A stretch of 64,000 nt of DNA from Ruminococcus sp. Marseille-P6503 (GTDB lineage: Bacteria; Bacillota; Clostridia; Oscillospirales; Ruminococcaceae), in the NCBI RefSeq assembly GCF_900604945.1, contig NZ_UWPB01000001.1:682001-746000 (forward strand), written 5' to 3'. Positions 1 to 64,000 of this stretch are shown here, piece by piece. Under the pieces are notes generated by a model. The model saw only the letters and a list, made by a program, of their open reading frames with translations. It was not told the DNA's origin and made no database searches. Every line of letters starts with the position of its first letter. Positions within the stretch are counted from its first letter, which is position 1. Made by a program: the position numbers and the translations under genes.

Positions 1-46
1 TTCAAGGAAGCTGCCGCGGATTATGTTTTAGAGAGGAAAACCGATA

Positions 47-1318
47 ATGACAGATAGCTTTTTTGATATAGACGAAAAAATACTGGGTATTGCTGAAAAA
101 GCGCAGGAGGAATGCGCGGAAATGTTCGGCAGGATCGAGGATACCGCCGAATACAACGGCAGAAAGGTTCTGTCGGCGTTCATCAGAAATAAAGTGAGCG
201 AGGGCTGCCTTAAAGGCACGACAGGCTACGGTTACGGAGATATGGGAAGAGATACCCTCGATAAAGTCTTTGCCGACGCTTTCGGCGGAGAGGACGCAAT
301 TGTAAGGCATACCTTTGTAAACGGGACCCATGCTCTTTCTACCGCGCTTTTCGGGGTACTCAGAACGGGCGATACAATGCTTTCAATGACCGGCAAGCCC
401 TACGATACCCTTGAGGAGGTAATCGGAATAAGAGGCGAAAAAGGAAACGGCTCGCTGAAGGATTTCGGAGTGAATTATATCCAGGCTGATCTGGTTGACG
501 ATAAATATCCGGATTATGACGCCATAGCTCGCCTTGCTCCAAAGGCCAAGGTAGCGTACATTCAGCGTTCAAGAGGATATTCGCTTCGTCCGTCCTTTAC
601 TGTGGATATTATAGGAAAAATGGCGGAGGCCGCAAAGAAAGCCAATCCTGATATAATCGTTATGGTGGATAACTGCTACGGCGAATTTGTTGAAAAGCGG
701 GAGCCTCTTTCTGTCGGTGCGGATCTGATCATCGGCTCTCTGATAAAAAATCCGGGAGGCGGAATAGCTTCTACAGGCGGATATATATGCGGCAGAGCGG
801 AGCTTGTGGAAAAGTGCGCCGACAGACTTACCTGTGTGGGAATGGGCAAAGAGGTGGGCTGCTCCCTGGGACAGAACAGAGAGATGTATCTTGGCTTTTT
901 CCTCGCTCCTCAGACAGTTGAGGCGGCTTTGAAAACCTCTGTTTTTGCCTGCCGCTTCTTTGAAAAGCTGGGCTACAGGACGCTTCCCGAAAGCGGAGAG
1001 GAAAGAACCGATATAATCGCTTCGATACTGCTGGAAAATGAGGATAACCTTACGGCTTTCTGTCAGGGTATACAGAAGGGCTCTCCCGTAGACAGCTATG
1101 CTGTTCCCGAGGCTTGGGATATGCCCGGCTATGACAGTAAGGTCATAATGGCCGCGGGAGCGTTTACAATGGGAGCTTCAATAGAGCTGTCGGCGGACGC
1201 GCCGATAAGAGAGCCGTTTGCCGCGTGGCTTCAGGGCGGAATAACCTATCCCTCCGGCAAGGCGGGCGTTATGCTTGCCGCTCAGGAAATGTTTAAAAAA
1301 GGACTTATAAACATATAA
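47..1318 (+). CDS. methionine gamma-lyase family protein (YnbB-like PLP enzyme)
   Basis: The 423-residue product matches the PLP-dependent family annotated as 'cystathionine beta-lyase family / aluminium resistance protein' (Bacillus YnbB type). Family members are Cys/Met-metabolism fold-type I enzymes; the true substrate is uncertain. The motif SLIKNPGGG near residue 231–239 fits the PLP Schiff-base lysine (about K234), and VMVDNCYGEF just before it fits the cofactor-binding aspartate. The ATG at 47 follows a GAGAGGAAAA ribosome binding site. Length is normal for the family. It is closely followed by hprK and may be co-transcribed; the upstream gene is outside the window. Family membership is fairly sure, the reaction is not. 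Confidence 0.85.
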   Translation: MTDSFFDIDEKILGIAEKAQEECAEMFGRIEDTAEYNGRKVLSAFIRNKVSEGCLKGTTGYGYGDMGRDTLDKVFADAFGGEDAIVRHTFVNGTHALSTALFGVLRTGDTMLSMTGKPYDTLEEVIGIRGEKGNGSLKDFGVNYIQADLVDDKYPDYDAIARLAPKAKVAYIQRSRGYSLRPSFTVDIIGKMAEAAKKANPDIIVMVDNCYGEFVEKREPLSVGADLIIGSLIKNPGGGIASTGGYICGRAELVEKCADRLTCVGMGKEVGCSLGQNREMYLGFFLAPQTVEAALKTSVFACRFFEKLGYRTLPESGEERTDIIASILLENEDNLTAFCQGIQKGSPVDSYAVPEAWDMPGYDSKVIMAAGAFTMGASIELSADAPIREPFAAWLQGGITYPSGKAGVMLAAQEMFKKGLINI

Positions 1319-1343
1319 TATAATACTGAAAGGAATGAAAACC

Positions 1344-2303
1344 ATGGCAGAGATTTTTACCGTTTCAATTGCCAAGATCGCAGACGAGCTGAAGCTGGAA
1401 ATCGTTTATGCTCCCAAGGATCCGTCGGAGCTGCTCATTTCGGACAACGACTGTAACCGTCCGGGACTTCAGCTGATGGGCTTTTACGAGTATTTCAACG
1501 CGGAGCGTACCCAGATCTGCGGAAATATGGAGTTTGCGTATCTGGCTTCTCTGGACGAAGCGACGCGCCGTCAGCGTATAGACGCGCTTTTTGCAACAAA
1601 AATACCGTTGTTTGTTGTGGCGAGAGGTCATGAGCTTTATCCGGAAATGCTTGAGATCGCTCAAAAATACGAAGTCCCTATCGCGCGTACTGAGGACAGC
1701 ACTACTGCCTTTATCGCTTCTCTCATATCGTTTCTCAACGTTAAGCTTGCTCCGAGAATTACTCGTCACGGAGTGCTGATAGAGGTTTACGGCGAGGGAA
1801 TACTTATCGTCGGAGAAAGCGGAGTCGGAAAATCAGAAACTGCTATCGAGCTTGTAAAAAGAGGTCACCGTCTTGTCGCCGATGACGCGGTAGAAATACG
1901 CAGAGTATCAAGCTCCAGCCTTGTGGGCTCTTCACCTGACAACATCAGGCATTTTCTGGAGCTTAGAGGAATAGGTATAATAAATACCCGCCGTCTTTTC
2001 GGTATGGGAGCCGTTAAGGTCACGGAGAAGATAGATCTGATCGTTGAGCTTGAGCCATGGGACAGCGAAAAGCTTTACGACAGAATGGGAGTAGACAATC
2101 AGTATACGACCATTCTGGGCGTAAAGGTTCCGAGTCTTACTATACCTATCAAGCCGGGACGTAATCTTGCGGTTATTCTCGAGGTTGCCGCAATGAATAA
2201 CCGTCAGAAGAAGATGGGATACAACGCGGCTCAGGAGCTGCTCAACAATCTGGGGCTTCAGATGGATAACAAGGATACTGTAAAGAACTGGGACGCGGTC
2301 TGA
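1344..2303 (+). CDS. hprK: HPr kinase/phosphorylase
   Basis: HPr(Ser) kinase/phosphorylase phosphorylates HPr at Ser46 in response to glycolytic intermediates and drives carbon catabolite repression in low-GC Gram-positives. The product has the N-terminal domain, a Walker A loop GESGVGKS near residue 157, and the HprK signature around LELRGIGIINTRRLFG. I place the start at ATG 1344 rather than ATG 1335, because AAAGGA at 1329–1334 abuts the earlier codon but sits about 9 bases from the later one. The product is then 319 residues, normal for the family. It leads the hprK–PHP–murB–rapZ–whiA run. No HPr gene is visible nearby. Confidence 0.95.
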   Translation: MAEIFTVSIAKIADELKLEIVYAPKDPSELLISDNDCNRPGLQLMGFYEYFNAERTQICGNMEFAYLASLDEATRRQRIDALFATKIPLFVVARGHELYPEMLEIAQKYEVPIARTEDSTTAFIASLISFLNVKLAPRITRHGVLIEVYGEGILIVGESGVGKSETAIELVKRGHRLVADDAVEIRRVSSSSLVGSSPDNIRHFLELRGIGIINTRRLFGMGAVKVTEKIDLIVELEPWDSEKLYDRMGVDNQYTTILGVKVPSLTIPIKPGRNLAVILEVAAMNNRQKKMGYNAAQELLNNLGLQMDNKDTVKNWDAV

Positions 2304-2335
2304 CGTTAAAATCAAGTAACGGAGTGAAAAGAGAG

Positions 2336-3058
2336 ATGATAATTCAAGCGGATCTTCATACCCATACCATAGCCTCTACCCACGCGTATTCCACTGTTTC
2401 GGAAAACTGCGTTTGGGCGGAAAAATATGGTCTTAAAGCGATAGCGATGACCGATCATGCAATGAATATGCCCGACTCTCCTCACGTATGGCATTTTGAA
2501 AATCTGAAAGCGCTTCCGAGAAGAATCGGCGGCGTTACGGTGCTCAGAGGAATAGAGGCGGATATTGTTGACGACTGCGGAAATCTTGACGCTGACGAAA
2601 AGCTGCTTTCAAAACTGGAATGGGTAGTCGCCTCCATGCACAAGTGGACTTATGAGCCTTCATCGGCGGAAAACCATACAAAGGCGTATCTCGCCGTTTG
2701 CGAAAATCCTTATATCGATGTGATCGGTCATTGCACTACCGATATGTTTCCTTTTGATATGGAGCGCTGCGTTAAGAAATTCAGGGAGTACGGCAAGCTT
2801 GTTGAAATAAATGAAAGCTCCATAAACAACAAAAAAGGTTCCCGCCGCAACAGCTATGAACTGCTGAAGCTCTGCAAAAAATACGAGGTTGCCGTTACTG
2901 TGGACTCGGACTGTCATTTCTGTCAGTCTATAGGTCAGATCCCGTCTGCCTCCGATATTCTGGAGGAGCTGGATTTTCCGCAAAAGCTTGTAATAAACGC
3001 CGAATGGGAGCGCGTAAGGGAATATATAACAGCCAAGCGGGGAGATATCGGTATCTGA
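2336..3058 (+). CDS. PHP-domain phosphoesterase (YcdX-like)
   Basis: This is a PHP (polymerase and histidinol phosphatase) domain protein of about 240 residues. DLHTHTIAS at the N terminus supplies the first metal-binding histidines, followed by MTDHA, GIEAD, SMHKW and the late DSDCHF motif, the usual metal ligand series of YcdX-type phosphatases. The substrate is not known. ATG 2336 gives the typical family N terminus; GTG 2324, four codons upstream, is an alternative. It sits 20 bases after hprK and before murB, a recurring order in Oscillospiraceae, so co-transcription is likely. Confidence 0.85.
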   Translation: MIIQADLHTHTIASTHAYSTVSENCVWAEKYGLKAIAMTDHAMNMPDSPHVWHFENLKALPRRIGGVTVLRGIEADIVDDCGNLDADEKLLSKLEWVVASMHKWTYEPSSAENHTKAYLAVCENPYIDVIGHCTTDMFPFDMERCVKKFREYGKLVEINESSINNKKGSRRNSYELLKLCKKYEVAVTVDSDCHFCQSIGQIPSASDILEELDFPQKLVINAEWERVREYITAKRGDIGI

Positions 3059-3124
3059 CGGCTTTATTGTAATGAAATTATTCCGGATACGCGGTATCTT
3101 TAAAAGAAGGGTTTGGTCAATCAG

Positions 3125-4048
3125 ATGAATACGGAACAGCTTTGTGTCCTTGCGCGCAAGCTTGGATGCAGAATACTGATCAACAGAAAGCTAAGGGATT
3201 TCACTACCTTCAAAGTAGGCGGAGAGTGTCCCGTTATAATAGAGATCAACAGCGAAAGCTCCCTTGCCGAGCTGATAAAGTTCAGCAATCAAAACCGGCT
3301 GAGAACTATGGTTATCGGAAAGGGTTCAAATATGCTGTGCGACGACAGAGGCTTTGACGGAGCGGTGTTTCTTATGGGAAACGAATTTTCAGAAATACGG
3401 CTTGTCGACGGCGTGACTGTTGAAGCCGAGGCCGGCTGTCCTCTCATCAGGCTGTGCCGCTTTGCGTTGGATAACTCTCTGGGCGGGCTTGAGTTTGCCT
3501 ACGGCATACCCGGTACGGTAGGCGGAGCGGTATATATGAACGCCGGAGCCTACGACGGAGAAATAAAGAATGTGATACAGTCCGCAAGAGCTGTTGACGC
3601 AGACGGAAATATCAGAGAATATTCACAGGAAGAAATGGAGCTTTCCTATAGGACCAGCGTTTTTCAGCGCAGGAACAGTATTATAACAAAAGCCGTTTTC
3701 AAGCTACATAAGGCTGAAAAATCAGAAATAGAAGCGAGAATGAACGAGCTTATGAAAAGGCGCAGGGAAAAGCAGCCTCTTGAGTATCCTAACGCGGGGT
3801 CTACCTTTAAGCGACCCGAGGGGCAGTTTGCCGGAAAGCTTATTCAGGACTGCGGACTGAAGGGAGTAAGCATAGGCGGAGCGCGGGTTTCCGAAAAGCA
3901 CAGCGGCTTTGTTATAAATACGGGAAACGCCACTTCGGAGGATATAAAGCGGCTTATCGAAAAGGTTCAGCAGACGGTTTTTGAAAAAACCGGATATTTT
4001 CTTGAATGTGAAGTAAGGATAATTCCATACGGCAAAGAAACTGATTAA
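3125..4048 (+). CDS. murB: UDP-N-acetylenolpyruvoylglucosamine reductase
   Basis: MurB reduces UDP-GlcNAc-enolpyruvate to UDP-MurNAc with NADPH and FAD, the second committed step of peptidoglycan precursor synthesis in the cytoplasm. The FAD-binding region is seen as TFKVGG, VIGKGSN and IPGTVGGAVYMNAGAYDGE, with the later EYPNAGSTFKRP and the C-terminal SEKHSGFVIN motif typical of the short type II MurB. I prefer ATG 3125; TTG 3113 lies almost on top of the purine stretch AAAAGAAGG. The product is about 307 residues, normal length. It is 17 bases upstream of rapZ in the same direction. Confidence 0.95.
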   Translation: MNTEQLCVLARKLGCRILINRKLRDFTTFKVGGECPVIIEINSESSLAELIKFSNQNRLRTMVIGKGSNMLCDDRGFDGAVFLMGNEFSEIRLVDGVTVEAEAGCPLIRLCRFALDNSLGGLEFAYGIPGTVGGAVYMNAGAYDGEIKNVIQSARAVDADGNIREYSQEEMELSYRTSVFQRRNSIITKAVFKLHKAEKSEIEARMNELMKRRREKQPLEYPNAGSTFKRPEGQFAGKLIQDCGLKGVSIGGARVSEKHSGFVINTGNATSEDIKRLIEKVQQTVFEKTGYFLECEVRIIPYGKETD

Positions 4049-4064
4049 ACTGGAGGAAAAGCGT

Positions 4065-4925
4065 ATGCAGTTCTTAATTGTGACGGGCTTATCGGGATCT
4101 GGGAAATCAAGCGCGGTCAATATTCTGGAGGATATCGGCTATTATTGCATTGACAATATGCCGCCGGAGCTGATAGCAAAGTTTGCCGACATATGCTCGC
4201 AGTCTGACGGAAAGATTGAGAAGGTTGCGTTTGTAATAGATATCAGAGGCGGAGATCTGTTTTTAAAGCTTAACGATACCATAACCCAGCTTAAAGCCGC
4301 TCATGTAAATCTGAAAATACTTTTTCTCGATTCGGCGGACGACGTAATCGTGCGGCGCTATAAGGAAACCCGCAGAAAGCATCCTCTTGACGAGATTTCA
4401 TACGGCAACATCAGAAAGGCGATAGAAACTGAACGGCAGATACTGATTCCGGTCAAGGCGGTGGCGGATTATTATATCGACACTTCCTCCACGTCGCTGG
4501 GGGAATTCCGGGAAAGAATGTATTCCATGTTCCTTGAGCCGGGAGAGGATCATATGAGGATAGACGTGCGCTCCTTCGGTTTTAAATTCGGCGCCTTCAG
4601 CGAGGGAGATCTTATATTCGACGTAAGATGTCTGCCTAATCCTTATTACATACCGGAGCTTAAGGATAAAACTGGTCTGTCCGACGAGGTATCGGGCTAT
4701 GTAATGAAGTTTGACGAAGCAAAGCAGCTTTACGCAAAGCTTGCCGAGCTTGTGGATTTTCTTATTCCGCTTTATGAGCGGGAAGGAAAATCTCAGCTTG
4801 TGATAGCCTTCGGATGTACGGGCGGAAAGCACAGAAGCGTGACCTTTGCCGAGGCGATGGCAAAGCATTTGAAGGAGAGCGGACACAAGGTAAGGGTATC
4901 GCACAGGGATATTGATAAACATTAA
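4065..4925 (+). CDS. rapZ: RNase adapter / nucleotide-binding protein RapZ (YvcJ)
   Basis: This is a 286-residue P-loop protein of the RapZ/YvcJ family. Walker A is GLSGSGKSSA near residue 8, and the C-terminal domain holds IAFGCTGGKHRSV, the conserved RapZ signature. In E. coli RapZ guides RNase E to GlmZ. In Firmicutes YvcJ binds and hydrolyses nucleotides and its role is less clear. The start at ATG 4065 follows GGAGGAAAAG. It sits directly before whiA. The YvcK (gluconeogenesis factor) gene often found between rapZ and whiA is absent here. Confidence 0.95.
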   Translation: MQFLIVTGLSGSGKSSAVNILEDIGYYCIDNMPPELIAKFADICSQSDGKIEKVAFVIDIRGGDLFLKLNDTITQLKAAHVNLKILFLDSADDVIVRRYKETRRKHPLDEISYGNIRKAIETERQILIPVKAVADYYIDTSSTSLGEFRERMYSMFLEPGEDHMRIDVRSFGFKFGAFSEGDLIFDVRCLPNPYYIPELKDKTGLSDEVSGYVMKFDEAKQLYAKLAELVDFLIPLYEREGKSQLVIAFGCTGGKHRSVTFAEAMAKHLKESGHKVRVSHRDIDKH

Positions 4926-4943
4926 GGCGGTAGGAGCTATATA

Positions 4944-5873
4944 ATGCAGAAGCAGTCGTTTTCATATCATGCAAAGGAAGAAATACTTGACAGAATAAAT
5001 TCTAAGGCAAAGGCGGACGTATGCCTGATGGGAATACTTGTTTTCTGCAATATTCTCAGCGACCGTGAGATAGTTTTTCTTACGGAGCATAAATCCGTTG
5101 CCGATTTTTTTTCGCTTAACTGCCGCAGGATATGCGGCGATGACAACGCGGTCGCAGCGTCGCAAACCGGAAAGAAAAACGAGGTCATTCTCTACAGACT
5201 GGAAATATCGGGAGAGAACAACAGGCTTGTGCTGCTTAAATATTTCAGAATGGATTCTTCAAGACGGCTCACTGAAGCCGATCTTCCGAAAAAGAAATAC
5301 TATCCTCAGCTTATCGCGGGTATATTTCTTGCCTGCGGCTCGGTAAACAATCCCGAGAAAAAATATCATATGGAATTTGTCATGCCGGACATTCAGCTTT
5401 GCAACGATTTCGGGCTTCTGCTGCTTGATAATTACGGGATACTTGCAAAGCAGACGGAACGCAAAAGTTCACAAATCGTATATATAAAGGAATCCGAAAA
5501 TATAATCGATCTGCTTACGCTTATGGGAGCTACCAATTCGTCCCTGGAGCTTATGAACGTTAAGATAATGAAGGATATGCGGAATAAGATAAACCGCGCT
5601 GTCAACTGCGATAACGCCAATATTGAAAAATCGCTGAGAGCGGCTGAAAGGCAGATAGCGGATATTGAGCTTATAGACGAAACGATCGGTCTTGGTTCGC
5701 TTCCTGAAAGTCTTCAGGAAATAGCGAGAATAAGGTACGATAATCCCGATTTTAATCTGAACGAGCTTGGTCAGGCTCTGGACCCTCCTATATCCAGATC
5801 GGGAGCGAACCACAGGCTTGCCAGGATCGCCCGGATAGCGGAGGATATAAGAGGAGAAAAGGCAAAAAATTAA
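4944..5873 (+). CDS. whiA: DNA-binding protein WhiA
   Basis: WhiA is a conserved Gram-positive protein with an N-terminal LAGLIDADG-homing-endonuclease-like fold and a C-terminal helix-turn-helix. It controls sporulation in Streptomyces and affects cell division and chromosome segregation in Bacillus. The 309-residue product shows YYPQLIAGIFLACGSVNNPE in the LAGLIDADG-like part and the C-terminal signature ending SRSGANHRLARI. The start ATG 4944 follows TAGGAG. It lies 18 bases after rapZ and about 21 bases before dnaE, so the cluster probably runs on into dnaE. Confidence 0.95.
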   Translation: MQKQSFSYHAKEEILDRINSKAKADVCLMGILVFCNILSDREIVFLTEHKSVADFFSLNCRRICGDDNAVAASQTGKKNEVILYRLEISGENNRLVLLKYFRMDSSRRLTEADLPKKKYYPQLIAGIFLACGSVNNPEKKYHMEFVMPDIQLCNDFGLLLLDNYGILAKQTERKSSQIVYIKESENIIDLLTLMGATNSSLELMNVKIMKDMRNKINRAVNCDNANIEKSLRAAERQIADIELIDETIGLGSLPESLQEIARIRYDNPDFNLNELGQALDPPISRSGANHRLARIARIAEDIRGEKAKN

Positions 5874-5894
5874 CCTTAAAAGGAGGCTGCCGCT

Positions 5895-8800
5895 ATGGAG
5901 GATTTTGTTCATCTTCACGTTCACAGCGAATATTCTCTTCTCGACGGCGCCTGCCGTATAAAGGAGCTTGTAGCGAGGGTAAAGGAACTGGGACAGACCG
6001 CCTGCGCCGTTACCGACCACGGCAATATGTTTGCGGCGGTGGAGTTTTACAACGAGTGCATGGCTCAGGGCATAAAGCCTATAATCGGCTGTGAGGTTTA
6101 CGTTGCGCCGAGGACAAGGCTTGACAAGCTTCCGAAAATTGATTCCTCGCCGTATCACCTTGTGCTTCTGTGCGAAAACAATACCGGCTATCAGAATCTG
6201 ATCAAGCTGGTATCCAAAGGCTATACAGAGGGCTTTTACAGCCGTCCGAGGGTAGACATCGAGCTGCTGGAAAAATATCACGAGGGGCTTATATGTCTGT
6301 CCGCCTGTCTGGCGGGAGAAATACCGAGAAAGCTTTCCAACGGCGATTACAGCGGCGCGGTGGAAACGGCGCTTAAATACCGTGATATATTCGGCAGGGA
6401 TAACTATTTTATTGAGATACAAAATCATAAATTTACAGATCAGGAAAGAATAATACCCTATCTTATAAAGCTTTCGCAGGAAACCGGAATCCCTCTTGCC
6501 GCAACCAACGACGCTCATTATATCACAAGGGAGGACGCGTATTCTCAGCGTATACTGATGTGCATTTCAACGGCAACTACAATAAACGAGCCTTCAAAGC
6601 TGGAATTTCCTACGGACGAATTCTATATAAAATCCCAGGCGGAAATGGAAGAGCTGTTTCCGTCGGCGCCTCAGGCGGTAGTAAATACTTCAAAAATTGC
6701 TCAGCGCTGCAATGTAAGCTTTGAATTCGGCAAAACAAAGCTTCCGTATTTTCATGTCGACGGAGTGGAGGACAATGAGAAATTTCTGAGGGATATGTGC
6801 CGCCGCGGACTTTCCGAGCGATACGGAACACCCTCGGAGGAAGCCGAGGAAAGGCTTGAATACGAGCTTTCTGTAATAACCAAGATGGGCTATACCGACT
6901 ATTATCTTATAGTGTGGGATTTTGTTCATTATGCAAAGACTCAGAAGATACCCGTAGGCTGCGGGAGGGGCTCGGGAGCGGGAAGCCTGTGCGCTTACTG
7001 CATAGGCATTACGGGAATAGATCCTTTGAAATACAACCTGCTGTTTGAGCGTTTTCTGAACCCGGAAAGAGTTTCAATGCCTGATTTCGATATTGATTTC
7101 TGCATGGAGGGCAGACAGCGCGTCATAGACTATGTAGTCAGAAAATACGGCTCAGATCATGTGGCGCAGATCGTGACCTTCGGAACGCTCGCTTCAAAGG
7201 CGGCGGTGCGCGACGTCGCGCGGGCTATGGGACTTTCCTACCAGACAGGAGATGTCGTTGCAAAAGCCATACCGAGAGGCACGGCGCTTGAGGACGCCAT
7301 AAAAAATGTTCCCGAGGTTTCAAAAATGTACAGCAGCGACGAAAAGATAAAGGCGCTGTTGGATACCGCCGTAAAGGTTGAGGGAATGCCGAGAAACGCT
7401 TCCACCCACGCGGCGGGAGTTGTTATTACTAAGGAGCCGGTGGATTTTTACGTTCCGCTTTACGCCAGGGACGGACAGATTTCCACTCAGTATACCATGA
7501 CGGTGCTGGAAAGTCTGGGATTACTGAAAATAGATTTCTTGGGACTGCGCAACCTGACTATCATAAATCACTGTCAGCTTGCGGTAAGGAAAAAGATACC
7601 CGATTTCGACGCCGAGAAGATACCCCTTGACGATAAGGGGGTATATGAAATGTTTTCTCAGGGCAGAACCGAGGGCGTTTTTCAGTTTGAAAGCGCCGGC
7701 ATGACATCCACCGTTATGAGACTGCGTCCGACGGGTATAGAGGATCTTATCGCGGTTATTTCCCTTTACCGTCCCGGACCGATGGATTCGATCCCTACTT
7801 ATATAAGAAACCGCCATAATCCCTCGCTTGTAACCTACAAGCATCCGCTTCTGAAAAAAATTCTGGAAGTTACCTACGGCTGTATAGTATATCAGGAGCA
7901 GGTAATGCAGATATTCAGAGAGCTTGCCGGATATTCCTACGGACGCGCGGACATAGTGCGGCGAGCTATGGCAAAGAAAAAGCACGGCGTCCTTGAAAAT
8001 GAGCGTAAGGCGTTTATCTGGGGAGAAGAGGGTCAGTGCGACGGCTGCGTCAAACGGGGAGTTCCAGAAAATACGGCAAACGAGATTTTTGACGAAATGA
8101 CCTCCTTTGCCTCATATGCGTTCAATAAATCCCATGCCGCGGCATATGCTACTATCGCTTACCAGACCGCTTATCTGAAATACCATTTTTACAGCGAGTA
8201 TATGGCGGCGCTTATGACCGTTACCCTGCTTGAAAGCTCGGACAAGCTTAACGGCTATGTGAACGATTGTGTAAAAAACGGAGTCAAAATACTTCCGGCA
8301 GACGTAAATAAAAGCTTACGGGGATTTGTGGCTGAGCCTGACGGAATAAGATTTGCTCTGCTTGCGGTAAAAAGTCTGGGCGAAGGAGCGATCGACTCGA
8401 TAGTCGGTGAAAGGGAAGAAAACGGGGATTTTAAAAGTCTTCAGGATTTCTGCACCCGCATGGCAGGAAAGGAAGTAACGGCTAAGGGCGTAGAACAGCT
8501 TATAAAAAGCGGAGCGATGGACTGCCTCGGAAATAACCGTCACGAAATGATAAACGCCTATGAAAGACTGATGCAGTCGGCAGCGCAGGAAAGCCGAGCC
8601 AATCTTGCGGGACAGCTTGATTTTTTCGGAATGGGAACAGCCGGCTATACGGATAAAGGCATAGAGCCGGCGGAAGAGTATCCTCCCGCTGCGCTTCTGG
8701 AATTCGAGCATGAGGCGCTTGGAATGTACATTTCAGGACATCCTCTTGACGAGTATATGCCTGTCGCGTATGCTTCAAAGTGCAGCGATATTTCCGATAT

Positions 8801-9338
8801 TCATAAGTATTCCTCAGAAAACGTCAAGGGCTATCTGGACGGTGATACTGTAAATATAGTTGCCATGATAACCCACGTTAAGAATCTAAAGACCAAAAAG
8901 GGCGATATAATGTGCTTTGTCCAGGCGGAGGACAGGACGGGTACGATGGAGATAATAGCTTTCCCTAATATTTATCAGGTATCTTCGTCGATTCTTAAAA
9001 ACGGCTCAATGGTTCACATATCAGGAAAAATCTCCGCTAAGGAGGACGAAAATCCAAAGCTTATCTGCGAGCTTGCTGAGCCGGTACAGCGATTCGAGGA
9101 GCTGGCTATGAGCAGAAATATCTTTGTAAGAGTTCATTCAGGCGACAGGACGCTGATAGAAAAAATCAAAGAGATCGCTGTTTCGAGCGGCGTCGGCGGT
9201 AACAGGCTCACTGTATATTTTGCCGACTTAAATAAAACCACCGCCTTTAAATCGGCTCCGTCAATGAACCTTACCAAGGATACGCTGAAGAAATTACAGC
9301 AGGCGGCGGGAGAGAAAAATGTTCTTTTTGCCAGGTAG
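5895..9338 (+). CDS. dnaE: DNA polymerase III subunit alpha
   Basis: The 1147-residue product is a C-family replicative polymerase of the DnaE type (not PolC). It starts with a PHP domain (HLHVHSEYSLLDGACR at about residues 5–20), contains the palm motif MPDFDIDF near residue 396 with the catalytic aspartates, helix-hairpin-helix elements, and a C-terminal OB-fold region (VNIVAMITHVKNLKTKKGD). There is no inserted exonuclease domain, as expected for DnaE. The start ATG 5895 is preceded by AAAGGAGG. In low-GC Gram-positives DnaE extends RNA primers alongside PolC. It follows whiA closely. No obvious strong terminator follows the stop. Confidence 0.97.
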   Translation: MEDFVHLHVHSEYSLLDGACRIKELVARVKELGQTACAVTDHGNMFAAVEFYNECMAQGIKPIIGCEVYVAPRTRLDKLPKIDSSPYHLVLLCENNTGYQNLIKLVSKGYTEGFYSRPRVDIELLEKYHEGLICLSACLAGEIPRKLSNGDYSGAVETALKYRDIFGRDNYFIEIQNHKFTDQERIIPYLIKLSQETGIPLAATNDAHYITREDAYSQRILMCISTATTINEPSKLEFPTDEFYIKSQAEMEELFPSAPQAVVNTSKIAQRCNVSFEFGKTKLPYFHVDGVEDNEKFLRDMCRRGLSERYGTPSEEAEERLEYELSVITKMGYTDYYLIVWDFVHYAKTQKIPVGCGRGSGAGSLCAYCIGITGIDPLKYNLLFERFLNPERVSMPDFDIDFCMEGRQRVIDYVVRKYGSDHVAQIVTFGTLASKAAVRDVARAMGLSYQTGDVVAKAIPRGTALEDAIKNVPEVSKMYSSDEKIKALLDTAVKVEGMPRNASTHAAGVVITKEPVDFYVPLYARDGQISTQYTMTVLESLGLLKIDFLGLRNLTIINHCQLAVRKKIPDFDAEKIPLDDKGVYEMFSQGRTEGVFQFESAGMTSTVMRLRPTGIEDLIAVISLYRPGPMDSIPTYIRNRHNPSLVTYKHPLLKKILEVTYGCIVYQEQVMQIFRELAGYSYGRADIVRRAMAKKKHGVLENERKAFIWGEEGQCDGCVKRGVPENTANEIFDEMTSFASYAFNKSHAAAYATIAYQTAYLKYHFYSEYMAALMTVTLLESSDKLNGYVNDCVKNGVKILPADVNKSLRGFVAEPDGIRFALLAVKSLGEGAIDSIVGEREENGDFKSLQDFCTRMAGKEVTAKGVEQLIKSGAMDCLGNNRHEMINAYERLMQSAAQESRANLAGQLDFFGMGTAGYTDKGIEPAEEYPPAALLEFEHEALGMYISGHPLDEYMPVAYASKCSDISDIHKYSSENVKGYLDGDTVNIVAMITHVKNLKTKKGDIMCFVQAEDRTGTMEIIAFPNIYQVSSSILKNGSMVHISGKISAKEDENPKLICELAEPVQRFEELAMSRNIFVRVHSGDRTLIEKIKEIAVSSGVGGNRLTVYFADLNKTTAFKSAPSMNLTKDTLKKLQQAAGEKNVLFAR

Positions 9339-9382
9339 AGGGGAAAAAGAATTTGTTCAGAATGAAATTCTTGTGAAAACAG

Positions 9383-9411
9383 TGGTAATTTTTAAAATGA
9401 TGTGCTATAAT
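9383..9411 (+). promoter_or_regulatory. possible promoter for yfmF–yfmH
   Basis: A perfect TATAAT at 9406–9411 lies 53 bases upstream of the yfmF start. The matching -35 position (around 9383) carries only a weak GTGGTAA, so the element may depend on an extended or alternative -35. It is AT-rich and lies in the dnaE–yfmF gap. Confidence 0.4.
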
Positions 9412-9463
9412 ATTATGTGTTTGCAGCTGCGCGCTGCATAATGAAAATTAAGGAGATTAGCTT

Positions 9464-10750
9464 ATGTCTGATTTATTTGAACATAAGAGCTGTCCGGGAG
9501 GGATAACTGTTTCCTCCATAAAAGACAGCAAATTTAAATCCGGCTGTGTCGTTATACGTTTTATTCTTCCCTTAAAAGAAGAAACCTCGTCGGCTTATTC
9601 GCTTCTGGTCGATCTGCTTGCGACCTCCAATCGCAGCTATCCTTCCAGAGAGCAACTTACCGAAAGAATGGCGGAGCTTTACGGTTCGTCCGTCAACGCG
9701 TTTTCATACAGGATAGGAGATTACCAGACGGCGGGTCTTTCAATAAATTTTATAGGAGACGAATATACCATCGGCGGCGAGGTAATTTCTCTGACTGCTG
9801 TTCAGCTGCTGCTTGACTGCGTTTTTGACCCTCATCTTGAAAACGGACATTTCAGCGAAAAATATTTTCAGCTACGCAAGCAGGAGCTTATAGATCAGAT
9901 CGAAAGCTCGGTCAACAACAAGCGGCAGTATGCTTTGTGGAAAGCCGGACAGGTAATTTTTGAAAACGAGCCCTGCGCTTATCCGGCGCTGGGAACGGCG
10001 GACGCTGCTGAAAGCATTACGCTTGAGGACTTGACGGAAGCATATATGACGCTTCTGTCACAGGCGGCTGTAGATATAACCTTCTGCGGAGGTCAGGATA
10101 TGAGTAAGCTTGAAGCTCAGGTTCTTAAAGCTTTTAACGGGCTTGACAGAAGCCTTGCGTGCAAGCCTGTATTTTACTCCCCTTCCCCCTGCAAGAGCAG
10201 TCCCGTCCGGGCGGAGGAAGCTATGGATATATCGCAGGCAAAAATGGTAATGGCGTTTAAAGCCGGAGCGGATAAGAGCGATATTTACGCTGAAAAGGTC
10301 ATGTGCGCAATGCTCGGAGGGTCGCCTACGTCAAAGCTGTTTATGAATGTGCGTGAAAAGCTTTCGCTTTGCTATTACTGCGCGGCAGGGCTTATTGAGG
10401 GAAAAAACACAATGCTTGTAGACAGCGGAGTGGATACGGATAAGATACCGACGGCTGAAAAAGAGATAGCAAAACAGCTTGAAGCTATGAAAAACGGCGA
10501 TTTTACTGATCAGGAGCTGTATAATACAAAGCTGTATGTTTCGGGCGCCTTCCGCTCCAATTACGATTCGGCGGGTGATATGAACGCCTGGTATTTCTAT
10601 CAGTTTGTAAGAGGGACCTCTTACTCTCCCGACCACGCTGCTCAACTGATAATGTCGGTTACAAGGGAGGATATCATAAATTCTGCCAGACGTTACGAGC
10701 TGGATACGGTTTTTGTTCTTAAACCAAACGAGGGAGGTGCCTGTAATTGA
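9464..10750 (+). CDS. yfmF: M16 peptidase-like protein, YfmF type (inactive half)
   Basis: This is a 428-residue member of the M16 (pitrilysin/insulinase) superfamily resembling Bacillus YfmF, which is linked to 5-aminopentanol modification of elongation factor P. The zinc motif HxxEH expected in the N-terminal domain is missing: the equivalent region reads LLVDLLATSNRSYPS. It is therefore probably the non-catalytic partner of the next gene, as in other paired M16B proteins. The C-terminal M16 arrangement with KLFMNVREKLSLCYYC is present. The start ATG 9464 follows AAGGAGA. The stop overlaps the TTG start of the next gene by 4 bases, implying translational coupling. Confidence 0.85.
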   Translation: MSDLFEHKSCPGGITVSSIKDSKFKSGCVVIRFILPLKEETSSAYSLLVDLLATSNRSYPSREQLTERMAELYGSSVNAFSYRIGDYQTAGLSINFIGDEYTIGGEVISLTAVQLLLDCVFDPHLENGHFSEKYFQLRKQELIDQIESSVNNKRQYALWKAGQVIFENEPCAYPALGTADAAESITLEDLTEAYMTLLSQAAVDITFCGGQDMSKLEAQVLKAFNGLDRSLACKPVFYSPSPCKSSPVRAEEAMDISQAKMVMAFKAGADKSDIYAEKVMCAMLGGSPTSKLFMNVREKLSLCYYCAAGLIEGKNTMLVDSGVDTDKIPTAEKEIAKQLEAMKNGDFTDQELYNTKLYVSGAFRSNYDSAGDMNAWYFYQFVRGTSYSPDHAAQLIMSVTREDIINSARRYELDTVFVLKPNEGGACN

Positions 10751-12039
10751 GCTATACCAAGGAAATAATCCTGAGCGAAAGAACAGGTGATAAATATTCC
10801 CTGATCCGCCATTCGTCAGGTCTTGACGTTCTTGTATGGAAAATGGACGGCTTTACAACTACGGAGGCTTTGTTCGGTACAAAATACGGTTCTGTGAACA
10901 ACCGCTTCAGAACTGTGGATACGGGCGATTTTATAAGCGTGCCGGACGGAATAGCCCATTACCTTGAGCACAAGCTTTTTGAAAACGAGGACTGCGACGT
11001 TTTTGAGCTTTATGCAAAAACGGGAGCGTCCGCCAACGCGTTTACGTCGTTCTGCGAAACAGCTTATACCTTCAGCTGTTCTGAAAATTACGAAAAATCG
11101 CTGGAGATACTGCTTAGCTTTGTACAGAAGCCTTATTTTACCGAAGCGAACGTAGAAAAGGAACGGGGCATAATCGCTCAGGAAATCAAAATGAGCAGCG
11201 ATTCGCCCGACAGAGCCTGCTTTTTCAATCTCCTCGGAGCGATGTATCACAATCATCCGGTGAAAATTGATATTGCGGGAACTGTGGATTCTATCCGGCA
11301 GATAACTCCGGAACTGCTGTATAAGTGCTATTATACGTTTTATAATCTGCATAATATGGCGCTGTGTATCGCGGGCAACGTTGACGAGGACAAGGTAATT
11401 GAATTATGCGACAAATATCTTATACCCGCGGAGGATAAAAAGCTTGAGGTCGCTTTTCCGGAGGAACCGCCGGAAATCGTAAAAAGACGCGTCAGCGCGG
11501 AATATACAGTAGGAACGCCGCTGTTTTCAGCAGGCTTCAAATGTCCGGCGTTTAAGGGCGTCGAAATGGTTAAAATGGAGGTCTGCGCAGGAATACTGCT
11601 TCAGATGCTTTTCGGTTCCATGACTCCGTGGTACAAGGAGCTTTTTGAAGAGGGACTTATAAATTCATCCTTCTCTTTTGAGGTGTTCAATGCCGAGGAG
11701 GGCTTTTTCACCTGCATATGCAGCGGAGAGTCCAGAGATCCTGACGAGGTGTTTAAGCGCTGTCTGCAAAGGATAGAAGAAGCCGGAAACGGAGGGCTTG
11801 AGCGCCGTTTGTTTGAGATCATACAGAAATCGCGCTACGGTTCGCTGATAAGAGGCTTCAACAACGTTGAGAACTGTGCTGAAACGATGTTTGAGAATCA
11901 TTTGCAGGGGACTGACGCGTTCACTGCTTCTGATATACTTGCGCAATTGAGGTTCGAGGATATCTGCGAAGCTTTCACGGCGCTTTTCGACGCTTCAAAG
12001 GCGGCTCTGTCCGTAATTGAAAATCATGCCGGAAAATAA
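10747..12039 (+). CDS. yfmH: M16 zinc peptidase, YfmH type
   Basis: This is a 430-residue M16 metallopeptidase family protein. The inverted zinc motif is visible as HYLEH in GIAHYLEHKLFE near residue 77, with the downstream ANAFTSF and the second glutamate region expected of active M16B subunits. It should form a heterodimer with the inactive YfmF homologue just upstream, on which it is coupled through a TTGA overlap. The TTG start is preceded by GGGAGGTG. In Bacillus the equivalent pair is associated with EF-P maturation. No EF-P gene lies in this window, so the link is by homology only. Confidence 0.85.
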   Translation: MSYTKEIILSERTGDKYSLIRHSSGLDVLVWKMDGFTTTEALFGTKYGSVNNRFRTVDTGDFISVPDGIAHYLEHKLFENEDCDVFELYAKTGASANAFTSFCETAYTFSCSENYEKSLEILLSFVQKPYFTEANVEKERGIIAQEIKMSSDSPDRACFFNLLGAMYHNHPVKIDIAGTVDSIRQITPELLYKCYYTFYNLHNMALCIAGNVDEDKVIELCDKYLIPAEDKKLEVAFPEEPPEIVKRRVSAEYTVGTPLFSAGFKCPAFKGVEMVKMEVCAGILLQMLFGSMTPWYKELFEEGLINSSFSFEVFNAEEGFFTCICSGESRDPDEVFKRCLQRIEEAGNGGLERRLFEIIQKSRYGSLIRGFNNVENCAETMFENHLQGTDAFTASDILAQLRFEDICEAFTALFDASKAALSVIENHAGK

Positions 12040-12157
12040 TAAACCGGTCAGCGGTTTAGAGCAAAGCCGGAAAATTTTTGTCTTAGAACATCGGACGGTT
12101 GTGCTTTAAATCCCGGGGCGGCGCTCCGAAAATCATATTAAGAATGGAGGAAAGCCC

Positions 12158-12193
12158 ATGCCGTATAGATTCGGCGGCGACAGCGCATTATGA
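12158..12193 (+). CDS. 11-codon ORF upstream of lgt, possible leader peptide
   Basis: ATG 12158 has the best ribosome binding site in the region (GGAGG at 12146–12150, 7 bases away) and opens an 11-codon frame encoding [11 protein letters not shown]. It ends in TGA overlapping the ATG at 12190 used by lgt (ATGA overlap). The lgt start itself has no good Shine–Dalgarno. This looks like a coupling leader peptide, although a sequencing frameshift joining it to lgt cannot be excluded. Confidence 0.35.
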   Translation: MPYRFGGDSAL

Positions 12194-13479
12194 GCATGGG
12201 CGTACTTATGACGCAGCTTTTACAGCTCCTCGCAAAAGACGTAAGCGAGGAAATGAGGCAAAAGATACTTGATAATCCGGACAAGGTCTTTTTTCCCAAC
12301 CTAGGAAACGAAGATAGCATATTTAAGGAGGGGTTTTCCCTTGACAGAGTAATGTTCAAAATCCCGGGAACTGATTTTAATATTTATTGGTACGGTTTTC
12401 TTATCGCTCTCGGTATTCTGCTGGCAATGATCTACGGCTTCAGAAAGCTGAAATCTGTGGGGATCGATCCCGACAGAGCCACAGACGCGGTCATCGGAGG
12501 TCTTGTCGGAGCTATATTCGGAGCAAGGCTGTACTATATCGTATTTAATTCGGAAATGTCAATGAGCCAGTTTTTCAGCTTCCGCGACGGAGGACTTGCG
12601 ATCTACGGAGGCGTTATAGGCGCTGTTGCCGTAGGCGGAATAATTGCAAAGCTGAGAAAGCTTAAGCTTACCGCTTTGCTGGACGTTGTGGCTCCGTGTT
12701 TTCTTATAGGACAGGCAGTCGGAAGATGGGGAAATTTCTTCAATCAGGAAGCGTTCGGCGGTAACACCGACCTTCCCTGGGGAATGATGAGCAGCGCCAC
12801 AATGAACTATATAGCGGATCACTATGATGATCTCGGCGGCGCCGTATCCTCTTACGCGCCGGTACATCCGTGCTTCTTGTATGAATCTATCTGGTGTATC
12901 ATAGGCTTTGTGCTGCTGCATCTTTATATGAAGCACCGCAGATTTGACGGAGAGGTCTTTCTTATGTATATCGGCTGGTACGGCTTCGGAAGATTCTTTA
13001 TTGAAGCGACCAGAACCGATTCACTGTATCTTGCCAACATAAAGGTTTCCCAGCTTGTAGCCGGAACCTGCGTGCTTGCTTCTGTAGCGCTTATAATCGT
13101 ACTGAGAAGCATGGTAAAAAGGCGCGACGATTACAAGCTTTTCTGCGATACCGAGCTTTCAAAGGCTCAGCTTGCCCAGTATGAAAACTATGACGAAATA
13201 AGAAAGGGCAGAAAAGAGCTTAAGGCTAAGATCAAGGAAGCAAATGCAAAGGGCGAAAGCTTTGCCGAGCTACAGAAGGAATACGACGAAAAGTACGGGA
13301 AGAATGCCAAGCAGGAGCCTGACGAATCGGAGGAAAGCAAGGCTTCCGATGAAGCAGACGGCTATAAGTCTATTCTTGCAGACGATGACGCGGAAGAAGT
13401 TTCAAAGAACGATGTTGAAGAAGATCAAGCGTCTGACGATAAAACCGATAATGAAGCGGAGGATGACGGAAATGAGTAA
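12190..13479 (+). CDS. lgt: prolipoprotein diacylglyceryl transferase with acidic C-terminal tail
   Basis: Lgt transfers diacylglycerol from phosphatidylglycerol to the lipobox cysteine of prolipoproteins in the membrane. The family core starts at FFPNLG (about residue 37) and runs through [12 protein letters not shown], the signature [25 protein letters not shown], and the last membrane helix near residue 305. Two things are odd: about 35 extra residues at the N terminus if ATG 12190 is used, and a charged tail of roughly 115 residues rich in Glu, Asp and Lys after the last helix. The tail overlaps folD by 8 bases. Most Lgt proteins have 250–300 residues; this one has 429. Confidence 0.93.
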
Positions 13480-14326
13480 GATTATTGACGGAAAAGCGGT
13501 ATCTGCACAGGTCAAGGAGCGCATTAAGGCTGAAACGGCTGCGCTTAAGGAGCAGGGAATCGAGGTAGGACTTGCAGTGGTTATAGTCGGCGAGGATCCG
13601 GCTTCAAAGGTTTATGTGAGAAATAAAAAGCGTGCCTGCGAGGAGGTAGGCTTTAATTCATATGAATACGCGCTGCCTGAGGATACTACCGAGGAGCAGC
13701 TGCTGGAGCTTGTTCAGAAGCTGAACGCCGACGACAAGGTAAACGGTATTCTTGTACAGCTTCCTCTGCCAAAGCATCTTGACGATAAGGTCATAATAAA
13801 CAACATTCTGCCTGAAAAGGATGTTGACGCCTTCCATCCGGTGAACGTAGGAAAAATAATGATAGGCGACTACAGCTTTCTGCCGTGTACGCCCGCCGGA
13901 GTAATGGAGCTTATTGCGTCTACGGGCACTGAAATTGCCGGAAAGGAATGTGTTGTTATCGGACGCAGCAATATCGTCGGCAAGCCTCAGGCAATGCTGC
14001 TGCTGCACAGGAGCGGAACAGTAACTATCTGTCATTCAAAGACCGAAAATCTAAAAGAGGTATGCCGGAGAGCGGATATTCTGGTTGCCGCGGTGGGCAG
14101 GGCTAAAATGATAACAAAAGACTACATCAAGGAGGGCGCTGTGGTCATAGATGTAGGTATGAACCGCGATGAGAACGGAAAGCTCTGCGGGGACGTTGAT
14201 TTTGAAGACTGTAAGGATAAGGCAGGCTACATAACGCCTGTTCCCGGAGGCGTAGGTCCTATGACTATCGCAATGCTTATGCAGAATACTCTGACCGCCG
14301 CTAAGGTGAAAAATAAAAAAATGTAA
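13472..14326 (+). CDS. folD: bifunctional methylenetetrahydrofolate dehydrogenase/cyclohydrolase
   Basis: FolD interconverts 5,10-methylene-, methenyl- and 10-formyl-tetrahydrofolate in one-carbon metabolism. The 284-residue product starts [10 protein letters not shown] and shows [13 protein letters not shown] with the catalytic lysine, [12 protein letters not shown], the NADP loop [11 protein letters not shown], and the C-terminal [15 protein letters not shown] signature. The same reading frame is open upstream inside lgt, but ATG 13472 is clearly the family start and follows GGAGGATGACGG. It overlaps the lgt stop by 8 bases, so it is coupled to lgt. Confidence 0.96.
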
Positions 14327-14343
14327 ATTTTATATTAATACTA

Positions 14344-14372
14344 TTTACAATTTTTCTAAACTGCTGTATAAT
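14344..14372 (+). promoter_or_regulatory. sigma-A promoter of rpsO
   Basis: TTTACA at 14344–14349 and a perfect TATAAT at 14367–14372 are separated by 17 bases. Transcription would start near 14379 and give a leader of about 110 bases containing the hairpin at 14411–14456. Confidence 0.8.
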
Positions 14373-14378
14373 GATTAT

Positions 14379-14491
14379 TGTTGTGTTCTGCACAGCGCTA
14401 TCCATGCAACAGAATATGGGTTAAGCCCGAAAGGGGAAAGTTACCCGCCATATTCTTTTACATCGGAAATATTTTGAAAGAGGTACGAAAA
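14379..14491 (+). ncRNA. rpsO leader, candidate S15 autoregulatory RNA
   Basis: The leader between the promoter and rpsO folds into a clear hairpin: AGAATATGG at 14411–14419 pairs with CCATATTCT at 14448–14456. An inner arm pairs GGGT with ACCC and GCCC with GGGG around a GAAA loop. Ribosomal protein S15 represses its own mRNA through leader RNAs in several bacterial groups, so this structure is a plausible S15-binding site. The sequence shows the fold and position; the regulatory role is inference. Confidence 0.5.
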
Positions 14492-14758
14492 ATGCTTAGA
14501 AAAGACGAAAAAACCGCGGTTATTGAAGCAAACAGAACTCACGAAACCGATACCGGTTCTCCTGAGGTTCAGATCGCTATTCTTACCAAGAGAATCAATG
14601 ACCTGACTGAACACCTTAAGGTTCACAAGAAAGACCATCATTCAAGAAGAGGTCTGCTGAAAATGGTTGGTAAGAGAAGAAATCTTCTCGGTTATCTGAA
14701 GAAAAAGGATATCGAGAGATACAGAGCTACAATCGAAAAGCTCGGAATCCGTAAGTAA
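14492..14758 (+). CDS. rpsO: 30S ribosomal protein S15
   Basis: The 88-residue product starting [15 protein letters not shown] is ribosomal protein S15, a primary binder of 16S rRNA in the 30S platform. The conserved [28 protein letters not shown] and [10 protein letters not shown] blocks are all present. The open frame extends upstream to 14378, but ATG 14492 gives the family length and lies after AAAGAGG. It is followed by a terminator-like hairpin and then pnp, the same rpsO–pnp order seen in E. coli and many other bacteria. Confidence 0.97.
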
Positions 14759-14770
14759 TTTAAAAAGAAG

Positions 14771-14814
14771 CACTAAGGCAGAGGCATTATTTGTCACTGC
14801 CTTTTGGTGTTTAT
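14771..14814 (+). terminator. terminator-like hairpin after rpsO
   Basis: CACTAAGGCAG at 14771–14781 pairs with CTGCCTTTTGGTG at 14798–14810, followed by TTTATTT. The U-run is weak, so read-through into pnp is possible. Confidence 0.5.
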
Positions 14815-14834
14815 TTCAGCGGAAAGTATTGGAG

Positions 14835-14908
14835 AGGCGAAAGTATTTTAGCATTAAACAGAATCCGTGAGGCTGTCGCGGGGTCTGTTTATTGCTAATG
14901 CTTCGCCT
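14835..14908 (+). ncRNA. long hairpin in the pnp leader
   Basis: AGGCGAA (14835–14841) pairs with TTCGCCT (14902–14908), TTAGCA (14848–14853) with TGCTAA (14893–14898) and AAACAGA (14856–14862) with TCTGTTT (14884–14890). This gives a stem-loop of about 74 bases, 35 bases before the pnp ATG. In E. coli an analogous leader hairpin is cut by RNase III and mediates PNPase autoregulation; a similar role here is inference. Confidence 0.5.
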
Positions 14909-14943
14909 GTCAATAGAGATTATTAATAGGAGGAAGTATTCAA

Positions 14944-17061
14944 ATGTTTGAAAACTACAGAAAATTTGAAACCACATACGCGGGACGTCCCTTTATTGTT
15001 GAAACCGGAAAGACCTGTCAGCTTTCCAACGGCTCCTGCTGGGTAAGATACGGGGAAACCGTTGTAATGGCTAACGTTACGGCTTCTGAAAAGCCAAGGG
15101 AAGGAATCGACTTTTTCCCTCTTTCGGTTGATTACGAGGAAAGACTTTATTCTGTAGGAAAAATTCCGGGTTCGTTTATGAAGAGAGAGGGTAAGCCGAC
15201 GGAAAAGGCGATCCTTACTTCAAGAATGGTTGACCGCCCGATCAGACCTTTGTTCCCCAAGGATATGAGAAACGACGTTTCGGTAGTTATGACAGTGCTT
15301 GCCGTCGATCCCGACTGTTCGCCTGAAATCGCGGGAATGATCGCCGCTTCAATAGCTATTTCGATTTCCGATATTCCCTGGGCGGGTCCGATCGCCGGAA
15401 TCAGCATAGGTCTTGTTGACGGAGAAATAGTGCTGAATCCTACACTGGAGCAGAGAGCGGTAAATCATCTTAATCTTACCGTAGCCGGTTCTATGGAGAA
15501 GATCGTTATGATTGAAGCCGGAGCCGATGAGGTTCCTGACGACCTTATGCTTGAGGCTATTCTCAAGGGTCATGAGGAAATCAAAAAGATGGTTGCCTTT
15601 ATCAATGAAATAAAGGCTGAGATCGGAAAGCCCAAGTTTGAATTTGAGTCTATGGAGCTTGACCACGATATGCTGGATGAAATAATGGCAGCAGTAGGCG
15701 AAAAGATAAAATTTGCGCTTGATACCGACGATAAGAATGTAAGGGACGCAAGAATGCAGCCCATTACCGATGAGATAGTGGAGAGCTTCAGTGAGAAGTA
15801 TCCTCAGCTTCCGGAAATAATCGGCGAAGTGGTATATAAGCTTCAGAAAACGATCGTAAGAGACTGGCTGTATGAAGGCAAGCGTGTTGACGGCAGAGGA
15901 ATCGACGAGATAAGACCTCTTGCCGCGGAGGTTGGACTCCTTCCGAGAGTACATGGTTCAGGTCTTTTCACAAGAGGTCAGACGCAGGTTATGACAGTAT
16001 GTACTCTTGGTCCTGTAAGCGACTCTCAGAGACTTGACGGTCTTGACGAGGAGGACAGCAAGAGATATATTCACCATTACAATTTCCCCTCCTATTCAGT
16101 AGGAGAAACCAGACCCTCCAGAGGTCCCGGAAGGCGTGAGATCGGTCACGGCGCTCTTGCCGAAAAGGCTCTTGTTCCTGTAATCCCAAGCACAGATGAG
16201 TTCCCGTATGCTATAAGAATGGTTTCGGAGGTTCTTTCCTCGAACGGTTCCACCTCACAGGGCTCTATCTGCGGCTCAACTCTTGCTCTTATGGACGCCG
16301 GAGTTCCGATAAAGGCTCCCGTTGCAGGTATTTCCTGCGGTCTTATAACCAAAGAGGACGGCAGCTGGATGACTATGGTTGATATTCAGGGGCTTGAGGA
16401 CTTCTACGGGGATATGGATTTCAAGGTAGGCGGAACAAAGAACGGTATCACTGCTATTCAGGTGGATATTAAGGTTGACGGTCTGACGCCGGATATAATC
16501 AAGGAGGCTTTTGAAAAAACACATAAAGCAAGAAATTATATACTTGACGAGGTAATGCTCAAGGCTATTTCCGAGCCCAGACCGGAAGTCAACAAATGGG
16601 CGCCTAAGATGTTTACCACCAAGGTGCCTGTCGACAAGATCAGGGAGGTTATCGGCTCAGGCGGAAAGGTTATACAGAAGATATCCGCTGAGTGCGATGT
16701 TAAGATCGACATTGAAGAGGACGGAAGCGTATTTGTTTCCGGACTTGACAAGGCTAAGGCTGAACAGGCTATCTCCATTATCAACACCATTGCCAACGAT
16801 CCTGAAATAGGAGCTATCTATAAGGGTAAGGTTGTGCGCATTATGAATTTCGGCGCGTTTGTTGAGATCGCTCCCGGCAAGGACGGACTGGTTCATATAT
16901 CCAAGCTCGATAAATCAAGGGTGGAAAAGGTGGAAGACGTCGTTTCTATCGGCGATGAAATAGTTGTAAAGGTTATGGAGATCGACCAGCAGGGAAGGAT
17001 CAATCTTTCAAGGAAGGACGCTCTTGCCGATATTGAGGCAAAAAAAAGAGCTGACTCATAA
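14944..17061 (+). CDS. pnp: polyribonucleotide nucleotidyltransferase (PNPase)
   Basis: PNPase is the phosphorolytic 3'-to-5' exoribonuclease of mRNA decay. The 705-residue product has two RNase PH domains (the second with TRGQTQVMTVCTLG and SYSVGETRPSRGPGRREIGH), then a KH domain (IREVIGSGGKVIQKI near residue 565) and a C-terminal S1 domain (GKVVRIMNFGAFVEIAPGKDG). Length is normal. The start ATG 14944 follows AGGAGGAAG. A long leader hairpin upstream suggests post-transcriptional control. Confidence 0.98.
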   Translation: MFENYRKFETTYAGRPFIVETGKTCQLSNGSCWVRYGETVVMANVTASEKPREGIDFFPLSVDYEERLYSVGKIPGSFMKREGKPTEKAILTSRMVDRPIRPLFPKDMRNDVSVVMTVLAVDPDCSPEIAGMIAASIAISISDIPWAGPIAGISIGLVDGEIVLNPTLEQRAVNHLNLTVAGSMEKIVMIEAGADEVPDDLMLEAILKGHEEIKKMVAFINEIKAEIGKPKFEFESMELDHDMLDEIMAAVGEKIKFALDTDDKNVRDARMQPITDEIVESFSEKYPQLPEIIGEVVYKLQKTIVRDWLYEGKRVDGRGIDEIRPLAAEVGLLPRVHGSGLFTRGQTQVMTVCTLGPVSDSQRLDGLDEEDSKRYIHHYNFPSYSVGETRPSRGPGRREIGHGALAEKALVPVIPSTDEFPYAIRMVSEVLSSNGSTSQGSICGSTLALMDAGVPIKAPVAGISCGLITKEDGSWMTMVDIQGLEDFYGDMDFKVGGTKNGITAIQVDIKVDGLTPDIIKEAFEKTHKARNYILDEVMLKAISEPRPEVNKWAPKMFTTKVPVDKIREVIGSGGKVIQKISAECDVKIDIEEDGSVFVSGLDKAKAEQAISIINTIANDPEIGAIYKGKVVRIMNFGAFVEIAPGKDGLVHISKLDKSRVEKVEDVVSIGDEIVVKVMEIDQQGRINLSRKDALADIEAKKRADS

Positions 17062-17098
17062 ATTTCATTTAAAGTAAATTTTATAGGGGGTAATTAAT

Positions 17099-17818
17099 AT
17101 GAAGTGCACTGTATGCGGAACAGAATTAGGAATCAATGACAAATTTTGTTCAAATTGCGGAACTCGCCTTGAAGAAATGCCGGGACTATCCAAGAGCGGC
17201 ACGGTATTCGGTTCTAATCCGAACGCCGTAAATGAAGCCGCGGCTACTCTTAAGCCGTCCAAAAAGAGTCATAAGGCTCTTACTTCGGTTATTACTGTAG
17301 TAGTGATTCTGCTTGTAGGTATCGGGTATTTCTGCGTTAGAAATCTTGTTACAAAGACCTATGATTTTGACGGCTTTTCCATAAAGCTTCCGCTGGTTAT
17401 GGACGAATCTGACGACAGCGGAGTATTGTCTGCCATGAGCGGTGCTAACGGTATGTTTGACGCTAAGGATGAGGCGTATGAAAACGGTTTTGTGTTTTTC
17501 GGTTATATAATGATTGATTTCAAGGATATTCCAGAGGATCAGATGGAGTATATGACTGAGGATATGTTTATGTCGATGATGGATACGGTTTTTGAGCAGA
17601 AGAAATCATCTAACGGCTATGAAAAGGAGAGCCTTAACGGCAACGTTTTAAAGGCGACGATTGAGAACAGCAAGGGTAATGAAGTTTATAATTACATGAC
17701 CTGCATAAAAAGCGGTACGAAATATTATATTTTTGATTTTCAGTGTCTTGAAAGGTATAAGTTCATTTTCGGCAGCAGGTTTGAAAAATGGGCAGATACA
17801 ATCAGCTTTGAAGATTAG
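17099..17818 (+). CDS. zinc-ribbon membrane protein, first of a tandem pair
   Basis: The 239-residue product begins with a zinc ribbon, CTVC at residues 3–6 and CSNC at about 18–21. A linker and one transmembrane segment (about 62–80, VITVVVILLVGIGYFCV) follow, then an extracytoplasmic domain of about 155 residues that I do not recognise. The layout (cytosolic zinc finger, single helix, outer domain) is common in Oscillospiraceae proteins of unknown function. A ribosome binding site GGGGG precedes the ATG. A clear terminator follows, so it is transcribed apart from the similar gene at 17985. Confidence 0.75.
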   Translation: MKCTVCGTELGINDKFCSNCGTRLEEMPGLSKSGTVFGSNPNAVNEAAATLKPSKKSHKALTSVITVVVILLVGIGYFCVRNLVTKTYDFDGFSIKLPLVMDESDDSGVLSAMSGANGMFDAKDEAYENGFVFFGYIMIDFKDIPEDQMEYMTEDMFMSMMDTVFEQKKSSNGYEKESLNGNVLKATIENSKGNEVYNYMTCIKSGTKYYIFDFQCLERYKFIFGSRFEKWADTISFED

Positions 17819-17825
17819 TTAAATC

Positions 17826-17863
17826 AGATCCGTCTTGTTTTTGCAGGACGGATTTTTTATTTT
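17826..17863 (+). terminator. rho-independent terminator
   Basis: ATCCGTC at 17828–17834 pairs with GACGGAT at 17847–17853, followed by a run of six T and a further TATTTTT. It ends the transcript of the first zinc-ribbon gene. Confidence 0.8.
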
Positions 17864-17921
17864 TAAAGCCTAAAGTATTAAGTTGTTTTTTTGTAATTAT
17901 TAAAAATATTATTTGATACTA

Positions 17922-17949
17922 TTGACATTGTAAAAAAGTGTTGTATAAT
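17922..17949 (+). promoter_or_regulatory. sigma-A promoter of the second zinc-ribbon gene
   Basis: A perfect TTGACA at 17922–17927 and a perfect TATAAT at 17944–17949 are spaced by 16 bases. The gene starts at 17985. Confidence 0.85.
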
Positions 17950-17984
17950 TAACGTATCATTTAATAAATATAGGGGGAATTATC

Positions 17985-18674
17985 GTGAAATGTAAATTCT
18001 GCGGAAATGAAGTGGTTGAGGGCGAGAAATACTGCTCCTGCGGCAATCCCGTTACATATGATGAATCAGTAAGCACAGAACAGATTTCTGCCGATAACAG
18101 CGATTTGCAGAGCGCTCCGTCCGTAGCTGTGTCAACAAGAAAAAGAGGGATACCAAGGGCGCTGGCAAGTATTTTAGTTGTAGTTGTTATTGCGCTTGCA
18201 GGTCTTGGGTATACTTATTATAAAAATATGTACAGCCTTACGCATTCCAGCACCTATAAGGAAGTGTCAGAAAGCGAATTCACTATGAAGATTCCGCGCA
18301 CTCTTAAGAAAGATTCAAGCGGCGATTCGGAGTCAGTAGCATTTTATACCAGCGAAATGGCTGCCGTAAATATCGTAAAGTACGATTACAGCACTAATCC
18401 TGAAATGGAGCTTATTTCTCCGGAAGATTATATGTCATTGGCAGAGGTCGGAAGCTTTGACGGTGAATTTAAAAAAGACGGAGATCTTGTTTATGCCTGC
18501 TATAATGATTCTACAGTAGGAACGTTGGGCGACACGCAGGAGTGCTATGTCATCGAAGGTCTTTTTAAGGGCGACGACGCAATGTGGAGCGTGAACGCTT
18601 ACTGCTTGTCTAAAAACAAGGAAGATTACGAGGACGCCCTTATTGAATGGGTCAAATCCTTTAAGCTGAAATAA
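17985..18674 (+). CDS. zinc-ribbon membrane protein, second of a tandem pair (GTG start)
   Basis: The 229-residue product has the same plan as the gene before it: N-terminal zinc ribbon, one membrane helix (about 58–76, LASILVVVVIALAGLGYTYY) and an outer domain. The second metal knuckle is shortened to CSC instead of CxxC, so metal binding may be altered. The start is GTG after TAGGGGGAA. It has its own strong promoter. The outer domain (EFTMKIPRTLKKDS onwards) vaguely recalls surface sensor or lipoprotein domains, but I assign no function. Confidence 0.75.
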   Translation: MKCKFCGNEVVEGEKYCSCGNPVTYDESVSTEQISADNSDLQSAPSVAVSTRKRGIPRALASILVVVVIALAGLGYTYYKNMYSLTHSSTYKEVSESEFTMKIPRTLKKDSSGDSESVAFYTSEMAAVNIVKYDYSTNPEMELISPEDYMSLAEVGSFDGEFKKDGDLVYACYNDSTVGTLGDTQECYVIEGLFKGDDAMWSVNAYCLSKNKEDYEDALIEWVKSFKLK

Positions 18675-18743
18675 TTTTGAGCAGTTGCAAGATTAAATTC
18701 ACGAAGTAAAATCAGATTATTATAAGTTGAAGAGGTATATATA

Positions 18744-19151
18744 ATGGCAGAATTGGGGCTTAAAACAAAGGCGGAAGAATTGGTTAAACTGATGGTAGAC
18801 ACGATTGCAGACAAGGACTACGCAAAACTTGTATCCAGTATTCCGCCAAAGCTTTCATGGGCCTCTTTTATTGATGCAGAGCCAACATCAGAAAACGCCT
18901 GTTTAGGATTTGGAAAGTGGCTGATTGAGCAATTAGCTATGTGGGAAGATGACTACGGTAAAAAGTTTGTAGTAGACCATTTCAATAAATTGTGTATGGA
19001 AGAAGTAGACGAATCAAAACTTGAAACAAACAATCGGACTATGATATCTTATGATCCAACAAGTTTTGGGGAGTCGTTGGATTTTGGGTTTGAGATAGAG
19101 TTTTTCATGGAAAATGGACAAATAGCAGCGGTATTCGATGTGAACATATAA
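18744..19151 (+). CDS. hypothetical protein, 135 residues
   Basis: A 135-residue soluble, acidic protein with no signal peptide, membrane segment or recognised motif. The ribosome binding site is GAAGAGG, 12 bases before the ATG. Its sequence is more AT-rich, and its codon choice (many TTG, AAA, ACA) looks unlike its neighbours, suggesting recent arrival. The next 200 bases hold a strong hairpin and an orphan C-terminal coding fragment, so this spot may be an old insertion site. Small acidic stand-alone proteins of this kind include immunity proteins, but nothing here proves that. Confidence 0.6.
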   Translation: MAELGLKTKAEELVKLMVDTIADKDYAKLVSSIPPKLSWASFIDAEPTSENACLGFGKWLIEQLAMWEDDYGKKFVVDHFNKLCMEEVDESKLETNNRTMISYDPTSFGESLDFGFEIEFFMENGQIAAVFDVNI

Positions 19152-19190
19152 TATCAACAGCTTCCAGTTTGTCGGTCAAACAAAACGGAA

Positions 19191-19232
19191 ATAGAGCGGC
19201 GGGGGTCGGTATTGACTATCCCGCCGCTCTGT
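19191..19232. terminator. strong GC-rich hairpin, likely bidirectional terminator
   Basis: AGAGCGGCGGG at 19193–19203 pairs perfectly with CCCGCCGCTCT at 19220–19230. T-rich sequence follows on both strands (GTTTGTT on plus; ATTTCCGTTTTG on minus). It directly follows the orphan fragment on the minus strand. Confidence 0.6.
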
Positions 19233-19235
19233 TTG

Positions 19236-19357
19236 TTACCGCTCCATATCCTGTGTCCTGAGCTGTGCGTTTTCCCGCTTTTCCTGCCGCAAGATACTGT
19301 AAACGCTCTTGCGTATCTGCTCGGCTTCTTTTACTTCTCCTTTAAGTTTTGACTTTT
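19236..19357 (-). pseudogene. orphan C-terminal coding fragment downstream of spmB
   Basis: On the minus strand an open frame of about 40 codons runs from the end of spmB to a TAA at 19236–19238. It encodes a lysine/glutamate-rich helix (KKSKLKGEVKEAEQIRKS, then VYSILRQEKREN and QDMER) with no start codon or ribosome binding site. The GC-rich terminator-like hairpin comes immediately after. It looks like the tail of a larger gene, perhaps from a mobile element, whose front has been deleted or replaced. The family is not identified. Confidence 0.4.
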
Positions 19358-19873
19358 TCAATAAAACAGCCTTACGATCAGCGCTGAGAATACGAATCCC
19401 GCAAAATCAGCGGTAAGCGACGAGATAAAGACCGGCAATTCGGCTTTTATTTTTACGGCGGAATAATATACGGCAATTGTGTAGAAGGTGGTTTCGGTGG
19501 AGCCCATCAGAACTGAGGCGACTCTGCCGGAAAAGCTGTTCGCGCCGTAAACGGACAGAATGTTATCAAGAACCGCCAGAGAACCGCTTCCTGATACAGG
19601 ACGCATCAAGGCAAGAGGAAGCGCCTGAGAGGGAAAGCCTATTTTGTCAAGTATCGGTGAAATCAGCTCCGACAAGGCGTTCAGTGCTCCTGAGGCTGAA
19701 AGCATACCTACCGCGGTCATCAGCAGCAGCAGAGCGGGAAGAATGTTTACGGCAGTTTTAAGGTTTTGGTATGCCCCCTCTGTAAAGACCTCAAACAGAT
19801 CGACTTTTTTACAGATTCCGTAAAGCAGCACTGACAGTATCAAAAGCGGAGCTGCAAGATCTGAGATCAGCAT
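19358..19873 (-). CDS. spmB: spore maturation protein B
   Basis: SpmB is a membrane protein of the nucleoside-transporter/Gate-domain type that, with SpmA, is needed for spore core dehydration in Bacillus. The 171-residue product is hydrophobic throughout and contains the family blocks LPALLLLMTAVGMLSASG, ALMRPVSGSGSLA and MGSTETTFYTIAVYY. It sits 17 bases after spmA on the same strand. The ribosome binding site AAGGAG is about 12 bases from the ATG. Length is normal. Confidence 0.92.
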   Translation of the reverse strand: MLISDLAAPLLILSVLLYGICKKVDLFEVFTEGAYQNLKTAVNILPALLLLMTAVGMLSASGALNALSELISPILDKIGFPSQALPLALMRPVSGSGSLAVLDNILSVYGANSFSGRVASVLMGSTETTFYTIAVYYSAVKIKAELPVFISSLTADFAGFVFSALIVRLFY

Positions 19874-19890
19874 TGCTTGTGCATTCTCCT

Positions 19891-20508
19891 TTACTTAGTT
19901 TTTGCCTGACGGATCGGCAGCGGATACTTTAAGGCCTTTTTCTTTGCGAACAGAATGTATACCGCCGCCGTACCGAAGGCTAGAGAAATCATAGAATTAA
20001 GAAGTATGGGCGCGGTACAGTCCCAGGGAGCCGCCGCTCCGTATTTCAGCCTCAATGCGCTTATAGTTACCGGAAGTATCTGAATTGACGCGGTATTCAG
20101 CAATACCAGCATTGCGACGCTGCGGGTGGTGTACGCCGCTTTTTCCTCTCTGAGTATTTCCCGCATTGCTTTGATACCCAGAGGAGTGGCGGCGTTTCCT
20201 ATTCCCAGAAGATTAGCGGTTACGTTCATTGTTATCGCCTGCATTGCTTTTCCTTGCTTGTCTAGGCTGTTGAAAAACGGGTGAAGTATATGTCCGATTA
20301 TTTTATTTATTCTGACGGTAAGTCCGCTTTTTTCGGCTACCGCCATTATTCCTCCCCAGAATGCCATTGCTCCGGCAAGCTGTATAACCAGCCGTACTGC
20401 GTCAACAGAGGAATTGATGGCGGCGTTCGATACTTCTGAAATGCTGCCGTTAAACAGAGAATACAATATCGCCGCAAGGATAAAAAGTATAATTGTACAA
20501 TTAAGCAA
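19891..20508 (-). CDS. spmA: spore maturation protein A
   Basis: SpmA is the partner of SpmB in spore core dehydration. The product is a multi-pass membrane protein with the conserved LAGAMAFWGGIMAVAEKSG, LLGIGNAATPLGIKAM and LLNTASIQILPVTI segments. I choose the TTG at 20508: AAGAGG lies 7 bases before it and it gives the usual SpmA beginning (LNxxxxxFIL). GTG 20517, three codons earlier, overlaps the ribosome binding site. The product is then about 205 residues. The operon is divergent from the AbrB-type gene. Confidence 0.92.
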   Translation of the reverse strand: MLNCTIILFILAAILYSLFNGSISEVSNAAINSSVDAVRLVIQLAGAMAFWGGIMAVAEKSGLTVRINKIIGHILHPFFNSLDKQGKAMQAITMNVTANLLGIGNAATPLGIKAMREILREEKAAYTTRSVAMLVLLNTASIQILPVTISALRLKYGAAAPWDCTAPILLNSMISLAFGTAAVYILFAKKKALKYPLPIRQAKTK

Positions 20509-20598
20509 ATATTTCACCTCTTAGGTATTAATATACATAAACATTTATTACGGTTTTCTTAATTCTAACGTTTTGCAAGATTTTTTCCATAATAGGTA

Positions 20599-20627
20599 TT
20601 GACATTAATCGACATTCATTGTATAAT
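20599..20627 (+). promoter_or_regulatory. sigma-A promoter of the AbrB-type gene
   Basis: A perfect TTGACA at 20599–20604 and a perfect TATAAT at 20622–20627 are separated by 17 bases, 55 bases before the ATG. Confidence 0.85.
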
Positions 20628-20682
20628 TAAGATACACACACAGGCGTGGCGTGTTAATTATTGATGAAAAGGGGCTAGATTT

Positions 20683-20928
20683 ATGAAATCTACAGGAATC
20701 GTAAGAAGAGTTGACGAGCTTGGAAGAATCGTTCTTCCTATCGAGCTGAGAAGAACATTCGACCTGAACGTTAAGGACGCTATCGAGATCTATACTGATA
20801 ACGACATGATTATCCTTAAGAAATTCCAGCGCACCTGCGTATTCTGCAACAGCGCAGAGGACGTAGTAGAGTACAAGGGCAAGACTGTTTGCTCCGAGTG
20901 CATGGCTGAGCTTAAGGGTGAAAAGTAA
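20683..20928 (+). CDS. AbrB/SpoVT-type transition-state regulator with C-terminal Cys ribbon
   Basis: The 81-residue product has an N-terminal AbrB swapped-hairpin DNA-binding domain (MKSTGIVRRVDELGRIVLP) followed by a short C-terminal segment with two CxxC pairs (CVFC about 59–62; CSEC about 74–77), likely binding zinc. Proteins of this plan are common in Clostridia as transition-state regulators. The promoter is near consensus and the ribosome binding site AAAAGGGG is good, suggesting high expression. It is transcribed divergently from spmAB, which it might regulate; that link is inference. Confidence 0.9.
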   Translation: MKSTGIVRRVDELGRIVLPIELRRTFDLNVKDAIEIYTDNDMIILKKFQRTCVFCNSAEDVVEYKGKTVCSECMAELKGEK

Positions 20929-20947
20929 TTTTACATAGTTGTTCGGC

Positions 20948-20985
20948 AAACAGGGCGGATAAGCATTCGCTCTGTTTTTATTTAT
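20948..20985 (+). terminator. terminator of the AbrB-type gene
   Basis: AAACAGGGCG at 20948–20957 pairs (one G·U) with CGCTCTGTTT at 20968–20977, followed by TTTATTTAT. Confidence 0.8.
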
Positions 20986-21051
20986 ATTAGCTTTGTACGG
21001 AAATATGACATAAAAACAGCTTAGCAACGGTTAAACTGATTGCTATAAAAC

Positions 21052-21114
21052 AAAAAGCGGCGGAGCCGGCAGAAGATCAATACATGATTTTCCTGCCGGC
21101 TCCGCCGCCTTTTA
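21052..21114. terminator. strong bidirectional terminator between convergent genes
   Basis: A perfect 16-base inverted repeat: GCGGCGGAGCCGGCAG at 21057–21072 with its complement at 21093–21108. A-run AAAAA precedes and CTTTT follows, giving U-tracts on both strands. It ends the minus-strand two-component/ABC operon. Confidence 0.85.
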
Positions 21115-21135
21115 TGTACAGCTGATTTTTAGTTT

Positions 21136-21753
21136 TTATTTTGTAAGGTATTTTACCGCTATCTGCGTGCGGTGCTCCAGTCCTGTTTTTTCAAGAATAA
21201 CGCTAATATAATTGCGGACTGTTCCGTTTGAAATATACAGACTGTCGGCAATTTCCTGATTTGAAAGACCTTTTGCTATAAGTCTTACAATGTCGGTTTC
21301 TCTTGCGGATAAAAGTGAAAAAACACTGTCTGCGCCTTCTGAACCGACGCGTTCCCGGACGTATTTAAGTATATCCTCCTGAAAGACGGTTCCTCCGGCG
21401 CTTACGGTTCTTATTGCGCTGAATATCATTTCCGCCGGACTGTTTTTGAGAATATATCCGCTTACTCCGAGTTTTAAAGCTTTTATAATAAAATCCTCCT
21501 CGTCGAAGGTCGTCAGCAGCAGGGGAGAGCAGAGCGACTCGTTTATCATAAATTCAGCCGCCTCGATTCCGTCCATCTCAGGCATTCTGATGTCGAGAAG
21601 AGCAACGTCGTTTTTTTGATTACGGCAAAGCGAAACGGCTTCCTTACCGTTTTTCGCTATACCCGTTATATTAAAATCGCTCTGGGACTCAAGCAGCATT
21701 TGCAGACCGTCGCGTATAAGCGCGTCGTCGTCCGCTATAAGTATGTTTATCAT
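21136..21753 (-). CDS. LuxR/NarL-family response regulator
   Basis: The 205-residue regulator starts MINILIADDDALIRDG. The receiver domain has the acidic pair DD near residues 8–9 and the phospho-acceptor aspartate in VALLDIRMPEMDGIEA (about D54). The C-terminal helix-turn-helix shows LSARETDIVRLIAKGLSNQEIA. The longer open frame to 21837 is rejected because ATG 21753 gives the family start and forms an ATGA overlap with the kinase stop. It is the last gene of the ABC–two-component operon. It may bind the TTACATTTG repeats upstream of that operon (inference). Confidence 0.92.
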   Translation of the reverse strand: MINILIADDDALIRDGLQMLLESQSDFNITGIAKNGKEAVSLCRNQKNDVALLDIRMPEMDGIEAAEFMINESLCSPLLLTTFDEEDFIIKALKLGVSGYILKNSPAEMIFSAIRTVSAGGTVFQEDILKYVRERVGSEGADSVFSLLSARETDIVRLIAKGLSNQEIADSLYISNGTVRNYISVILEKTGLEHRTQIAVKYLTK

Positions 21754-22880
21754 AGTTGCAGCTCCTGATTCAAGATAAATATATTGGTGATGGAAAAGCC
21801 GTTCTGACCGCTTCTGAACAGGCTTTTTCCTCCGCACAGCGCTGTGCGCTCTTCGATAGCTTCAAGACCGAGTCCTTTGCGGAAATCGCCGCCGCATTTT
21901 CCGTTGTCCCTGTACTCTGCTCTTATGACCTTGTTGTAGGTCTGCAGGCTGAAGGTAAAAAGATCGGCTTCTGAATGCTTCAGGGTGTTGGTAAGCGCTT
22001 CGGTAAGATTGTCGCGTATACATAGCCATATCTGCGGAGTTATCCGTTCAAGCCCGTCGGAAGCGTTTATTTCGGTTTTTATATTATAGTTTGCGGAAAA
22101 ATGCTTCATTATAGTTTCAATTTCACTAAGCCCCAGAGCGCGCCGTTCCGGACGTTCCTCTCTCAGCGAAACGCGTATGCTGTCAACTCCGTTTCGGAGG
22201 TTATCTATTGCCTTGTCGATTATTTCGCCGGATTTATCAGGATTTGAAGCCATGCTTATGCGGGCGGCTTCCAGCATTATTATGCTTCCTGAAATTCCGT
22301 GACCAAGCTCATCGTGTATCCTTGCCGCAAACCGATTTCTTTCCTCCAGCGCCGCCGATTGTTTCAGCGCCGCCGAATAGCTTTTCATATCTGATAATTT
22401 TACCCTTAAATCAGCGATTTCCTGACGCTGGCTCAATGACAGCTCCTTATAGGCGGAAAGCTTTTCGATCAGCCGTTTTCCTGAAAGAAATCCTATTATA
22501 CCGATAATGGTGATTGTCAAAGAGAAAAAATCCGGCGTAAAGATCATACCCAGCAGAAGCAAAACTGTTGCTGAAACGGCAAGGAAAGAAGAACCGTCGG
22601 TAAAGATGTCTATAATACAGAGTACGATTGAAATAAGCACAGGGAAATAGAAGGTCTTATCGGTATACAGGCAAACTGCTGCTCCGGCAGCCGACAATAT
22701 CAGAAATGCTTTTCTGCCGTGACGGTACCGCAATGTAAAGGCCTCGGTAAAAAATAAACAGCATAAGACCAGAGCCGATATCACCGCGGCGGTAATATCA
22801 GCTGCTGACTTTATGCAATAGCCTGCCGAAGCGGCAAGCATTGTAAGCTTGAATACAAGATAGAGCAGTGCTTTATTCAT
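21750..22880 (-). CDS. NarL-type sensor histidine kinase
   Basis: The 376-residue kinase has five to six hydrophobic helices in the first about 150 residues, a short coiled region, and the HisKA_3 H-box (RFAARIHDELGHGISG, phospho-acceptor His about residue 190). The ATP-binding domain follows, with the N box around IRDNLTEALTNTLKHS and the G box GKCGGDFRKGLGLEAIEERT. There is no extracellular sensor domain, as in intramembrane-sensing kinases tied to ABC transporters (e.g. LnrJ). It is coupled to the downstream regulator and follows the second permease by 21 bases. Confidence 0.9.
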   Translation of the reverse strand: MNKALLYLVFKLTMLAASAGYCIKSAADITAAVISALVLCCLFFTEAFTLRYRHGRKAFLILSAAGAAVCLYTDKTFYFPVLISIVLCIIDIFTDGSSFLAVSATVLLLLGMIFTPDFFSLTITIIGIIGFLSGKRLIEKLSAYKELSLSQRQEIADLRVKLSDMKSYSAALKQSAALEERNRFAARIHDELGHGISGSIIMLEAARISMASNPDKSGEIIDKAIDNLRNGVDSIRVSLREERPERRALGLSEIETIMKHFSANYNIKTEINASDGLERITPQIWLCIRDNLTEALTNTLKHSEADLFTFSLQTYNKVIRAEYRDNGKCGGDFRKGLGLEAIEERTALCGGKSLFRSGQNGFSITNIFILNQELQL

Positions 22881-22901
22881 ATCAATAACGGCTCCGTTAA
22901 A

Positions 22902-24053
22902 TTAATCGGCGTTTTTCCTCCGTGAATATACCGTTGCCGATATAAGATAGGTCAGCAGAGCGAAAAGCGCGAGTATACAAAGGTTCGGCATACAGCCGGC
23001 GTCAGGATCCTCCAGCATCTTCTTTATAGCGTCCATAAACCAGTACTGCGGCATTATATATGAAAAGTTCTTTATTACGCCCGCACCGTCCGGGAGGGGA
23101 AACCACGCTCCGCCAAGAATACAGCCTAATGTGGAAAAGGCTATAACCACAGTGTATATTGCCGCGCGCGACCTGACAATCATTGAAAGCAGCAGGGAGA
23201 AGCCGGTCACAAATATAATGAAAAGCAGGTAAAGCAAGGCGGCAAGGCCGTAGCTTATCCCCAGCGAATATCCCCGCAATGCCGCATAAAGCAGAGGCGC
23301 CGCTCCGAAAATAACGCACAGCGCTCCTCCGAACAGAATTGTTCCGATTATATACTCAAACGGCTTAACATTGGATATCTGTATACGCTCATAGGTTTTG
23401 GTGGATTTATCGTCAAGCACCGTATATGAAACAAATATGCAGATCGACATTACCAGCATCAGGAAAAAGCCGGAGGTAACTTCAAAGGCGTAGGCTGTGG
23501 CGTCCGCCTCGCTTTTCTCAGCCGCGTTTACAGACGTAAGCTTTGTTTCCTTATCAAGGCTTCCTTTTAAGATGTTTTTAAAAATCTCTTCGTTTCCGTC
23601 GGCTGACTGAACTGCTACCGACAGGCTTTGCATATAAATGTCCAGATATGACTGTACGAAGGCGATGTTTTCATAATCGTTTACTGTAGTTAAGGAAAGC
23701 GGCTGTACGGCGCCTCCCAGCGCCTCCGAATAAAAGTTATCCGGTATTTCTATTATAGCAGATATATCGGTATTAATCAAGAGCCTTGACTGCCTGTCGA
23801 AGGAGTTATTCTCAACGACCTCCATATTCAGGTAATCTGTCAGATAGCTTTTAAGATTTTCTGAAAGCGGGCTGTTGTCGCTGTCTATTACCCCGACGGA
23901 AATTTTTTCGGTTCCGTCAAAAGAATCTGGAACGTTCAAAAGCTTAAATGCTTCCAGACAGAAACATAGTATAATCGCTCCGGCCAGAGCGATAAAAATA
24001 AATATGTTATTTCTTTTCAGGGAGTTTTTGAATATCCTGATGATATTGCTCAT
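22902..24053 (-). CDS. ABC-2 type permease (second permease)
   Basis: A 383-residue ABC-2 exporter subunit: one N-terminal helix (about 17–36), a large outer domain of about 170 residues starting ISVGVIDSDNSPLSENL, then five helices in the C-terminal half. This matches the YhgE/LnrN–ABC2_membrane_3 layout used for drug or lipid export. Its ATG follows the stop of the first permease with no gap (TAAATG). Together with the ATPase and the first permease it forms a heteromeric exporter. Confidence 0.87.
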   Translation of the reverse strand: MSNIIRIFKNSLKRNNIFIFIALAGAIILCFCLEAFKLLNVPDSFDGTEKISVGVIDSDNSPLSENLKSYLTDYLNMEVVENNSFDRQSRLLINTDISAIIEIPDNFYSEALGGAVQPLSLTTVNDYENIAFVQSYLDIYMQSLSVAVQSADGNEEIFKNILKGSLDKETKLTSVNAAEKSEADATAYAFEVTSGFFLMLVMSICIFVSYTVLDDKSTKTYERIQISNVKPFEYIIGTILFGGALCVIFGAAPLLYAALRGYSLGISYGLAALLYLLFIIFVTGFSLLLSMIVRSRAAIYTVVIAFSTLGCILGGAWFPLPDGAGVIKNFSYIMPQYWFMDAIKKMLEDPDAGCMPNLCILALFALLTYLISATVYSRRKNAD

Positions 24054-25151
24054 TTATACCGCCTCCTTTCTGTTGAATTTAACAGCTCCGAAAATAACGA
24101 ATACCGTCAGAATAACCGCGCTGGCCGCTATGACCTGAAGCGCCGCGGCTTTGTTGCCGAACAGCGTCAGTTCAAAAGCTGCCTGCTGGAGAAGATACGG
24201 AGGAAGGTAATTTGAAAAGCCTTCAATATATATTTCCTTGGAAAAAGAGCCGGAAAAGAACAGCATTATCCATGAAATCAGCTGAAATAAACCGTTGGGA
24301 GAGACTTTTTTCAAAAGAAGTCCGACAAATATGCCGACTGAAAGAAGCGCCAGCGCGGCGGAAAGCAGCATTGCAAACAGCAGCAGATTGTCGGCGGCGT
24401 CGGCGGCATAGTGAGCATTAAAAAATACGGTGCTTACGATCATAATAACGGCTATCTCTATAACGACTATAGGCAGAGAGCCTATTACCTTGGCAAGAAA
24501 TATTTTGGTTCGGCTAAGGGGCGACAAATAAAGCTTATTGATCGTTTTGTTTCTTACTTCGCCGAAAAAGGTTTCGCCGCCTCCTGAAAGCGATCCCATA
24601 AACATAATCATAACTGTCATCGCGACCGCGTAGTAATCTATCATTGAACGTTCTATTCCTAGCTCTCCGGTCTTCGTATAATCCTGCTCCTCAGGCTGTA
24701 TTGCTGTTAGCCGCATGGGATCTTCCATGTTTGCCGCGCAGGCGGTATAGGTCTGATTCATATAAAGAAAGCCTTGGGTCATGGCTGTAAGAGAACGGTT
24801 TTTTATGCCCTCGTTTCCAAGATAAAGCGTTATTTTGCCGTTTTCGGATTCAGCGCAGGCTGTAAGCCGTTCAGCTTTTATTTGCTCGACAGCTTCGTCC
24901 GCGGAATCAAAGTATTCAAGGCTGATAACGCCCTTTGCCTCGAGTTCCTGAAAATACTGTTCGGCGGCGTCCTGCTGTCCCTGAGAACAGTAGCCCAGCT
25001 TTATCTCGCCGATATCGTAATCCGAAACATCCAAATCTTCAAGCAGGGTACCAAGCAGAAACACCATAAGGCTCGGGAAAAGTATAACGAAAAACAGCTG
25101 ATCGACCGATCTGAACAGCTCCATTACTTCTTTCTTGATTATTGCAAGCAT
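24054..25151 (-). CDS. ABC-2 type permease (first permease)
   Basis: A 365-residue ABC-2 permease with an N-terminal helix (about 20–38, FFVILFPSLMVFLLGTLL), an outer domain of roughly 130 residues and five to six helices from about residue 170 on. Paralogous in plan to the downstream permease. It follows the ATPase gene by 14 bases. Similar ATPase–permease–permease–kinase–regulator clusters include Bacillus lnrLMN/lnrJK (linearmycin resistance), so export or sensing of an amphiphilic compound is plausible; the substrate cannot be read from the sequence. Confidence 0.87.
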   Translation of the reverse strand: MLAIIKKEVMELFRSVDQLFFVILFPSLMVFLLGTLLEDLDVSDYDIGEIKLGYCSQGQQDAAEQYFQELEAKGVISLEYFDSADEAVEQIKAERLTACAESENGKITLYLGNEGIKNRSLTAMTQGFLYMNQTYTACAANMEDPMRLTAIQPEEQDYTKTGELGIERSMIDYYAVAMTVMIMFMGSLSGGGETFFGEVRNKTINKLYLSPLSRTKIFLAKVIGSLPIVVIEIAVIMIVSTVFFNAHYAADAADNLLLFAMLLSAALALLSVGIFVGLLLKKVSPNGLFQLISWIMLFFSGSFSKEIYIEGFSNYLPPYLLQQAAFELTLFGNKAAALQVIAASAVILTVFVIFGAVKFNRKEAV

Positions 25152-25165
25152 TTTATATCACGCCC

Positions 25166-26113
25166 CTATCTCATTTCATGACCCGTAAGCGTCAGGAATA
25201 CGCTGTCCAGGTCGGGGATCTGAGAAACAACGCTTATGACAGGCAGGCGGAATTTTCTAATGTGCTCCAGAATATCGGAAAAGTCAGAGCATTCGAGAGT
25301 TGTTTCAATTGTTATCACATCTCCGTTTACAGCAACGGCATGAACTGTAGGCAGACTTACCGTATTTTTGATAAACTGCTTTTCGTCAAAGTCGGCGGGA
25401 ATTTTAGTCTTTAACTTAAAGCTTTTGTATTCGGTAACCAATGAAACCAGCTCCTGTCCCGTTCCGCACGCCACCAGCCTGCCCCTGTCGATTATGGCTA
25501 TTCTGTCGCATAGCTGCTCTACCTCGTTCATATAGTGTGAGGTATATATTACAGTAGCGCCGCGGTCGCGAAGTATTTTAATGAAATCAAGAATATGCTC
25601 TCTTGACTGCGCGTCTACGCCGACCGTCGGCTCGTCCATTATGATAAGCTTCGGAGAATGAGCGATACCGCAGGCAATATTAAGTCTTCTTTTCATACCG
25701 CCCGACATATGCTTGGGCTTCATGCCGGCTTTGTCGGCAAGCCCTGTAAATTCAAGCGCCTCCTTTGCCGCCTCTTCAAGCTGTTTGCCCTTTATACCGT
25801 AAAGCGAGGCGAAAAATCTGACGTTTTCAATTGCCGACAGAAAGGGATAAACCGCTATATCCTGCGGTACTACTCCTATAAGCCTTTTGACCTCTGTCCG
25901 ATGCTTTTCAATATCCATTCCGCCGATCTCAACTGTGCCTTTAGTGCAGCCGTCAAGAGTGGTGATAACGTTTATTGTTGTTGATTTTCCGGCGCCGTTA
26001 GGTCCGAGCAAGCCGAATATTTCACCCTTTTCCACCGAAAAGCTGAGATTGTCTACCGCGCAGAAATCTCCGTAATTCTTTACCAGGTTTTTTACCGATA
26101 CAAATACGCTCAT
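25166..26113 (-). CDS. ABC transporter ATP-binding protein
   Basis: The 315-residue ATPase starts MSVFVSVKNLVKNYGDF. Walker A is GPNGAGKST near residue 41, the signature is HMSGGMKRRLNIA, Walker B is LIIMDEPTVGVD, and the H-loop histidine is in YTSHYMNEVE. A C-terminal extension of about 90 residues is typical of drug-export (CcmA/LnrL/DrrA) ATPases. ATG 26113 follows AAAGGACGG and is chosen over the longer open frame to 26203. It is the first gene of a five-gene minus-strand operon. Confidence 0.93.
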   Translation of the reverse strand: MSVFVSVKNLVKNYGDFCAVDNLSFSVEKGEIFGLLGPNGAGKSTTINVITTLDGCTKGTVEIGGMDIEKHRTEVKRLIGVVPQDIAVYPFLSAIENVRFFASLYGIKGKQLEEAAKEALEFTGLADKAGMKPKHMSGGMKRRLNIACGIAHSPKLIIMDEPTVGVDAQSREHILDFIKILRDRGATVIYTSHYMNEVEQLCDRIAIIDRGRLVACGTGQELVSLVTEYKSFKLKTKIPADFDEKQFIKNTVSLPTVHAVAVNGDVITIETTLECSDFSDILEHIRKFRLPVISVVSQIPDLDSVFLTLTGHEMR

Positions 26114-26138
26114 GCCGATCCGTCCTTTCTTTATTTCA

Positions 26139-26199
26139 AGTATATCACAAAAACGCCGAAAGGGTAAGTTACATTTGAAAGACTTTGATATTACATTTG
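26139..26199 (-). promoter_or_regulatory. promoter and direct repeats upstream of the ABC–two-component operon
   Basis: On the minus strand a -10 TATACT (plus 26139–26144) lies 17 bases from a poor -35 TTACCC (26162–26167). Just upstream are two direct repeats, CAAATGTAA on the minus strand (plus TTACATTTG at 26169–26177 and 26191–26199), 22 bases apart, about two helical turns. A weak -35 abutted by spaced repeats is the usual layout of an activator-dependent promoter, so this may be the binding site of the operon's own LuxR-type regulator. Confidence 0.5.
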
Positions 26200-26287
26200 T
26201 CACATTATTTCAGGCAAAAGCGGGTTGCATGGTATTGTTCTAAGTTTTCGCAATCCGGCGCGGCGTAATATCATTACTTTATCTGAC

Positions 26288-26331
26288 CGCAATAAAAAGA
26301 GCCTTCGATTTTCCGAAAGCTCTTTATTGTA
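26288..26331 (-). terminator. terminator of the lipoprotein gene
   Basis: An inverted repeat of about 14 bases (AATAAAAAGAGC ... GCTCTTTATT, 26291–26329) with a TTCG/CGAA inner arm. The minus-strand side ends in a U-rich tract, right after the lipoprotein stop. Confidence 0.65.
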
Positions 26332-26346
26332 TAAGAAAGAATTTTG

Positions 26347-26946
26347 CTATTGCTCGTTAAACCCGCTGTAATGTTCGGGATAGTTTTCAGTCAGATATTC
26401 ATTAAGAAAATCCTCGGATTTGCTGCGTATATCCTTGCTTGTATCTTCGGGCAGAACCTTGATTATTTCGTCAACCGTATTTTTAAATTTTTTGTTGTAC
26501 GGATTAAGTCCGCCGCAGTTATGAACGGTTTTTCCGTCTGAATCGCACAAAGAGATATTTTCGTAGCTTCCGTCGCAGGAATTTTCGTCGCCGCAGTTTT
26601 TGATTTTGTTGATACGGTTCTTTTCTATTACGGAAATGATGTTCTGTTTCTGCTCCTCGGTAATATCAAAGGTTTCACCATAAATATAATCAAAACTCAC
26701 TGTCGTTTCAGAGTCGATCACATAGTTGAAATTACTGCAATAGACCTCGACGGTGTTGTTATCCTTGACCTCTATATTCAAGGATATACAGTCAAAGGGC
26801 GTCCAGCAGGTAGGAGTGGTTGTATATCTGCATACGATAGGTGTATATGAGATTTCTTCTTTCGGTTCGTCTTTCTGCTCGTCAGCGCCGCACCCTGTAA
26901 ATAATATTGTAAGCAGCAGCGCCGTAAATAGTTTTCTGAATTTCAT
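26347..26946 (-). CDS. predicted lipoprotein, function unknown
   Basis: The 199-residue product has a lipoprotein signal peptide, MKFRKLFTALLLTILFTGC, with the lipobox LFTGC and Cys19. The mature part starts GADEQKDEPKEE, a typical charged tether. It contains four or more further cysteines (about VYCSN, KNCGDENSCD, SLCDSDG, HNCGG) and a domain I do not recognise. The start follows AGAAAGGACG. Upstream, in the same frame, lie remnants of a sigma-factor gene, so this may once have been part of an ECF sigma/anti-sigma operon. Confidence 0.75.
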   Translation of the reverse strand: MKFRKLFTALLLTILFTGCGADEQKDEPKEEISYTPIVCRYTTTPTCWTPFDCISLNIEVKDNNTVEVYCSNFNYVIDSETTVSFDYIYGETFDITEEQKQNIISVIEKNRINKIKNCGDENSCDGSYENISLCDSDGKTVHNCGGLNPYNKKFKNTVDEIIKVLPEDTSKDIRSKSEDFLNEYLTENYPEHYSGFNEQ

Positions 26947-26964
26947 GTTAATCGTCCTTTCTGT

Positions 26965-27105
26965 GCGGTCCTCGTCGTTAAATTTTTTATTGCTTTTGAT
27001 ATATCTAAGAAAAACCTCCTGCGTAATGTCCTGTGCATCGCTTCGCTTATATAAATAATACTTGATAAAACGCCGAAAGGTTTCAAAAAATTTTTCGGCA
27101 AAGAA
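26965..27105 (-). pseudogene. decayed ECF sigma-factor fragment (region 2)
   Basis: The minus strand just upstream of the lipoprotein gene encodes, in one frame, FAEKFFETFRRFIKYYLYK followed by RSDAQDITQEVFLRYIKSN and KKFNDED. The block DAQDITQEVFLR is the hallmark of sigma-70 region 2 (DAEDIxQEVF). There is no start codon and nothing resembling regions 3 or 4, so only about 45 residues remain. It is in frame with, and runs directly into, the lipoprotein start. A deletion that removed both ends of an ECF sigma gene is the simplest reading. Confidence 0.55.
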
Positions 27106-27124
27106 AATGCCCGGTAACGGGGTG

Positions 27125-27724
27125 TCAGAGCTTTCCGCCCTCCATCAGGAAGGTGGCTTCCATGTCGGCGATATGAACCGCGAGCGCCAGAGGAAACATT
27201 TCAAGAGCTCTGCCGATTGTGTTTTTGTTTTCTTCGCCGGAGAAGCCCATGTGCCAGCGTATGGCAAAGGCTTCCTCTCGGGTAAGGCGCATAAAGCCGC
27301 TTATTATGTAAACTGATTTTTCGCCGTGACCGTAGGGAAGCTGATCGTGAAACTCAAAGTAAGGAACCTTTTCCCAGACGCCGTCCTCGTTTTTGGCGTT
27401 GCGGTAGCTGATCCTGTACAGGTTTATCTTGCACAGATCGTGAAGCAGCGCGACGATGGCTATGCTTTCGTCAGAAAAGTCAAGTCCGTAGTTTTCCCTG
27501 ACGCGCTCGCGTTCGCAGTAATCCTTCAGACACTCGTAAACGTTGATCGAATGCTCGCATAAGCCGCCTTCGTACGCTCCGTGATATCTGGTAGACGCAG
27601 GTGCGGCAAAGAAATCGCTGCTTTCGGACAGCAGCCAATCCAGCAGCCGCTCAGAGCCGGGTCTTGTAATATGTTCCTTGTAAATGCTGATAAATTTGTC
27701 CTTGAGGGATTTTATATTTTCCAT
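27125..27724 (-). CDS. HD-domain phosphohydrolase family protein
   Basis: The 199-residue product contains an HD domain: GLCEHSINVYECLKDY supplies the first histidine, and VALLHDLCKINLYR holds the HD dyad (about residues 95–96). A further histidine region is RWHMGF. Such proteins hydrolyse nucleotides or phosphodiesters or act as nucleases (YhaM group). The start ATG 27724 follows GGAGGTACGG. It is transcribed divergently from the cobalamin-riboswitch operon. The substrate is unknown. Confidence 0.82.
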   Translation of the reverse strand: MENIKSLKDKFISIYKEHITRPGSERLLDWLLSESSDFFAAPASTRYHGAYEGGLCEHSINVYECLKDYCERERVRENYGLDFSDESIAIVALLHDLCKINLYRISYRNAKNEDGVWEKVPYFEFHDQLPYGHGEKSVYIISGFMRLTREEAFAIRWHMGFSGEENKNTIGRALEMFPLALAVHIADMEATFLMEGGKL

Positions 27725-27803
27725 TTCCGTACCTCCGTTTTCTTAGGTCTTTTTATTATTATAGCATAGTATCGGAAAAAAGAAAAGCATTTTGAAAATA
27801 TTC

Positions 27804-27833
27804 TTGACAGTTTATAAGAAAACGTGTTATAAT
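27804..27833 (+). promoter_or_regulatory. sigma-A promoter of the B12 operon
   Basis: A perfect TTGACA at 27804–27809 and a perfect TATAAT at 27828–27833, spacer 18 bases. The start of transcription would be near 27840, about 45 bases before the cobalamin aptamer. Confidence 0.85.
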
Positions 27834-27880
27834 GCTAATGGCAATATGCGTATTTTTCTGCATAGCCTCAAATCGAATAT

Positions 27881-28006
27881 TCTCAGGGACGCGGTTTGAA
27901 AAGTTGTTAACCTAGTAAGTAATTGGGAATCCGGTTCGAATCCGGAACAACCGTCATTACTGTGTTTGGCGTTGCCGCCATAAGTCAGAATACTCCCGCG
28001 TCCTCA
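27881..28006 (+). ncRNA. cobalamin riboswitch aptamer
   Basis: The 27.9 kb leader shows the cobalamin-riboswitch core: GGGAA at 27925–27929, then a CCGG/CCGG hairpin and GAAC (27930–27948), the ACTGT element (27959–27963) and AAGTCAG (27981–27987). The whole is closed by GGACGCGG (27887–27894) pairing with CCGCGTCC (27996–28003). This matches the known order of conserved elements, though some positions deviate. The downstream region to 28190 is T-rich and has hairpins (e.g. CGAAGA 28026–28031 with TCTTCG 28062–28067), but I could not settle the expression platform. It controls the ECF/transcobalamin-like operon. Confidence 0.8.
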
Positions 28007-28194
28007 GCGGTATTGCCGTCTTGGACGAAGAAGAAGCGCAGCCGGCTTTTGCGGAGATTTGTCTTCGGTAAGCAGACGTATGTATTTTTTCTGAGTTTAT
28101 CTGGCTTGCCGCGCTCTGTTTTTATAAGTCTGTTGTGCTTTCTTTGCTTTTTAGCTTTGAAAGCGTTTTTTATTGTCTGAGAGAAAGGAATCGT

Positions 28195-28506
28195 ATGATG
28201 AAAAAAGACGAAAAAACAGAAATTGCTGTGAATATGCTGACAAGTAAAAGCGCTGAGCTCGGACGGCTTCCAAAGAGAAGCGATTTTGAAAGCAGTGACG
28301 TGTGCTTTATCAAGCAGAAGCTCGGACCTTGGCCCAGAGCTTTGGAGCGCGCGGGGCTTAAAGAGGCGGTTAAGCCTTCCGCGGCTGAAAGAAGCCGGGA
28401 AAAAAGAACGCGCGCGAAGGAAAGAAGGAAAGCCGGAAAAACAAACGGCTTAAATTACGTCTCAAATAAATTTGACGGAGGAAAAGAAAATGAAAATCAC
28501 TGCTAA
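28195..28506 (+). CDS. small basic protein with HNH-associated repeat
   Basis: The 103-residue protein is the first gene after the cobalamin riboswitch. Residues about 20–55 (LGRLPKRSDF then FIKQKLGPWPRALERAGLK) match the helical 'homing endonuclease associated repeat' pattern (G-x-x-P ... fGxWxxALexAGL), a small DNA-binding helix module. The C-terminal 45 residues are very basic (many Lys and Arg). No nuclease core is present. The ribosome binding site GAAAGG precedes ATG 28195. It overlaps the next gene by 17 bases, so it is coupled to it. It may be a regulator of the operon, but no role is known to me. Confidence 0.65.
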   Translation: MMKKDEKTEIAVNMLTSKSAELGRLPKRSDFESSDVCFIKQKLGPWPRALERAGLKEAVKPSAAERSREKRTRAKERRKAGKTNGLNYVSNKFDGGKENENHC

Positions 28507-30553
28507 AATTTTATCCGCGGCAGCGGCAATTTTTGCCTGTTCGGTAAGCTGGTCGACGTTTGCGGAGGACGGAACAGGAAAGGTGAGAGTAACAGTTGAA
28601 AACAATACGTTTTCAATTGCTGAAGGCGCGGCATGGGACGGAGAACTGCTGGACGTATGGATCGACGTTGATGAAGCGGCAGAGTTGGCTGACGCAGTTA
28701 AAGCTGCTTTTGAAGACAGCGGCTATTCGATTTCCGGGCTGGACATGGGCTATGTGACTGATATCAACGGAGTCGGAATCGACACCGCGGCCGATATGGG
28801 CGGTTGGATGTTTACGCTGAACGACTGGTTTACCAACGAGGTCATGTCTGCCTACACTGTATCTGACGGCGATGAGATATGCTTTCAGTATACCTGCAAC
28901 TGGGGACCTGATATAGGAAGCGACTGGTCCAGCGGCAGCACTCTGCTTAAGGATTTGGTATTCAGCGCCGGGACTCTTGACAAAGCATTTGATCCGCAGG
29001 AGAAAGAGTATACTCTTTCTATAACCGACGGCTCGGAGAGCGTAAAGGTCGTTCCGACTGCTGAAAACAAAAACTTTCAGGTAAGGACCTATAAAACCAA
29101 TTATACTCCTGAAGCCGACGGAAGCGAATATAAAAGAAGCGAATATATTCCGGTTTCAAACGGCGACGTACTGTATATAGGCGTAGGAAATTCCTCCTGG
29201 CCCAGCATGAACAGCGGACAGACCGAAACCGTATATTCTGTAAATATCGTTTCGGAGAAGGAGTCTGATATTTCCGACCAGCTTGCGGCTGACGAGGTGG
29301 ACGGCCTTATAGCTCAGATCGGAGAGGTTACTATTAACAGCAAATCGGCGATTGAAAAAGCCCGCGCGGCGTATGCAAGGCTTACGGACGCCCAGAAGGC
29401 TCTCTGCAAAAGCTATGATGTGCTTGTTGCGGCAGAGGAAGCATATGCTAAGCTTGTAGAGCAGAAGCTTTCTTCTTTTGACGAGATATTTGAAAGCGTG
29501 GGCGATAGTCTGCTGAGCGGCGGTATTCCGCAGGTAAGCTCGGTGGGAGGAGAATGGACGGCAATAGGTCTTGCGCGAAGCGGAAGGATCACCGATGAAT
29601 TTTCCGAGGGATATTATGAGAACGCCGTTAATTACTTAAGAGCAAACGGCTCGGCAAAGCTCAGCAACACAAAGTCGGCTGATAATTCGAGAATGATTCT
29701 GGCTCTCACCTCGCTGGGCTATGATGTTACCGACGTCGGGGGATATAATATTCTTGAGCCCCTTTCAGATTTTGATTATGTCGTTAAGCAGGGAATAAAC
29801 GGCGCGGCATGGGCTTTGATCGCTTTTGATTCAAACAATTATGATATTCCCGTTTCGGATTCAGATAATCCGGCCTCAAGAGAAAAGCTGGTGGATTATA
29901 TTATTTCACAGCAGCTTTCAGACGGGGCGTTTTCCCTTGACGGAGAAAATGCGGATATTGACGTAACCGCTATGGTTATAACGTCGCTGGCTCCTTATTA
30001 TGAAGATGAAACGGTAAAAGCGGCTGTGGATAAGGCGCTTGATATGCTTTCCGCTTCGCAGAACGGCGACGGAACGTTTTCTTCCGGCGGACAGGCAAAC
30101 TGCGAGAGCGCCGCTCAGATGATCGTTGCGCTTTCAAGCCTCGGAATTGATCCTTCGTCTGATGAGAGATTTGTTAAGGACGGCGTTTCAGCGCTTGACG
30201 CTTTGAAGCTGTTTTATATTGACGGCGGCTTTAAGCATACTTCTGACAGCTCGTCGGTAAATCAGATGTCTACAGAGCAGGGATATTATGCAATCGCCGC
30301 GTATTACAGATTTGTTGAAGGAAAAAATACGCTGTTCGATATGACTGACGTTGTAAGCGTAAATAATCCGGCAGTTGGAAACACAGACGAAAGCTCGGAA
30401 CAGAATACGTCGGATATTGCTTCCTCTTCATCTGAAAGCAAGTCTGACGATAAAGTACCGGCTACAGGAAGCTTATCCGGCGCAATTGCAATCATGCTTG
30501 CCGCAGTTTCGGCGGGAGCGGCAATGACTTTAAAGAAAAAGTCGGAAAAATAA
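28490..30553 (+). CDS. transcobalamin-like surface protein (DUF4430 + alpha/alpha barrel, sortase-anchored)
   Basis: The 687-residue protein has, in order: a signal peptide (1–24); a DUF4430/transcobalamin-like beta domain (about 30–135, with GGWMFTLNDWFTNEV and SDGDEICFQYT); a cadherin-like beta-sandwich (about 145–255); a helical linker (about 265–330); a prenyltransferase/terpenoid-cyclase-like alpha/alpha barrel (about 335–640, repeats such as DVTAMVITSL and DGTFSSGGQANCESAAQMI); and a sorting signal VPATG at 656–660, hydrophobic helix and KKKSEK tail. A beta domain plus an alpha6 barrel is the architecture of animal intrinsic factor and transcobalamin. With the cobalamin riboswitch and ECF genes this predicts surface B12 or corrinoid binding. 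ATG 28490 follows GGAGGAAAAG. Confidence 0.85.
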   Translation: MKITAKILSAAAAIFACSVSWSTFAEDGTGKVRVTVENNTFSIAEGAAWDGELLDVWIDVDEAAELADAVKAAFEDSGYSISGLDMGYVTDINGVGIDTAADMGGWMFTLNDWFTNEVMSAYTVSDGDEICFQYTCNWGPDIGSDWSSGSTLLKDLVFSAGTLDKAFDPQEKEYTLSITDGSESVKVVPTAENKNFQVRTYKTNYTPEADGSEYKRSEYIPVSNGDVLYIGVGNSSWPSMNSGQTETVYSVNIVSEKESDISDQLAADEVDGLIAQIGEVTINSKSAIEKARAAYARLTDAQKALCKSYDVLVAAEEAYAKLVEQKLSSFDEIFESVGDSLLSGGIPQVSSVGGEWTAIGLARSGRITDEFSEGYYENAVNYLRANGSAKLSNTKSADNSRMILALTSLGYDVTDVGGYNILEPLSDFDYVVKQGINGAAWALIAFDSNNYDIPVSDSDNPASREKLVDYIISQQLSDGAFSLDGENADIDVTAMVITSLAPYYEDETVKAAVDKALDMLSASQNGDGTFSSGGQANCESAAQMIVALSSLGIDPSSDERFVKDGVSALDALKLFYIDGGFKHTSDSSSVNQMSTEQGYYAIAAYYRFVEGKNTLFDMTDVVSVNNPAVGNTDESSEQNTSDIASSSSESKSDDKVPATGSLSGAIAIMLAAVSAGAAMTLKKKSEK

Positions 30554-30574
30554 TCTGCGGCAGAGGAGATATTA

Positions 30575-31420
30575 ATGCTTGAACGGCTGAAAAAATATAA
30601 ATTCCGTATCGCCGGAGCTGTTATAGCCGCAGGCATTCTTGCCGCGGCATACTGGTACGAAGGGGATTCTCCCGATTCGCATGGGTGGGTCATAACGGAG
30701 TCCTCGTCCGACAGCTCAGTAACTTCGCAAGATACATGGAGTCCTGATTTGATCGTTCAGAATGACGCGCAGGATTCGTCTTATACGCGTAAGGCTGATT
30801 TATCGGATACGGACGGCAGTTTTCCGGCTGAGGCTTCTGAGGAAAAGACAGAAGCTTCAGACGCTGCGTCTCAGGCTGAAGAAACGGAAAACACTTCTTT
30901 GGTAATTAAGGATACCGAAAGCAGAGAAACCGCTCAGCCGCAGGAAAGTTCCGCGGCGGAAACAGGGGCTTACTTCGGTCAGTCACAGCAGCCGGAGAAG
31001 TCTGAGCCTGAGTGCACCGTTTCTGTTTCCTGCGCGGCTGTTCTTGACAATATGGATAAGCTTGACAGCGATAAGCATGAGCTTGTTCCGTCGGACGGCT
31101 GGCTGCTGTCTGAAACCCAAGCTGTTTTGAACGACGGGGAAACGGTTTTCGATGTGCTTCAGAGAGTATGCAGGGATAACGGCATACATCTTGAAAGCTC
31201 GTGGACGCCTTTGTATGATTCAGCTTATATTGAGGGTATAGGCAACCTGTACGAGTTTGACTGCGGAAGCCTTTCCGGCTGGATGTACAGCGTAAACGGT
31301 GAATTTCCCAATTACAGCTGTTCTCAGTATATACCGGAGGACGGAGATGTAATTTGTTTTGTTTATACCTGCGAGCTTGGAAAGGACGTAGGCGGAGATT
31401 ATTATGGTCAAAACCAGTAG
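30575..31420 (+). CDS. membrane-tethered DUF4430 (transcobalamin beta-domain) protein
   Basis: The 281-residue product has an N-terminal membrane anchor or signal peptide (about 11–28, IAGAVIAAGILAAAYWY, no lipobox), a low-complexity Ser/Thr/Glu-rich spacer of about 110 residues, and a C-terminal DUF4430 domain (about 150–278) with TVFDVLQRVCRDNGIHLES, SGWMYSVNGEFPNY and EDGDVICFVYTCELGKD. It repeats only the beta domain of the preceding protein, without the barrel. A likely role is as a tethered intermediate that passes cobalamin from the wall-anchored protein to the transporter. The stalk-like spacer fits that. Function is inferred from domain and context. Confidence 0.8.
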   Translation: MLERLKKYKFRIAGAVIAAGILAAAYWYEGDSPDSHGWVITESSSDSSVTSQDTWSPDLIVQNDAQDSSYTRKADLSDTDGSFPAEASEEKTEASDAASQAEETENTSLVIKDTESRETAQPQESSAAETGAYFGQSQQPEKSEPECTVSVSCAAVLDNMDKLDSDKHELVPSDGWLLSETQAVLNDGETVFDVLQRVCRDNGIHLESSWTPLYDSAYIEGIGNLYEFDCGSLSGWMYSVNGEFPNYSCSQYIPEDGDVICFVYTCELGKDVGGDYYGQNQ

Positions 31421-31462
31421 GCTTAAAAGAACGGTTTTATACATTTGATGAGGGAGGAACGC

Positions 31463-31486
31463 TTGCCAATATGGCATGGCATATGA
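31463..31486 (+). CDS. 7-codon ORF abutting ecfT, possible coupling leader
   Basis: TTG 31463 follows GGGAGGAACGC and opens a frame MPIWHGI ending in TGA at 31484–31486, directly before the ecfT ATG. The ecfT start has no ribosome binding site of its own. This could be a translational coupling device, or chance. Confidence 0.25.
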   Translation: MPIWHGI

Positions 31487-32377
31487 ATGAAAGATAGTTT
31501 TTCACGATTTCATCCTTTGGTGAACTTTTGTTATTTTACGGCGGTGCTGTTGTTTTCTATGTTTGTTATGAATCCTGTTTTTTCGGTCATAGCGTTGATA
31601 AACGCCGCTGCATATTCTGTTTATCTGAGCGGACGCAAAAGCGTCCGCTTCGGACTTTTATACCTTATTCCGGCTATGCTTATGCTGATCGTGATAAACC
31701 CCGCGTTCAACCATCAGGGCGCTACGATAGCGGCATATCTGCCCAACGGAAATCCTCTTACTGTAGAATCCATAATCTACGGCGTAATGGCGGCGCTGCT
31801 GATAGCTCAGGTGATAATGTGGTTTTCATGCTTTAACAAGATAATGACCGCAGATAAATTCATGTATCTTTTCGGAAAAATAATTCCTCATCTCAGCCTT
31901 ATGCTGTCAATGAGCTTCAGGTTTATTCCCAGGTTCAAGGCTCAGTTTAACAAGGTGAAGGAAGCGCAGCGGTGTATCGGATATGATATTTCTGTAGGCG
32001 GGATAGTTCAGCGCATGAAAAACGCGGTCAGGATTTTCGGGGTAATGATAAGCTGGTCGCTTGAAAGCGCGGTTGAAACCGCCGATTCAATGAGAAGCAG
32101 AGGCTACGGTACCATGAAAAGAACCTCGTTTGCAAGATACGGCTTTGAAAAAAGAGACGGCTTCATTCTTGCTTTGACAGCTGTGCTGAGCGGTTATATA
32201 GTTTTCGGCTGCGCAATGGGTTATGCGGACTTCAGATGTTTCCCGACGGTTAAGATGACTCCCGTTACGGCGCTGCCGATAACGGTTTATGTTTGTTATT
32301 TTGCGCTTTGCTCTATGCCGATGATAATAAATTTACAGGAGGACAGAAAGTGGAAATATTTAAGGTCGAAGATTTAA
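31487..32377 (+). CDS. ECF transporter transmembrane subunit (EcfT/CbiQ family)
   Basis: The 296-residue membrane protein is the T component that couples ECF ATPases to a substrate-binding S component. It has about five to six helices, and the cytosolic coupling region contains the conserved Ala-Arg-Gly motif in ADSMRSRGYG (about 204–213) after FRFIPRFKAQFNKVKEAQ. It belongs to the cobalamin-riboswitch operon, so B12 is the expected cargo. No Shine–Dalgarno lies next to its ATG; a short upstream ORF may deliver ribosomes. Its end overlaps the next gene by 28 bases. Confidence 0.9.
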   Translation: MKDSFSRFHPLVNFCYFTAVLLFSMFVMNPVFSVIALINAAAYSVYLSGRKSVRFGLLYLIPAMLMLIVINPAFNHQGATIAAYLPNGNPLTVESIIYGVMAALLIAQVIMWFSCFNKIMTADKFMYLFGKIIPHLSLMLSMSFRFIPRFKAQFNKVKEAQRCIGYDISVGGIVQRMKNAVRIFGVMISWSLESAVETADSMRSRGYGTMKRTSFARYGFEKRDGFILALTAVLSGYIVFGCAMGYADFRCFPTVKMTPVTALPITVYVCYFALCSMPMIINLQEDRKWKYLRSKI

Positions 32378-35004
32378 GCTTTGCGTATCCTGAAAGCGAC
32401 GTCAATGCAATAGAAAACGTTTCTTTTTCCGTTTTCTCCGGTGAGTTTATGACCTTATGCGGACCGTCCGGCTGCGGAAAGAGCACTCTGCTAAGACATT
32501 TTAAAACCGTTCTCTCTCCTCACGGCAGAAGATCGGGGCGGGTTTTGTTTAAAGAAGCTGTATTGAATGACATTACGGCGGATGTCCAGAGCAGTGAAAT
32601 AGGTTTTGTCGGACAGTCGCCGGATGATCAGATCGTGACGGATAAGGTCTGGCATGAGCTTGCGTTCGGGCTGGAAAGCCTTGGGCTTGACAGTGATACC
32701 ATACGCAGAAAAACTGCTGAAACAGCCGCCTTTTTCGGTATACAGAGCTGGTTTGAAAAAAACGTAAGCGAGCTTTCCGGCGGTCAGAAGCAGCTGCTTA
32801 ATCTTGCTTCTGTTCTGGTAATGAAACCGTCGGTTCTGATTCTGGACGAGCCGACGGCTCAGCTTGATCCTATCGCGGCTTCAGAGTTTATAAGCGTGCT
32901 TGTAAAAGTAAACCGGGAGCTTGGCATAACGGTTATCATTACTGAACACAGGCTTGAGGAGATCATTCCGGTAAGCGACCGTTTGCTCGCGATGGATAAG
33001 GGCAGGATTATATGCGACGGGACTCCGGATAAAACCGCGGAATTTTTAAAAAGCAGCGGTATGTTCGCCGCAATGCCGGCTCCTATGCGTATCTGGTCTG
33101 CTTTGCCTGACAACGAAACCTGCCCGCTGACAGTAGGAGAGGGAAGGGTATGGCTCGAGAGCTATTCTCTCAGTCACACGCCGGAGCCTTTAAAAAGGGA
33201 ATATATAAGCAGCGGCGGAGAAACGGTTTTAGATGCGGAAAACATATGGTTCAGATATGACAGGGACGGAGAAGATATACTTAAAGGAGTATCGGTGAAA
33301 GCGGAAAAGGGCGAGCTACTTGCGGTGATCGGAGGTAACGGAACCGGGAAAACCACCTTGCTTTCCGTTCTCAGCGGAGCAAACCGTCCGTACAGAGGTC
33401 ATGTAAAGGTCAAAGGGAAAAAATTTGAGGAGTTAGGGAACCTCTGCGGTAAAGTTATCGGAGCGGTTCCTCAGAATCCTTCGGCTTTGTTTGTCAAAAA
33501 AACTCTGCATGATGATCTGTCGGAAATGCTTGACGGCAAAAAAACAGCACCCTCTGATAAAAGCAAGGCAGTAACTGCTGTCATGAGGCTGTGCGGAATA
33601 GAGAAGCTCGCTTTACGTCATCCGTACGATCTTTCAGGCGGCGAAAGGCAGAAAGCGGCGCTTGCTAAGGTCCTGCTGGCAGATCCCGAGATACTGCTGC
33701 TGGACGAGCCCACCAAAGGACTTGACGCGGAGTTCAAAAAAACGTTTGCCGCGATACTCAGAGAGCTGTGCCTGAGAGGCAGGACGGTAATAATGGTAAG
33801 TCATGATATTGAATTCTGCGCCGAATATGCCGACAGGTGCGTCATGCTGTTCAACGGCGCTGCGGGCGCCGAGGGCAGACCGTCTGAATTTTTTGCGGAA
33901 AATATGTTTTATACAACAGCCGCAAGCCGTATGGCGGGAGGAATAGTCGGCGGCGCGGTTACCGTTGACGATGTAATTTCTGCGTTCGGGGGACAGACTG
34001 AGGAGCCGGCGTCAATTGATACCTCCTTTCTTGACGGTAAAATACCGGAAGTGGAAAGTCTGCGCAGAAATGAGCCGGAGAAAATCAAAGCACCGCTGAA
34101 ACGCAGGATTTTCGGGTTTTCAGGGCTTGCGGTCATAGCCGCCGCGATATGTTTAAGCTTCGGACTGATAAAAGCGCCTGAGACCTTGTATGGGGTAAAT
34201 TTTGAATATATACTGCTTATTCTGTCCGCAGTGCTGTTTGCGGCGGCTTTCTGGAAAAGGTTCGATCGCAGGACATATGAAATACAGACTGAAATCAAGA
34301 AGCGGCGCATAAAAAAAAGAACTGCCGCCGCGGCAGCAATGATATTGCTTGCGGTTCCGCTGACGGTTTTTATAGGTGTCTATTATCTTGGCGACAAGAA
34401 ATATCTTTTTATTTCTTTGCTGGTTATGCTGGAATGTATGCTTCCTTTCTTTATGATATTTGAAGGAAGAAAGCCGCAGGCGAGAGAGCTTGTTATAATA
34501 TCGGTGTTGTGCGCGCTGGGAGTTGCCGGCAGGGCGGCATTTTATATGCTTCCTCAGTTCAAGCCGGTGCTGGCGCTGGTAATAATTTCAGGAGTTTCTT
34601 TCGGAGGAGAAACAGGCTTTCTTGTAGGCGCTGTGACCATGCTTGTTTCAAATATGTTTTTTCAGCAGGGTCCGTGGACTCCGTGGCAGATGTTCGCAAT
34701 GGGAATTATCGGCTTTTTGTCGGGAATTATATTCCGCAAGGGCTTTCTGCGGCGCGACCGTATTTCTCTGTGCATATTCGGAATGCTCAGCGCCGTGATA
34801 ATATACGGAGGCATTATGAATCCCTCCGCTGCGATAACGGCGGGGATAAAGCTTAACAGATCGGCGCTGCTGTCCTATTATGCCGCAGGGCTTCCTTTGG
34901 ACGTAGTGCACGGCTTGGCAACGGCAGTGTTTTTGTTTATTGGCGCCGAGCCAATGCTTGACAAGCTGGATAGAGTCAAGGTAAAGTACGGACTGATTGA
35001 GTAG
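32350..35004 (+). CDS. fused ECF transporter: two ATPase domains plus membrane S-like domain
   Basis: One 884-residue polypeptide. ATPase 1: Walker A GPSGCGKST near 38, signature ELSGGQKQLLNLA, Walker B VLILDEPTAQLD near 163. ATPase 2: Walker A GGNGTGKTT near 328, signature DLSGGERQKAALA, Walker B ILLLDEPTKGLD near 448. From about 590 to the end are hydrophobic helices; the last part (ELVIISVLCALGVAGRAAF, GVSFGGETGFLVGAVTML and PWTPWQMFAMGIIGFLSG) matches ECF S components of the vitamin type. The start is GTG 32350 with AGGAGG seven bases upstream. Fusing EcfA, EcfA' and S means one chain plus EcfT makes a dedicated ECF importer. Riboswitch context points to cobalamin (CblT/CbrT-like). Confidence 0.88.
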   Translation: MEIFKVEDLSFAYPESDVNAIENVSFSVFSGEFMTLCGPSGCGKSTLLRHFKTVLSPHGRRSGRVLFKEAVLNDITADVQSSEIGFVGQSPDDQIVTDKVWHELAFGLESLGLDSDTIRRKTAETAAFFGIQSWFEKNVSELSGGQKQLLNLASVLVMKPSVLILDEPTAQLDPIAASEFISVLVKVNRELGITVIITEHRLEEIIPVSDRLLAMDKGRIICDGTPDKTAEFLKSSGMFAAMPAPMRIWSALPDNETCPLTVGEGRVWLESYSLSHTPEPLKREYISSGGETVLDAENIWFRYDRDGEDILKGVSVKAEKGELLAVIGGNGTGKTTLLSVLSGANRPYRGHVKVKGKKFEELGNLCGKVIGAVPQNPSALFVKKTLHDDLSEMLDGKKTAPSDKSKAVTAVMRLCGIEKLALRHPYDLSGGERQKAALAKVLLADPEILLLDEPTKGLDAEFKKTFAAILRELCLRGRTVIMVSHDIEFCAEYADRCVMLFNGAAGAEGRPSEFFAENMFYTTAASRMAGGIVGGAVTVDDVISAFGGQTEEPASIDTSFLDGKIPEVESLRRNEPEKIKAPLKRRIFGFSGLAVIAAAICLSFGLIKAPETLYGVNFEYILLILSAVLFAAAFWKRFDRRTYEIQTEIKKRRIKKRTAAAAAMILLAVPLTVFIGVYYLGDKKYLFISLLVMLECMLPFFMIFEGRKPQARELVIISVLCALGVAGRAAFYMLPQFKPVLALVIISGVSFGGETGFLVGAVTMLVSNMFFQQGPWTPWQMFAMGIIGFLSGIIFRKGFLRRDRISLCIFGMLSAVIIYGGIMNPSAAITAGIKLNRSALLSYYAAGLPLDVVHGLATAVFLFIGAEPMLDKLDRVKVKYGLIE

Positions 35005-35162
35005 CTGTCAGAATTTATGAATTTGATTTTGCGTTCTCGGAAGCTTTGCAGGGAAAATTTTAAAGGCTTTTAATTTCAATAAATTTCTTTTTTATTTCAG
35101 TTTTAAAATCTTATTTTCGGTGCAAATTATAATTAAGGATCAATTTCATCGGAGGTGTAGAT

Positions 35163-35612
35163 TTGCAGAGCAAAGCAGTCAAAGTATTTACATTATTCGC
35201 CGTAGGAGCGCTTATATACGGTATGATAGAAATATCGGTAAGAGGCTTTACTCATATAACGATGGGTGTTTTGGGCGGAATATCAATGGTAGTGATACAT
35301 TTGCTAAATGATGAGCGGCGGAGAGGCATGAATTACTTTTTGCAGATTTCCATAGCGGCTTTTTTTATAACTGCCATTGAATTTTTGGCAGGCGAGATTT
35401 TAAACCGGTATCTTCAAATGAATATCTGGGATTATTCAGATATTCCGCTTAATTTTGACGGACAAATTTGTCTGCCTTTTGTTTTTTTGTGGGTGATACT
35501 TGCCGCTTTAGGAACGGCTGTTGATGATTTTTTACGTTGGAAAATGTTCAGGGAACCTAAAAATTTTCGGTATCTGAAAGGCGTAAAAGCGATTCATGCC
35601 GACGCTAATTAA
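35163..35612 (+). CDS. CmpB-like putative ABC-transporter type IV membrane protein
   Basis: The 149-residue product has four hydrophobic segments and the block LAGEILNRYLQMNIWDYS followed by GQICLPFVFLWVIL, typical of the 'putative ABC transporter type IV / CmpB' membrane family (PF06541). The function of this family is not settled. The start is TTG 35163 after CGGAGG. The gap of 158 bases after the B12 operon is AT-rich and has no clear terminator, so partial read-through is possible. A strong terminator follows the gene. Confidence 0.75.
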   Translation: MQSKAVKVFTLFAVGALIYGMIEISVRGFTHITMGVLGGISMVVIHLLNDERRRGMNYFLQISIAAFFITAIEFLAGEILNRYLQMNIWDYSDIPLNFDGQICLPFVFLWVILAALGTAVDDFLRWKMFREPKNFRYLKGVKAIHADAN

Positions 35613-35668
35613 TAAAACAATACCGCACGATACCGTTGACCGGACTTGTGCGGTATTGCTTTATTTTA
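35612..35668. terminator. bidirectional terminator between the CmpB-like gene and ispD
   Basis: CAATACCGCAC at 35618–35628 pairs with GTGCGGTATTG at 35648–35658; AATAAAA precedes and CTTTATTTT follows, so it works for both convergent genes. Confidence 0.8.
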
Positions 35669-35692
35669 AGATAACAGCGTACTGTACATATT

Positions 35693-36385
35693 TTAAAGCA
35701 GAGCGCCGGCAATTTTCAGATCATACGGCGTGGTTATTTTTATATTGCTCAAATCTCCCTCTATGATCGAAACCGGTATCCCCGCGCCGTTAAATACTCC
35801 GCAGGCGTCGGTCAGCGAAGCTTTCTGTTCGTCGGTTAAGCCTGAATACGCGTTGACAAAAGCCTGTATGTTAAAGCTCTGAGGCGTCTGAGCGTGATAA
35901 AGACAGCTTCGCCTGAGCGTTGACTCTATTTCCGTTCCGTTTTCGCTGTACAGGATAGTATCTGTTGCTTTCACAGCTGTAGTGCACGGCTTGCCTGACA
36001 GCGCCGCTTCAATATTGTCGTTTATTATCTTATCCGTTACAAAAGGTCTTACGGCGTCATGGGTGAGAATAATATCATCATCGTCTGCGCCGTAATCTTC
36101 TGTGATTCTATTTATTATTTTCAGTACGGTGGAATTTCTGTCAGCGCCGCCTTTGATTACGCATATCCGCTCTTTGGCAGCGATATACCTTTCAATAAGC
36201 TCCTGCGTATGTCCGACCCAGTCATTGTGAACGCCCAGATAAATTTTTTCTATACGGCTTTGTGAAAGAAATTTTTCGGCAGTGCGTATAATAATCGGTC
36301 TGCCTTTCAGTTCGATAAACTGCTTCGGAATATCCGCGCCCATTCTGCTTCCGGTTCCGCCTGCCGCTATTCCTGCAAAAATCAT
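35693..36385 (-). CDS. ispD: 2-C-methyl-D-erythritol 4-phosphate cytidylyltransferase
   Basis: IspD makes CDP-methylerythritol in the non-mevalonate isoprenoid pathway. The 230-residue product starts MIFAGIAAGGTGSRMGADIP with the nucleotide-binding GGxGxRM loop and lysine of PKQF. ILTHDAVRPFV and HAQTPQSFN are the other family blocks. Length is normal. It may instead be a cytidylyltransferase of the TarI/ribitol type, which shares these motifs, but no ribitol reductase gene adjoins it. It is alone on the minus strand between a terminator and the repeat at 36.4 kb. Confidence 0.85.
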   Translation of the reverse strand: MIFAGIAAGGTGSRMGADIPKQFIELKGRPIIIRTAEKFLSQSRIEKIYLGVHNDWVGHTQELIERYIAAKERICVIKGGADRNSTVLKIINRITEDYGADDDDIILTHDAVRPFVTDKIINDNIEAALSGKPCTTAVKATDTILYSENGTEIESTLRRSCLYHAQTPQSFNIQAFVNAYSGLTDEQKASLTDACGVFNGAGIPVSIIEGDLSNIKITTPYDLKIAGALL

Positions 36386-36410
36386 CTGTTATAAGACCAT
36401 CCTTTTCATG

Positions 36411-36625
36411 ATATATAACCCAGCGCCTATGTCCCCGCCTTCTTTAGAAGGCGTTCGCCTCTCTAAGGCGGCGGGTTCCATTCAGACTTTCAGTAGGGGG
36501 ACGTAATCCCCTACTGAAACCCTGAGGAGCTAGAAGCTCTTCGCTGTCAAAAGACGGCGTTTGGCGCAGGTTGCTTCGTCGCAGCCGATACCCCGCGAGC
36601 TCACATCGGACTTTGCTCCGAATTA
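36411..36625. repeat. dispersed repeat, long copy (copy A)
   Basis: This segment shares two blocks with copy B at 59504–59625: a left block from ATATAACC through GCCTTCTTTAGAAGGCGTTC (a perfect small hairpin) and a right block GGTTGCTTCGTCGCAGCCGAT, followed by ACATCGG and TCCGAATTAAA. Copy A carries about 100 extra bases between the blocks, including a perfect 12-base hairpin (TTTCAGTAGGGG at 36488–36499 with its complement at 36508–36519). It encodes no protein I can see. It lies between ispD and prs. Confidence 0.7.
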
Positions 36626-36627
36626 AA

Positions 36628-36656
36628 ACAAGGGCGGATATGCCGCCCTTTTATAT
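36628..36656 (-). terminator. terminator of prs
   Basis: AAGGGCGG at 36631–36638 and CCGCCCTT at 36644–36651 form a tight stem with loop ATATG. On the minus strand TTGTTTTAATT follows. The prs stop is at 36661. Confidence 0.75.
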
Positions 36657-36660
36657 TGTT

Positions 36661-37809
36661 TTATTGGCCGTATTTTTTCAGCAGAGCTTCAATTTTCTGA
36701 TGAGGATCAATAATATTTGAAATGGAAAGATCGTGATTGAGCGAAGCGATAAAATAAGAAATATACTTCGCGCAGTCAACCTCGTGGAACCATGATCTCT
36801 GAAGAAGCTGAGGAGTGCGGTAGGTGAGATTGGTTCCGAAAACTCCGTCGATGATTCCGTCCGCGTAAGCCTTGTCAAAGGTTTCCAGACCGTTGGTGAA
36901 TATGGCATAGGTAGCGTAAGCAAAAATTCTTTTCGCCTTGCGCTTTTTAAGCTCAACGGCAACCTCCAGCATTGACTCTCCGGAAGAGATTATGTCGTCG
37001 GCGATAAAGACGTCCTTGTTGGTTACGTCGTTGCCTAAATATTCGTGGGCGATGATCGGGTTTCTGCCGTTTATTATGACCGAATAGTCGCGGCGCTTGT
37101 AGAACATTCCGAGATCAACTCCCAGTACGGAAGCATAATACATATTTCTGTTAATAGCTCCTTCGTCGGGAGAAACGATCATAAAATGATCCTTGTCAAT
37201 AACAAAATTGTCAATGCTTTTGAACATTGCTTTCAGCACCTGATATGAGGGAATAATATTGTCAAAGCCCATAAGCGGCACTGCGTTCTGCACTCTGGGG
37301 TCGTGAGCGTCGAAGGTGAGGATATTCTCAACTCCCATAGCCTCCAGCTCCTGAAGCGCTACGGCGCAGTCGAGGGATTCGCGGTAGCTTCTCCTGTGCT
37401 GACGTCCACCGTAGAGCGACGGCATGATAACGTTTATCCTGTGAGCCTTTCCGCTTGCCGCCTGAATGATCCTTTTAAGGTCCTGATAATGGTCGTCGGG
37501 GGACATAGCGTTTTCCATGCCGAAATAGTTGTAGGTGCAGCTGTAATTGCCGACGTCGCAGAGAATGAAAAGGTCGTTTCCTCTTACGGTGGATTTAATC
37601 AGACCTTTTCCGTCGCCGGAAGAAAATCTGGGGCAGTCTGTTTCGATCAGATAATTGTCAGTTTCCATTCCCTGGTCTTTTCCCCATTTAACAAGATAAT
37701 TGTTGATTTTACGTCCCAGCTCCTGTGTTCCGTTCATTGAAATAAGGCCGAGCGGCGCGACTCTTGTTTGAGTATCGAACAAAATTTTTTTAGTATTTGA
37801 ACTTTCCAT
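36661..37809 (-). CDS. prs: ribose-phosphate pyrophosphokinase (long form)
   Basis: PRPP synthetase makes PRPP from ribose 5-phosphate and ATP for nucleotide, His and Trp synthesis. The 382-residue product shows YGGRQHRRSYRESLDC (the pyrophosphate-binding region), TFDAHDPRVQN, VSPDEGAINRNMYYA and the PRPP loop DVFIADDIISSGESMLE. It is about 60 residues longer than the classical 315-residue Prs and has an N-terminal extension, a form common in Clostridia. The ribosome binding site GGAGG lies 9 bases before the ATG. The leader is about 200 bases from the promoter at 38.0 kb. Confidence 0.92.
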   Translation of the reverse strand: MESSNTKKILFDTQTRVAPLGLISMNGTQELGRKINNYLVKWGKDQGMETDNYLIETDCPRFSSGDGKGLIKSTVRGNDLFILCDVGNYSCTYNYFGMENAMSPDDHYQDLKRIIQAASGKAHRINVIMPSLYGGRQHRRSYRESLDCAVALQELEAMGVENILTFDAHDPRVQNAVPLMGFDNIIPSYQVLKAMFKSIDNFVIDKDHFMIVSPDEGAINRNMYYASVLGVDLGMFYKRRDYSVIINGRNPIIAHEYLGNDVTNKDVFIADDIISSGESMLEVAVELKKRKAKRIFAYATYAIFTNGLETFDKAYADGIIDGVFGTNLTYRTPQLLQRSWFHEVDCAKYISYFIASLNHDLSISNIIDPHQKIEALLKKYGQ

Positions 37810-38010
37810 TCCCAGAACCTCCGATTAAAAATAATTTAAGAGTTTGTCCTCACAAGATTTTTGACGGATATTAGGCGAATTATCAGATAGTAAAGATTAA
37901 AGCAGTGGCTTTACGGCATAAAAATCGGCAAATCCGCCGGAAAAAACGCCTGACAGCTTATAAAGACATAATATAAGGCAATGCCGCCTTAAAAACACTA
38001 TTATAATTTT

Positions 38011-38039
38011 ATTATACTTTATTTGTTCCGCTTTTACAA
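38011..38039 (-). promoter_or_regulatory. sigma-A promoter of prs
   Basis: On the minus strand TTGTAA (plus 38034–38039) and a perfect TATAAT (plus 38011–38016) are spaced by 17 bases. Confidence 0.75.
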
Positions 38040-38171
38040 TACCCTTTGCGAATTTTTATAATTATTTATATTATTACACAAAATCGCCCTCACATTTTTC
38101 AAAGCTTTTATACAACAATGTTCAAGTAAACGTTTCCTTTGATAAACTTTTATGACCTGCTGTGATGTTTG

Positions 38172-38200
38172 TTGATTTTATTTTATTGTTATGATATAAT
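38172..38200 (+). promoter_or_regulatory. sigma-A promoter of the metallophosphoesterase gene
   Basis: TTGATT at 38172–38177 and a perfect TATAAT at 38195–38200, spacer 17 bases, 36 bases before the ATG. Confidence 0.75.
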
Positions 38201-38235
38201 AGCTTTGATACATTATTGCAGGATGGGGTGAATAA

Positions 38236-39300
38236 ATGCAGCCTATAATAAAGCTCGAGCTTCCTGAGAAATGCAGAATAATAGCGGTAAGCGATATTCA
38301 TACCTGCGATTATCTGCTTAAAGACGTTTTAAAAAAGGCAGGATATACGCCGGGCGAGGATTATCTTATCATAGTCGGAGACATTCTGGAGCATTGGGAT
38401 AATAACCTCAGCACGATACGTACGGTTATGGAGCTTTGCGAAAACGACCGGGTTTACTGCCTGCTTGGAAATAATGATACAGGCGTCATAAGAATGGCGT
38501 TTACATATCCGTATAAAAGATTTCAGGAGAAGTTTTATTGGGAAGGCACAACATATAATCAAATGGCAAAAAGTCTCGGCTTTGATTGGTGCAGCGAGGA
38601 AAACTGGCTTGAAATAAGAGCGGCGGTTTATGAAAAATACAAAGCCGAGCTTGACTTTATGAACAGCCGCCCGATCGCTGTTGAAACGCAGGAGCATATT
38701 TTTGTTCATGCAGGCTTGGAAAATCGCCCCGACTGGGAAAACACCGACAATGATTATGCGATTACTGTACCTTGGTTTTTTAATATGGAGAATCCCACGG
38801 ACAAATGGTTGATCGTAGGACATTTTCCTGCTTATAATTTCGAGGCAAGCAGATGTACAAATCTCCCGATTTTTGATTATGATAAAAAGATGATCGATAT
38901 TGACGGCGGATTGAGCATTAAGCGGAGCTGTCAGCTCAACGCGCTTATTATCAATAAAAACGGCGAAGATTACAGCTATGACGTAGTGTGGGATACATTT
39001 TTCAAAAAAGCAAAGGTCATCGCGGATTATAATTCGGAAATTTCACCTGCTTATACAAATTGGTCTGATCAGGAGATTGAAGTTCTCAGTACAGAAAACG
39101 GGTTAGCTTTTGTACGCGATAATAAAACAGACAAAACGGGATATATTCCGAAAAGCAGAGTTTATGATGTAAATGGTTCTAAACGGATTTGGGAGTTTCT
39201 GTCCGCTTTTCCGTCGGTGCGCAAGGACGAGCTTGTTTATTATATAGAAAGCTCAGACGGCTATGCAAGAATCATAAAGGAGTCGGGTGAAACCGGCTAG
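38236..39300 (+). CDS. metallophosphoesterase
   Basis: The 354-residue cytosolic protein carries the calcineurin-like metal motifs: SDIHTC (DxH) near residue 20, GDILEHWDN, GNNDTG, HAGLENRPD and VGHFPAY. This makes a serine/threonine-phosphatase or nucleotide-phosphatase activity likely (bacterial PrpE/ApaH-type fold). The C-terminal about 90 residues (YTNWSDQEIEVLSTENGLA onward) look like a separate small beta domain, possibly SH3-like. The ribosome binding site is AGGATGGGG. The following PAS gene starts after 37 bases and may be co-transcribed. Confidence 0.85.
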   Translation: MQPIIKLELPEKCRIIAVSDIHTCDYLLKDVLKKAGYTPGEDYLIIVGDILEHWDNNLSTIRTVMELCENDRVYCLLGNNDTGVIRMAFTYPYKRFQEKFYWEGTTYNQMAKSLGFDWCSEENWLEIRAAVYEKYKAELDFMNSRPIAVETQEHIFVHAGLENRPDWENTDNDYAITVPWFFNMENPTDKWLIVGHFPAYNFEASRCTNLPIFDYDKKMIDIDGGLSIKRSCQLNALIINKNGEDYSYDVVWDTFFKKAKVIADYNSEISPAYTNWSDQEIEVLSTENGLAFVRDNKTDKTGYIPKSRVYDVNGSKRIWEFLSAFPSVRKDELVYYIESSDGYARIIKESGETG

Positions 39301-39337
39301 CTCTCTGAAAAATATCTGGAAAGGTAAAGTGATTTAT

Positions 39338-39706
39338 ATGGAGCTGAGTATTATTTTTAAAGGCGTTATCGACGGCGATGAGCAGCCGGTGGTTATCTGT
39401 AATCTGGAGCATGAGATCATTTATATGAATCCTGCGGCAGTTAAGAGGTATGAAAGCGCGGGAGGAGCAGGGCTTGTGGGAAAAAGTCTGCTGAACTGTC
39501 ATAATCCCCGCTCGGTTGAAATTATCAGGCGCAATATAGATATGATGAGCAGGGATAAGAGTGTAAACAGAATATTTGAGGTCCACAGCACACGGCACGG
39601 CGGCAACAACGATGTTTATACGGTCGCGGTTCGCGACGAAAGCGGAGAGCTTATCGGATATTATGAAAAGTTTGAGGATAAAAATCTGTATATTGAGGAG
39701 AAATAA
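39338..39706 (+). CDS. PAS-domain protein
   Basis: The 122-residue protein is essentially a single PAS domain: IFKGVIDGDEQPVVICNLEH then IIYMNPAAVKRYE, and VRDESGELIGYYEKFED at its end. It has no attached kinase, cyclase or DNA-binding domain. ATG 39338 follows GGAAAGGT and is preferred over the open frame from 39287, which overlaps the previous stop. The stop directly abuts the tgt start, so it is probably co-transcribed with tgt. A stand-alone sensor role is possible; its ligand is unknown. Confidence 0.8.
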   Translation: MELSIIFKGVIDGDEQPVVICNLEHEIIYMNPAAVKRYESAGGAGLVGKSLLNCHNPRSVEIIRRNIDMMSRDKSVNRIFEVHSTRHGGNNDVYTVAVRDESGELIGYYEKFEDKNLYIEEK

Positions 39707-40846
39707 ATGTTTACTTTACTGAAACAAGAGGGAAGAGCAAGAAGAGGGGAATTCAAGACAGTACACGGAACTATACAGACGCCGGTATTTATGAATGTAG
39801 GCACTGCGGCGGCTATAAAGGGCGGTATATCTTCGGTGGATCTGGATCAGCAGCTGAAATGCCAGGTGGAGCTTTGCAATACCTATCATCTTCATGTGCG
39901 TCCTGGCGACGATATAATTTATAAAATGGGCGGGCTTCATAAGTTTATGAACTGGCGCAAGCCTATTCTTACCGACAGCGGAGGATTTCAGGTATTTTCT
40001 TTAGCCAAGCTGCGTAAGATTAAAGAGGAAGGCGTGTACTTCAATTCTCATGTGGACGGCAGAAAGATATTCATGGGACCAGAGGAAAGTATGCGCATTC
40101 AGTCCAACCTGGCTTCTACTATAGCTATGGCGTTTGACGAATGTGTGGAAAATCCGGCTGCTTATGAATATTCAAAGGCGTCCTGCGAGCGCACTACAAG
40201 ATGGCTTGTAAGGTGCCGAGATGAGATGAAGCGTCTGAATTCTTTGGATTCTACCATTAATAAAAACCAGCTGCTGTTCGGCATAAATCAGGGCTGTACT
40301 TATGACGACCTGCGTATCGAGCATATGAAGGCGATACGAGAGCTTGATCTTGACGGATATGCTATAGGGGGACTTGCGGTAGGAGAGCCTACCGGCGTGA
40401 TGTATCATATAATTGAACAGGTAGAGCCGTATATGCCTGCGGATAAGCCAAGGTATCTTATGGGGGTCGGAACTCCGTCAAATATCATCGAAGCGGTGTA
40501 TCGGGGCATTGATTTCTTTGACTGTGTAATGCCCAGCAGAAACGCCAGGCACGCGACCATATTTACCTGGAACGGAATAATGCACGCCAACAATAAACGC
40601 TACGAGCTTGACGAACGTCCTCTCGATACCCAATGCGGCTGTCCTGCCTGCCGGAATTTTTCACGGTCTTACATACGTCATCTTTTCAAGGCTAACGAGC
40701 AGCTTGCCGGACGTCTTGCGGTTATGCATAATCTTTATTTTTACAACACTCTTATGGAAAAGATCCGTGAAGCTCTTGACGAGGGCAGATTTGAAGAATT
40801 CAGAAATAAATATTCCAGCCTTCTTGAATCCAGACTTGAGGATTAA
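39707..40846 (+). CDS. tgt: queuine tRNA-ribosyltransferase
   Basis: Tgt exchanges guanine 34 of GUN-anticodon tRNAs for preQ1. The 379-residue product has the catalytic region LTDSGGFQVFSLA (nucleophile region Asp near 90), GINQGC, YAIGGLAVGEP, YLMGVGTPSNIIEAV with the second aspartate in DFFDCVMPSRNARH, and the zinc site CGCPAC with a following Cys/His. The start ATG 39707 follows TGAGGAGAAA and the PAS stop. queA, acting next in the same pathway, lies 13 kb away in this window. Confidence 0.97.
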   Translation: MFTLLKQEGRARRGEFKTVHGTIQTPVFMNVGTAAAIKGGISSVDLDQQLKCQVELCNTYHLHVRPGDDIIYKMGGLHKFMNWRKPILTDSGGFQVFSLAKLRKIKEEGVYFNSHVDGRKIFMGPEESMRIQSNLASTIAMAFDECVENPAAYEYSKASCERTTRWLVRCRDEMKRLNSLDSTINKNQLLFGINQGCTYDDLRIEHMKAIRELDLDGYAIGGLAVGEPTGVMYHIIEQVEPYMPADKPRYLMGVGTPSNIIEAVYRGIDFFDCVMPSRNARHATIFTWNGIMHANNKRYELDERPLDTQCGCPACRNFSRSYIRHLFKANEQLAGRLAVMHNLYFYNTLMEKIREALDEGRFEEFRNKYSSLLESRLED

Positions 40847-40857
40847 GAAGCCGCTTA

Positions 40858-40900
40858 ACGCGGCAGGCTTGTGCGTTGACTGAACGCATGAGCCTGCCGT
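40858..40900 (+). terminator. long hairpin between tgt and mntP
   Basis: CGGCAGGCT at 40860–40868 pairs with AGCCTGCCG at 40890–40898, with an inner stem GTGCGTT/AACGCAT. No clear U-run follows, so it may be a processing or regulatory structure rather than a terminator. No yybP-ykoY (Mn riboswitch) signature was found before mntP. Confidence 0.35.
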
Positions 40901-40938
40901 TGTCAATTTGCAGGCGGCAGTATGAAAGGCTTGATGTA

Positions 40939-41499
40939 ATGGAACTTTATGAAATTCTCCTTGTTGCTGCGGGATTGTCGATGGACGCTTTTGCGGTATC
41001 CGTAACCAACGGTATGTGCGTAAAAAGGGCAGGGCTTCCGCTTTCCCTGATGTGCGGCTTGTGCTTCGGACTTTTTCAGGGAGCAATGCCGGCGATAGGA
41101 TATGCGCTTGGAAAAGGCTTTGAGTCGAGGATTTCAGCGTTTGATCATTGGATCGCTCTTATTCTGCTCGGTTTTATCGGAGGAAGAATGATAGCGGACA
41201 CCCTGAAAACTGATGAAACGGAAGAAAGTCTGACGAAGCTGACCTTTCCGCTTCTGTTGGTTCAGGGATTTGCGACAAGCGTAGACGCGCTTGCGGTAGG
41301 CGTAGGCTTTGCCGCGCTTTCGGTCAGCATAGTGGTCGCTTCCGCCTTGATTTGCGCGGTAACTTTTATAATAAGCTGTACGGGAGTATATATAGGCAAA
41401 AGCTTCGGCTGTCGGCTTAACAAAAAGGCTGAAACCGCTGGAGGAATCATACTGATTGGGATCGGATTAAAAGTATTTATAGAGCATATGTTTTTTTGA
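40939..41499 (+). CDS. mntP: manganese efflux pump MntP
   Basis: MntP-family proteins export Mn(II) across the cytoplasmic membrane. The 186-residue product has six helices in two repeats, each with a key aspartate: GLSMDAFAVSVTNGM at about residue 14 and TSVDALAVGVGFAAL at about residue 115. Both motifs are intact. I place the start at ATG 40939, which begins MELYEILLVAAGLSMD; the open frame extends further upstream but overlaps the hairpin region. The nearest purine-rich site is GAAAGG. Confidence 0.92.
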   Translation: MELYEILLVAAGLSMDAFAVSVTNGMCVKRAGLPLSLMCGLCFGLFQGAMPAIGYALGKGFESRISAFDHWIALILLGFIGGRMIADTLKTDETEESLTKLTFPLLLVQGFATSVDALAVGVGFAALSVSIVVASALICAVTFIISCTGVYIGKSFGCRLNKKAETAGGIILIGIGLKVFIEHMFF

Positions 41500-41660
41500 A
41501 CGGTTATTTTGTAAATTCAGGAAGTATGATTTAATAATTACCCTCTTAAAATGTTCATAATTAAGAAATAAATATGTGCTATCATAATATTCGTGGTTTT
41601 TTGGACAAGTGTATAAAAAACTGTCATGTGTATAAAATTCAGAATACTGGGAATAATAAG

Positions 41661-42356
41661 ATGAAATCATTGGTTATTTTTGATCTGGACGGAACGCTGA
41701 TAAATTCCATATATGATTTGGCTGACGCTGTAAATGGCGCTCTTGCGGATTTAGGTTACCCTGCTCATGAGGTTGAAAAATACTATCATTTTGTGGGAAA
41801 CGGTACGGTGAAGCTCTGCGAGAGAGCGCTCCCTAAGGATAAAAGAAGCGGCGGAGAGATAATGCGGCTGCATTCATTGTTTGCTGAAAGATATGAAAAA
41901 TGCTGTATCGAAAAAACAAAACCCTACGACGGGATCGTAGACGTGCTTCAGAGACTGAAAGCGATGGGAGTAAAATGCGCCGTTGCTTCAAATAAAACAG
42001 ACAGCTTCGTAAAATATATAATAAGATCGCTGTTCGGAGAAAATACTTTTGATTATATACAGGGAAAAACCGAAAGCGTTCCCGCAAAGCCCAATCCTGA
42101 GATGCTTAATACTGTCATACGGCATTTCGGGCTAGATAAAAGAGAGTGCATAATGGCCGGAGATTCGGACGTTGACGTTATAACCGCCAAAAGGTGCGGA
42201 ATAGAATCTGTCGGCTGCGCATGGGGATTCAGAGGCGCGGAGGAGCTTTCTGCCTCGGGTGCGGATTACATAGCTTATCAGCCTCAGGACATTCTGAAAT
42301 GTATAGCGGCAATACCTGACAATGACCGGCTTCCGGATGTTTATGCTTCCTGCTAA
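41661..42356 (+). CDS. HAD-family hydrolase, phosphoglycolate phosphatase-like
   Basis: The 231-residue product starts MKSLVIFDLDGTLINS, giving HAD motif I (DLDGT). Motif II is in CAVASNKT, motif III is the lysine of PAKPNPEML, and motif IV is AGDSDVDVITAKRCG. The cap domain type and length match the Gph/PGP subgroup. The substrate is not certain; phosphoglycolate or pyrophosphate is typical. The frame is open upstream to 41574, but ATG 41661 gives the proper motif I position. Confidence 0.87.
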   Translation: MKSLVIFDLDGTLINSIYDLADAVNGALADLGYPAHEVEKYYHFVGNGTVKLCERALPKDKRSGGEIMRLHSLFAERYEKCCIEKTKPYDGIVDVLQRLKAMGVKCAVASNKTDSFVKYIIRSLFGENTFDYIQGKTESVPAKPNPEMLNTVIRHFGLDKRECIMAGDSDVDVITAKRCGIESVGCAWGFRGAEELSASGADYIAYQPQDILKCIAAIPDNDRLPDVYASC

Positions 42357-42508
42357 AACAGGTTTGGCTTTCTGCATATAAAATTCCTGACATACGTCAG
42401 TATATCTGACGGCGTTCAATATTAGCTGCTGATATTTCAAAGCGGCTGTATGCAGATACTGTAAGATATTGCTCGTATCAATACGCAAAAATGGAGGACA
42501 TTTTGTTG

Positions 42509-44170
42509 ATGAAGGATTTTTACAAGAGATTTGTTAAGGAAGAGCTTGACGATAAGGGGAGATTATTAAAGTTTGAACTTGATTTAAAGGATAACTTTAA
42601 TTTTGCATATGACGTTATTGACGAAATAGCGAAAATTGAGCCGGACAAGCTGGCGATTCACTGGGTAAACGAAAACGGAGAGGAGCATAAGTTTACTTTT
42701 AAGGAACTTTCTGAAAAGAGCAGTCAGGTCGCAAATATGATGCTTGCCTACGGCGTCCAAAAAGGCGATATGGTAATGGCTGTGCTTAAAAGGCATTATG
42801 AGTTCTGGTTTCTTGCTTACGGGTTGATGAAAATAGGGGCTATTCTTGTTCCGGCTACCTGCCAGCTTAAAAAGAAGGATTATATATACCGCTTTGACGC
42901 CGCTGAGATCAGTTATATAGTTGCCACTGCCGAGGACGATGTTCCGGGCGAAGTTGATGCTGCGCTTGAAGAATACGGCGGAATGAAGCGCAAGTTCATA
43001 ACGCACGGCGAGAAAAACGGATGGATAGATTTTCTTGCAGAAACGGATAAATACCCTGCGGTTTTTGAGAGAATGGAAACAAAGGTCGAGGAATCTATGC
43101 TGATGTATTTCAGCTCCGGTACAACGGGCTATCCTAAAATGGTGCTTCACAGGCATTCTCTCGCCGCGGCTCACATTATAACCGCGAAGCATTGGCATCA
43201 CCTTGACGATAATTCTTTACATCTTACCGTATCGGAAAGCGGCTGGGCAAAGTGTGCCTGGGGAAAAATGTTCGGTCAGTTTGCCTGCGGCGCTACTACG
43301 TTTATATACGACTTTGACAGATTTGTTCCCGCAAATGTGCTGAAGGTCATTCAGGATTATAAAATAACCTCGTTCTGCGCCCCTCCCACTATGTACAGGT
43401 TTTTTATCAAGGAAGGTTTGGAGCATTATGATCTTTCATCTCTTAAATACAGCTGCATAGCCGGCGAGGCGTTAAACCCCGAGGTATACAACAAATGGTA
43501 CGAGTATACAGGTCTTAAGCTTATGGAGGGCTTCGGTCAGACTGAAACCGCGGTTATCGTCGGCAATCTCTACGGCGCCGAGCCTAAGCCCGGGTCAATG
43601 GGTAAGCCTACTCCATTATATAATGTAGGCATCGTTGACAAGAAGGGAAATCCTGTAGAAGTAGGCGAGACCGGAGAAATCGTGGTTTATGCTGAAAGAG
43701 GAAAGCATCAGGGACTGTTTATAAGGTACTACCGCAATGCAGTTGAAACAGATAAGGCATGGCGGTTTGGAATGTATCATACCGGAGATACAGCTTATAT
43801 GGATGAGGACGGTTATTATTGGTATGTGGGAAGAACCGACGATCTCATTAAGGCGTCGGGCTACCGTATAGGCCCTTTTGAAATAGAAAGCATACTGATG
43901 GAGCATCCGGCGGTTCTGGAATGTGCCATAACCGCTGCCGACGATCCTATAAGAGGAAAGGTCGTAAAGGCGACTATAGTTTTGACAAAGGAATACAAGG
44001 CTAAGGCAGGCGGCGAGCTTGTTAAGGAGCTTCAGAATTTTGTGAAGAAAGCCACTGCTCCTTACAAATATCCCAGAATTATTGAGTTTGTTGACGAGCT
44101 TCCGAAAACTATAAGCGGCAAGATAAGACGTGTTGAAATACGCGAAAACGACGCTAAGAAAAACTGTTAA
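42509..44170 (+). CDS. AMP-binding acyl-CoA synthetase
   Basis: The product (about 553 residues) is an ANL-superfamily acyl-CoA ligase close to the acetyl/medium-chain (ACSM-like) group. The P-loop motif is YFSSGTTGYPKMVLHRH near residue 190, followed by EGFGQTET, GEIVVYAERG, YHTGDTAYMDEDGYYWYVGR and the catalytic lysine in KTISGKIRRVE near the C terminus. ATG 42509 is preferred over ATG 42491 because GGAGG (42493–42497) lies between them. The preferred acid is not evident. A strong terminator follows. Confidence 0.88.
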   Translation: MKDFYKRFVKEELDDKGRLLKFELDLKDNFNFAYDVIDEIAKIEPDKLAIHWVNENGEEHKFTFKELSEKSSQVANMMLAYGVQKGDMVMAVLKRHYEFWFLAYGLMKIGAILVPATCQLKKKDYIYRFDAAEISYIVATAEDDVPGEVDAALEEYGGMKRKFITHGEKNGWIDFLAETDKYPAVFERMETKVEESMLMYFSSGTTGYPKMVLHRHSLAAAHIITAKHWHHLDDNSLHLTVSESGWAKCAWGKMFGQFACGATTFIYDFDRFVPANVLKVIQDYKITSFCAPPTMYRFFIKEGLEHYDLSSLKYSCIAGEALNPEVYNKWYEYTGLKLMEGFGQTETAVIVGNLYGAEPKPGSMGKPTPLYNVGIVDKKGNPVEVGETGEIVVYAERGKHQGLFIRYYRNAVETDKAWRFGMYHTGDTAYMDEDGYYWYVGRTDDLIKASGYRIGPFEIESILMEHPAVLECAITAADDPIRGKVVKATIVLTKEYKAKAGGELVKELQNFVKKATAPYKYPRIIEFVDELPKTISGKIRRVEIRENDAKKNC

Positions 44171-44176
44171 AAGCAT

Positions 44177-44205
44177 ACAGGGGCTTTCAAGCCCCTGTTT
44201 TTATA
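44177..44205 (+). terminator. terminator of the acyl-CoA synthetase gene
   Basis: A perfect 10-base stem, ACAGGGGCTT at 44177–44186 with AAGCCCCTGT at 44189–44198, then TTTTATAC. Confidence 0.85.
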
Positions 44206-44246
44206 CGCAGCGGCTTTGATTTATAACGAAAGGAAGGTGAAAGTCC

Positions 44247-44309
44247 GTGAAAAAAGGATTTTGTCAGCCGGCAGGCTTTAAACGCGGGCGTTCAGATGAT
44301 TTTATATGA
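44247..44309 (+). CDS. 20-codon ORF overlapping the next gene, possible leader peptide
   Basis: GTG 44247 has a strong ribosome binding site (AAAGGAAGG, about 8 bases upstream) and opens a 20-residue basic peptide, MKKGFCQPAGFKRGRSDDFI. It ends at TGA 44307–44309, overlapping the start of the gene at 44296, which has no good site of its own. It may couple translation. Confidence 0.3.
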   Translation: MKKGFCQPAGFKRGRSDDFI

Positions 44310-44916
44310 ATACCCTCCTAAGCTTAGACGGCAGGAAAGACAGCTTAAAGCCGTGCACGATATTGAAGAGCATAAAAAAATGCAGCGGACATTGTATAAG
44401 AATCTTATTCTCGGCGCCGTTATCATTTTTCTGGGGATAATGATTCCACTTGCGGTAATTAAGATAATCGTTCTGCTTCTTGGCTTTCTCAATATTGCCA
44501 CTGCGTTTCTGCTGTACAGATATTCTGCCATGTCCCGGGATACAAAATGCTATACCCGAATATACAGCGACAGAATAGAGCATTGTCAGGGAAGTATGCT
44601 TACGGACAGGAAAACCGTTATGACGGTGTATTATGACGATATAGTAAAATCCTTTCAGAATCCGTCAGGAAAGCTGATAATATGCCTGAAGAATAATTAC
44701 AGGTCGGAAATAACCTGTGACAGACCAAGTAGAGGATTTAAGAAGAATATGTCGGAAAATAAAATTACTATGGATTTTCAGGATATAAAAGCCAAGCTGT
44801 ATCTTATTCAGAATCTGTCTGAGGAAATAAAATATCCTAAAAAGCAGTACAGGACAATAGATGATGAGGAGAGCGAGGACGATAAATGGGATCTGCTGCA
44901 CAAGCATGGCTTATAA
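44296..44916 (+). CDS. hypothetical membrane protein (YcxB-like plan)
   Basis: The 206-residue product has two close hydrophobic helices (about 36–76, NLILGAVIIFLGIMIPLAVI and a second one) and a cytosolic C-terminal region of about 125 residues with YYDDIVKSFQNPSGKLIICL. The two-helix plus beta-rich tail plan recalls YcxB-like or bacterial PH-domain membrane proteins, but I make no firm assignment. Its start lacks a clear ribosome binding site and lies inside the small upstream ORF at 44247. Confidence 0.65.
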   Translation: MILYEYPPKLRRQERQLKAVHDIEEHKKMQRTLYKNLILGAVIIFLGIMIPLAVIKIIVLLLGFLNIATAFLLYRYSAMSRDTKCYTRIYSDRIEHCQGSMLTDRKTVMTVYYDDIVKSFQNPSGKLIICLKNNYRSEITCDRPSRGFKKNMSENKITMDFQDIKAKLYLIQNLSEEIKYPKKQYRTIDDEESEDDKWDLLHKHGL

Positions 44917-44940
44917 ATGTAAATTTTCTGTTAATCGGTA

Positions 44941-44969
44941 TTGCATTGCAAAATCAAGTGTGATATAAT
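44941..44969 (+). promoter_or_regulatory. sigma-A promoter of pheST
   Basis: TTGCAT at 44941–44946 and a perfect TATAAT at 44964–44969, spacer 17 bases, just upstream of the T-box leader. Confidence 0.8.
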
Positions 44970-44984
44970 TTTATTAAACATTAT

Positions 44985-45230
44985 GACCAAGAGAGTAGGC
45001 ATATTTATTAGATTTTCAGAGAGAAGTCGCAGCGTTTGCGTCTGAAAGCGGCTTTAAATCGGAATATTCCGAAGTTCACTTGCGAGTGGTTCCGCCGAAG
45101 TTTTTTATTGTAAGCGGAAACGTAGAATTCTGCGTTAAAGATGCGGGAGTGTTGGCTCTTTTTGACTAATAGGTGGTATAGCAAGCGCGGTCTTGTCCTG
45201 ATTAGCTCGGGATAAGGCTTTTTTTATTAA
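44985..45230 (+). ncRNA. T-box leader of pheST (tRNA-Phe sensing)
   Basis: The 260-base leader before pheS has the T-box layout. There is an AGAGAGTAGG stem I start (about 44991), an internal structured domain, then GGTGGTA at 45172–45178 in the T-box position, whose TGGT pairs with the ACCA end of tRNA-Phe. It ends in a terminator (TCTTGTCC at 45191–45198 with GGGATAAGG at 45209–45217) and seven T. Uncharged tRNA-Phe should favour antitermination and raise pheST expression. The T-box element is more diverged than the textbook consensus. Confidence 0.75.
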
Positions 45231-45249
45231 TTATCGGGAGGAATTTTCA

Positions 45250-46269
45250 ATGAGAGAACAATTGAAAAGCATTGAGGCTCGGGCTGAGGAAGAGCTTTCA
45301 AAGGTTTCAGACTCCAGACAGCTTGAAGAGCTGAGGGTCAGATACCTCGGAAAAAAGGGTGAAATAACGGCGATTTTAAAGCAAATGGGTAAGCTTTCCT
45401 CTGAGGAGCGACCGATTATCGGACAACTGGCAAACTCAGTAAGAGCCGATATAGAAAAGGCTGTCGCTGAAAAGCAGTCGCAGCTTAAGGCTGCGATGGC
45501 AGAACAAAGGCTCAAAGCTGAAACTATAGACGTTACCCTGCCGGGAAAGGCGCCCAGACTGGGTAGACCTCACCCGCTCAATGCGGTTCTGGCTGAGGTT
45601 GAGGACGTTTTCCTCGGTATGGGTTTTGATATTGTGGAAGGACCGGAGGTAGAAACCGACTATTATTGCTTTGAAGCTCTGAATATGCCTAAGCATCACC
45701 CTGCCAGAGATACTCAGGATACATTTTACATTAATGAAAACGTGCTTCTTAGAACACAGACCTCCAGCGTTCAGATAAGAACCATGGAGAAAACAAAGCC
45801 GCCGATTAGGATCATTTCCCCGGGAAGGGTTTATCGTTCTGACGCGGTTGACGCCACACATTCTCCGCTTTTCCATCAGATCGAGGGTCTGGTGATAGAC
45901 AAGGGCGTTACAATGGCAGATCTTAAAGGAACTTTGGAGCTGCTCATGAAGCGCCTGTACGGCGAGGAGGCAAAAATAAGACTTCGTCCGCATCATTTCC
46001 CGTATACCGAGCCGTCGGCAGAGGTGGATCTTATGTGCTTTAACTGCCACGGAGAGGGCTGCTCCATGTGCAAGCAGGAGGGCTGGGTAGAGCTTTTAGG
46101 CTCAGGAATGGTTCATCCCAAGGTTCTTGCGGGCTGCGGGATAGACCCTGAGGTTTACAGCGGCTTTGCTTTCGGCATAGGTCTTGAAAGACTTACAATG
46201 GGAAGATACAGCATTAACGATATGCGTTTGCTGTATGAAAACGATATGCGTTTTCTTGAGCAGTTCTGA
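45250..46269 (+). CDS. pheS: phenylalanine–tRNA ligase alpha subunit
   Basis: PheS forms the catalytic core of the PheS2T2 class II synthetase. The 339-residue product has an N-terminal coiled coil ([19 protein letters not shown]), motif 2 near [15 protein letters not shown](L)FHQIEG, the substrate region [15 protein letters not shown], and motif 3 [14 protein letters not shown] at the C terminus. The start follows GGGAGGAATT. Next gene is pheT after 19 bases. Confidence 0.97.
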
Positions 46270-46288
46270 TTAAGAGGAGGTTTTATTA

Positions 46289-48700
46289 ATGGATTTGTCA
46301 ATGAGATGGCTTGCGGACTATGTTGACTGCGGCTGTGATATAAAGGAATTTGTTGCCGGCATGACTATGTCAGGCTCCAAGGTCGAGTGCTATGAAGAGG
46401 AGGGCTGCTACCTTTCCAATGTTGTGGTGGGACAGGTTATCGAAATAGAACGTCATCCAGATTCCGACCATATGTATACCTGTCAGGTGGATATAGGCGA
46501 AGACAAGCCGGTTCAGATCGTAACGGGCGCTCAGAATGTAAACAAGGGCGATTATGTTCCCGTTGCAAAGCATAAGTCGACAGTGCTTCATGAAGGCAAG
46601 CCTGTAAAGATCACCAAGGGCAAGCTGAGGGGCGTGGCTTCAAACGGAATGCTGTGTTCTTTGGGAGAGCTTGGTCTTACAGTTCATGATTTTCCTTACG
46701 CTATTGAGGACGGAATATTTATTCTTGGCGATGACTGCGATAAAACTGTGGGAATGGATATCAGGGAAGCGATAGGCTTTAACGATACAAAGGTTGAATT
46801 TGAAATCACCTCCAACCGCCCAGACTGTATGTCTGTTATCGGACTTGCCAGAGAAGCTCACGCAACGTTCAATGTGCCGTTTAATGTTAAGGAGCCGGTT
46901 TTTAAAGGCGTTGACGGAAGCGTCGGGGACTACCTTAAAGTCAAAATACACAATACCGATCTGTGCAAAAGATATATAGGCGCGATCGTAAGGAATGTAA
47001 AGATCGAGCCTTCGCCGCGCTGGATGAGAGAAAGGCTGCGCGCCTGCGGAGTCCGTCCGATAAATAATTTTGTCGATATAACCAACTATGTAATGCTTGA
47101 ATACGGCAGACCCATGCACGCGTTCGATCTAAGATATGTCGAGGGCGGGAAAATAAACGTAAGAAACGCAAGGGCAGGAGAGAAGATCACTACTCTCGAC
47201 GGCATTGAAAGAGAGCTGTCCGAAGAAATGCTTGTAATCGCGGACGCCGTAAAGCCTGTGGCGGTAGCCGGCGTTATGGGAGGCGAGTACAGCGGAATAA
47301 TGGACGATACCAATACCGTAGTGTTTGAATCCGCCTGCTTTGACGGGGCGTCGGTTAGAACTACAGCCAAAAAGCTCGGAATGAGAACGGACGCTTCGTC
47401 AAGATATGAAAAAGGTCTTGATCCTCACGAGTGTTATGAGGCGCTGATGAGAGCCTGTCAGCTCGTTGAGGAGCTTGGAGCGGGAGAGGTTATAAGAACT
47501 GTGATCGACGAGAATTATCAGGACGAAACTCCCAGATCTGTGGAATTTGACGCTGACTGGATAAACAGCTTTCTGGGCTCGGATATTCCTGAGGAGGATA
47601 TGAAAGAATATCTTTCGCGTCTGGGCTTCAGGCTTGAAAACGGCAGAGTTATTTCTCCGTGGTACAGGATAGATATAGAGTGCAAAGCGGATATTGCCGA
47701 GGAGGTAGTGCGTATATACGGCTACAACAATACTCCGAGCACTATCATAAGAGGAGTAGCTCAGGCTATGAGAACGCCCAAGCAGAATTTTGAGCGCAAT
47801 ATAAAAAACGCTGTGCTTGCTATGGGGCTTAACGAAGTTACGACATTTTCTTTTATTTCGCCCAAGTATTTTGATAAAATTAAGCTTCCTGCCGATTCTA
47901 AGCTGAGAAATGCGGTTACGATCACAAATCCGCTAGGCGAGGACACCAGCGTAATGAGAACTACTATAATTCCGTCCGTATGCGAGGTTCTTGCCAGAAA
48001 TTACAGCTACAGAAATCCGGAATGCCATATCTTTGAGATAGGAAACGAGTATATTCCTGTCGAGGGAGGGGTTCTTCCTGAGGAGCCGTTCAGACTTGGA
48101 ATAGGCGTATATGATACAGCAGACGATTTCGATTTTTATAGTCTTAAGGGTATTGTAGAAAAAATCATGGAAAAGGCAGGCGTTAAGGAATTCGAGTTTG
48201 AAAGAGCGTCTGAGGACTCTGTATTTGACGAATATTACGCTTTCCACCCGGGAAGAGCCGCGGTTGTAAAGGTCGGCGGAGAGGAAATCGCTGTTTTCGG
48301 AGAGCTTCATCCGGACGTTCTGGAAAACTACGGAATAGCTGCAAGGGCTTACGCGGGAAAGATCAATATGAACGAGCTTATGGAGAGATCGTCCTCCGAA
48401 AAGCTGTACAGACCGCTGCCTAAGTTCCCTGCAACTACACGGGATATATCAGTGGTATGCGAAGCGCAGCTCCCTGTGGCTGAAATTGAAAAAGCCATAA
48501 GGGGAGCCGCCGGACAGATACTTGAAAAGGTATCTTTGTTCGACGTTTATACCGGCGAGCAGATAGAGAGCGGCAAAAAGTCTGTTTCATATTCGCTTTC
48601 AATGCGTTCGCACGAGGGCACTCTTAACGATGAGCAGGCTGACAAAACAATGGATAAAATCGTTAAGGCGTTAGAGAAAATAGGCGTCTACAGAAGATAA
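46289..48700 (+). CDS. pheT: phenylalanine–tRNA ligase beta subunit
   Basis: The 803-residue product has the usual PheT domain series: N-terminal tRNA-binding OB fold (VVVGQVIEIERHPDSDHMY near residue 48), B3/B4 editing domain (RPMHAFDLRYVEG), B5, a degenerate class II core, and a C-terminal ferredoxin-like anticodon-binding domain (PLPKFPATTRDISVV). Length is typical. The ATG follows AGAGGAGG. It shares the T-box-controlled transcript with pheS, and a strong terminator follows. Confidence 0.97.
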   Translation: MDLSMRWLADYVDCGCDIKEFVAGMTMSGSKVECYEEEGCYLSNVVVGQVIEIERHPDSDHMYTCQVDIGEDKPVQIVTGAQNVNKGDYVPVAKHKSTVLHEGKPVKITKGKLRGVASNGMLCSLGELGLTVHDFPYAIEDGIFILGDDCDKTVGMDIREAIGFNDTKVEFEITSNRPDCMSVIGLAREAHATFNVPFNVKEPVFKGVDGSVGDYLKVKIHNTDLCKRYIGAIVRNVKIEPSPRWMRERLRACGVRPINNFVDITNYVMLEYGRPMHAFDLRYVEGGKINVRNARAGEKITTLDGIERELSEEMLVIADAVKPVAVAGVMGGEYSGIMDDTNTVVFESACFDGASVRTTAKKLGMRTDASSRYEKGLDPHECYEALMRACQLVEELGAGEVIRTVIDENYQDETPRSVEFDADWINSFLGSDIPEEDMKEYLSRLGFRLENGRVISPWYRIDIECKADIAEEVVRIYGYNNTPSTIIRGVAQAMRTPKQNFERNIKNAVLAMGLNEVTTFSFISPKYFDKIKLPADSKLRNAVTITNPLGEDTSVMRTTIIPSVCEVLARNYSYRNPECHIFEIGNEYIPVEGGVLPEEPFRLGIGVYDTADDFDFYSLKGIVEKIMEKAGVKEFEFERASEDSVFDEYYAFHPGRAAVVKVGGEEIAVFGELHPDVLENYGIAARAYAGKINMNELMERSSSEKLYRPLPKFPATTRDISVVCEAQLPVAEIEKAIRGAAGQILEKVSLFDVYTGEQIESGKKSVSYSLSMRSHEGTLNDEQADKTMDKIVKALEKIGVYRR

Positions 48701-48713
48701 ACGCAGAAGTATG

Positions 48714-48752
48714 ACTATGCCGCGGGAATAAAATTTTCCGCGGCATAAAATA
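48714..48752 (+). terminator. terminator of pheST
   Basis: TATGCCGCGG at 48716–48725 pairs perfectly with CCGCGGCATA at 48738–48747, followed by AAATATTATT. A weak U-run for a strong stem. Confidence 0.6.
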
Positions 48753-48797
48753 TTATTCAACAAGTTTATGCAAATTGAATAAATTTGAAAAAAGCCC

Positions 48798-48826
48798 TTG
48801 TTATTTTTCAAGTAATAGGTTATAAT
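48798..48826 (+). promoter_or_regulatory. sigma-A promoter of ireB
   Basis: TTGTTA at 48798–48803 and a perfect TATAAT at 48821–48826, spacer 17 bases. Confidence 0.75.
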
Positions 48827-48876
48827 AATATATGTAGAATGTTAGGTGTACAGATTTTCGTGAAGGAGTTGAGCTT

Positions 48877-49122
48877 ATGCACGAACAAACTATGGAATTT
48901 TCAGTTGTAAAGGATAAAGAAACAGAGCTGAAAAGAACGCTGACGATTATTTATGACGCGCTGAAGGAAAAAGGCTATAATCCCATCAATCAGATCGTGG
49001 GATATATTCTTTCCGAGGATCCGACATACATAACCACATATAACAATGCAAGAAGCTTGATCCGTCACATTGACAGGGATGAGCTTTTGCAGGCACTGGT
49101 CAAATCATATTTGCAGGCGTAG
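48877..49122 (+). CDS. ireB: IreB family regulatory phosphoprotein
   Basis: The 81-residue product starting [11 protein letters not shown] matches IreB (UPF0297, YrzL), a substrate of the PASTA kinase IreK that affects cephalosporin resistance in Enterococcus. The family blocks [20 protein letters not shown] and [18 protein letters not shown] are intact. A threonine near the N terminus is available for phosphorylation. In many Firmicutes ireB precedes ruvX (yqgF); here it stands alone with its own promoter and terminator. Confidence 0.95.
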
Positions 49123-49128
49123 TTTAGA

Positions 49129-49160
49129 AGCGGAATGGAGAAATTCATTCCGTTTTTTAT
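49129..49160 (+). terminator. terminator of ireB
   Basis: CGGAATG at 49131–49137 pairs with CATTCCG at 49146–49152, followed by six T. Confidence 0.85.
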
Positions 49161-49180
49161 ATAAATAAAACAAAAAACTA

Positions 49181-49209
49181 TTGCCAATTATGAATTTTTG
49201 AGTTATAAT
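49181..49209 (+). promoter_or_regulatory. sigma-A promoter of glyA
   Basis: TTGCCA at 49181–49186 and a perfect TATAAT at 49204–49209, spacer 17 bases. Confidence 0.8.
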
Positions 49210-49284
49210 TAAATATGTAGCTTTCCGCATAGCGTCGTTGAAATCACTGCGGAAATCAGAATATAAAATGTTGGGAGAATGATT

Positions 49285-50532
49285 ATGAAAATAATGGACA
49301 CAATCGGTTTTGTCGAAGGCTTTGACAAGGAAATCGGAGAGGCTATGAACTCAGAGCTGGCCCGTCAGAGAAGAAATCTTGAGCTTATCGCAAGCGAAAA
49401 TATCGTTTCGCCTGCCGTAATGGCGGCTATGGGCTCCGCGCTTACCAATAAGTATGCCGAAGGCTACCCGGGAAAGAGATATTACGGCGGCTGTGAATGC
49501 GTTGACGTTGTTGAGAATATTGCTATTGAAAGAGCCTGCAAGCTTTTCGGCTGCAAATTTGCCAACGTTCAGCCCCATTCCGGAGCGCAGGCGAATCTGG
49601 CGGTATATTTTGCTCTTTGTGAAACCGGCGATACGATACTTGGCATGAGCCTTGCTCACGGTGGTCATCTTACTCACGGCTCGCCTGTAAATATGTCGGG
49701 AAAGAACTATAATTTCGTGTCATACGGTCTGGACGAAAACGGTTTTCTTGACTATGAAGAGCTGGAAAGGCTGGCGCAGGAGCATAAGCCGAAGCTCATA
49801 GTTGCCGGAGCTTCCGCTTATCCGAGAGTAATTGATTTTGAAAGGATTTCTGAAATCGCCAAGAGCACAGGAGCGCTGTTTATGGTAGATATGGCGCATA
49901 TAGCAGGTCTTGTTGCCGGCGGACAGCATCCTTCTCCTATACCTTACGCGGATGTTGTTACTACCACGACTCACAAAACTCTCAGAGGCCCGAGAGGCGG
50001 TATGATCCTCACAAATAACGAGGAGCTTGCCAAGAAATTCAACAAAGCCATATTCCCCGGGACTCAGGGAGGACCTCTTATGCACGTTATCGCCGCAAAG
50101 GCAGTGTGCTTCGGAGAGGCTTTAAAGCCTGAATTCAAAGCCTATGCGGAGCAGGTAGTAAAAAATGCTCAGGCGCTTGCCAAGGGACTTGTAAGCAGAG
50201 GCTTCAATCTTGTTTCCGGCGGCTCCGACAATCATCTTATGCTTGTTGACCTTCAGCCGTTTAATATAACAGGCAAGGAGCTTGAAAAGAAGCTAGACGA
50301 GGTTTATATCACTGTAAACAAGAATGCTATTCCTAACGATCCACAGAGTCCGTTTGTAACCAGCGGCGTAAGAATCGGTACTCCTGCGGTTACGACAAGG
50401 GGACTTAAGGAAGAGGATATGGATAAAATCGCCGAGTGCATTTATCTCACTGCGACTGATTTTGACAATAAGGCTGACGAAATAAGAGAAACTGTAAAAT
50501 CAATTTGCAGTAAATATCCGCTATATGAGTAA
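49285..50532 (+). CDS. glyA: serine hydroxymethyltransferase
   Basis: GlyA converts serine and tetrahydrofolate to glycine and methylene-THF. The 415-residue product has [30 protein letters not shown], the PLP-lysine motif [14 protein letters not shown] (about K227–K230) and [15 protein letters not shown] take ATG 49285, eight bases after GGGAG; ATG 49279 two codons upstream is also in frame. It feeds methylene-THF to FolD (folD is at 13.5 kb). The gene is flanked by its own promoter and terminator. Confidence 0.97.
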
Positions 50533-50567
50533 TTTATAATACTGAACGTTTGTAACGTACATTTCCG

Positions 50568-50607
50568 CAAAAAAATCGGCTTGCTGTATTGCAGGCCGAT
50601 TTTTTAA
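50568..50607 (+). terminator. terminator of glyA
   Basis: AAAAAATCGGC at 50570–50580 pairs with GCCGATTTTTT at 50595–50605. The A/T arms make it usable on either strand, so it may also end the convergent dapB transcript. Confidence 0.85.
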
Positions 50608-50676
50608 TAAGATATAAATTACAGTCAGATATTAATGCTTTCAGCTTATAGCCGAAGCGACTGAAATCGAAAGGCG

Positions 50677-51435
50677 TTAAACCTCTTTGAGCAGGTCGCT
50701 CATTGCGTAAAGTCCGGCTGCTTTACCTTTCAGAAATACAGCCGCGTTCACAGAGCCGACCGCAAACACGGATTTTGAATGAGCTTCATGCTTGAGGGTA
50801 ACGACTTCATCGCGTCCGGCAAAGATAATTTCATGCTCGCCCACTATCGTTCCGCCTCTTATAGCGTGCATACCTATCTCATTCTTGGTTCTTTTGGCTC
50901 TTATTGAATGTCTGTCATAGACGTAGTTATATTTGTTGTCAAGCTCGGAGTTGATAGCCTCGCCAAGCATGATGGCGGTACCGCTCGGCGCGTCGATCTT
51001 CTGATTATGATGCTTTTCTACTATCTCAATGTCAAACTGTCCTCCAAGAACTCTGACAGCGCGCTTTGCCAGATCGGCAAGCAGATTTATTCCCAAAGAC
51101 ATATTAAAGGTAAAGAAAACGGGAATACTTTCAGCAGCCTTATGTATTTTTGAGATCTGCTCCTGCGAATATCCTGTTGTCGCTATTACGGCGGCTACTC
51201 CGTTGGTAAGGCAATATTCAAGCAGGTCGTCAAGCAGCGACGGATGTGAAAAATCTATGATAACGTCCGGCTTGCTATCCAGCTTTGATATCCTGTCGTA
51301 AACGGGGAAATCAGCATAGCTTTCGCCGATTTTATCTACTCCGGAAACAACACGGCAGTCGCTGCGGTTGGAAATTATATCGTAAATTACCCTGCCCATT
51401 TTTCCGCAGGCGCCGCATATAGTTATATCGGTCAT
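50677..51435 (-). CDS. dapB: 4-hydroxy-tetrahydrodipicolinate reductase
   Basis: DapB reduces the DapA product to tetrahydrodipicolinate in lysine/diaminopimelate synthesis. The 252-residue product starts MTDITICGACGKMGRVIYD with the nucleotide-binding loop, then VIIDFSHPS, ATTGYSQEQ, EKHHNQKIDAPSGTAIML (catalytic His and Lys) and the C-terminal LYAMSDLL. It is the last gene of the asd–dapA–dapB operon. A hairpin sits between dapA and dapB. Confidence 0.96.
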   Translation of the reverse strand: MTDITICGACGKMGRVIYDIISNRSDCRVVSGVDKIGESYADFPVYDRISKLDSKPDVIIDFSHPSLLDDLLEYCLTNGVAAVIATTGYSQEQISKIHKAAESIPVFFTFNMSLGINLLADLAKRAVRVLGGQFDIEIVEKHHNQKIDAPSGTAIMLGEAINSELDNKYNYVYDRHSIRAKRTKNEIGMHAIRGGTIVGEHEIIFAGRDEVVTLKHEAHSKSVFAVGSVNAAVFLKGKAAGLYAMSDLLKEV

Positions 51436-51456
51436 TTCTAACGTTCCTTTCTAAAG

Positions 51457-51488
51457 CTACAGGGCGAATTTGCTGTTCGCCCTGTATT
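51457..51488 (-). promoter_or_regulatory. intercistronic hairpin between dapA and dapB
   Basis: TACAGGGCGAA at 51459–51469 pairs perfectly with TTCGCCCTGTA at 51476–51486. No U-run follows on the minus strand, so it is more likely an mRNA-stability or attenuation structure than a terminator. Confidence 0.4.
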
Positions 51489-51493
51489 GACTG

Positions 51494-52384
51494 TTACTTA
51501 ATTAGTCCTACAGCCCTCATAGAATCGGAAAGCTGTTTTTTCTTGGCTTCGCTCATCTCGACGAGCGGAAGCCTGCAAGGTCCGGCGTTAAAGCCCATAA
51601 GATTAAGCGCTTCCTTGACGGGAATAGGATTTACATCGCAGAACAGAGTCTTGGTAAAGTCGTGAATTCTGAATGCAATATCTCTTGCTTCACTGTAGCT
51701 GTTTTCAAGACATAATCTGCATATCTCGTGGGTTTCAAAGGGCATACAGTTTGACAGGACGGAAATAACGCCCTTTCCGCCGAGAGCCATTATAGGTATT
51801 ATCTGATCGTCGTTGCCGGAATAAATATCAAGAGAATCTCCGCACAGCGCGGCGATAGACGCAATCTGACCTATGTTTCCGCTGGCTTCCTTAACGGCGA
51901 CGATATTATCAAGCTCAGCAAGCTTGGCGCAGGTTTCGGGAGCAATATTAACTCCTGTTCTTGACGGCACGTTATACATGATTATAGGAAGAGAAACCGC
52001 GTTTGCGATCTCTGTATAATGACGTACAAGTCCCGCCTGAGAAGTTTTGTTATAGTAAGGCGTAACTACCAACAAAGCGTCAGCGCCCAGATCTTCCGCC
52101 GTTTTGGAAAGATTGACCGCGTATTCCGTATGGTTGGAGCCTGTTCCCGCCACGACGGGAACTCTTTTTGCCGTCTTTTCAACGGCGTATTTAATGCACT
52201 CGATATGTTCTTCGTCGGTCATCGTCGCGCTTTCGCCGGTCGTTCCGCATATAATGATCGCGTCTGTGCCGTTGTCTATATTAAAATCTATAAGACGTCC
52301 CAGCTCGTCAAAGTTGATCGAGCCATCGGCGTTCATAGGCGTTACGATGGCAACGCCTGCGCCTGTAAAGATAGTATTCTTCAT
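51494..52384 (-). CDS. dapA: 4-hydroxy-tetrahydrodipicolinate synthase
   Basis: DapA condenses pyruvate with aspartate semialdehyde. The 296-residue product shows GTTGESATMTDEEH, VTPYYNKTSQAGLVRHYTEI with the catalytic tyrosine, YNVPSRTGVNI and the Schiff-base lysine in IVAVKEASGNI (about K162). Length is normal. It begins 40 bases after asd and has an AAAGGAG site. Expression is under the lysine riboswitch upstream of asd. Confidence 0.97.
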   Translation of the reverse strand: MKNTIFTGAGVAIVTPMNADGSINFDELGRLIDFNIDNGTDAIIICGTTGESATMTDEEHIECIKYAVEKTAKRVPVVAGTGSNHTEYAVNLSKTAEDLGADALLVVTPYYNKTSQAGLVRHYTEIANAVSLPIIMYNVPSRTGVNIAPETCAKLAELDNIVAVKEASGNIGQIASIAALCGDSLDIYSGNDDQIIPIMALGGKGVISVLSNCMPFETHEICRLCLENSYSEARDIAFRIHDFTKTLFCDVNPIPVKEALNLMGFNAGPCRLPLVEMSEAKKKQLSDSMRAVGLIK

Positions 52385-52424
52385 AAGCGAACTCCTTTCG
52401 ATAAAGTTCTATGTTTAGTGATTG

Positions 52425-53507
52425 TCAGTCGAAATAACCCTTAGCGGCAAGAAGCTCCGCGAGTAAAACAGCTCCGCCGGCCGCCCCTCTGAGGGTATTG
52501 TGTGAAAGACATACAAATTTATAATCGTACTGTGAATCCTCACGCAATCTGCCTATTGAAACAGCCATGCCGCCCTCAAGATCCCTGTCAAGCTTAGCCT
52601 GCGGTCTGTCGTCCTCCGTAAAGTAGTTAAGGAACTGCTTCGGAGCCGAGGGAAGCTCAAGCTCCTGAGGAACGCCGCTGAAACTTTTCCACGCTTCAAG
52701 AATTTCCTCCTTTGAAGGCTTGTTTTCAAAGGATACGAATACCGCTGCTGTATGACCGTCGGAAACGGGAACTCTCAGGCACTGGGTAGTGATCGAAGGG
52801 GAGTCAGCGTCGACAATTTTATCGCCTTCTATGCGGCCCCAGATCTTAAGCGGCTCCTTTTCGGATTTCTCCTCTTCGCCTCCTATATAAGGGATAACGT
52901 TGTCAATGATCTCAGGGAAGGATTCAAAGGTTTTTCCCGCTCCTGAAATTGCCTGATATGTGCAGGCGAGAGCCTTTGTTACCTTGTATTTATCCATAAG
53001 CGGAGCAAGAGCGGGAACATAGCTCTGAAGCGAGCAGTTGGATTTGACCGCTATAAAGCCTTTCTTTGTACCCAAGCGCTTTCTCTGTGCGCTTATGATC
53101 TCAATGTGCTCAGGATTTACCTCGGGGATAACCATAGGCACGTCGTCTGTATGGCGATGTGCGGAGTTGTTTGAAACTACGGGACATTCAGCCTTTGCGT
53201 ATTTTTCCTCCAAAGCCCTGATCTCATCTTTCTTCATGTCTACCGCGCAGAATACGAAATCTACCATTGAAGCGATTTTTTCTACGTCTTCCTCTGCGTT
53301 CATAACGGTCAGCTCTCCTATTGCCTCAGGCATCGGTTCTGAAAGCTTCCATTTTCCAGCTACTGCGTCCTTAAGCTTTTTTCCCGCCGAACGTGGGGAA
53401 GCGGCTACGCAGACAACGTTGAACCACGGGTGTTTGTCAAGAATGACAGAAAACCGCTGTCCGACCATTCCCGTCGCGCCTATAATACCAACATTGAATT
53501 TTCTCAT
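52425..53507 (-). CDS. asd: aspartate-semialdehyde dehydrogenase
   Basis: Asd reduces aspartyl phosphate to the semialdehyde, the branch point for lysine, DAP, Met and Thr. The 360-residue product starts MRKFNVGIIGATGMVGQRF with the NADP loop. The active-site cysteine is in VKSNCSLQSYVPAL (about C154), and SVPV-type block CLRVPVSDGHTAAVFV carries the catalytic His. It is the yeast/archaeal-like Asd form of about 360 residues. ATG 53507 follows AAAGGAG and replaces the much longer open frame to 53693, which runs into the riboswitch. Confidence 0.95.
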   Translation of the reverse strand: MRKFNVGIIGATGMVGQRFSVILDKHPWFNVVCVAASPRSAGKKLKDAVAGKWKLSEPMPEAIGELTVMNAEEDVEKIASMVDFVFCAVDMKKDEIRALEEKYAKAECPVVSNNSAHRHTDDVPMVIPEVNPEHIEIISAQRKRLGTKKGFIAVKSNCSLQSYVPALAPLMDKYKVTKALACTYQAISGAGKTFESFPEIIDNVIPYIGGEEEKSEKEPLKIWGRIEGDKIVDADSPSITTQCLRVPVSDGHTAAVFVSFENKPSKEEILEAWKSFSGVPQELELPSAPKQFLNYFTEDDRPQAKLDRDLEGGMAVSIGRLREDSQYDYKFVCLSHNTLRGAAGGAVLLAELLAAKGYFD

Positions 53508-53611
53508 TGCAAAATCTCCTTTAAAATTTAATGGCTTTCGTGTGTGCATAATCACTAAAATATTCTTTGGATCGGACGTAATTTTGCACAAAACATAAAA
53601 GTTAAACAAAC

Positions 53612-53638
53612 AATAAAAAAACTGGTTGAAAACCAGCT
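53612..53638 (-). terminator. terminator of the lysine riboswitch
   Basis: On the minus strand CTGGTT–TTC–AACCAG (plus 53622–53636) is followed by seven or more U (plus 53614–53620). It sits between aptamer and asd, the place expected for a transcriptional OFF switch. Confidence 0.8.
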
Positions 53639-53682
53639 CATCATACAATATAATAAGAATGTTGACATATTTTAAGTCATAT

Positions 53683-53866
53683 GCCGATAGCACTCCATCA
53701 TAAGTAATGATGACAACTGGAGCTCTGTTAAAACTACAGTCAGCAGTCAGGTTTCCCAGACCTGTGCTTCGGCAGTCGCACCTTTCACATTTAAGAAAAA
53801 GCCTTGGGAAGCTGTGATGTCATACATCTCAAAAATGCTACTGATTTTGACCGCACCTCTATCTGT
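53683..53866 (-). ncRNA. lysine riboswitch (L box)
   Basis: The minus strand carries the L-box hallmarks in order: AGAGGTGCGG (plus 53851–53860), AGTAGCATTTTTGAG, GTGAAAGGTGCGACTGCCGAAG, and GGAGTGCTATCGGCAT near the 3' end (plus 53683–53699). A terminator follows. It should switch off asd–dapA–dapB when lysine is plentiful. The 5' end agrees with the promoter 10 bases upstream. This explains most of the 514-base gap between asd and queA. Confidence 0.9.
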
Positions 53867-53874
53867 TCTGTTTA

Positions 53875-53903
53875 ATCATAACAAATAATATGCCGTATGT
53901 CAA
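53875..53903 (-). promoter_or_regulatory. sigma-A promoter of the asd operon
   Basis: On the minus strand a perfect TTGACA (plus 53898–53903) and TATGAT (plus 53875–53880) are 17 bases apart. The predicted start coincides with the riboswitch 5' end. Confidence 0.85.
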
Positions 53904-54021
53904 GACTATTAGCAGAAAAAATATTAATTTTTTGTAAAACAAACGGGCATTCGGCGGAACAGTCCGTAACTGGAAAAATAAAACTGCTTAAACTGCAATA
54001 AAGAAAGCGGAGATTGAAATT

Positions 54022-55065
54022 ATGCTGGATTTGAAAAATATGAAAAAATCTGATTTTTACTATGAGCTTCCTGAGAAGCTGATCGCTCAGACTCCTATCG
54101 AGCCCAGAAACGCTTCACGGATGATGAAGATCGACCGCAGAAGCGGAGCTGTTGAGCACAGCCGTTTCTATAGCTTATGTAATTACCTGAAAAAAGGTGA
54201 TTTGCTGATACTTAACGATTCAAGAGTTCTTCCCGCGAGAATATACGGTGAAAAGGCAGACAACGGTTCTTTTATCGAGTTTCTGCTGCTTGAACAGAAG
54301 GGCGCAATGAAATGGGAGATACTATGCCGTCCGGGAAAAAAGGCGAAGGTCGGAACACGTTTTGTTTTCGGAGGAGGTAAGCTTTCAGCTGTAATAACCG
54401 ACGTTCTGGACGACGGAAACAGAATAGCGGAATTTGAGTGCGAGGGAAGCTTTTTTTCCGCGCTTGACGAGATAGGTCAGATGCCCCTGCCTCCGTATAT
54501 AAAAGAAAAGCTAAGCGACAAGGAGCGTTATCAGACTGTCTATTCCCATGAGCTCGGTTCTTCCGCCGCTCCCACCGCGGGACTTCATTTCACAAAGGAA
54601 ATGCTTGAAGAGCTGGAAGCAAGGGGGATAAATATCGGATATGTTACGCTTCATGTCGGGCTTGGCACCTTCAGACCCGTAAAGGAGGAAAATGTGCTTG
54701 AGCACAAAATGCACAGCGAGCATTATGAGCTCCCTGAGCGTACCGCAAACCTTATCAATGAAACCAAAGCAAGCGGTGGACGGGTAATAGCCGTAGGCAC
54801 GACCTCGTGCAGAACGCTCGAAAGCGTCGCCGCATTTTATAATGAAATAAGACCGTGCGAAGGATATACGGATATTTTTATCTATCCCGGATTTGATTTT
54901 AAGGTTCTGGACGGTCTGATAACCAATTTTCATCTTCCCGAAAGTACGCTTATAATGCTGGTATCGGCGTTCCTTGGGTATGAAAATACAATGAACGCGT
55001 ATAAAATCGCCGTTGAGGATAAATACAGATTTTTTTCTTTCGGTGACTGTATGCTTATCATATAA
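54022..55065 (+). CDS. queA: tRNA preQ1(34) S-adenosylmethionine ribosyltransferase-isomerase
   Basis: QueA converts preQ1-tRNA to epoxyqueuosine-tRNA with SAM. The 347-residue product shows FYYELPEKLIAQTPIEPR, LLILNDSRVLPARI, SAAPTAGLHFT, VTLHVGLGTFRPV, VGTTSCRTLES and TNFHLPESTLIMLVSA. The true start may be ATG 54022 or ATG 54040; the former has GCGGAG at a workable distance. It acts after tgt (39.7 kb). A long inverted repeat lies just after the gene. Confidence 0.96.
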   Translation: MLDLKNMKKSDFYYELPEKLIAQTPIEPRNASRMMKIDRRSGAVEHSRFYSLCNYLKKGDLLILNDSRVLPARIYGEKADNGSFIEFLLLEQKGAMKWEILCRPGKKAKVGTRFVFGGGKLSAVITDVLDDGNRIAEFECEGSFFSALDEIGQMPLPPYIKEKLSDKERYQTVYSHELGSSAAPTAGLHFTKEMLEELEARGINIGYVTLHVGLGTFRPVKEENVLEHKMHSEHYELPERTANLINETKASGGRVIAVGTTSCRTLESVAAFYNEIRPCEGYTDIFIYPGFDFKVLDGLITNFHLPESTLIMLVSAFLGYENTMNAYKIAVEDKYRFFSFGDCMLII

Positions 55066-55068
55066 AAA

Positions 55069-55170
55069 ATAAAAAGAACTGCGCAGGTCAATAAAATCAA
55101 AAGAATAAGATGGCAGAGAGCCGTCTGTTTACTTTTGACTTTATCAGCTTGAAGCAGTCCTTTTTTATAA
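55069..55170. repeat. long imperfect inverted repeat after queA
   Basis: AAAAAGAACTGC at 55071–55082 pairs with GCAGTCCTTTTTT at 55154–55166. Inner arms AATAAAATCAAAAG and CTTTTGACTTTAT also pair, around a GC-rich tip (GGCAGAGAGCCGTC). It could be a bidirectional terminator for convergent queA and the small membrane gene, or a degenerate MITE-like element. Confidence 0.55.
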
Positions 55171-55209
55171 TTTGTTTTTAGCTGCAGACAAAATTATTTT
55201 CAGCCTTAT

Positions 55210-55359
55210 TTAAATGCCGCACTCATCGTAATCCTTCCACTTTTCGTAATGAGCCTTGTCGTCAAAATATTTGTATACGAACAAAGCGGTAGAAGCAATA
55301 ACGAGCAGCAGCGTTCCCATAACCGCCCAGAACGATTTTTTCTGAGAGTAATTTGACAT
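55210..55359 (-). CDS. 49-residue single-pass membrane protein
   Basis: A small open frame on the minus strand encodes MSNYSQKKSFWAVMGTLL followed by a hydrophobic stretch to about residue 29 (FVYKY) and the charged tail FDDKAHYEKWKDYDECGI. It has a good site (AAAGGATG) about 9 bases before the ATG, one predicted helix (about 10–29) with the positive N side, and ends at TAA 55210–55212. Its size hides it from length-filtered gene calling. The function is unknown. The longer overlapping frame at 55206–55469 has no credible start or composition. Confidence 0.6.
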   Translation of the reverse strand: MSNYSQKKSFWAVMGTLLLVIASTALFVYKYFDDKAHYEKWKDYDECGI

Positions 55360-55423
55360 AATAAAACATCCTTTCTTTTCAGCATATTTGTTTCTTTAAT
55401 TATACTACAGTACGAAGGATATG

Positions 55424-56011
55424 TCAAATAAATTTTTCTGAATAAAAATGGAGAAATTCCTCTAAGCAAAGACCGCTTTTGCGGATAAATTCAGCCGCCT
55501 CGGTTCCTACATATCTGTAATGCCACGGCTCATAGTCTATTCCCGTATAGTGTTCCTTCATTCTGGGGTAACGCAGGATAAATCCGTATTTATGCGCGTT
55601 CATACACAGCCAGCGTCCCTGCGGAGTGGTATGGAAATTATCTTCGGTATCCTCTGCCGACGGCGTGGAAAAATCGACCGCAAGCCCGCAGTTGTGCTCG
55701 CTGTGACCGGATTTTGCAAGAGTTCTGGAGGTATCGTTTACAGCTTCTTTATAGCTCATTCCCGAACCGATCCTTTCAGATATGCTTTTTTCCCATAGGC
55801 TTTGCTGGTAGTCGCATGAACGGTATGCAGACAGCACCTTGATATTTATTCCTTCATGCTCGGCGTCCCTTAAAAGCATTCTGCACTGCCTGCAGGCCTG
55901 ACTTTCCAGAAGCTTGCCCTGCACGGCTTCAAGTGAGATAGTCTGTTCAAAACCTTCGGGAACAGCGTTGAATTTGTCGATCAGCATTAAATAATCCATA
56001 TTATCGCCCAT
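55424..56011 (-). CDS. D-Ala-D-Ala carboxypeptidase/dipeptidase of the VanY–VanXY type, no signal peptide
   Basis: The 195-residue protein is an M15B zinc peptidase: SGHSEHNCGLAVDFS holds the SxHxxGxAxD zinc motif, and EPWHYRYVG carries the catalytic Glu and third zinc ligand His (about 166–169). It lacks any signal peptide or membrane helix, and an in-frame stop lies eight codons upstream of ATG 56011. It therefore resembles cytosolic VanXY-type enzymes more than the membrane-anchored VanY. No vanR/S/H/A genes are nearby. Its substrate is probably a D-Ala-ended peptide; physiological role unknown. Confidence 0.82.
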   Translation of the reverse strand: MGDNMDYLMLIDKFNAVPEGFEQTISLEAVQGKLLESQACRQCRMLLRDAEHEGINIKVLSAYRSCDYQQSLWEKSISERIGSGMSYKEAVNDTSRTLAKSGHSEHNCGLAVDFSTPSAEDTEDNFHTTPQGRWLCMNAHKYGFILRYPRMKEHYTGIDYEPWHYRYVGTEAAEFIRKSGLCLEEFLHFYSEKFI

Positions 56012-56222
56012 ATGTAATAAATCCGCTTATAAGCATAACGAATATTTATAGTTTTCAAGAGGCGTGTTAAGTCTGCGTAAAAATCCTGACTGTAATTATC
56101 CTTGCTTTTATGCGGATATTTTTCAATTACGGTTAGCGGGCTGTCCTCCCTTTCATATTTTATTGTTCAGTTTTCCTTACTGAAATGATCTGCTTTATTA
56201 TATGCCTCAGCTAATGATCATG

Positions 56223-56251
56223 ACATAGAGGAAAGCTTTTTTTCATATAAT
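56223..56251 (+). promoter_or_regulatory. possible sigma-E promoter of spoIIP
   Basis: CATATAAT at 56244–56251 resembles the sporulation sigma-E -10 (CATACAAT), with GACATAGA at 56222–56229 as a weak -35 at 14 bases. spoIIP is a sigma-E gene in Bacillus. The match is partial. The rest of the 271-base gap has no recognisable gene. Confidence 0.35.
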
Positions 56252-56282
56252 TTATTGAAATAAAAAAGAAAGGACAGGTTAT

Positions 56283-57446
56283 ATGAATTTAAAGACTATA
56301 TGCATAAGGGCTTTGACAGTAATTTTAACAGTGTTTTTTATTCCTGTCGGAATATGGGGCTATGCAAAGGCGGCGCCTTATATTGCTAAGATAGCTTCAG
56401 GCTCGGCGGGAATAACGATGGGCGATTACAATACCTTCAAATATAACAGCAGCACCTCGTCTGCGGCAGAAGAAATCCTGAAAAGCGTATTTGAGCCTGT
56501 TTCTGTTACAAGACGGAGCGCGTGGGATATCGATATGGCACCGCAGGAGCTTGAGATTCCCAGCGAGGGCGGCGAGGTGCCTTCGCCTAAGCCAAGCGAG
56601 GAGGTTTTAAACGCTATTCCGTATCCTGAAAGTATGGAAAACCATGACGGCGTGATTGAAAAATACACCTACGGAGTATATACAGGCGAGCAGTATTTTG
56701 ATCTTGACGGCGGGGGACAGGTAAGAAACTGCACCGAGCTTTCAAACGACGAGCTGTATTCCGAAAGCCTGAAGGACGTTGAATTTGAACTGGATCCTGA
56801 CAGCGACGAGCCGCAAATACTTATATATCATACTCATGCTACGGAAAGCTTTGAGCCGTATTCAAGGGATTATTATGACAGCTCGTTTACCTGCAAGACT
56901 ACCGATCCTGAAAAAAATATAGTAGCCGTAGGAGATAAGATATGCGAGCAGCTTGATAAAGCCGGTATAACATACATTCACGACACGCTTGTTCATGATT
57001 ATCCCAGCTATAACGGCTCCTACGAATCAAGCCGCGCTACGGTACAGGAAATACTGGAGGAGTATCCGTCTATAAAAATAGCGCTGGATATTCACCGGGA
57101 CGGTATTGAAAGGGAGGACGGAACAAGACTTGCGCCTGTAGCTGAAATAAACGGAAGGGAAGCGGCGCAGATCATGATTATTTCCGGCTGCGACGACGGC
57201 ACGATGAATATGCCGGATTATCTTCAGAATTTCAGATTCGCTTCATTGCTCCAGTCTGAATTTGAAACAATGCATTGCGGTCTGACCAGACCTGTGCTTT
57301 TTGACTACCGCTTTTACAATCAGGATCTTACCACAGGCTCTCTTCTTATTGAGGTGGGAAGCCATGGAAACTCTCTGGATCAGGCGCTTTACAGCGGCGA
57401 GCTGATAGGGGAGTCGCTGGTTGAGATATTCAAGAAGCTTTCGTAA
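56283..57446 (+). CDS. spoIIP: stage II sporulation protein P
   Basis: SpoIIP is the amidase/endopeptidase of the DMP complex that thins septal peptidoglycan during engulfment. The 387-residue product has an N-terminal membrane anchor (about 8–28), a spacer, and the amidase_3-like domain with ILIYHTHATESFEPY (zinc His), IALDIHRDGIE (second His) and LIEVGSHGNSLDQA with the catalytic Glu. The ATG follows AAAGGACAGG. Only SpoIIP is in this window; SpoIID and SpoIIM are not. Confidence 0.93.
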   Translation: MNLKTICIRALTVILTVFFIPVGIWGYAKAAPYIAKIASGSAGITMGDYNTFKYNSSTSSAAEEILKSVFEPVSVTRRSAWDIDMAPQELEIPSEGGEVPSPKPSEEVLNAIPYPESMENHDGVIEKYTYGVYTGEQYFDLDGGGQVRNCTELSNDELYSESLKDVEFELDPDSDEPQILIYHTHATESFEPYSRDYYDSSFTCKTTDPEKNIVAVGDKICEQLDKAGITYIHDTLVHDYPSYNGSYESSRATVQEILEEYPSIKIALDIHRDGIEREDGTRLAPVAEINGREAAQIMIISGCDDGTMNMPDYLQNFRFASLLQSEFETMHCGLTRPVLFDYRFYNQDLTTGSLLIEVGSHGNSLDQALYSGELIGESLVEIFKKLS

Positions 57447-57497
57447 TTCAACGTCTATTATACAAAAACGGGAAACGCGGAAGCGAAAAAAGAAAGG

Positions 57498-57567
57498 CGT
57501 GTTCACATAAATACAAACACGCGGCTTAAGTGTAAATCACACGCAATATTTGTATTATGAGAACACG
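57498..57567. repeat. 70-base inverted repeat between spoIIP and pepF
   Basis: CGTGTTCACATAAATACAAA at 57498–57517 pairs with TTTGTATTATGAGAACACG at 57549–57567 with one bulge, around a CACGC-rich tip. It separates two convergent genes. A bidirectional terminator is likely, but arm length and symmetry also fit a small MITE-like unit. Confidence 0.55.
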
Positions 57568-57573
57568 CTCAGG

Positions 57574-59373
57574 TTATTTCATCAATTCGTCCATGTCGCC
57601 TATAAGCTTTCCGAACAGTCTGAGAGCGTCAGCAACGGGCTTTGAAGAAGTCATATCCACTCCTGCGCCTTTAAGCAGAGAAATTGGGTCGGCAGAGCAG
57701 CCTCCGCTTAGAAATCCCAGATAATCCTTGACCGCAGGCTCTCCCTCGCTCAGAATGCGCTGAGAAAGCGCAATTGCGGCAGAATATCCGGTTGCATACT
57801 GATAAACGTAATAGTTATAGTAGAAGTGAGGTATTCTTGCCCATTCAAGGTCTATCTCATGGTCGATCACAACGTCGTTTCCGAAGTAAAGCTCGTTAAG
57901 CTCTCTGTACATTTTGCTGAGCCTGTCGGCAGTAAGCGTTTCACCCTGTGCCGTAAGCTCGTTTATATTAAGCTCAAATTCGGCAAACATCGTCTGTCTG
58001 TATAATGTAGTACGGAACTGCTCCAGAAAGTAATTGATAAGATATGCTTTTTTCTTTTTGTCCTCAGTATTTTTCAGCAGATACTGCATAAGCAGCGCTT
58101 CATTGCAGGTAGAAGCAACCTCGGCTACAAAAATTACATAATCGCTGTAAGCGACCGGCTGATTTTTGTTTGAAAGATAGGAATGTATCGCGTGACCCAT
58201 TTCATGAGCCAGCGTAAACATACAGTTGAGAGTATTTTTGTAGTTAAGGAGAACGTATGGGTGCACTCTGGCTCCGGCGGAATAGGCTCCGCTGGTTTTT
58301 CCCTCATTCTCGTAGACGTCTATCCACCGCTCAGTAAAGCCTTTTTTCAAAATGGACAGATATTCAGTACCCATAGGCGCCAGCGCTTTGAGAACGGTTT
58401 CTTTAGCCTCTTCAAAGGTGATTTTCATATCCGCGTCCGAAACGACAGGAGTATACAGATCGTACATATGCAGCTCGTCAACTCCAAGCAGCTTTTTACG
58501 AAGCTTGACGTAATCGTACATATAGTGCATATTGTCGTGAACGGCAGAAATAAGGTTGCGGTAAACCTCTTCCGGGACCTCGGTTCCGTCAAGAGCCGCC
58601 GCAAGGGAAGAGGGGTATTTTCTTGCCTTTGCGTAAAACTGTACCGCTTTTATCTGCGCTCCGAGAGTGGCGGCACAGGTGTTTTTATAGCTGTCATAGG
58701 TGTGATACATTGACTCGAATGCGGATTTGCGCAGGACTCTGTCCGAAGACTGAACGAGAGGAATGTAGCTGCCGTGAGTAACCTGATGAGTCTTGCCGTT
58801 TTTATCGACAGCGTCGGGAAATTTCAGATCGGCGTCTGAGAACATAGAATAGATGTTTTCCGGCGACTGGGACATTTCGCCTGCAAGAGCCAGTATTTTT
58901 TCCTCATTATCGGAAAGAATATGCTCTTTTTTTCTGCGTATTCTGTCAATATTCTTTTTGTACAGCCCAAGGTCAGGAACTGCCTGATAGAATCCGTCAA
59001 GCTTATTCTCGTCTATTGAAATAAGCTCGGGAGTTTCATAGCTGCCTGCCGAATTGATTTGAACGTAAGCGTTCATAAGCTGTCCTACCATCGCCTGATA
59101 TACTGAATTTGCAGTATCCTCGTCCGATTTTCTCTGCGCGTAGTTGGCAAGGCTGTCGCACAGCACAGCGATCTCGTCTGAAAGCCTCATAAAGGCAAGC
59201 AGGGTTTCTCCGCTTTCTCCCAGTCTGCCTTTGAATTCTAGAATTTTTTCCGGCAGAGCCTGAAATTTTCTGAAATCCTCATTCCACGCTTCGTCGCTCG
59301 GATAAATATCCTCAAGCGCCCAGGTGTATTCCGGGTTTACCTCGCTTCTCTTTGGTATTCTTTCTTCGCTCAT
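57574..59373 (-). CDS. pepF: oligoendopeptidase F
   Basis: PepF is a cytosolic M3B zinc peptidase that cleaves 7–17-residue peptides. The 599-residue product has FTLAHEMGHAIHSYLS with the HExxH zinc motif, the third ligand in VAEVASTCNEAL, and the C-terminal block PHFYYNYYVYQYATGYSAA typical of the family. Length is normal. It stands alone between an inverted repeat and the dispersed repeat. The ribosome binding site is AAGGAGCGG. Confidence 0.95.
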   Translation of the reverse strand: MSEERIPKRSEVNPEYTWALEDIYPSDEAWNEDFRKFQALPEKILEFKGRLGESGETLLAFMRLSDEIAVLCDSLANYAQRKSDEDTANSVYQAMVGQLMNAYVQINSAGSYETPELISIDENKLDGFYQAVPDLGLYKKNIDRIRRKKEHILSDNEEKILALAGEMSQSPENIYSMFSDADLKFPDAVDKNGKTHQVTHGSYIPLVQSSDRVLRKSAFESMYHTYDSYKNTCAATLGAQIKAVQFYAKARKYPSSLAAALDGTEVPEEVYRNLISAVHDNMHYMYDYVKLRKKLLGVDELHMYDLYTPVVSDADMKITFEEAKETVLKALAPMGTEYLSILKKGFTERWIDVYENEGKTSGAYSAGARVHPYVLLNYKNTLNCMFTLAHEMGHAIHSYLSNKNQPVAYSDYVIFVAEVASTCNEALLMQYLLKNTEDKKKKAYLINYFLEQFRTTLYRQTMFAEFELNINELTAQGETLTADRLSKMYRELNELYFGNDVVIDHEIDLEWARIPHFYYNYYVYQYATGYSAAIALSQRILSEGEPAVKDYLGFLSGGCSADPISLLKGAGVDMTSSKPVADALRLFGKLIGDMDELMK

Positions 59374-59503
59374 TGTTACCGCTCCTTATTAAATATATTT
59401 TTATACCTATGATAAGCAGTCTTTGTTAATTATTATACCACAGAGTTGCGGTATATGCAATAGATAAAGCTTGTTTTGCTTCAGATCTGACGCCCGTAAG
59501 CGT

Positions 59504-59625
59504 TATATAACCTAGCGCTGATGTCCCCCGCCTTCTTTAGAAGGCGTTCGCATCTCTTAGGCGTAGGTTGCTTCGTCGCAGCCGATGAAAAGCCGCGCTT
59601 ACATCGGGCTTTTATCCGAATTAAA
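59504..59625. repeat. dispersed repeat, short copy (copy B)
   Basis: This second copy of the element at 36.4 kb has the left block (TATAACC, GCCTTCTTTAGAAGGCGTTC) joined directly to the right block (GGTTGCTTCGTCGCAGCCGAT), then ACATCGGGCTTTT and TCCGAATTAAA. It lacks the roughly 100-base insert of copy A. It lies in the 320-base gap between pepF and the M23 peptidase gene, where no ORF is credible. Confidence 0.7.
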
Positions 59626-59693
59626 TTCAGAATAAATAAAGCGGGACGTATTTATGAATTCTCATAAAAGGTTCCGCTCAATTATATTATTTA

Positions 59694-61019
59694 TCAGCCT
59701 ATAGAAACATAAGCCGCCGGATTCAGATAATAGCCCTGATAGCGAATTTCAAAGTGAAGATGATCGCCGGTCGAAAATCCGGTAGAGCCCATGCGTCCGA
59801 TAAGGTCGCCCTTTTTAACCGTATCGCCCGCTTCAACGTCAACCGAGGTGAGATGTCCGTACAGAGTAATAAATTCATTACCGTGGTCGATTATAATATA
59901 GTTTCCGTATCCGCCTCCGCAGCCGCAGGATTCCTCCTTGCCGTAATCGTGCTCGCAGGAGGTATTGACGCGTATGACCGTACCGCTTTCTGAAGCGCGT
60001 ATTTCGGTCCCCTTAGCGCCTGTAATGTCCATTCCCGTATGATAGCTGCCCCAGCGTTCTCCGACTCCCGAGGATACATAATAATGTCCGGGCACAGGCC
60101 ATGCAAAGTTATACTGACATTCCTCTTCGGAAAGCTCCTCGCCCTCCTCAATAAGATTTTCATAGTACTCATGAAGCGATTCAAGGGCTGAATTTGCAGA
60201 AAGCTCAGCCGCTTCGCGCATTATTTCGTCTGATGAATCTCCGTAGCTGGATTTCAATATTCCGGACAGATCGGCTTCAAACTGTTGGCGTTCTTCAAGA
60301 TAAGCCTGATTCTGCTCTTCCAGCTTTTTCTTCTGAGCCTGAAGCTGTTTTTTTGCTTCCTTGCTCGAATCATACAGCTCGTCAAGCTCCTTTTTCTGAT
60401 TGTTCAGTTCTTCATACTGCTTGTCGTATTCAGCCTGCTGTTCTTCCAGCTTTTCCTGTGCCGCTTCGTATTCCTCCTTTGCGGCAATCAGATCGTCGAT
60501 CATCTTATTGTCGTGATCGGCAACACGCTTTACCAGCTCCATTCTCATAAGAATATCATAAAAATCGCTGGAGTTTAAAATAACGCTTGTATACGATTCG
60601 TCGCCGGCAAGATACATTGCTCTTAGACGCTTTTTAAAGTCCTCTATGCCCTTATCTATTTCCTGCTTTTTGTCGGCGATAAGCCGTTTATTAGCGCTTA
60701 TTTCTATCTCAAGCTGAGTCATGTAGGAGTTTAAGACCTCTATTTTCTCGTTTACGGATTCTATTTTCTTTAAAATAGCTTTCTGCTTTTCGGTTTCCTT
60801 TTTTATATCGTCCTCAGCCGCTTCGATTTCGCTGTCAAGCCGTTCCTGCTCTTCTGAAATTTCCTTTAATCTTTCCGCATAGGATGTTATGTCAAAGGAT
60901 TCTGATTCGGCTTCTGTTACTATGACAGGCTGCGTAAAGCTGTCGGAAAAAAGTCCGAATCCCAGCGCGGCGGCAGCCGCAAACGCAGCAGCGCGCTTGC
61001 ACAATTTCATTTTAACCAT
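59694..61019 (-). CDS. secreted coiled-coil M23 peptidase (PcsB/EnvC-like)
   Basis: The 441-residue product has a signal peptide (about 1–30), a long coiled coil (about 40–290, Glu/Lys/Gln-rich), and a C-terminal LytM/M23 domain. Zinc motifs are SYHTGMDI (HxxxD) and DHLHFEIR (HxH), and both are intact, so it should be active against peptidoglycan cross-links. An unusual Cys-rich insert, CEHDYGK then ESCGCGGGYG, precedes the core. ATG 61019 is chosen since AAAGGAG lies 9 bases upstream. It is paralogous to the next gene and close to ftsEX, so FtsEX may activate it. Confidence 0.88.
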   Translation of the reverse strand: MVKMKLCKRAAAFAAAAALGFGLFSDSFTQPVIVTEAESESFDITSYAERLKEISEEQERLDSEIEAAEDDIKKETEKQKAILKKIESVNEKIEVLNSYMTQLEIEISANKRLIADKKQEIDKGIEDFKKRLRAMYLAGDESYTSVILNSSDFYDILMRMELVKRVADHDNKMIDDLIAAKEEYEAAQEKLEEQQAEYDKQYEELNNQKKELDELYDSSKEAKKQLQAQKKKLEEQNQAYLEERQQFEADLSGILKSSYGDSSDEIMREAAELSANSALESLHEYYENLIEEGEELSEEECQYNFAWPVPGHYYVSSGVGERWGSYHTGMDITGAKGTEIRASESGTVIRVNTSCEHDYGKEESCGCGGGYGNYIIIDHGNEFITLYGHLTSVDVEAGDTVKKGDLIGRMGSTGFSTGDHLHFEIRYQGYYLNPAAYVSIG

Positions 61020-61085
61020 AAACATAGACTCCTTTGCCGAATATGTGCATAAACCCTGCATAGGAATGCAGGGTTTTATTTCCGA

Positions 61086-62546
61086 TTAAACGTAATCTGA
61101 AGGATTGAGCGCGACGCCGTTCTTTCTTATCTCAAAGTGCAGATGAGGTCCGGTAGAATATCCGGTTGAACCGACGGTTCCAAGCACGTCGCCCTGCTTG
61201 ACCTGCTGACCTACGCTTACGGTGATTCCCTCTGAGTGACCGTAAAGCGTCCACCAGCCGTCGCCGTGATCGATAATGCAGTATCTGCCGTAGCCGCCTC
61301 CGCAGCCGCAGCTTCCGTTTTTGCCGTAGTCGTGAGGACAGTAATTTTCAACTCGTATTACAGTGCCGTCGGCAGCGGCGCATATCTTTGCCCCTCTAAT
61401 ATTGCTTGAATAAATGTCAATACCCGCATGATAAGCGCCCCATCTCCAGCCTACTCCGTAAGAAATATGATAGAATCCGGGAACGGGCCATGTAAACATT
61501 GATTTGTCCTCGTAGCCGTAATCGTCATTATTTGTGGAATTGTCGTTATTGTTAGAGGTATTGCCTGTTTCGGCGTTTCCTGATGATGAAGAACCGCCTG
61601 ACGAGGAAGTGCCGCCGTTGTTCTGCTGTTGCTGCAGAGCTTCAAGCCTTTTGCGTTCCTCCTCTTCCTTGCGCTTTCTTTCTTCCTCTTCCTTTTTCTT
61701 TATTTCTTCCTGCTCCTTGTAAAGCTGCTGCAGCTCGGCTTCAAATTCCTCCTGCTCCTGCTGAGCCTGCTTCTGGTTAGCAAGGAAGGTTTCTTTATCC
61801 TGTTCAAGCTGATCGATCATAGCCTGACTCTCGGCATAAAGCACGTCAAGCTTGTCCTTCTGCTCCTGATGCTTTTCCTTCTGGGCTTCAAGCTCGTCTT
61901 TATTGGCTTCAAGCTCAGACTTCTCGGCTTCAAGAGCCACTTCATCGGCTTCGTACTGCTTTTTAAGGTCGACAAGATTATCAATCATGTCATTATCGTG
62001 GTCGGCAACCCGTTTTACAAGCTCAAGCTTCATCAGCATATCGTAAAAATCAGTTGCTCCCACAAGTATATCGGTATACGAATCGCTTCCGGCGACATAC
62101 ATGATCCTTATACGCTGCATAAACTCGTCAATACCGGTTTCAATCTCTGTTTTCTTATTGGCAATCTGAAGCTCTTTCTGGGCAATACTGTCGGTAAGCG
62201 CGTCTATTTCGTCCTCAAGCTGACCGATAGATTCCTCAAGAGTAAGAATAGTTTCCTGAACGGTTTCTATCTGTTCTTCAATCGCAGCCTGATTTTCTTC
62301 TTCCGAAGCAATATCGTCCTTGGTGTCGGAAATTTTCTGATCCAGCTCCTTTTGCTTTTCCTCAAGGTCTGAAATCTTTTCCTTTGCCGCTTCAATATTC
62401 TTGGCGTTCTTTTTGGCTTCGCTGCTTGTGGCAACGGCGGTGCTCTGTGAAATAACGGCGTTTTTGCCGCCTGCAAGAACGGTAAAAGCAGCAATCACCG
62501 CTAACGAACACGCAAGCATACGCTTCATCAAACTGGTTCTGTTCAC
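61086..62546 (-). CDS. secreted coiled-coil M23 peptidase (PcsB/EnvC-like), paralogue
   Basis: The 486-residue product has a signal peptide (about 1–35), a coiled coil (about 45–290), a low-complexity Gln/Gly/Ser/Asn/Thr linker (about 295–345) and a C-terminal M23 domain with AYHAGIDI and PHLHFEIR. It has the same Cys-rich insert as its neighbour, CPHDYGK then GSCGCGGGYG. The start is GTG 62546 after CGGAGG. Tandem paralogues downstream of ftsEX fit a model in which FtsEX regulates two wall hydrolases, as PcsB in streptococci. Confidence 0.88.
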   Translation of the reverse strand: MNRTSLMKRMLACSLAVIAAFTVLAGGKNAVISQSTAVATSSEAKKNAKNIEAAKEKISDLEEKQKELDQKISDTKDDIASEEENQAAIEEQIETVQETILTLEESIGQLEDEIDALTDSIAQKELQIANKKTEIETGIDEFMQRIRIMYVAGSDSYTDILVGATDFYDMLMKLELVKRVADHDNDMIDNLVDLKKQYEADEVALEAEKSELEANKDELEAQKEKHQEQKDKLDVLYAESQAMIDQLEQDKETFLANQKQAQQEQEEFEAELQQLYKEQEEIKKKEEEERKRKEEEERKRLEALQQQQNNGGTSSSGGSSSSGNAETGNTSNNNDNSTNNDDYGYEDKSMFTWPVPGFYHISYGVGWRWGAYHAGIDIYSSNIRGAKICAAADGTVIRVENYCPHDYGKNGSCGCGGGYGRYCIIDHGDGWWTLYGHSEGITVSVGQQVKQGDVLGTVGSTGYSTGPHLHFEIRKNGVALNPSDYV

Positions 62547-62638
62547 TTTTCAATCCTCCGTAGTTTCGGCGGAACCCTATGTATATTTAGCCGCCTGTCA
62601 ATTTTTACACGTCTTTATTTATTAACAGCATACAGCTG

Positions 62639-62689
62639 TTCAGAAGCTGAAGCGATAAAAGCCGAGAGCTGTAGGTTTCAGCTTCTGAA
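62639..62689. repeat. perfect 13-base inverted repeat in the ftsX–M23 gap
   Basis: TTCAGAAGCTGAA at 62639–62651 and TTCAGCTTCTGAA at 62677–62689 form a perfect stem with a 25-base loop. A second hairpin (GCAGCATAAGCTTTGCTGC, 62754–62772) is nearer ftsX. Neither has a strong U-run; processing or partial termination is possible in this 237-base gap. Confidence 0.45.
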
Positions 62690-62783
62690 TAAACTTAAAG
62701 GCAGACTGATAAAACCCCGAAAGTTATACAGCCTGCCTGAAGTTCTCTGTTTAGCAGCATAAGCTTTGCTGCAAGCTGTGTTT

Positions 62784-63689
62784 TTATACCTTAAGATGCT
62801 TTCCTGCGCTTATTGATGTTCCTATCGCTCCTATAAGAGCTCCTGCCGCGGCATAAGCGATTGTGACAGGCCAGAACATATCCTTGAATGAGTACAGGTT
62901 TTTAACTCCGAGAATATTCCACAGCTTGAAATCATCGTTGAATATATTGTACACGCCTTCATAAGCGAATTTTGTCAGAAGAAGAGCGCCGGCAGCAGCC
63001 AGAATACCAACGATCATACCCTCAACGAAAAAGGGGATTCTTATAAAACTGTTGGTAGCCCCTACATATTTCATGATATTGATTTCTTTGCGTCTTGCAA
63101 AAACGCTTGTGCGGGTAGTGTTTGAAATAATTATAAGACATACGATTATAAGCGCCAGCACGATCGCGGCGGAAATAACGGTAAGTATCCGGCGTATGCT
63201 TATAAGCACATCTGCAAAAGCAGTAGGCGATTTTGTAGACTCAACGTTTTCAAAAGTTTCTATCTGAGTTGTGGTTTCAGTCATTTTCTGAATATCCGCA
63301 ACCGTAAGACGGAAAGTATCAGGAAGAGGATTGTCGTCGGCATACTGGAAAAGCTCCCGTTCCTCTTCAGTCATATCCTCCATCATGTTTTCCCAGGCGC
63401 TTTCCTTTGAATAAAACTCAACGGTGCTGACATTCGGAATCTGCTTTATTTTATCCTGAAGCTCCTGAGTAGCTTCATCGGTTATATTATCCTTTATCTG
63501 AACTACGACTTCGCTTTTATCCTCAATTCCGCCGATGATCCGATTAAGGTTAACCGACAGAAGCACTGAAAGTCCGACCATAAGCAGGGAAACCAGCATA
63601 ATGCAGAATGAGGCGAACGACATCATACGGTTGGTCCATATACTTTTAAGGCCCTGATTTATAAGGTACCTGAAACTGTTAATTTTCAT
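62784..63689 (-). CDS. ftsX: cell division protein FtsX
   Basis: FtsX is the membrane subunit of the FtsEX complex, which transmits ATPase cycles to extracellular wall hydrolases. The 301-residue product has a first helix (about 22–44), an extracellular domain (about 55–170, starting VVVQIKDNITDEATQEL), and three C-terminal helices with ARRKEINIMKYVGATNSFIRIPFFVEGM, broken here as a conserved FtsX block. Its ATG overlaps the ftsE stop by 11 bases, so the two are coupled. The M23 hydrolases downstream are likely partners. Confidence 0.93.
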   Translation of the reverse strand: MKINSFRYLINQGLKSIWTNRMMSFASFCIMLVSLLMVGLSVLLSVNLNRIIGGIEDKSEVVVQIKDNITDEATQELQDKIKQIPNVSTVEFYSKESAWENMMEDMTEEERELFQYADDNPLPDTFRLTVADIQKMTETTTQIETFENVESTKSPTAFADVLISIRRILTVISAAIVLALIIVCLIIISNTTRTSVFARRKEINIMKYVGATNSFIRIPFFVEGMIVGILAAAGALLLTKFAYEGVYNIFNDDFKLWNILGVKNLYSFKDMFWPVTIAYAAAGALIGAIGTSISAGKHLKV

Positions 63690-64000
63690 TTGAACCTCCT
63701 ATGACATCGTCAAAAGCAATATTACCGTGATTGATATTAATAATGCGTCCGCCGAAATAGCGCACAAGATCATGCTCATGGGTAACCATGAGAATAGTAG
63801 TTCCGCATTCGTTAATACCTTTTAATAGCTCTACGATTTCATAAGAAAGGGCAGGGTCGATATTTCCGGTAGGCTCGTCAGCAATAATCAGCTGAGGATC
63901 GTTCACCAGGGCTCTGGCAAGAGCGACTCTCTGCTGTTCGCCTCCCGAAAGCTCGGTAGGATACGCTTTCGCCTTATGCGACAGACCGACAAGACTGATA
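63679..64000 (-). CDS. ftsE: cell division ATP-binding protein FtsE (C-terminal part, cut by window end)
   Basis: The frame is open to the window edge and encodes the C-terminal half of FtsE: the ABC signature LSGGEQQRVALARALVNDP, Walker B IIADEPTGNID and the H-loop in MVTHEHDLV. Walker A and the N terminus lie outside the window. FtsE is a small ABC ATPase working with FtsX at the septum. The last codons overlap the ftsX start. The visible part, about 107 residues, matches the family closely. Confidence 0.93.
   Translation of the reverse strand, partial: ISLVGLSHKAKAYPTELSGGEQQRVALARALVNDPQLIIADEPTGNIDPALSYEIVELLKGINECGTTILMVTHEHDLVRYFGGRIININHGNIAFDDVIGGSNEN

Follow-up and report, generated by a model that had tools for sequence, protein, structure and literature searches.

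We investigated an operon within a 64,000-nucleotide stretch of the genome of Ruminococcus sp. Marseille-P6503 (the window). Its features are listed in Table 1. All the named parts of a B12-riboswitch operon (promoter, aptamer, and Pfam and TIGR domain matches) were found where the first-pass annotation had placed them, and the observation itself is confirmed. Neighboring genes overlap by 17 nt (HNH_repeat/TOR) and 28 nt (EcfT/ATPase chain) or are separated by gaps of 21 and 66 nt, which is compatible with the single transcript that had been assumed. The 12/12 promoter match at 27804 compares with an average of 0.9 sites in the shuffled region under a looser 9/12 rule.

Table 1. Features of the operon, in window coordinates
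Feature	Position	Strand	Basis
Sigma-70-type promoter	27804..27833	+	TTGACA-18 nt-TATAAT, TG before -10; 12/12 consensus; consensus match only
Cobalamin riboswitch aptamer, compact type	27874..28015	+	RF00174
Putative intrinsic terminator, GCUUUC...GAAAGC + U-run	28137..28172	+	Inferred from fold
HNH_repeat protein, 103 aa; first gene 3' of riboswitch	28195..28506	+	PF18780
Surface protein TOR, 687 aa	28490..30553	+	DUF4430, cadherin-like, alpha/alpha toroid, sortase-type tail
Tethered DUF4430/SLBB protein (SLBB2), 281 aa; domain 31136-31369	30575..31420	+	PF14478
EcfT (CbiQ family)	31487..32377	+	PF02361, 6.1e-11, over cut-off
Single chain EcfA-EcfA'-S	32350..35004	+	TIGR04520; S part CbrT-like, 34477-34992

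The same set of genes is widespread among Clostridia. Eleven congeners had a DUF4430 match, and 8 of them retained the order HNH_repeat-TOR-SLBB2-EcfT-ATPase/S chain; among 80 named loci, which include records of Ruminococcus bromii, Blautia and Paenibacillus, we counted the toroid in 67, EcfT in 71, EcfA-EcfA' in 65 and the full triple fusion in 50, counts affected by the early ends of many contigs.

Leader RNA

As the annotation had anticipated, the leader matched the cobalamin model, if only marginally (31.7 bits; gathering score, 31.5; E 2.8e-4); neither the rest of the window nor the rest of the 2.64 Mb genome contained a second cobalamin match. RF00174 also matched at the equivalent place in three congeners, over the cut-off in G003 (32.4 bits) and under it in G002 and G008. 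Furthermore, a profile built from 24 leaders, none of which was a copy from the 80 named loci (best, 87% over 79 nt), found the aptamer core upstream on the same strand in 25 of these loci and gave 0 matches in the reversed control. Based on the congener matches and this profile, we took the window aptamer as real and rejected a chance hit at the threshold. The underlying alignment (A8) retained 24 of 28 leaders (L185, L187, L188 and L189 were dropped), several with trimmed 5' ends. The profile was relied on instead of assignment of RF00174 by coordinate, a procedure that gave 18 of 40 loci (40 of the 80 covered) and is unreliable because contigs could not be matched to the named records. The congener scan and a scan of 295 genomes used stricter filters, and unsettled loci of the latter were scanned separately; the named records and the genome set overlap partly (G304 and G353, the record of L123, share the riboswitch place).

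Linkage was also evident from the DUF4430 side, in the kind of survey that had been suggested for Clostridia: among 43 DUF4430 loci in 61 genomes (this one and 60 relatives), a cobalamin aptamer matched on the same strand at most 10 kb upstream of 21, versus about 0.1 expected. The remaining 22 loci had no riboswitch call, which counts against the B12-operon reading.

RNA folding gave a putative terminator stem and, starting near 28025, an alternative fold that competes with it and may act as an antiterminator. The terminator fold was no better than those of shuffled sequences (z -0.71), the consensus terminator scan made no call at its position, and RNAalifold on the 24 leaders returned only 6 pairs, with outer stems that appear misaligned. 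Comparable stems with U-runs are visible in the congeners' leaders.

Importer and surface proteins

The operon encodes all the constituents of an ECF transporter (two ATPases, EcfT and an S-component). The ATPase chain matched TIGR04520 at 335.9 bits (cut-off, 315) and contains two Walker A motifs, two LSGG motifs and 8 hydrophobic segments, with about four extra hydrophobic segments between EcfA' and the S-component; its S part exceeded the cut-off of PF07155 (38 bits), in agreement with the earlier description of one chain carrying two ATPases and a membrane S domain. Searched against the PDB with a 42-sequence profile, the S part matched 6FNP_A (E 1.5e-13; next chain, 0.75), a 182-aa chain labelled 'Membrane protein' that we took to be CbrT; the S-domain alignment (A5) comprised 41 of 59 S domains plus that of the window. 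As judged from this profile match, the S part is homologous to CbrT, the S-component of a proven B12 importer: ECF-CbrT (6FNP) takes up cobalamin and cobinamide in Lactobacillus delbrueckii, as demonstrated in PMC5997447.

TOR begins with a hydrophobic, signal-peptide-like segment, followed by DUF4430 at 28688-28894 (Pfam E 4.9e-9, over cut-off), a cadherin-like domain (Pfam E 3e-5) and an alpha/alpha toroid at 29471-30325, where the Prenyltrans match was weak (3.7e-4, under cut-off). Its C-terminus (30455-30550) consists of VPATG, a hydrophobic stretch and KKK and matched no Pfam anchor family; congener TOR proteins terminate in LPNTG, LPDTG or NPxTG-like tails, and the genome has 6 sortase matches, 4 of them over the cut-off. 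SLBB2, which has at least 586 coding relatives in genome contigs, matched PF14478/DUF4430 (E 2.6e-17, over cut-off), and its N-terminal hydrophobic stretch (about residues 11-27), recognized by eye, lies below the threshold of the hydropathy scan. The hydrophobic N-termini suggest that both proteins are exported. Neither is fused to the importer, contrary to the original wording, nor are they needed as substitutes for a BtuF-type lipoprotein, since ECF importers need no BtuF.

The stated relation of DUF4430 to the transcobalamin C-terminal domain agrees with PMC1796856, which places it in a transcobalamin C-terminal clade. The comparison of TOR with intrinsic factor holds for the two domain types (toroid and DUF4430) and fails for their order, which is reversed in TOR. 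A model of the toroid (TOR residues 324-612 compared) aligned with intrinsic factor-Cbl over 240 residues; this fold also occurs outside B12 carriers, and terpene cyclases were the best sequence and fold matches, better than the B12 carriers, and sequence-profile searches of the PDB did not reach intrinsic factor or transcobalamin. A terpene cyclase role for the toroid was rejected on context (exported protein, DUF4430 in the same chain, B12 riboswitch). T493, Q543 and Q597 of TOR, invariant in both of two alignments, and D491 are candidate ligand contacts. The alignments comprised 46 of 77 toroid pieces (A4) and 43 of 80 DUF4430 domains (A6), each plus the window.

HNH_repeat protein

The first gene behind the riboswitch encodes a protein for which PF18780 was the sole Pfam family listed (E 1.1e-8, 35.8 bits; cut-off, 26). 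Its predicted structure is a three-helix unit with a helical tail. Its profile found nothing usable in the PDB by sequence (best E 0.094), and fold comparison with known DNA-binding domains did not confirm DNA binding; the alignment (A7) contained all 11 named proteins plus that of the window. Pfam found no HNH nuclease domain in the window protein, and a homing nuclease was rejected on this ground. The HNH_repeat protein of G043 has a nuclease domain, and no riboswitch lies upstream there.

Among 295 genomes, 38 of 54 HNH_repeat loci lay 134-987 nt behind a cobalamin aptamer. We examined the stretches downstream of 36 of these 38 loci and of 4 unlinked ones: aptamer-linked HNH_repeat genes also precede family-5 ABC importers and, in the related genome G021, CbiM. 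The gene follows aptamers whatever the importer (CbrT-type ECF, CbiM-type cobalt ECF or family-5 ABC); this pattern agrees with an association with the switch rather than with any one transporter. Tentatively, the protein might relay B12 status as a riboswitch-made nucleic-acid-binding protein that carries a low-B12 signal in trans, from the single cobalamin riboswitch of the genome to further genes or RNAs, for example those of B12-independent isozymes; we consider this possible and rather doubtful. The tie between HNH_repeat and the cobalamin riboswitch appears to be new, as we found no published report of it.

Interpretation

We consider it about 80% probable that the operon serves B12 (corrinoid) acquisition through riboswitch-controlled surface capture and CbrT-like ECF import. 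The genome yielded no match to CobS and none to the FecCD (BtuC) permease, for which control matches were obtained in 13 of 14 cases; PF02310, the B12-binding domain, matched once, in an 818 aa frame. Together with the single riboswitch, these results make the operon the best candidate for B12 uptake in this genome. The host clostridium is probably dependent on outside B12, as inferred from CobS, the one synthesis gene searched.

At low cellular B12, the riboswitch would let transcription through the terminator by attenuation, and the putatively wall-anchored TOR and membrane-tethered SLBB2 would bind corrinoid on the outer side of the membrane and hand it directly to the CbrT-like S-component. 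The dedicated module of EcfT and fused EcfA-EcfA' would then turn over the S-component and set B12 free inside the cell, for use by at least one enzyme of methionine-synthase size. What was observed directly is the anatomy of the operon, the homologies, the single riboswitch match, the lack of CobS and FecCD matches and the conservation of the set, and the earlier reading as B12 capture plus import is partly supported.

It is conceivable, with a clearly smaller chance, that the importer carries B12 whereas the surface proteins, instead of binding free corrinoid, attach to a polymer or a host carrier or serve solely to fix the complex to the wall. The assignment of DUF4430 to the transcobalamin clade (PMC1796856), the recurrence of both proteins with the importer, and the fusion of toroid and DUF4430 in L060-L062 argue against this. 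Some archaea own such proteins yet make B12, according to PMC1796856, so other ligands are possible for these proteins. Import of cobalt or nickel by a CbiMNQO-type system would explain why EcfT matches the CbiQ family and the ATPases match cbiO models, and cobalamin riboswitches also govern cobalt importers (PMC3766115); however, the S part is CbrT-like and had no CbiM match, the lack of a CobS match leaves no sign of cobalt-requiring B12 synthesis, and CbiM behind a riboswitch in G021 is a distinct gene, making this role highly improbable, and we rejected it. Transport of another vitamin, such as riboflavin, suggested by the best Pfam family of the S part (ECF-ribofla_trS), was likewise rejected as least probable of all, since the S profile selects CbrT and no other chain comes close, the leader fits the cobalamin model, and the window gave no FMN riboswitch call.

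PMC6593275 describes B12 entry into many human gut bacteria as an unsolved problem; for a large group of bacteria, surface capture plus CbrT-like import by this operon offers an answer that can be tested directly. The operon would also put to the test the idea, proposed in 2007, that the B12 carriers of animals derive from Gram-positive surface proteins, and the HNH_repeat link adds a part whose role is testable.

Relation to known systems

The central idea, transcobalamin-like surface capture with importer genes, has been in print since 2007: Burroughs, Balaji, Iyer and Aravind (PMC1796856) described a transcobalamin-like SLBB clade and proposed B12 scavenging. Common to that clade and the window are a surface protein with DUF4430/SLBB and an alpha/alpha toroid, a Gram-positive anchor (putative in TOR) and, in its operons, a second SLBB protein, a CbiO-like ATPase and a CbiQ-like protein; owners usually lack key B12 synthesis enzymes, according to the same paper. 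In contrast, its main text does not contain 'riboswitch', 'energy-coupling', 'homing' or 'HNH', whereas the window operon has a riboswitch and HNH_repeat, and the S-component and EcfA-EcfA'-S fusion are not named in the available text. Add-on proteins of cobalamin ECF transporters, as beside the window importer, are also already annotated: PMC9963975 labels a protein of L. rhamnosus 'additional lipoprotein component of putative cobalamin ECF transporter', and describes a DUF4430 protein adjoining rtpR.

ECF-CbrT of L. delbrueckii likewise has a homologous S part, two ATPases and EcfT. There, one module is common to other S-components (PMC5997447), whereas in the window, the module and S-component are encoded together, the S part forms one chain with both ATPases, and surface proteins accompany the importer.

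Human intrinsic factor and transcobalamin (2PMV, 4ZRP) have the same two domain types as TOR, and most of the toroid is alignable, at 15% identity; TOR differs in its reverse domain order and extra domains. The order of intrinsic factor, an N-terminal toroid then a C-terminal SLBB domain in one chain, is absent in TOR and present in L060-L062. BtuG and BtuH, surface B12-binding lipoproteins of Bacteroides (PMC6143338, PMC8941943), share the principle of binding at the surface that feeds an importer. They differ from the window surface proteins in fold and envelope.

Results and discussion

We found that the segment 27804–35004 is a real, well-conserved operon for B12 acquisition. Rfam and domain matches bore out the anatomy given in the first-pass annotation. 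The segment comprises a promoter, an aptamer, and five genes, each overlapping its neighbour or separated from it by no more than 66 nt. Directly downstream lies a gene for a CmpB-like membrane protein, which also adjoins the operon in congener G003 and was absent by tblastn from the remaining stretches checked.

Features of the operon and other elements in the window
Feature	Position	Strand	Size	Remarks
Promoter	27804–27833	+		consensus match
Cobalamin aptamer	27874–28015	+		RF00174, 31.7 bits (gathering score 31.5)
Possible terminator in leader		+		folding alone no better than shuffles
Gene 1, HNH_repeat protein		+	103 aa	
Gene 2, surface protein		+	687 aa	DUF4430, cadherin-like domain, alpha/alpha toroid
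Gene 3, tethered DUF4430 protein		+	281 aa	
Gene 4, EcfT		+	296 aa	
Gene 5, two ECF ATPases and S-component in a single chain		+	884 aa	counted from GTG preceded by AGGAGG
CmpB-like membrane protein	35163–35612	+		PF06541
Lysine riboswitch	53680–53869	−		strong, 99 bits

The Rfam scan of the leader returned the expected cobalamin model above its gathering score; because the score was marginal, the call was tested further. The leader held the only RF00174 match in the whole genome, and at the equivalent place in congeners the aptamer was above the cut-off in one and below it in two more. The aptamer core was also legible ahead of the same gene in five further congeners (loci L064–L066, L070, and L071), where RF00174 under stricter filters gave no call. 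A profile built from 24 leaders of this aptamer type, none copied from the 80 named loci on which it was run, matched upstream on the same strand in 25 of these loci (including two weak matches, L138 and L143) and once on the opposite strand (L123), with no match in the reversed control. The first-pass annotation had suggested a survey of DUF4430 for linkage to cobalamin riboswitches: across 61 genomes (the host and 60 relatives), 21 of 43 DUF4430 loci had a same-strand match within 10 kb upstream, against approximately 0.1 expected by chance, and 22 had no such call. The leaders of the five further congeners and of loci L163–L195 carry a compact aptamer type that RF00174 scores weakly (28.5–46.7 bits where called; uncalled in the five congeners) and that is possibly undercounted in surveys. 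In congener leaders, a conserved GTCTTGGAC-AAGAAGAAGCGCAGCC-like segment lies between compact aptamer and putative terminator.

A profile of 42 S domains, 41 of them 48–67% identical to that of the window, matched 6FNP chain A in the PDB (E = 1.5e-13; next-best chain, 0.75), which we read as CbrT from its chain length and label. 6FNP is ECF-CbrT of L. delbrueckii, for which uptake of cobalamin and cobinamide has been shown (PMC5997447). By homology to CbrT, the importer is a B12 importer; the matching part spans residues 710–881 and is preceded by about four hydrophobic segments. The ATPase–ATPase–S fusion occurred in 50 of the 80 named loci, so it is not peculiar to this genome; in other loci the two ATPases are fused and the S-component is encoded by its own gene. 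Clostridia make up most of the named relatives among the matches listed; two records are from Paenibacillus, and one assembly carries the label Alistipes. A minimal variant (L042:9105–10010, genome G035) comprises, in this order, a cobalamin riboswitch, a 133 aa DUF4430 protein, and a 166 aa membrane protein that matches no Pfam family and may be an S-component served by a shared module.

The host genome (2.64 Mb, 99.98% complete) gave no match to CobS, the sole B12-synthesis marker searched (control positive 10/14), or to FecCD (control positive 13/14); the searches thus revealed no late B12-synthesis step and no importer of the BtuCDF type, and the host probably depends on the operon for B12. 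Its single PF02310 match falls within a frame of 818 aa, the size of methionine synthase, from which we infer that enzyme. Of six sortase matches, four exceeded the cut-off.

HNH_repeat proteins with multiple or single repeats also occur 3′ of cobalamin riboswitches at L153 (G021:C15), L154 (G021:C21), and L202 (G115:C3); the genes that follow encode CbiM, a P-type ATPase for heavy metals, and an ABC importer of family 5. At L073, L092, and L112, the ORFs on both sides of the HNH_repeat gene each have partial matches to the surface protein, giving the appearance of a surface protein split around that gene. Very large toroid-matching frames (2066–2544 aa; e.g., L083, L110, L130, L139, and L147) precede importer genes elsewhere.

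This analysis adds the riboswitch statistics, the CbrT assignment, the widespread EcfA–EcfA′–S fusion, the absence of CobS and FecCD from the host genome, and the HNH_repeat link; some of these points may already have appeared in the founding 2009 paper on ECF transporters. In the main text of Burroughs et al. 2007 (PMC1796856), the terms riboswitch, energy-coupling, homing, and HNH do not occur. That paper describes SLBB surface proteins fused to toroids in either order, with Gram-positive anchors and often a second SLBB protein, in operons including a CbiO-like ATPase and a CbiQ-like protein, and in organisms usually without key B12 synthesis enzymes. The first-pass annotation's mechanism, in which surface proteins hand corrinoids to the ECF module, is plausible; its novelty is mostly not upheld, since Burroughs et al. 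considered B12 scavenging by such surface proteins probable. Given that proposal and the published label "additional lipoprotein component of putative cobalamin ECF transporter" (PMC9963975), the operon is largely an independent rediscovery. The 2007 paper also proposed that low-GC Gram-positives were the source from which animals acquired their carriers.
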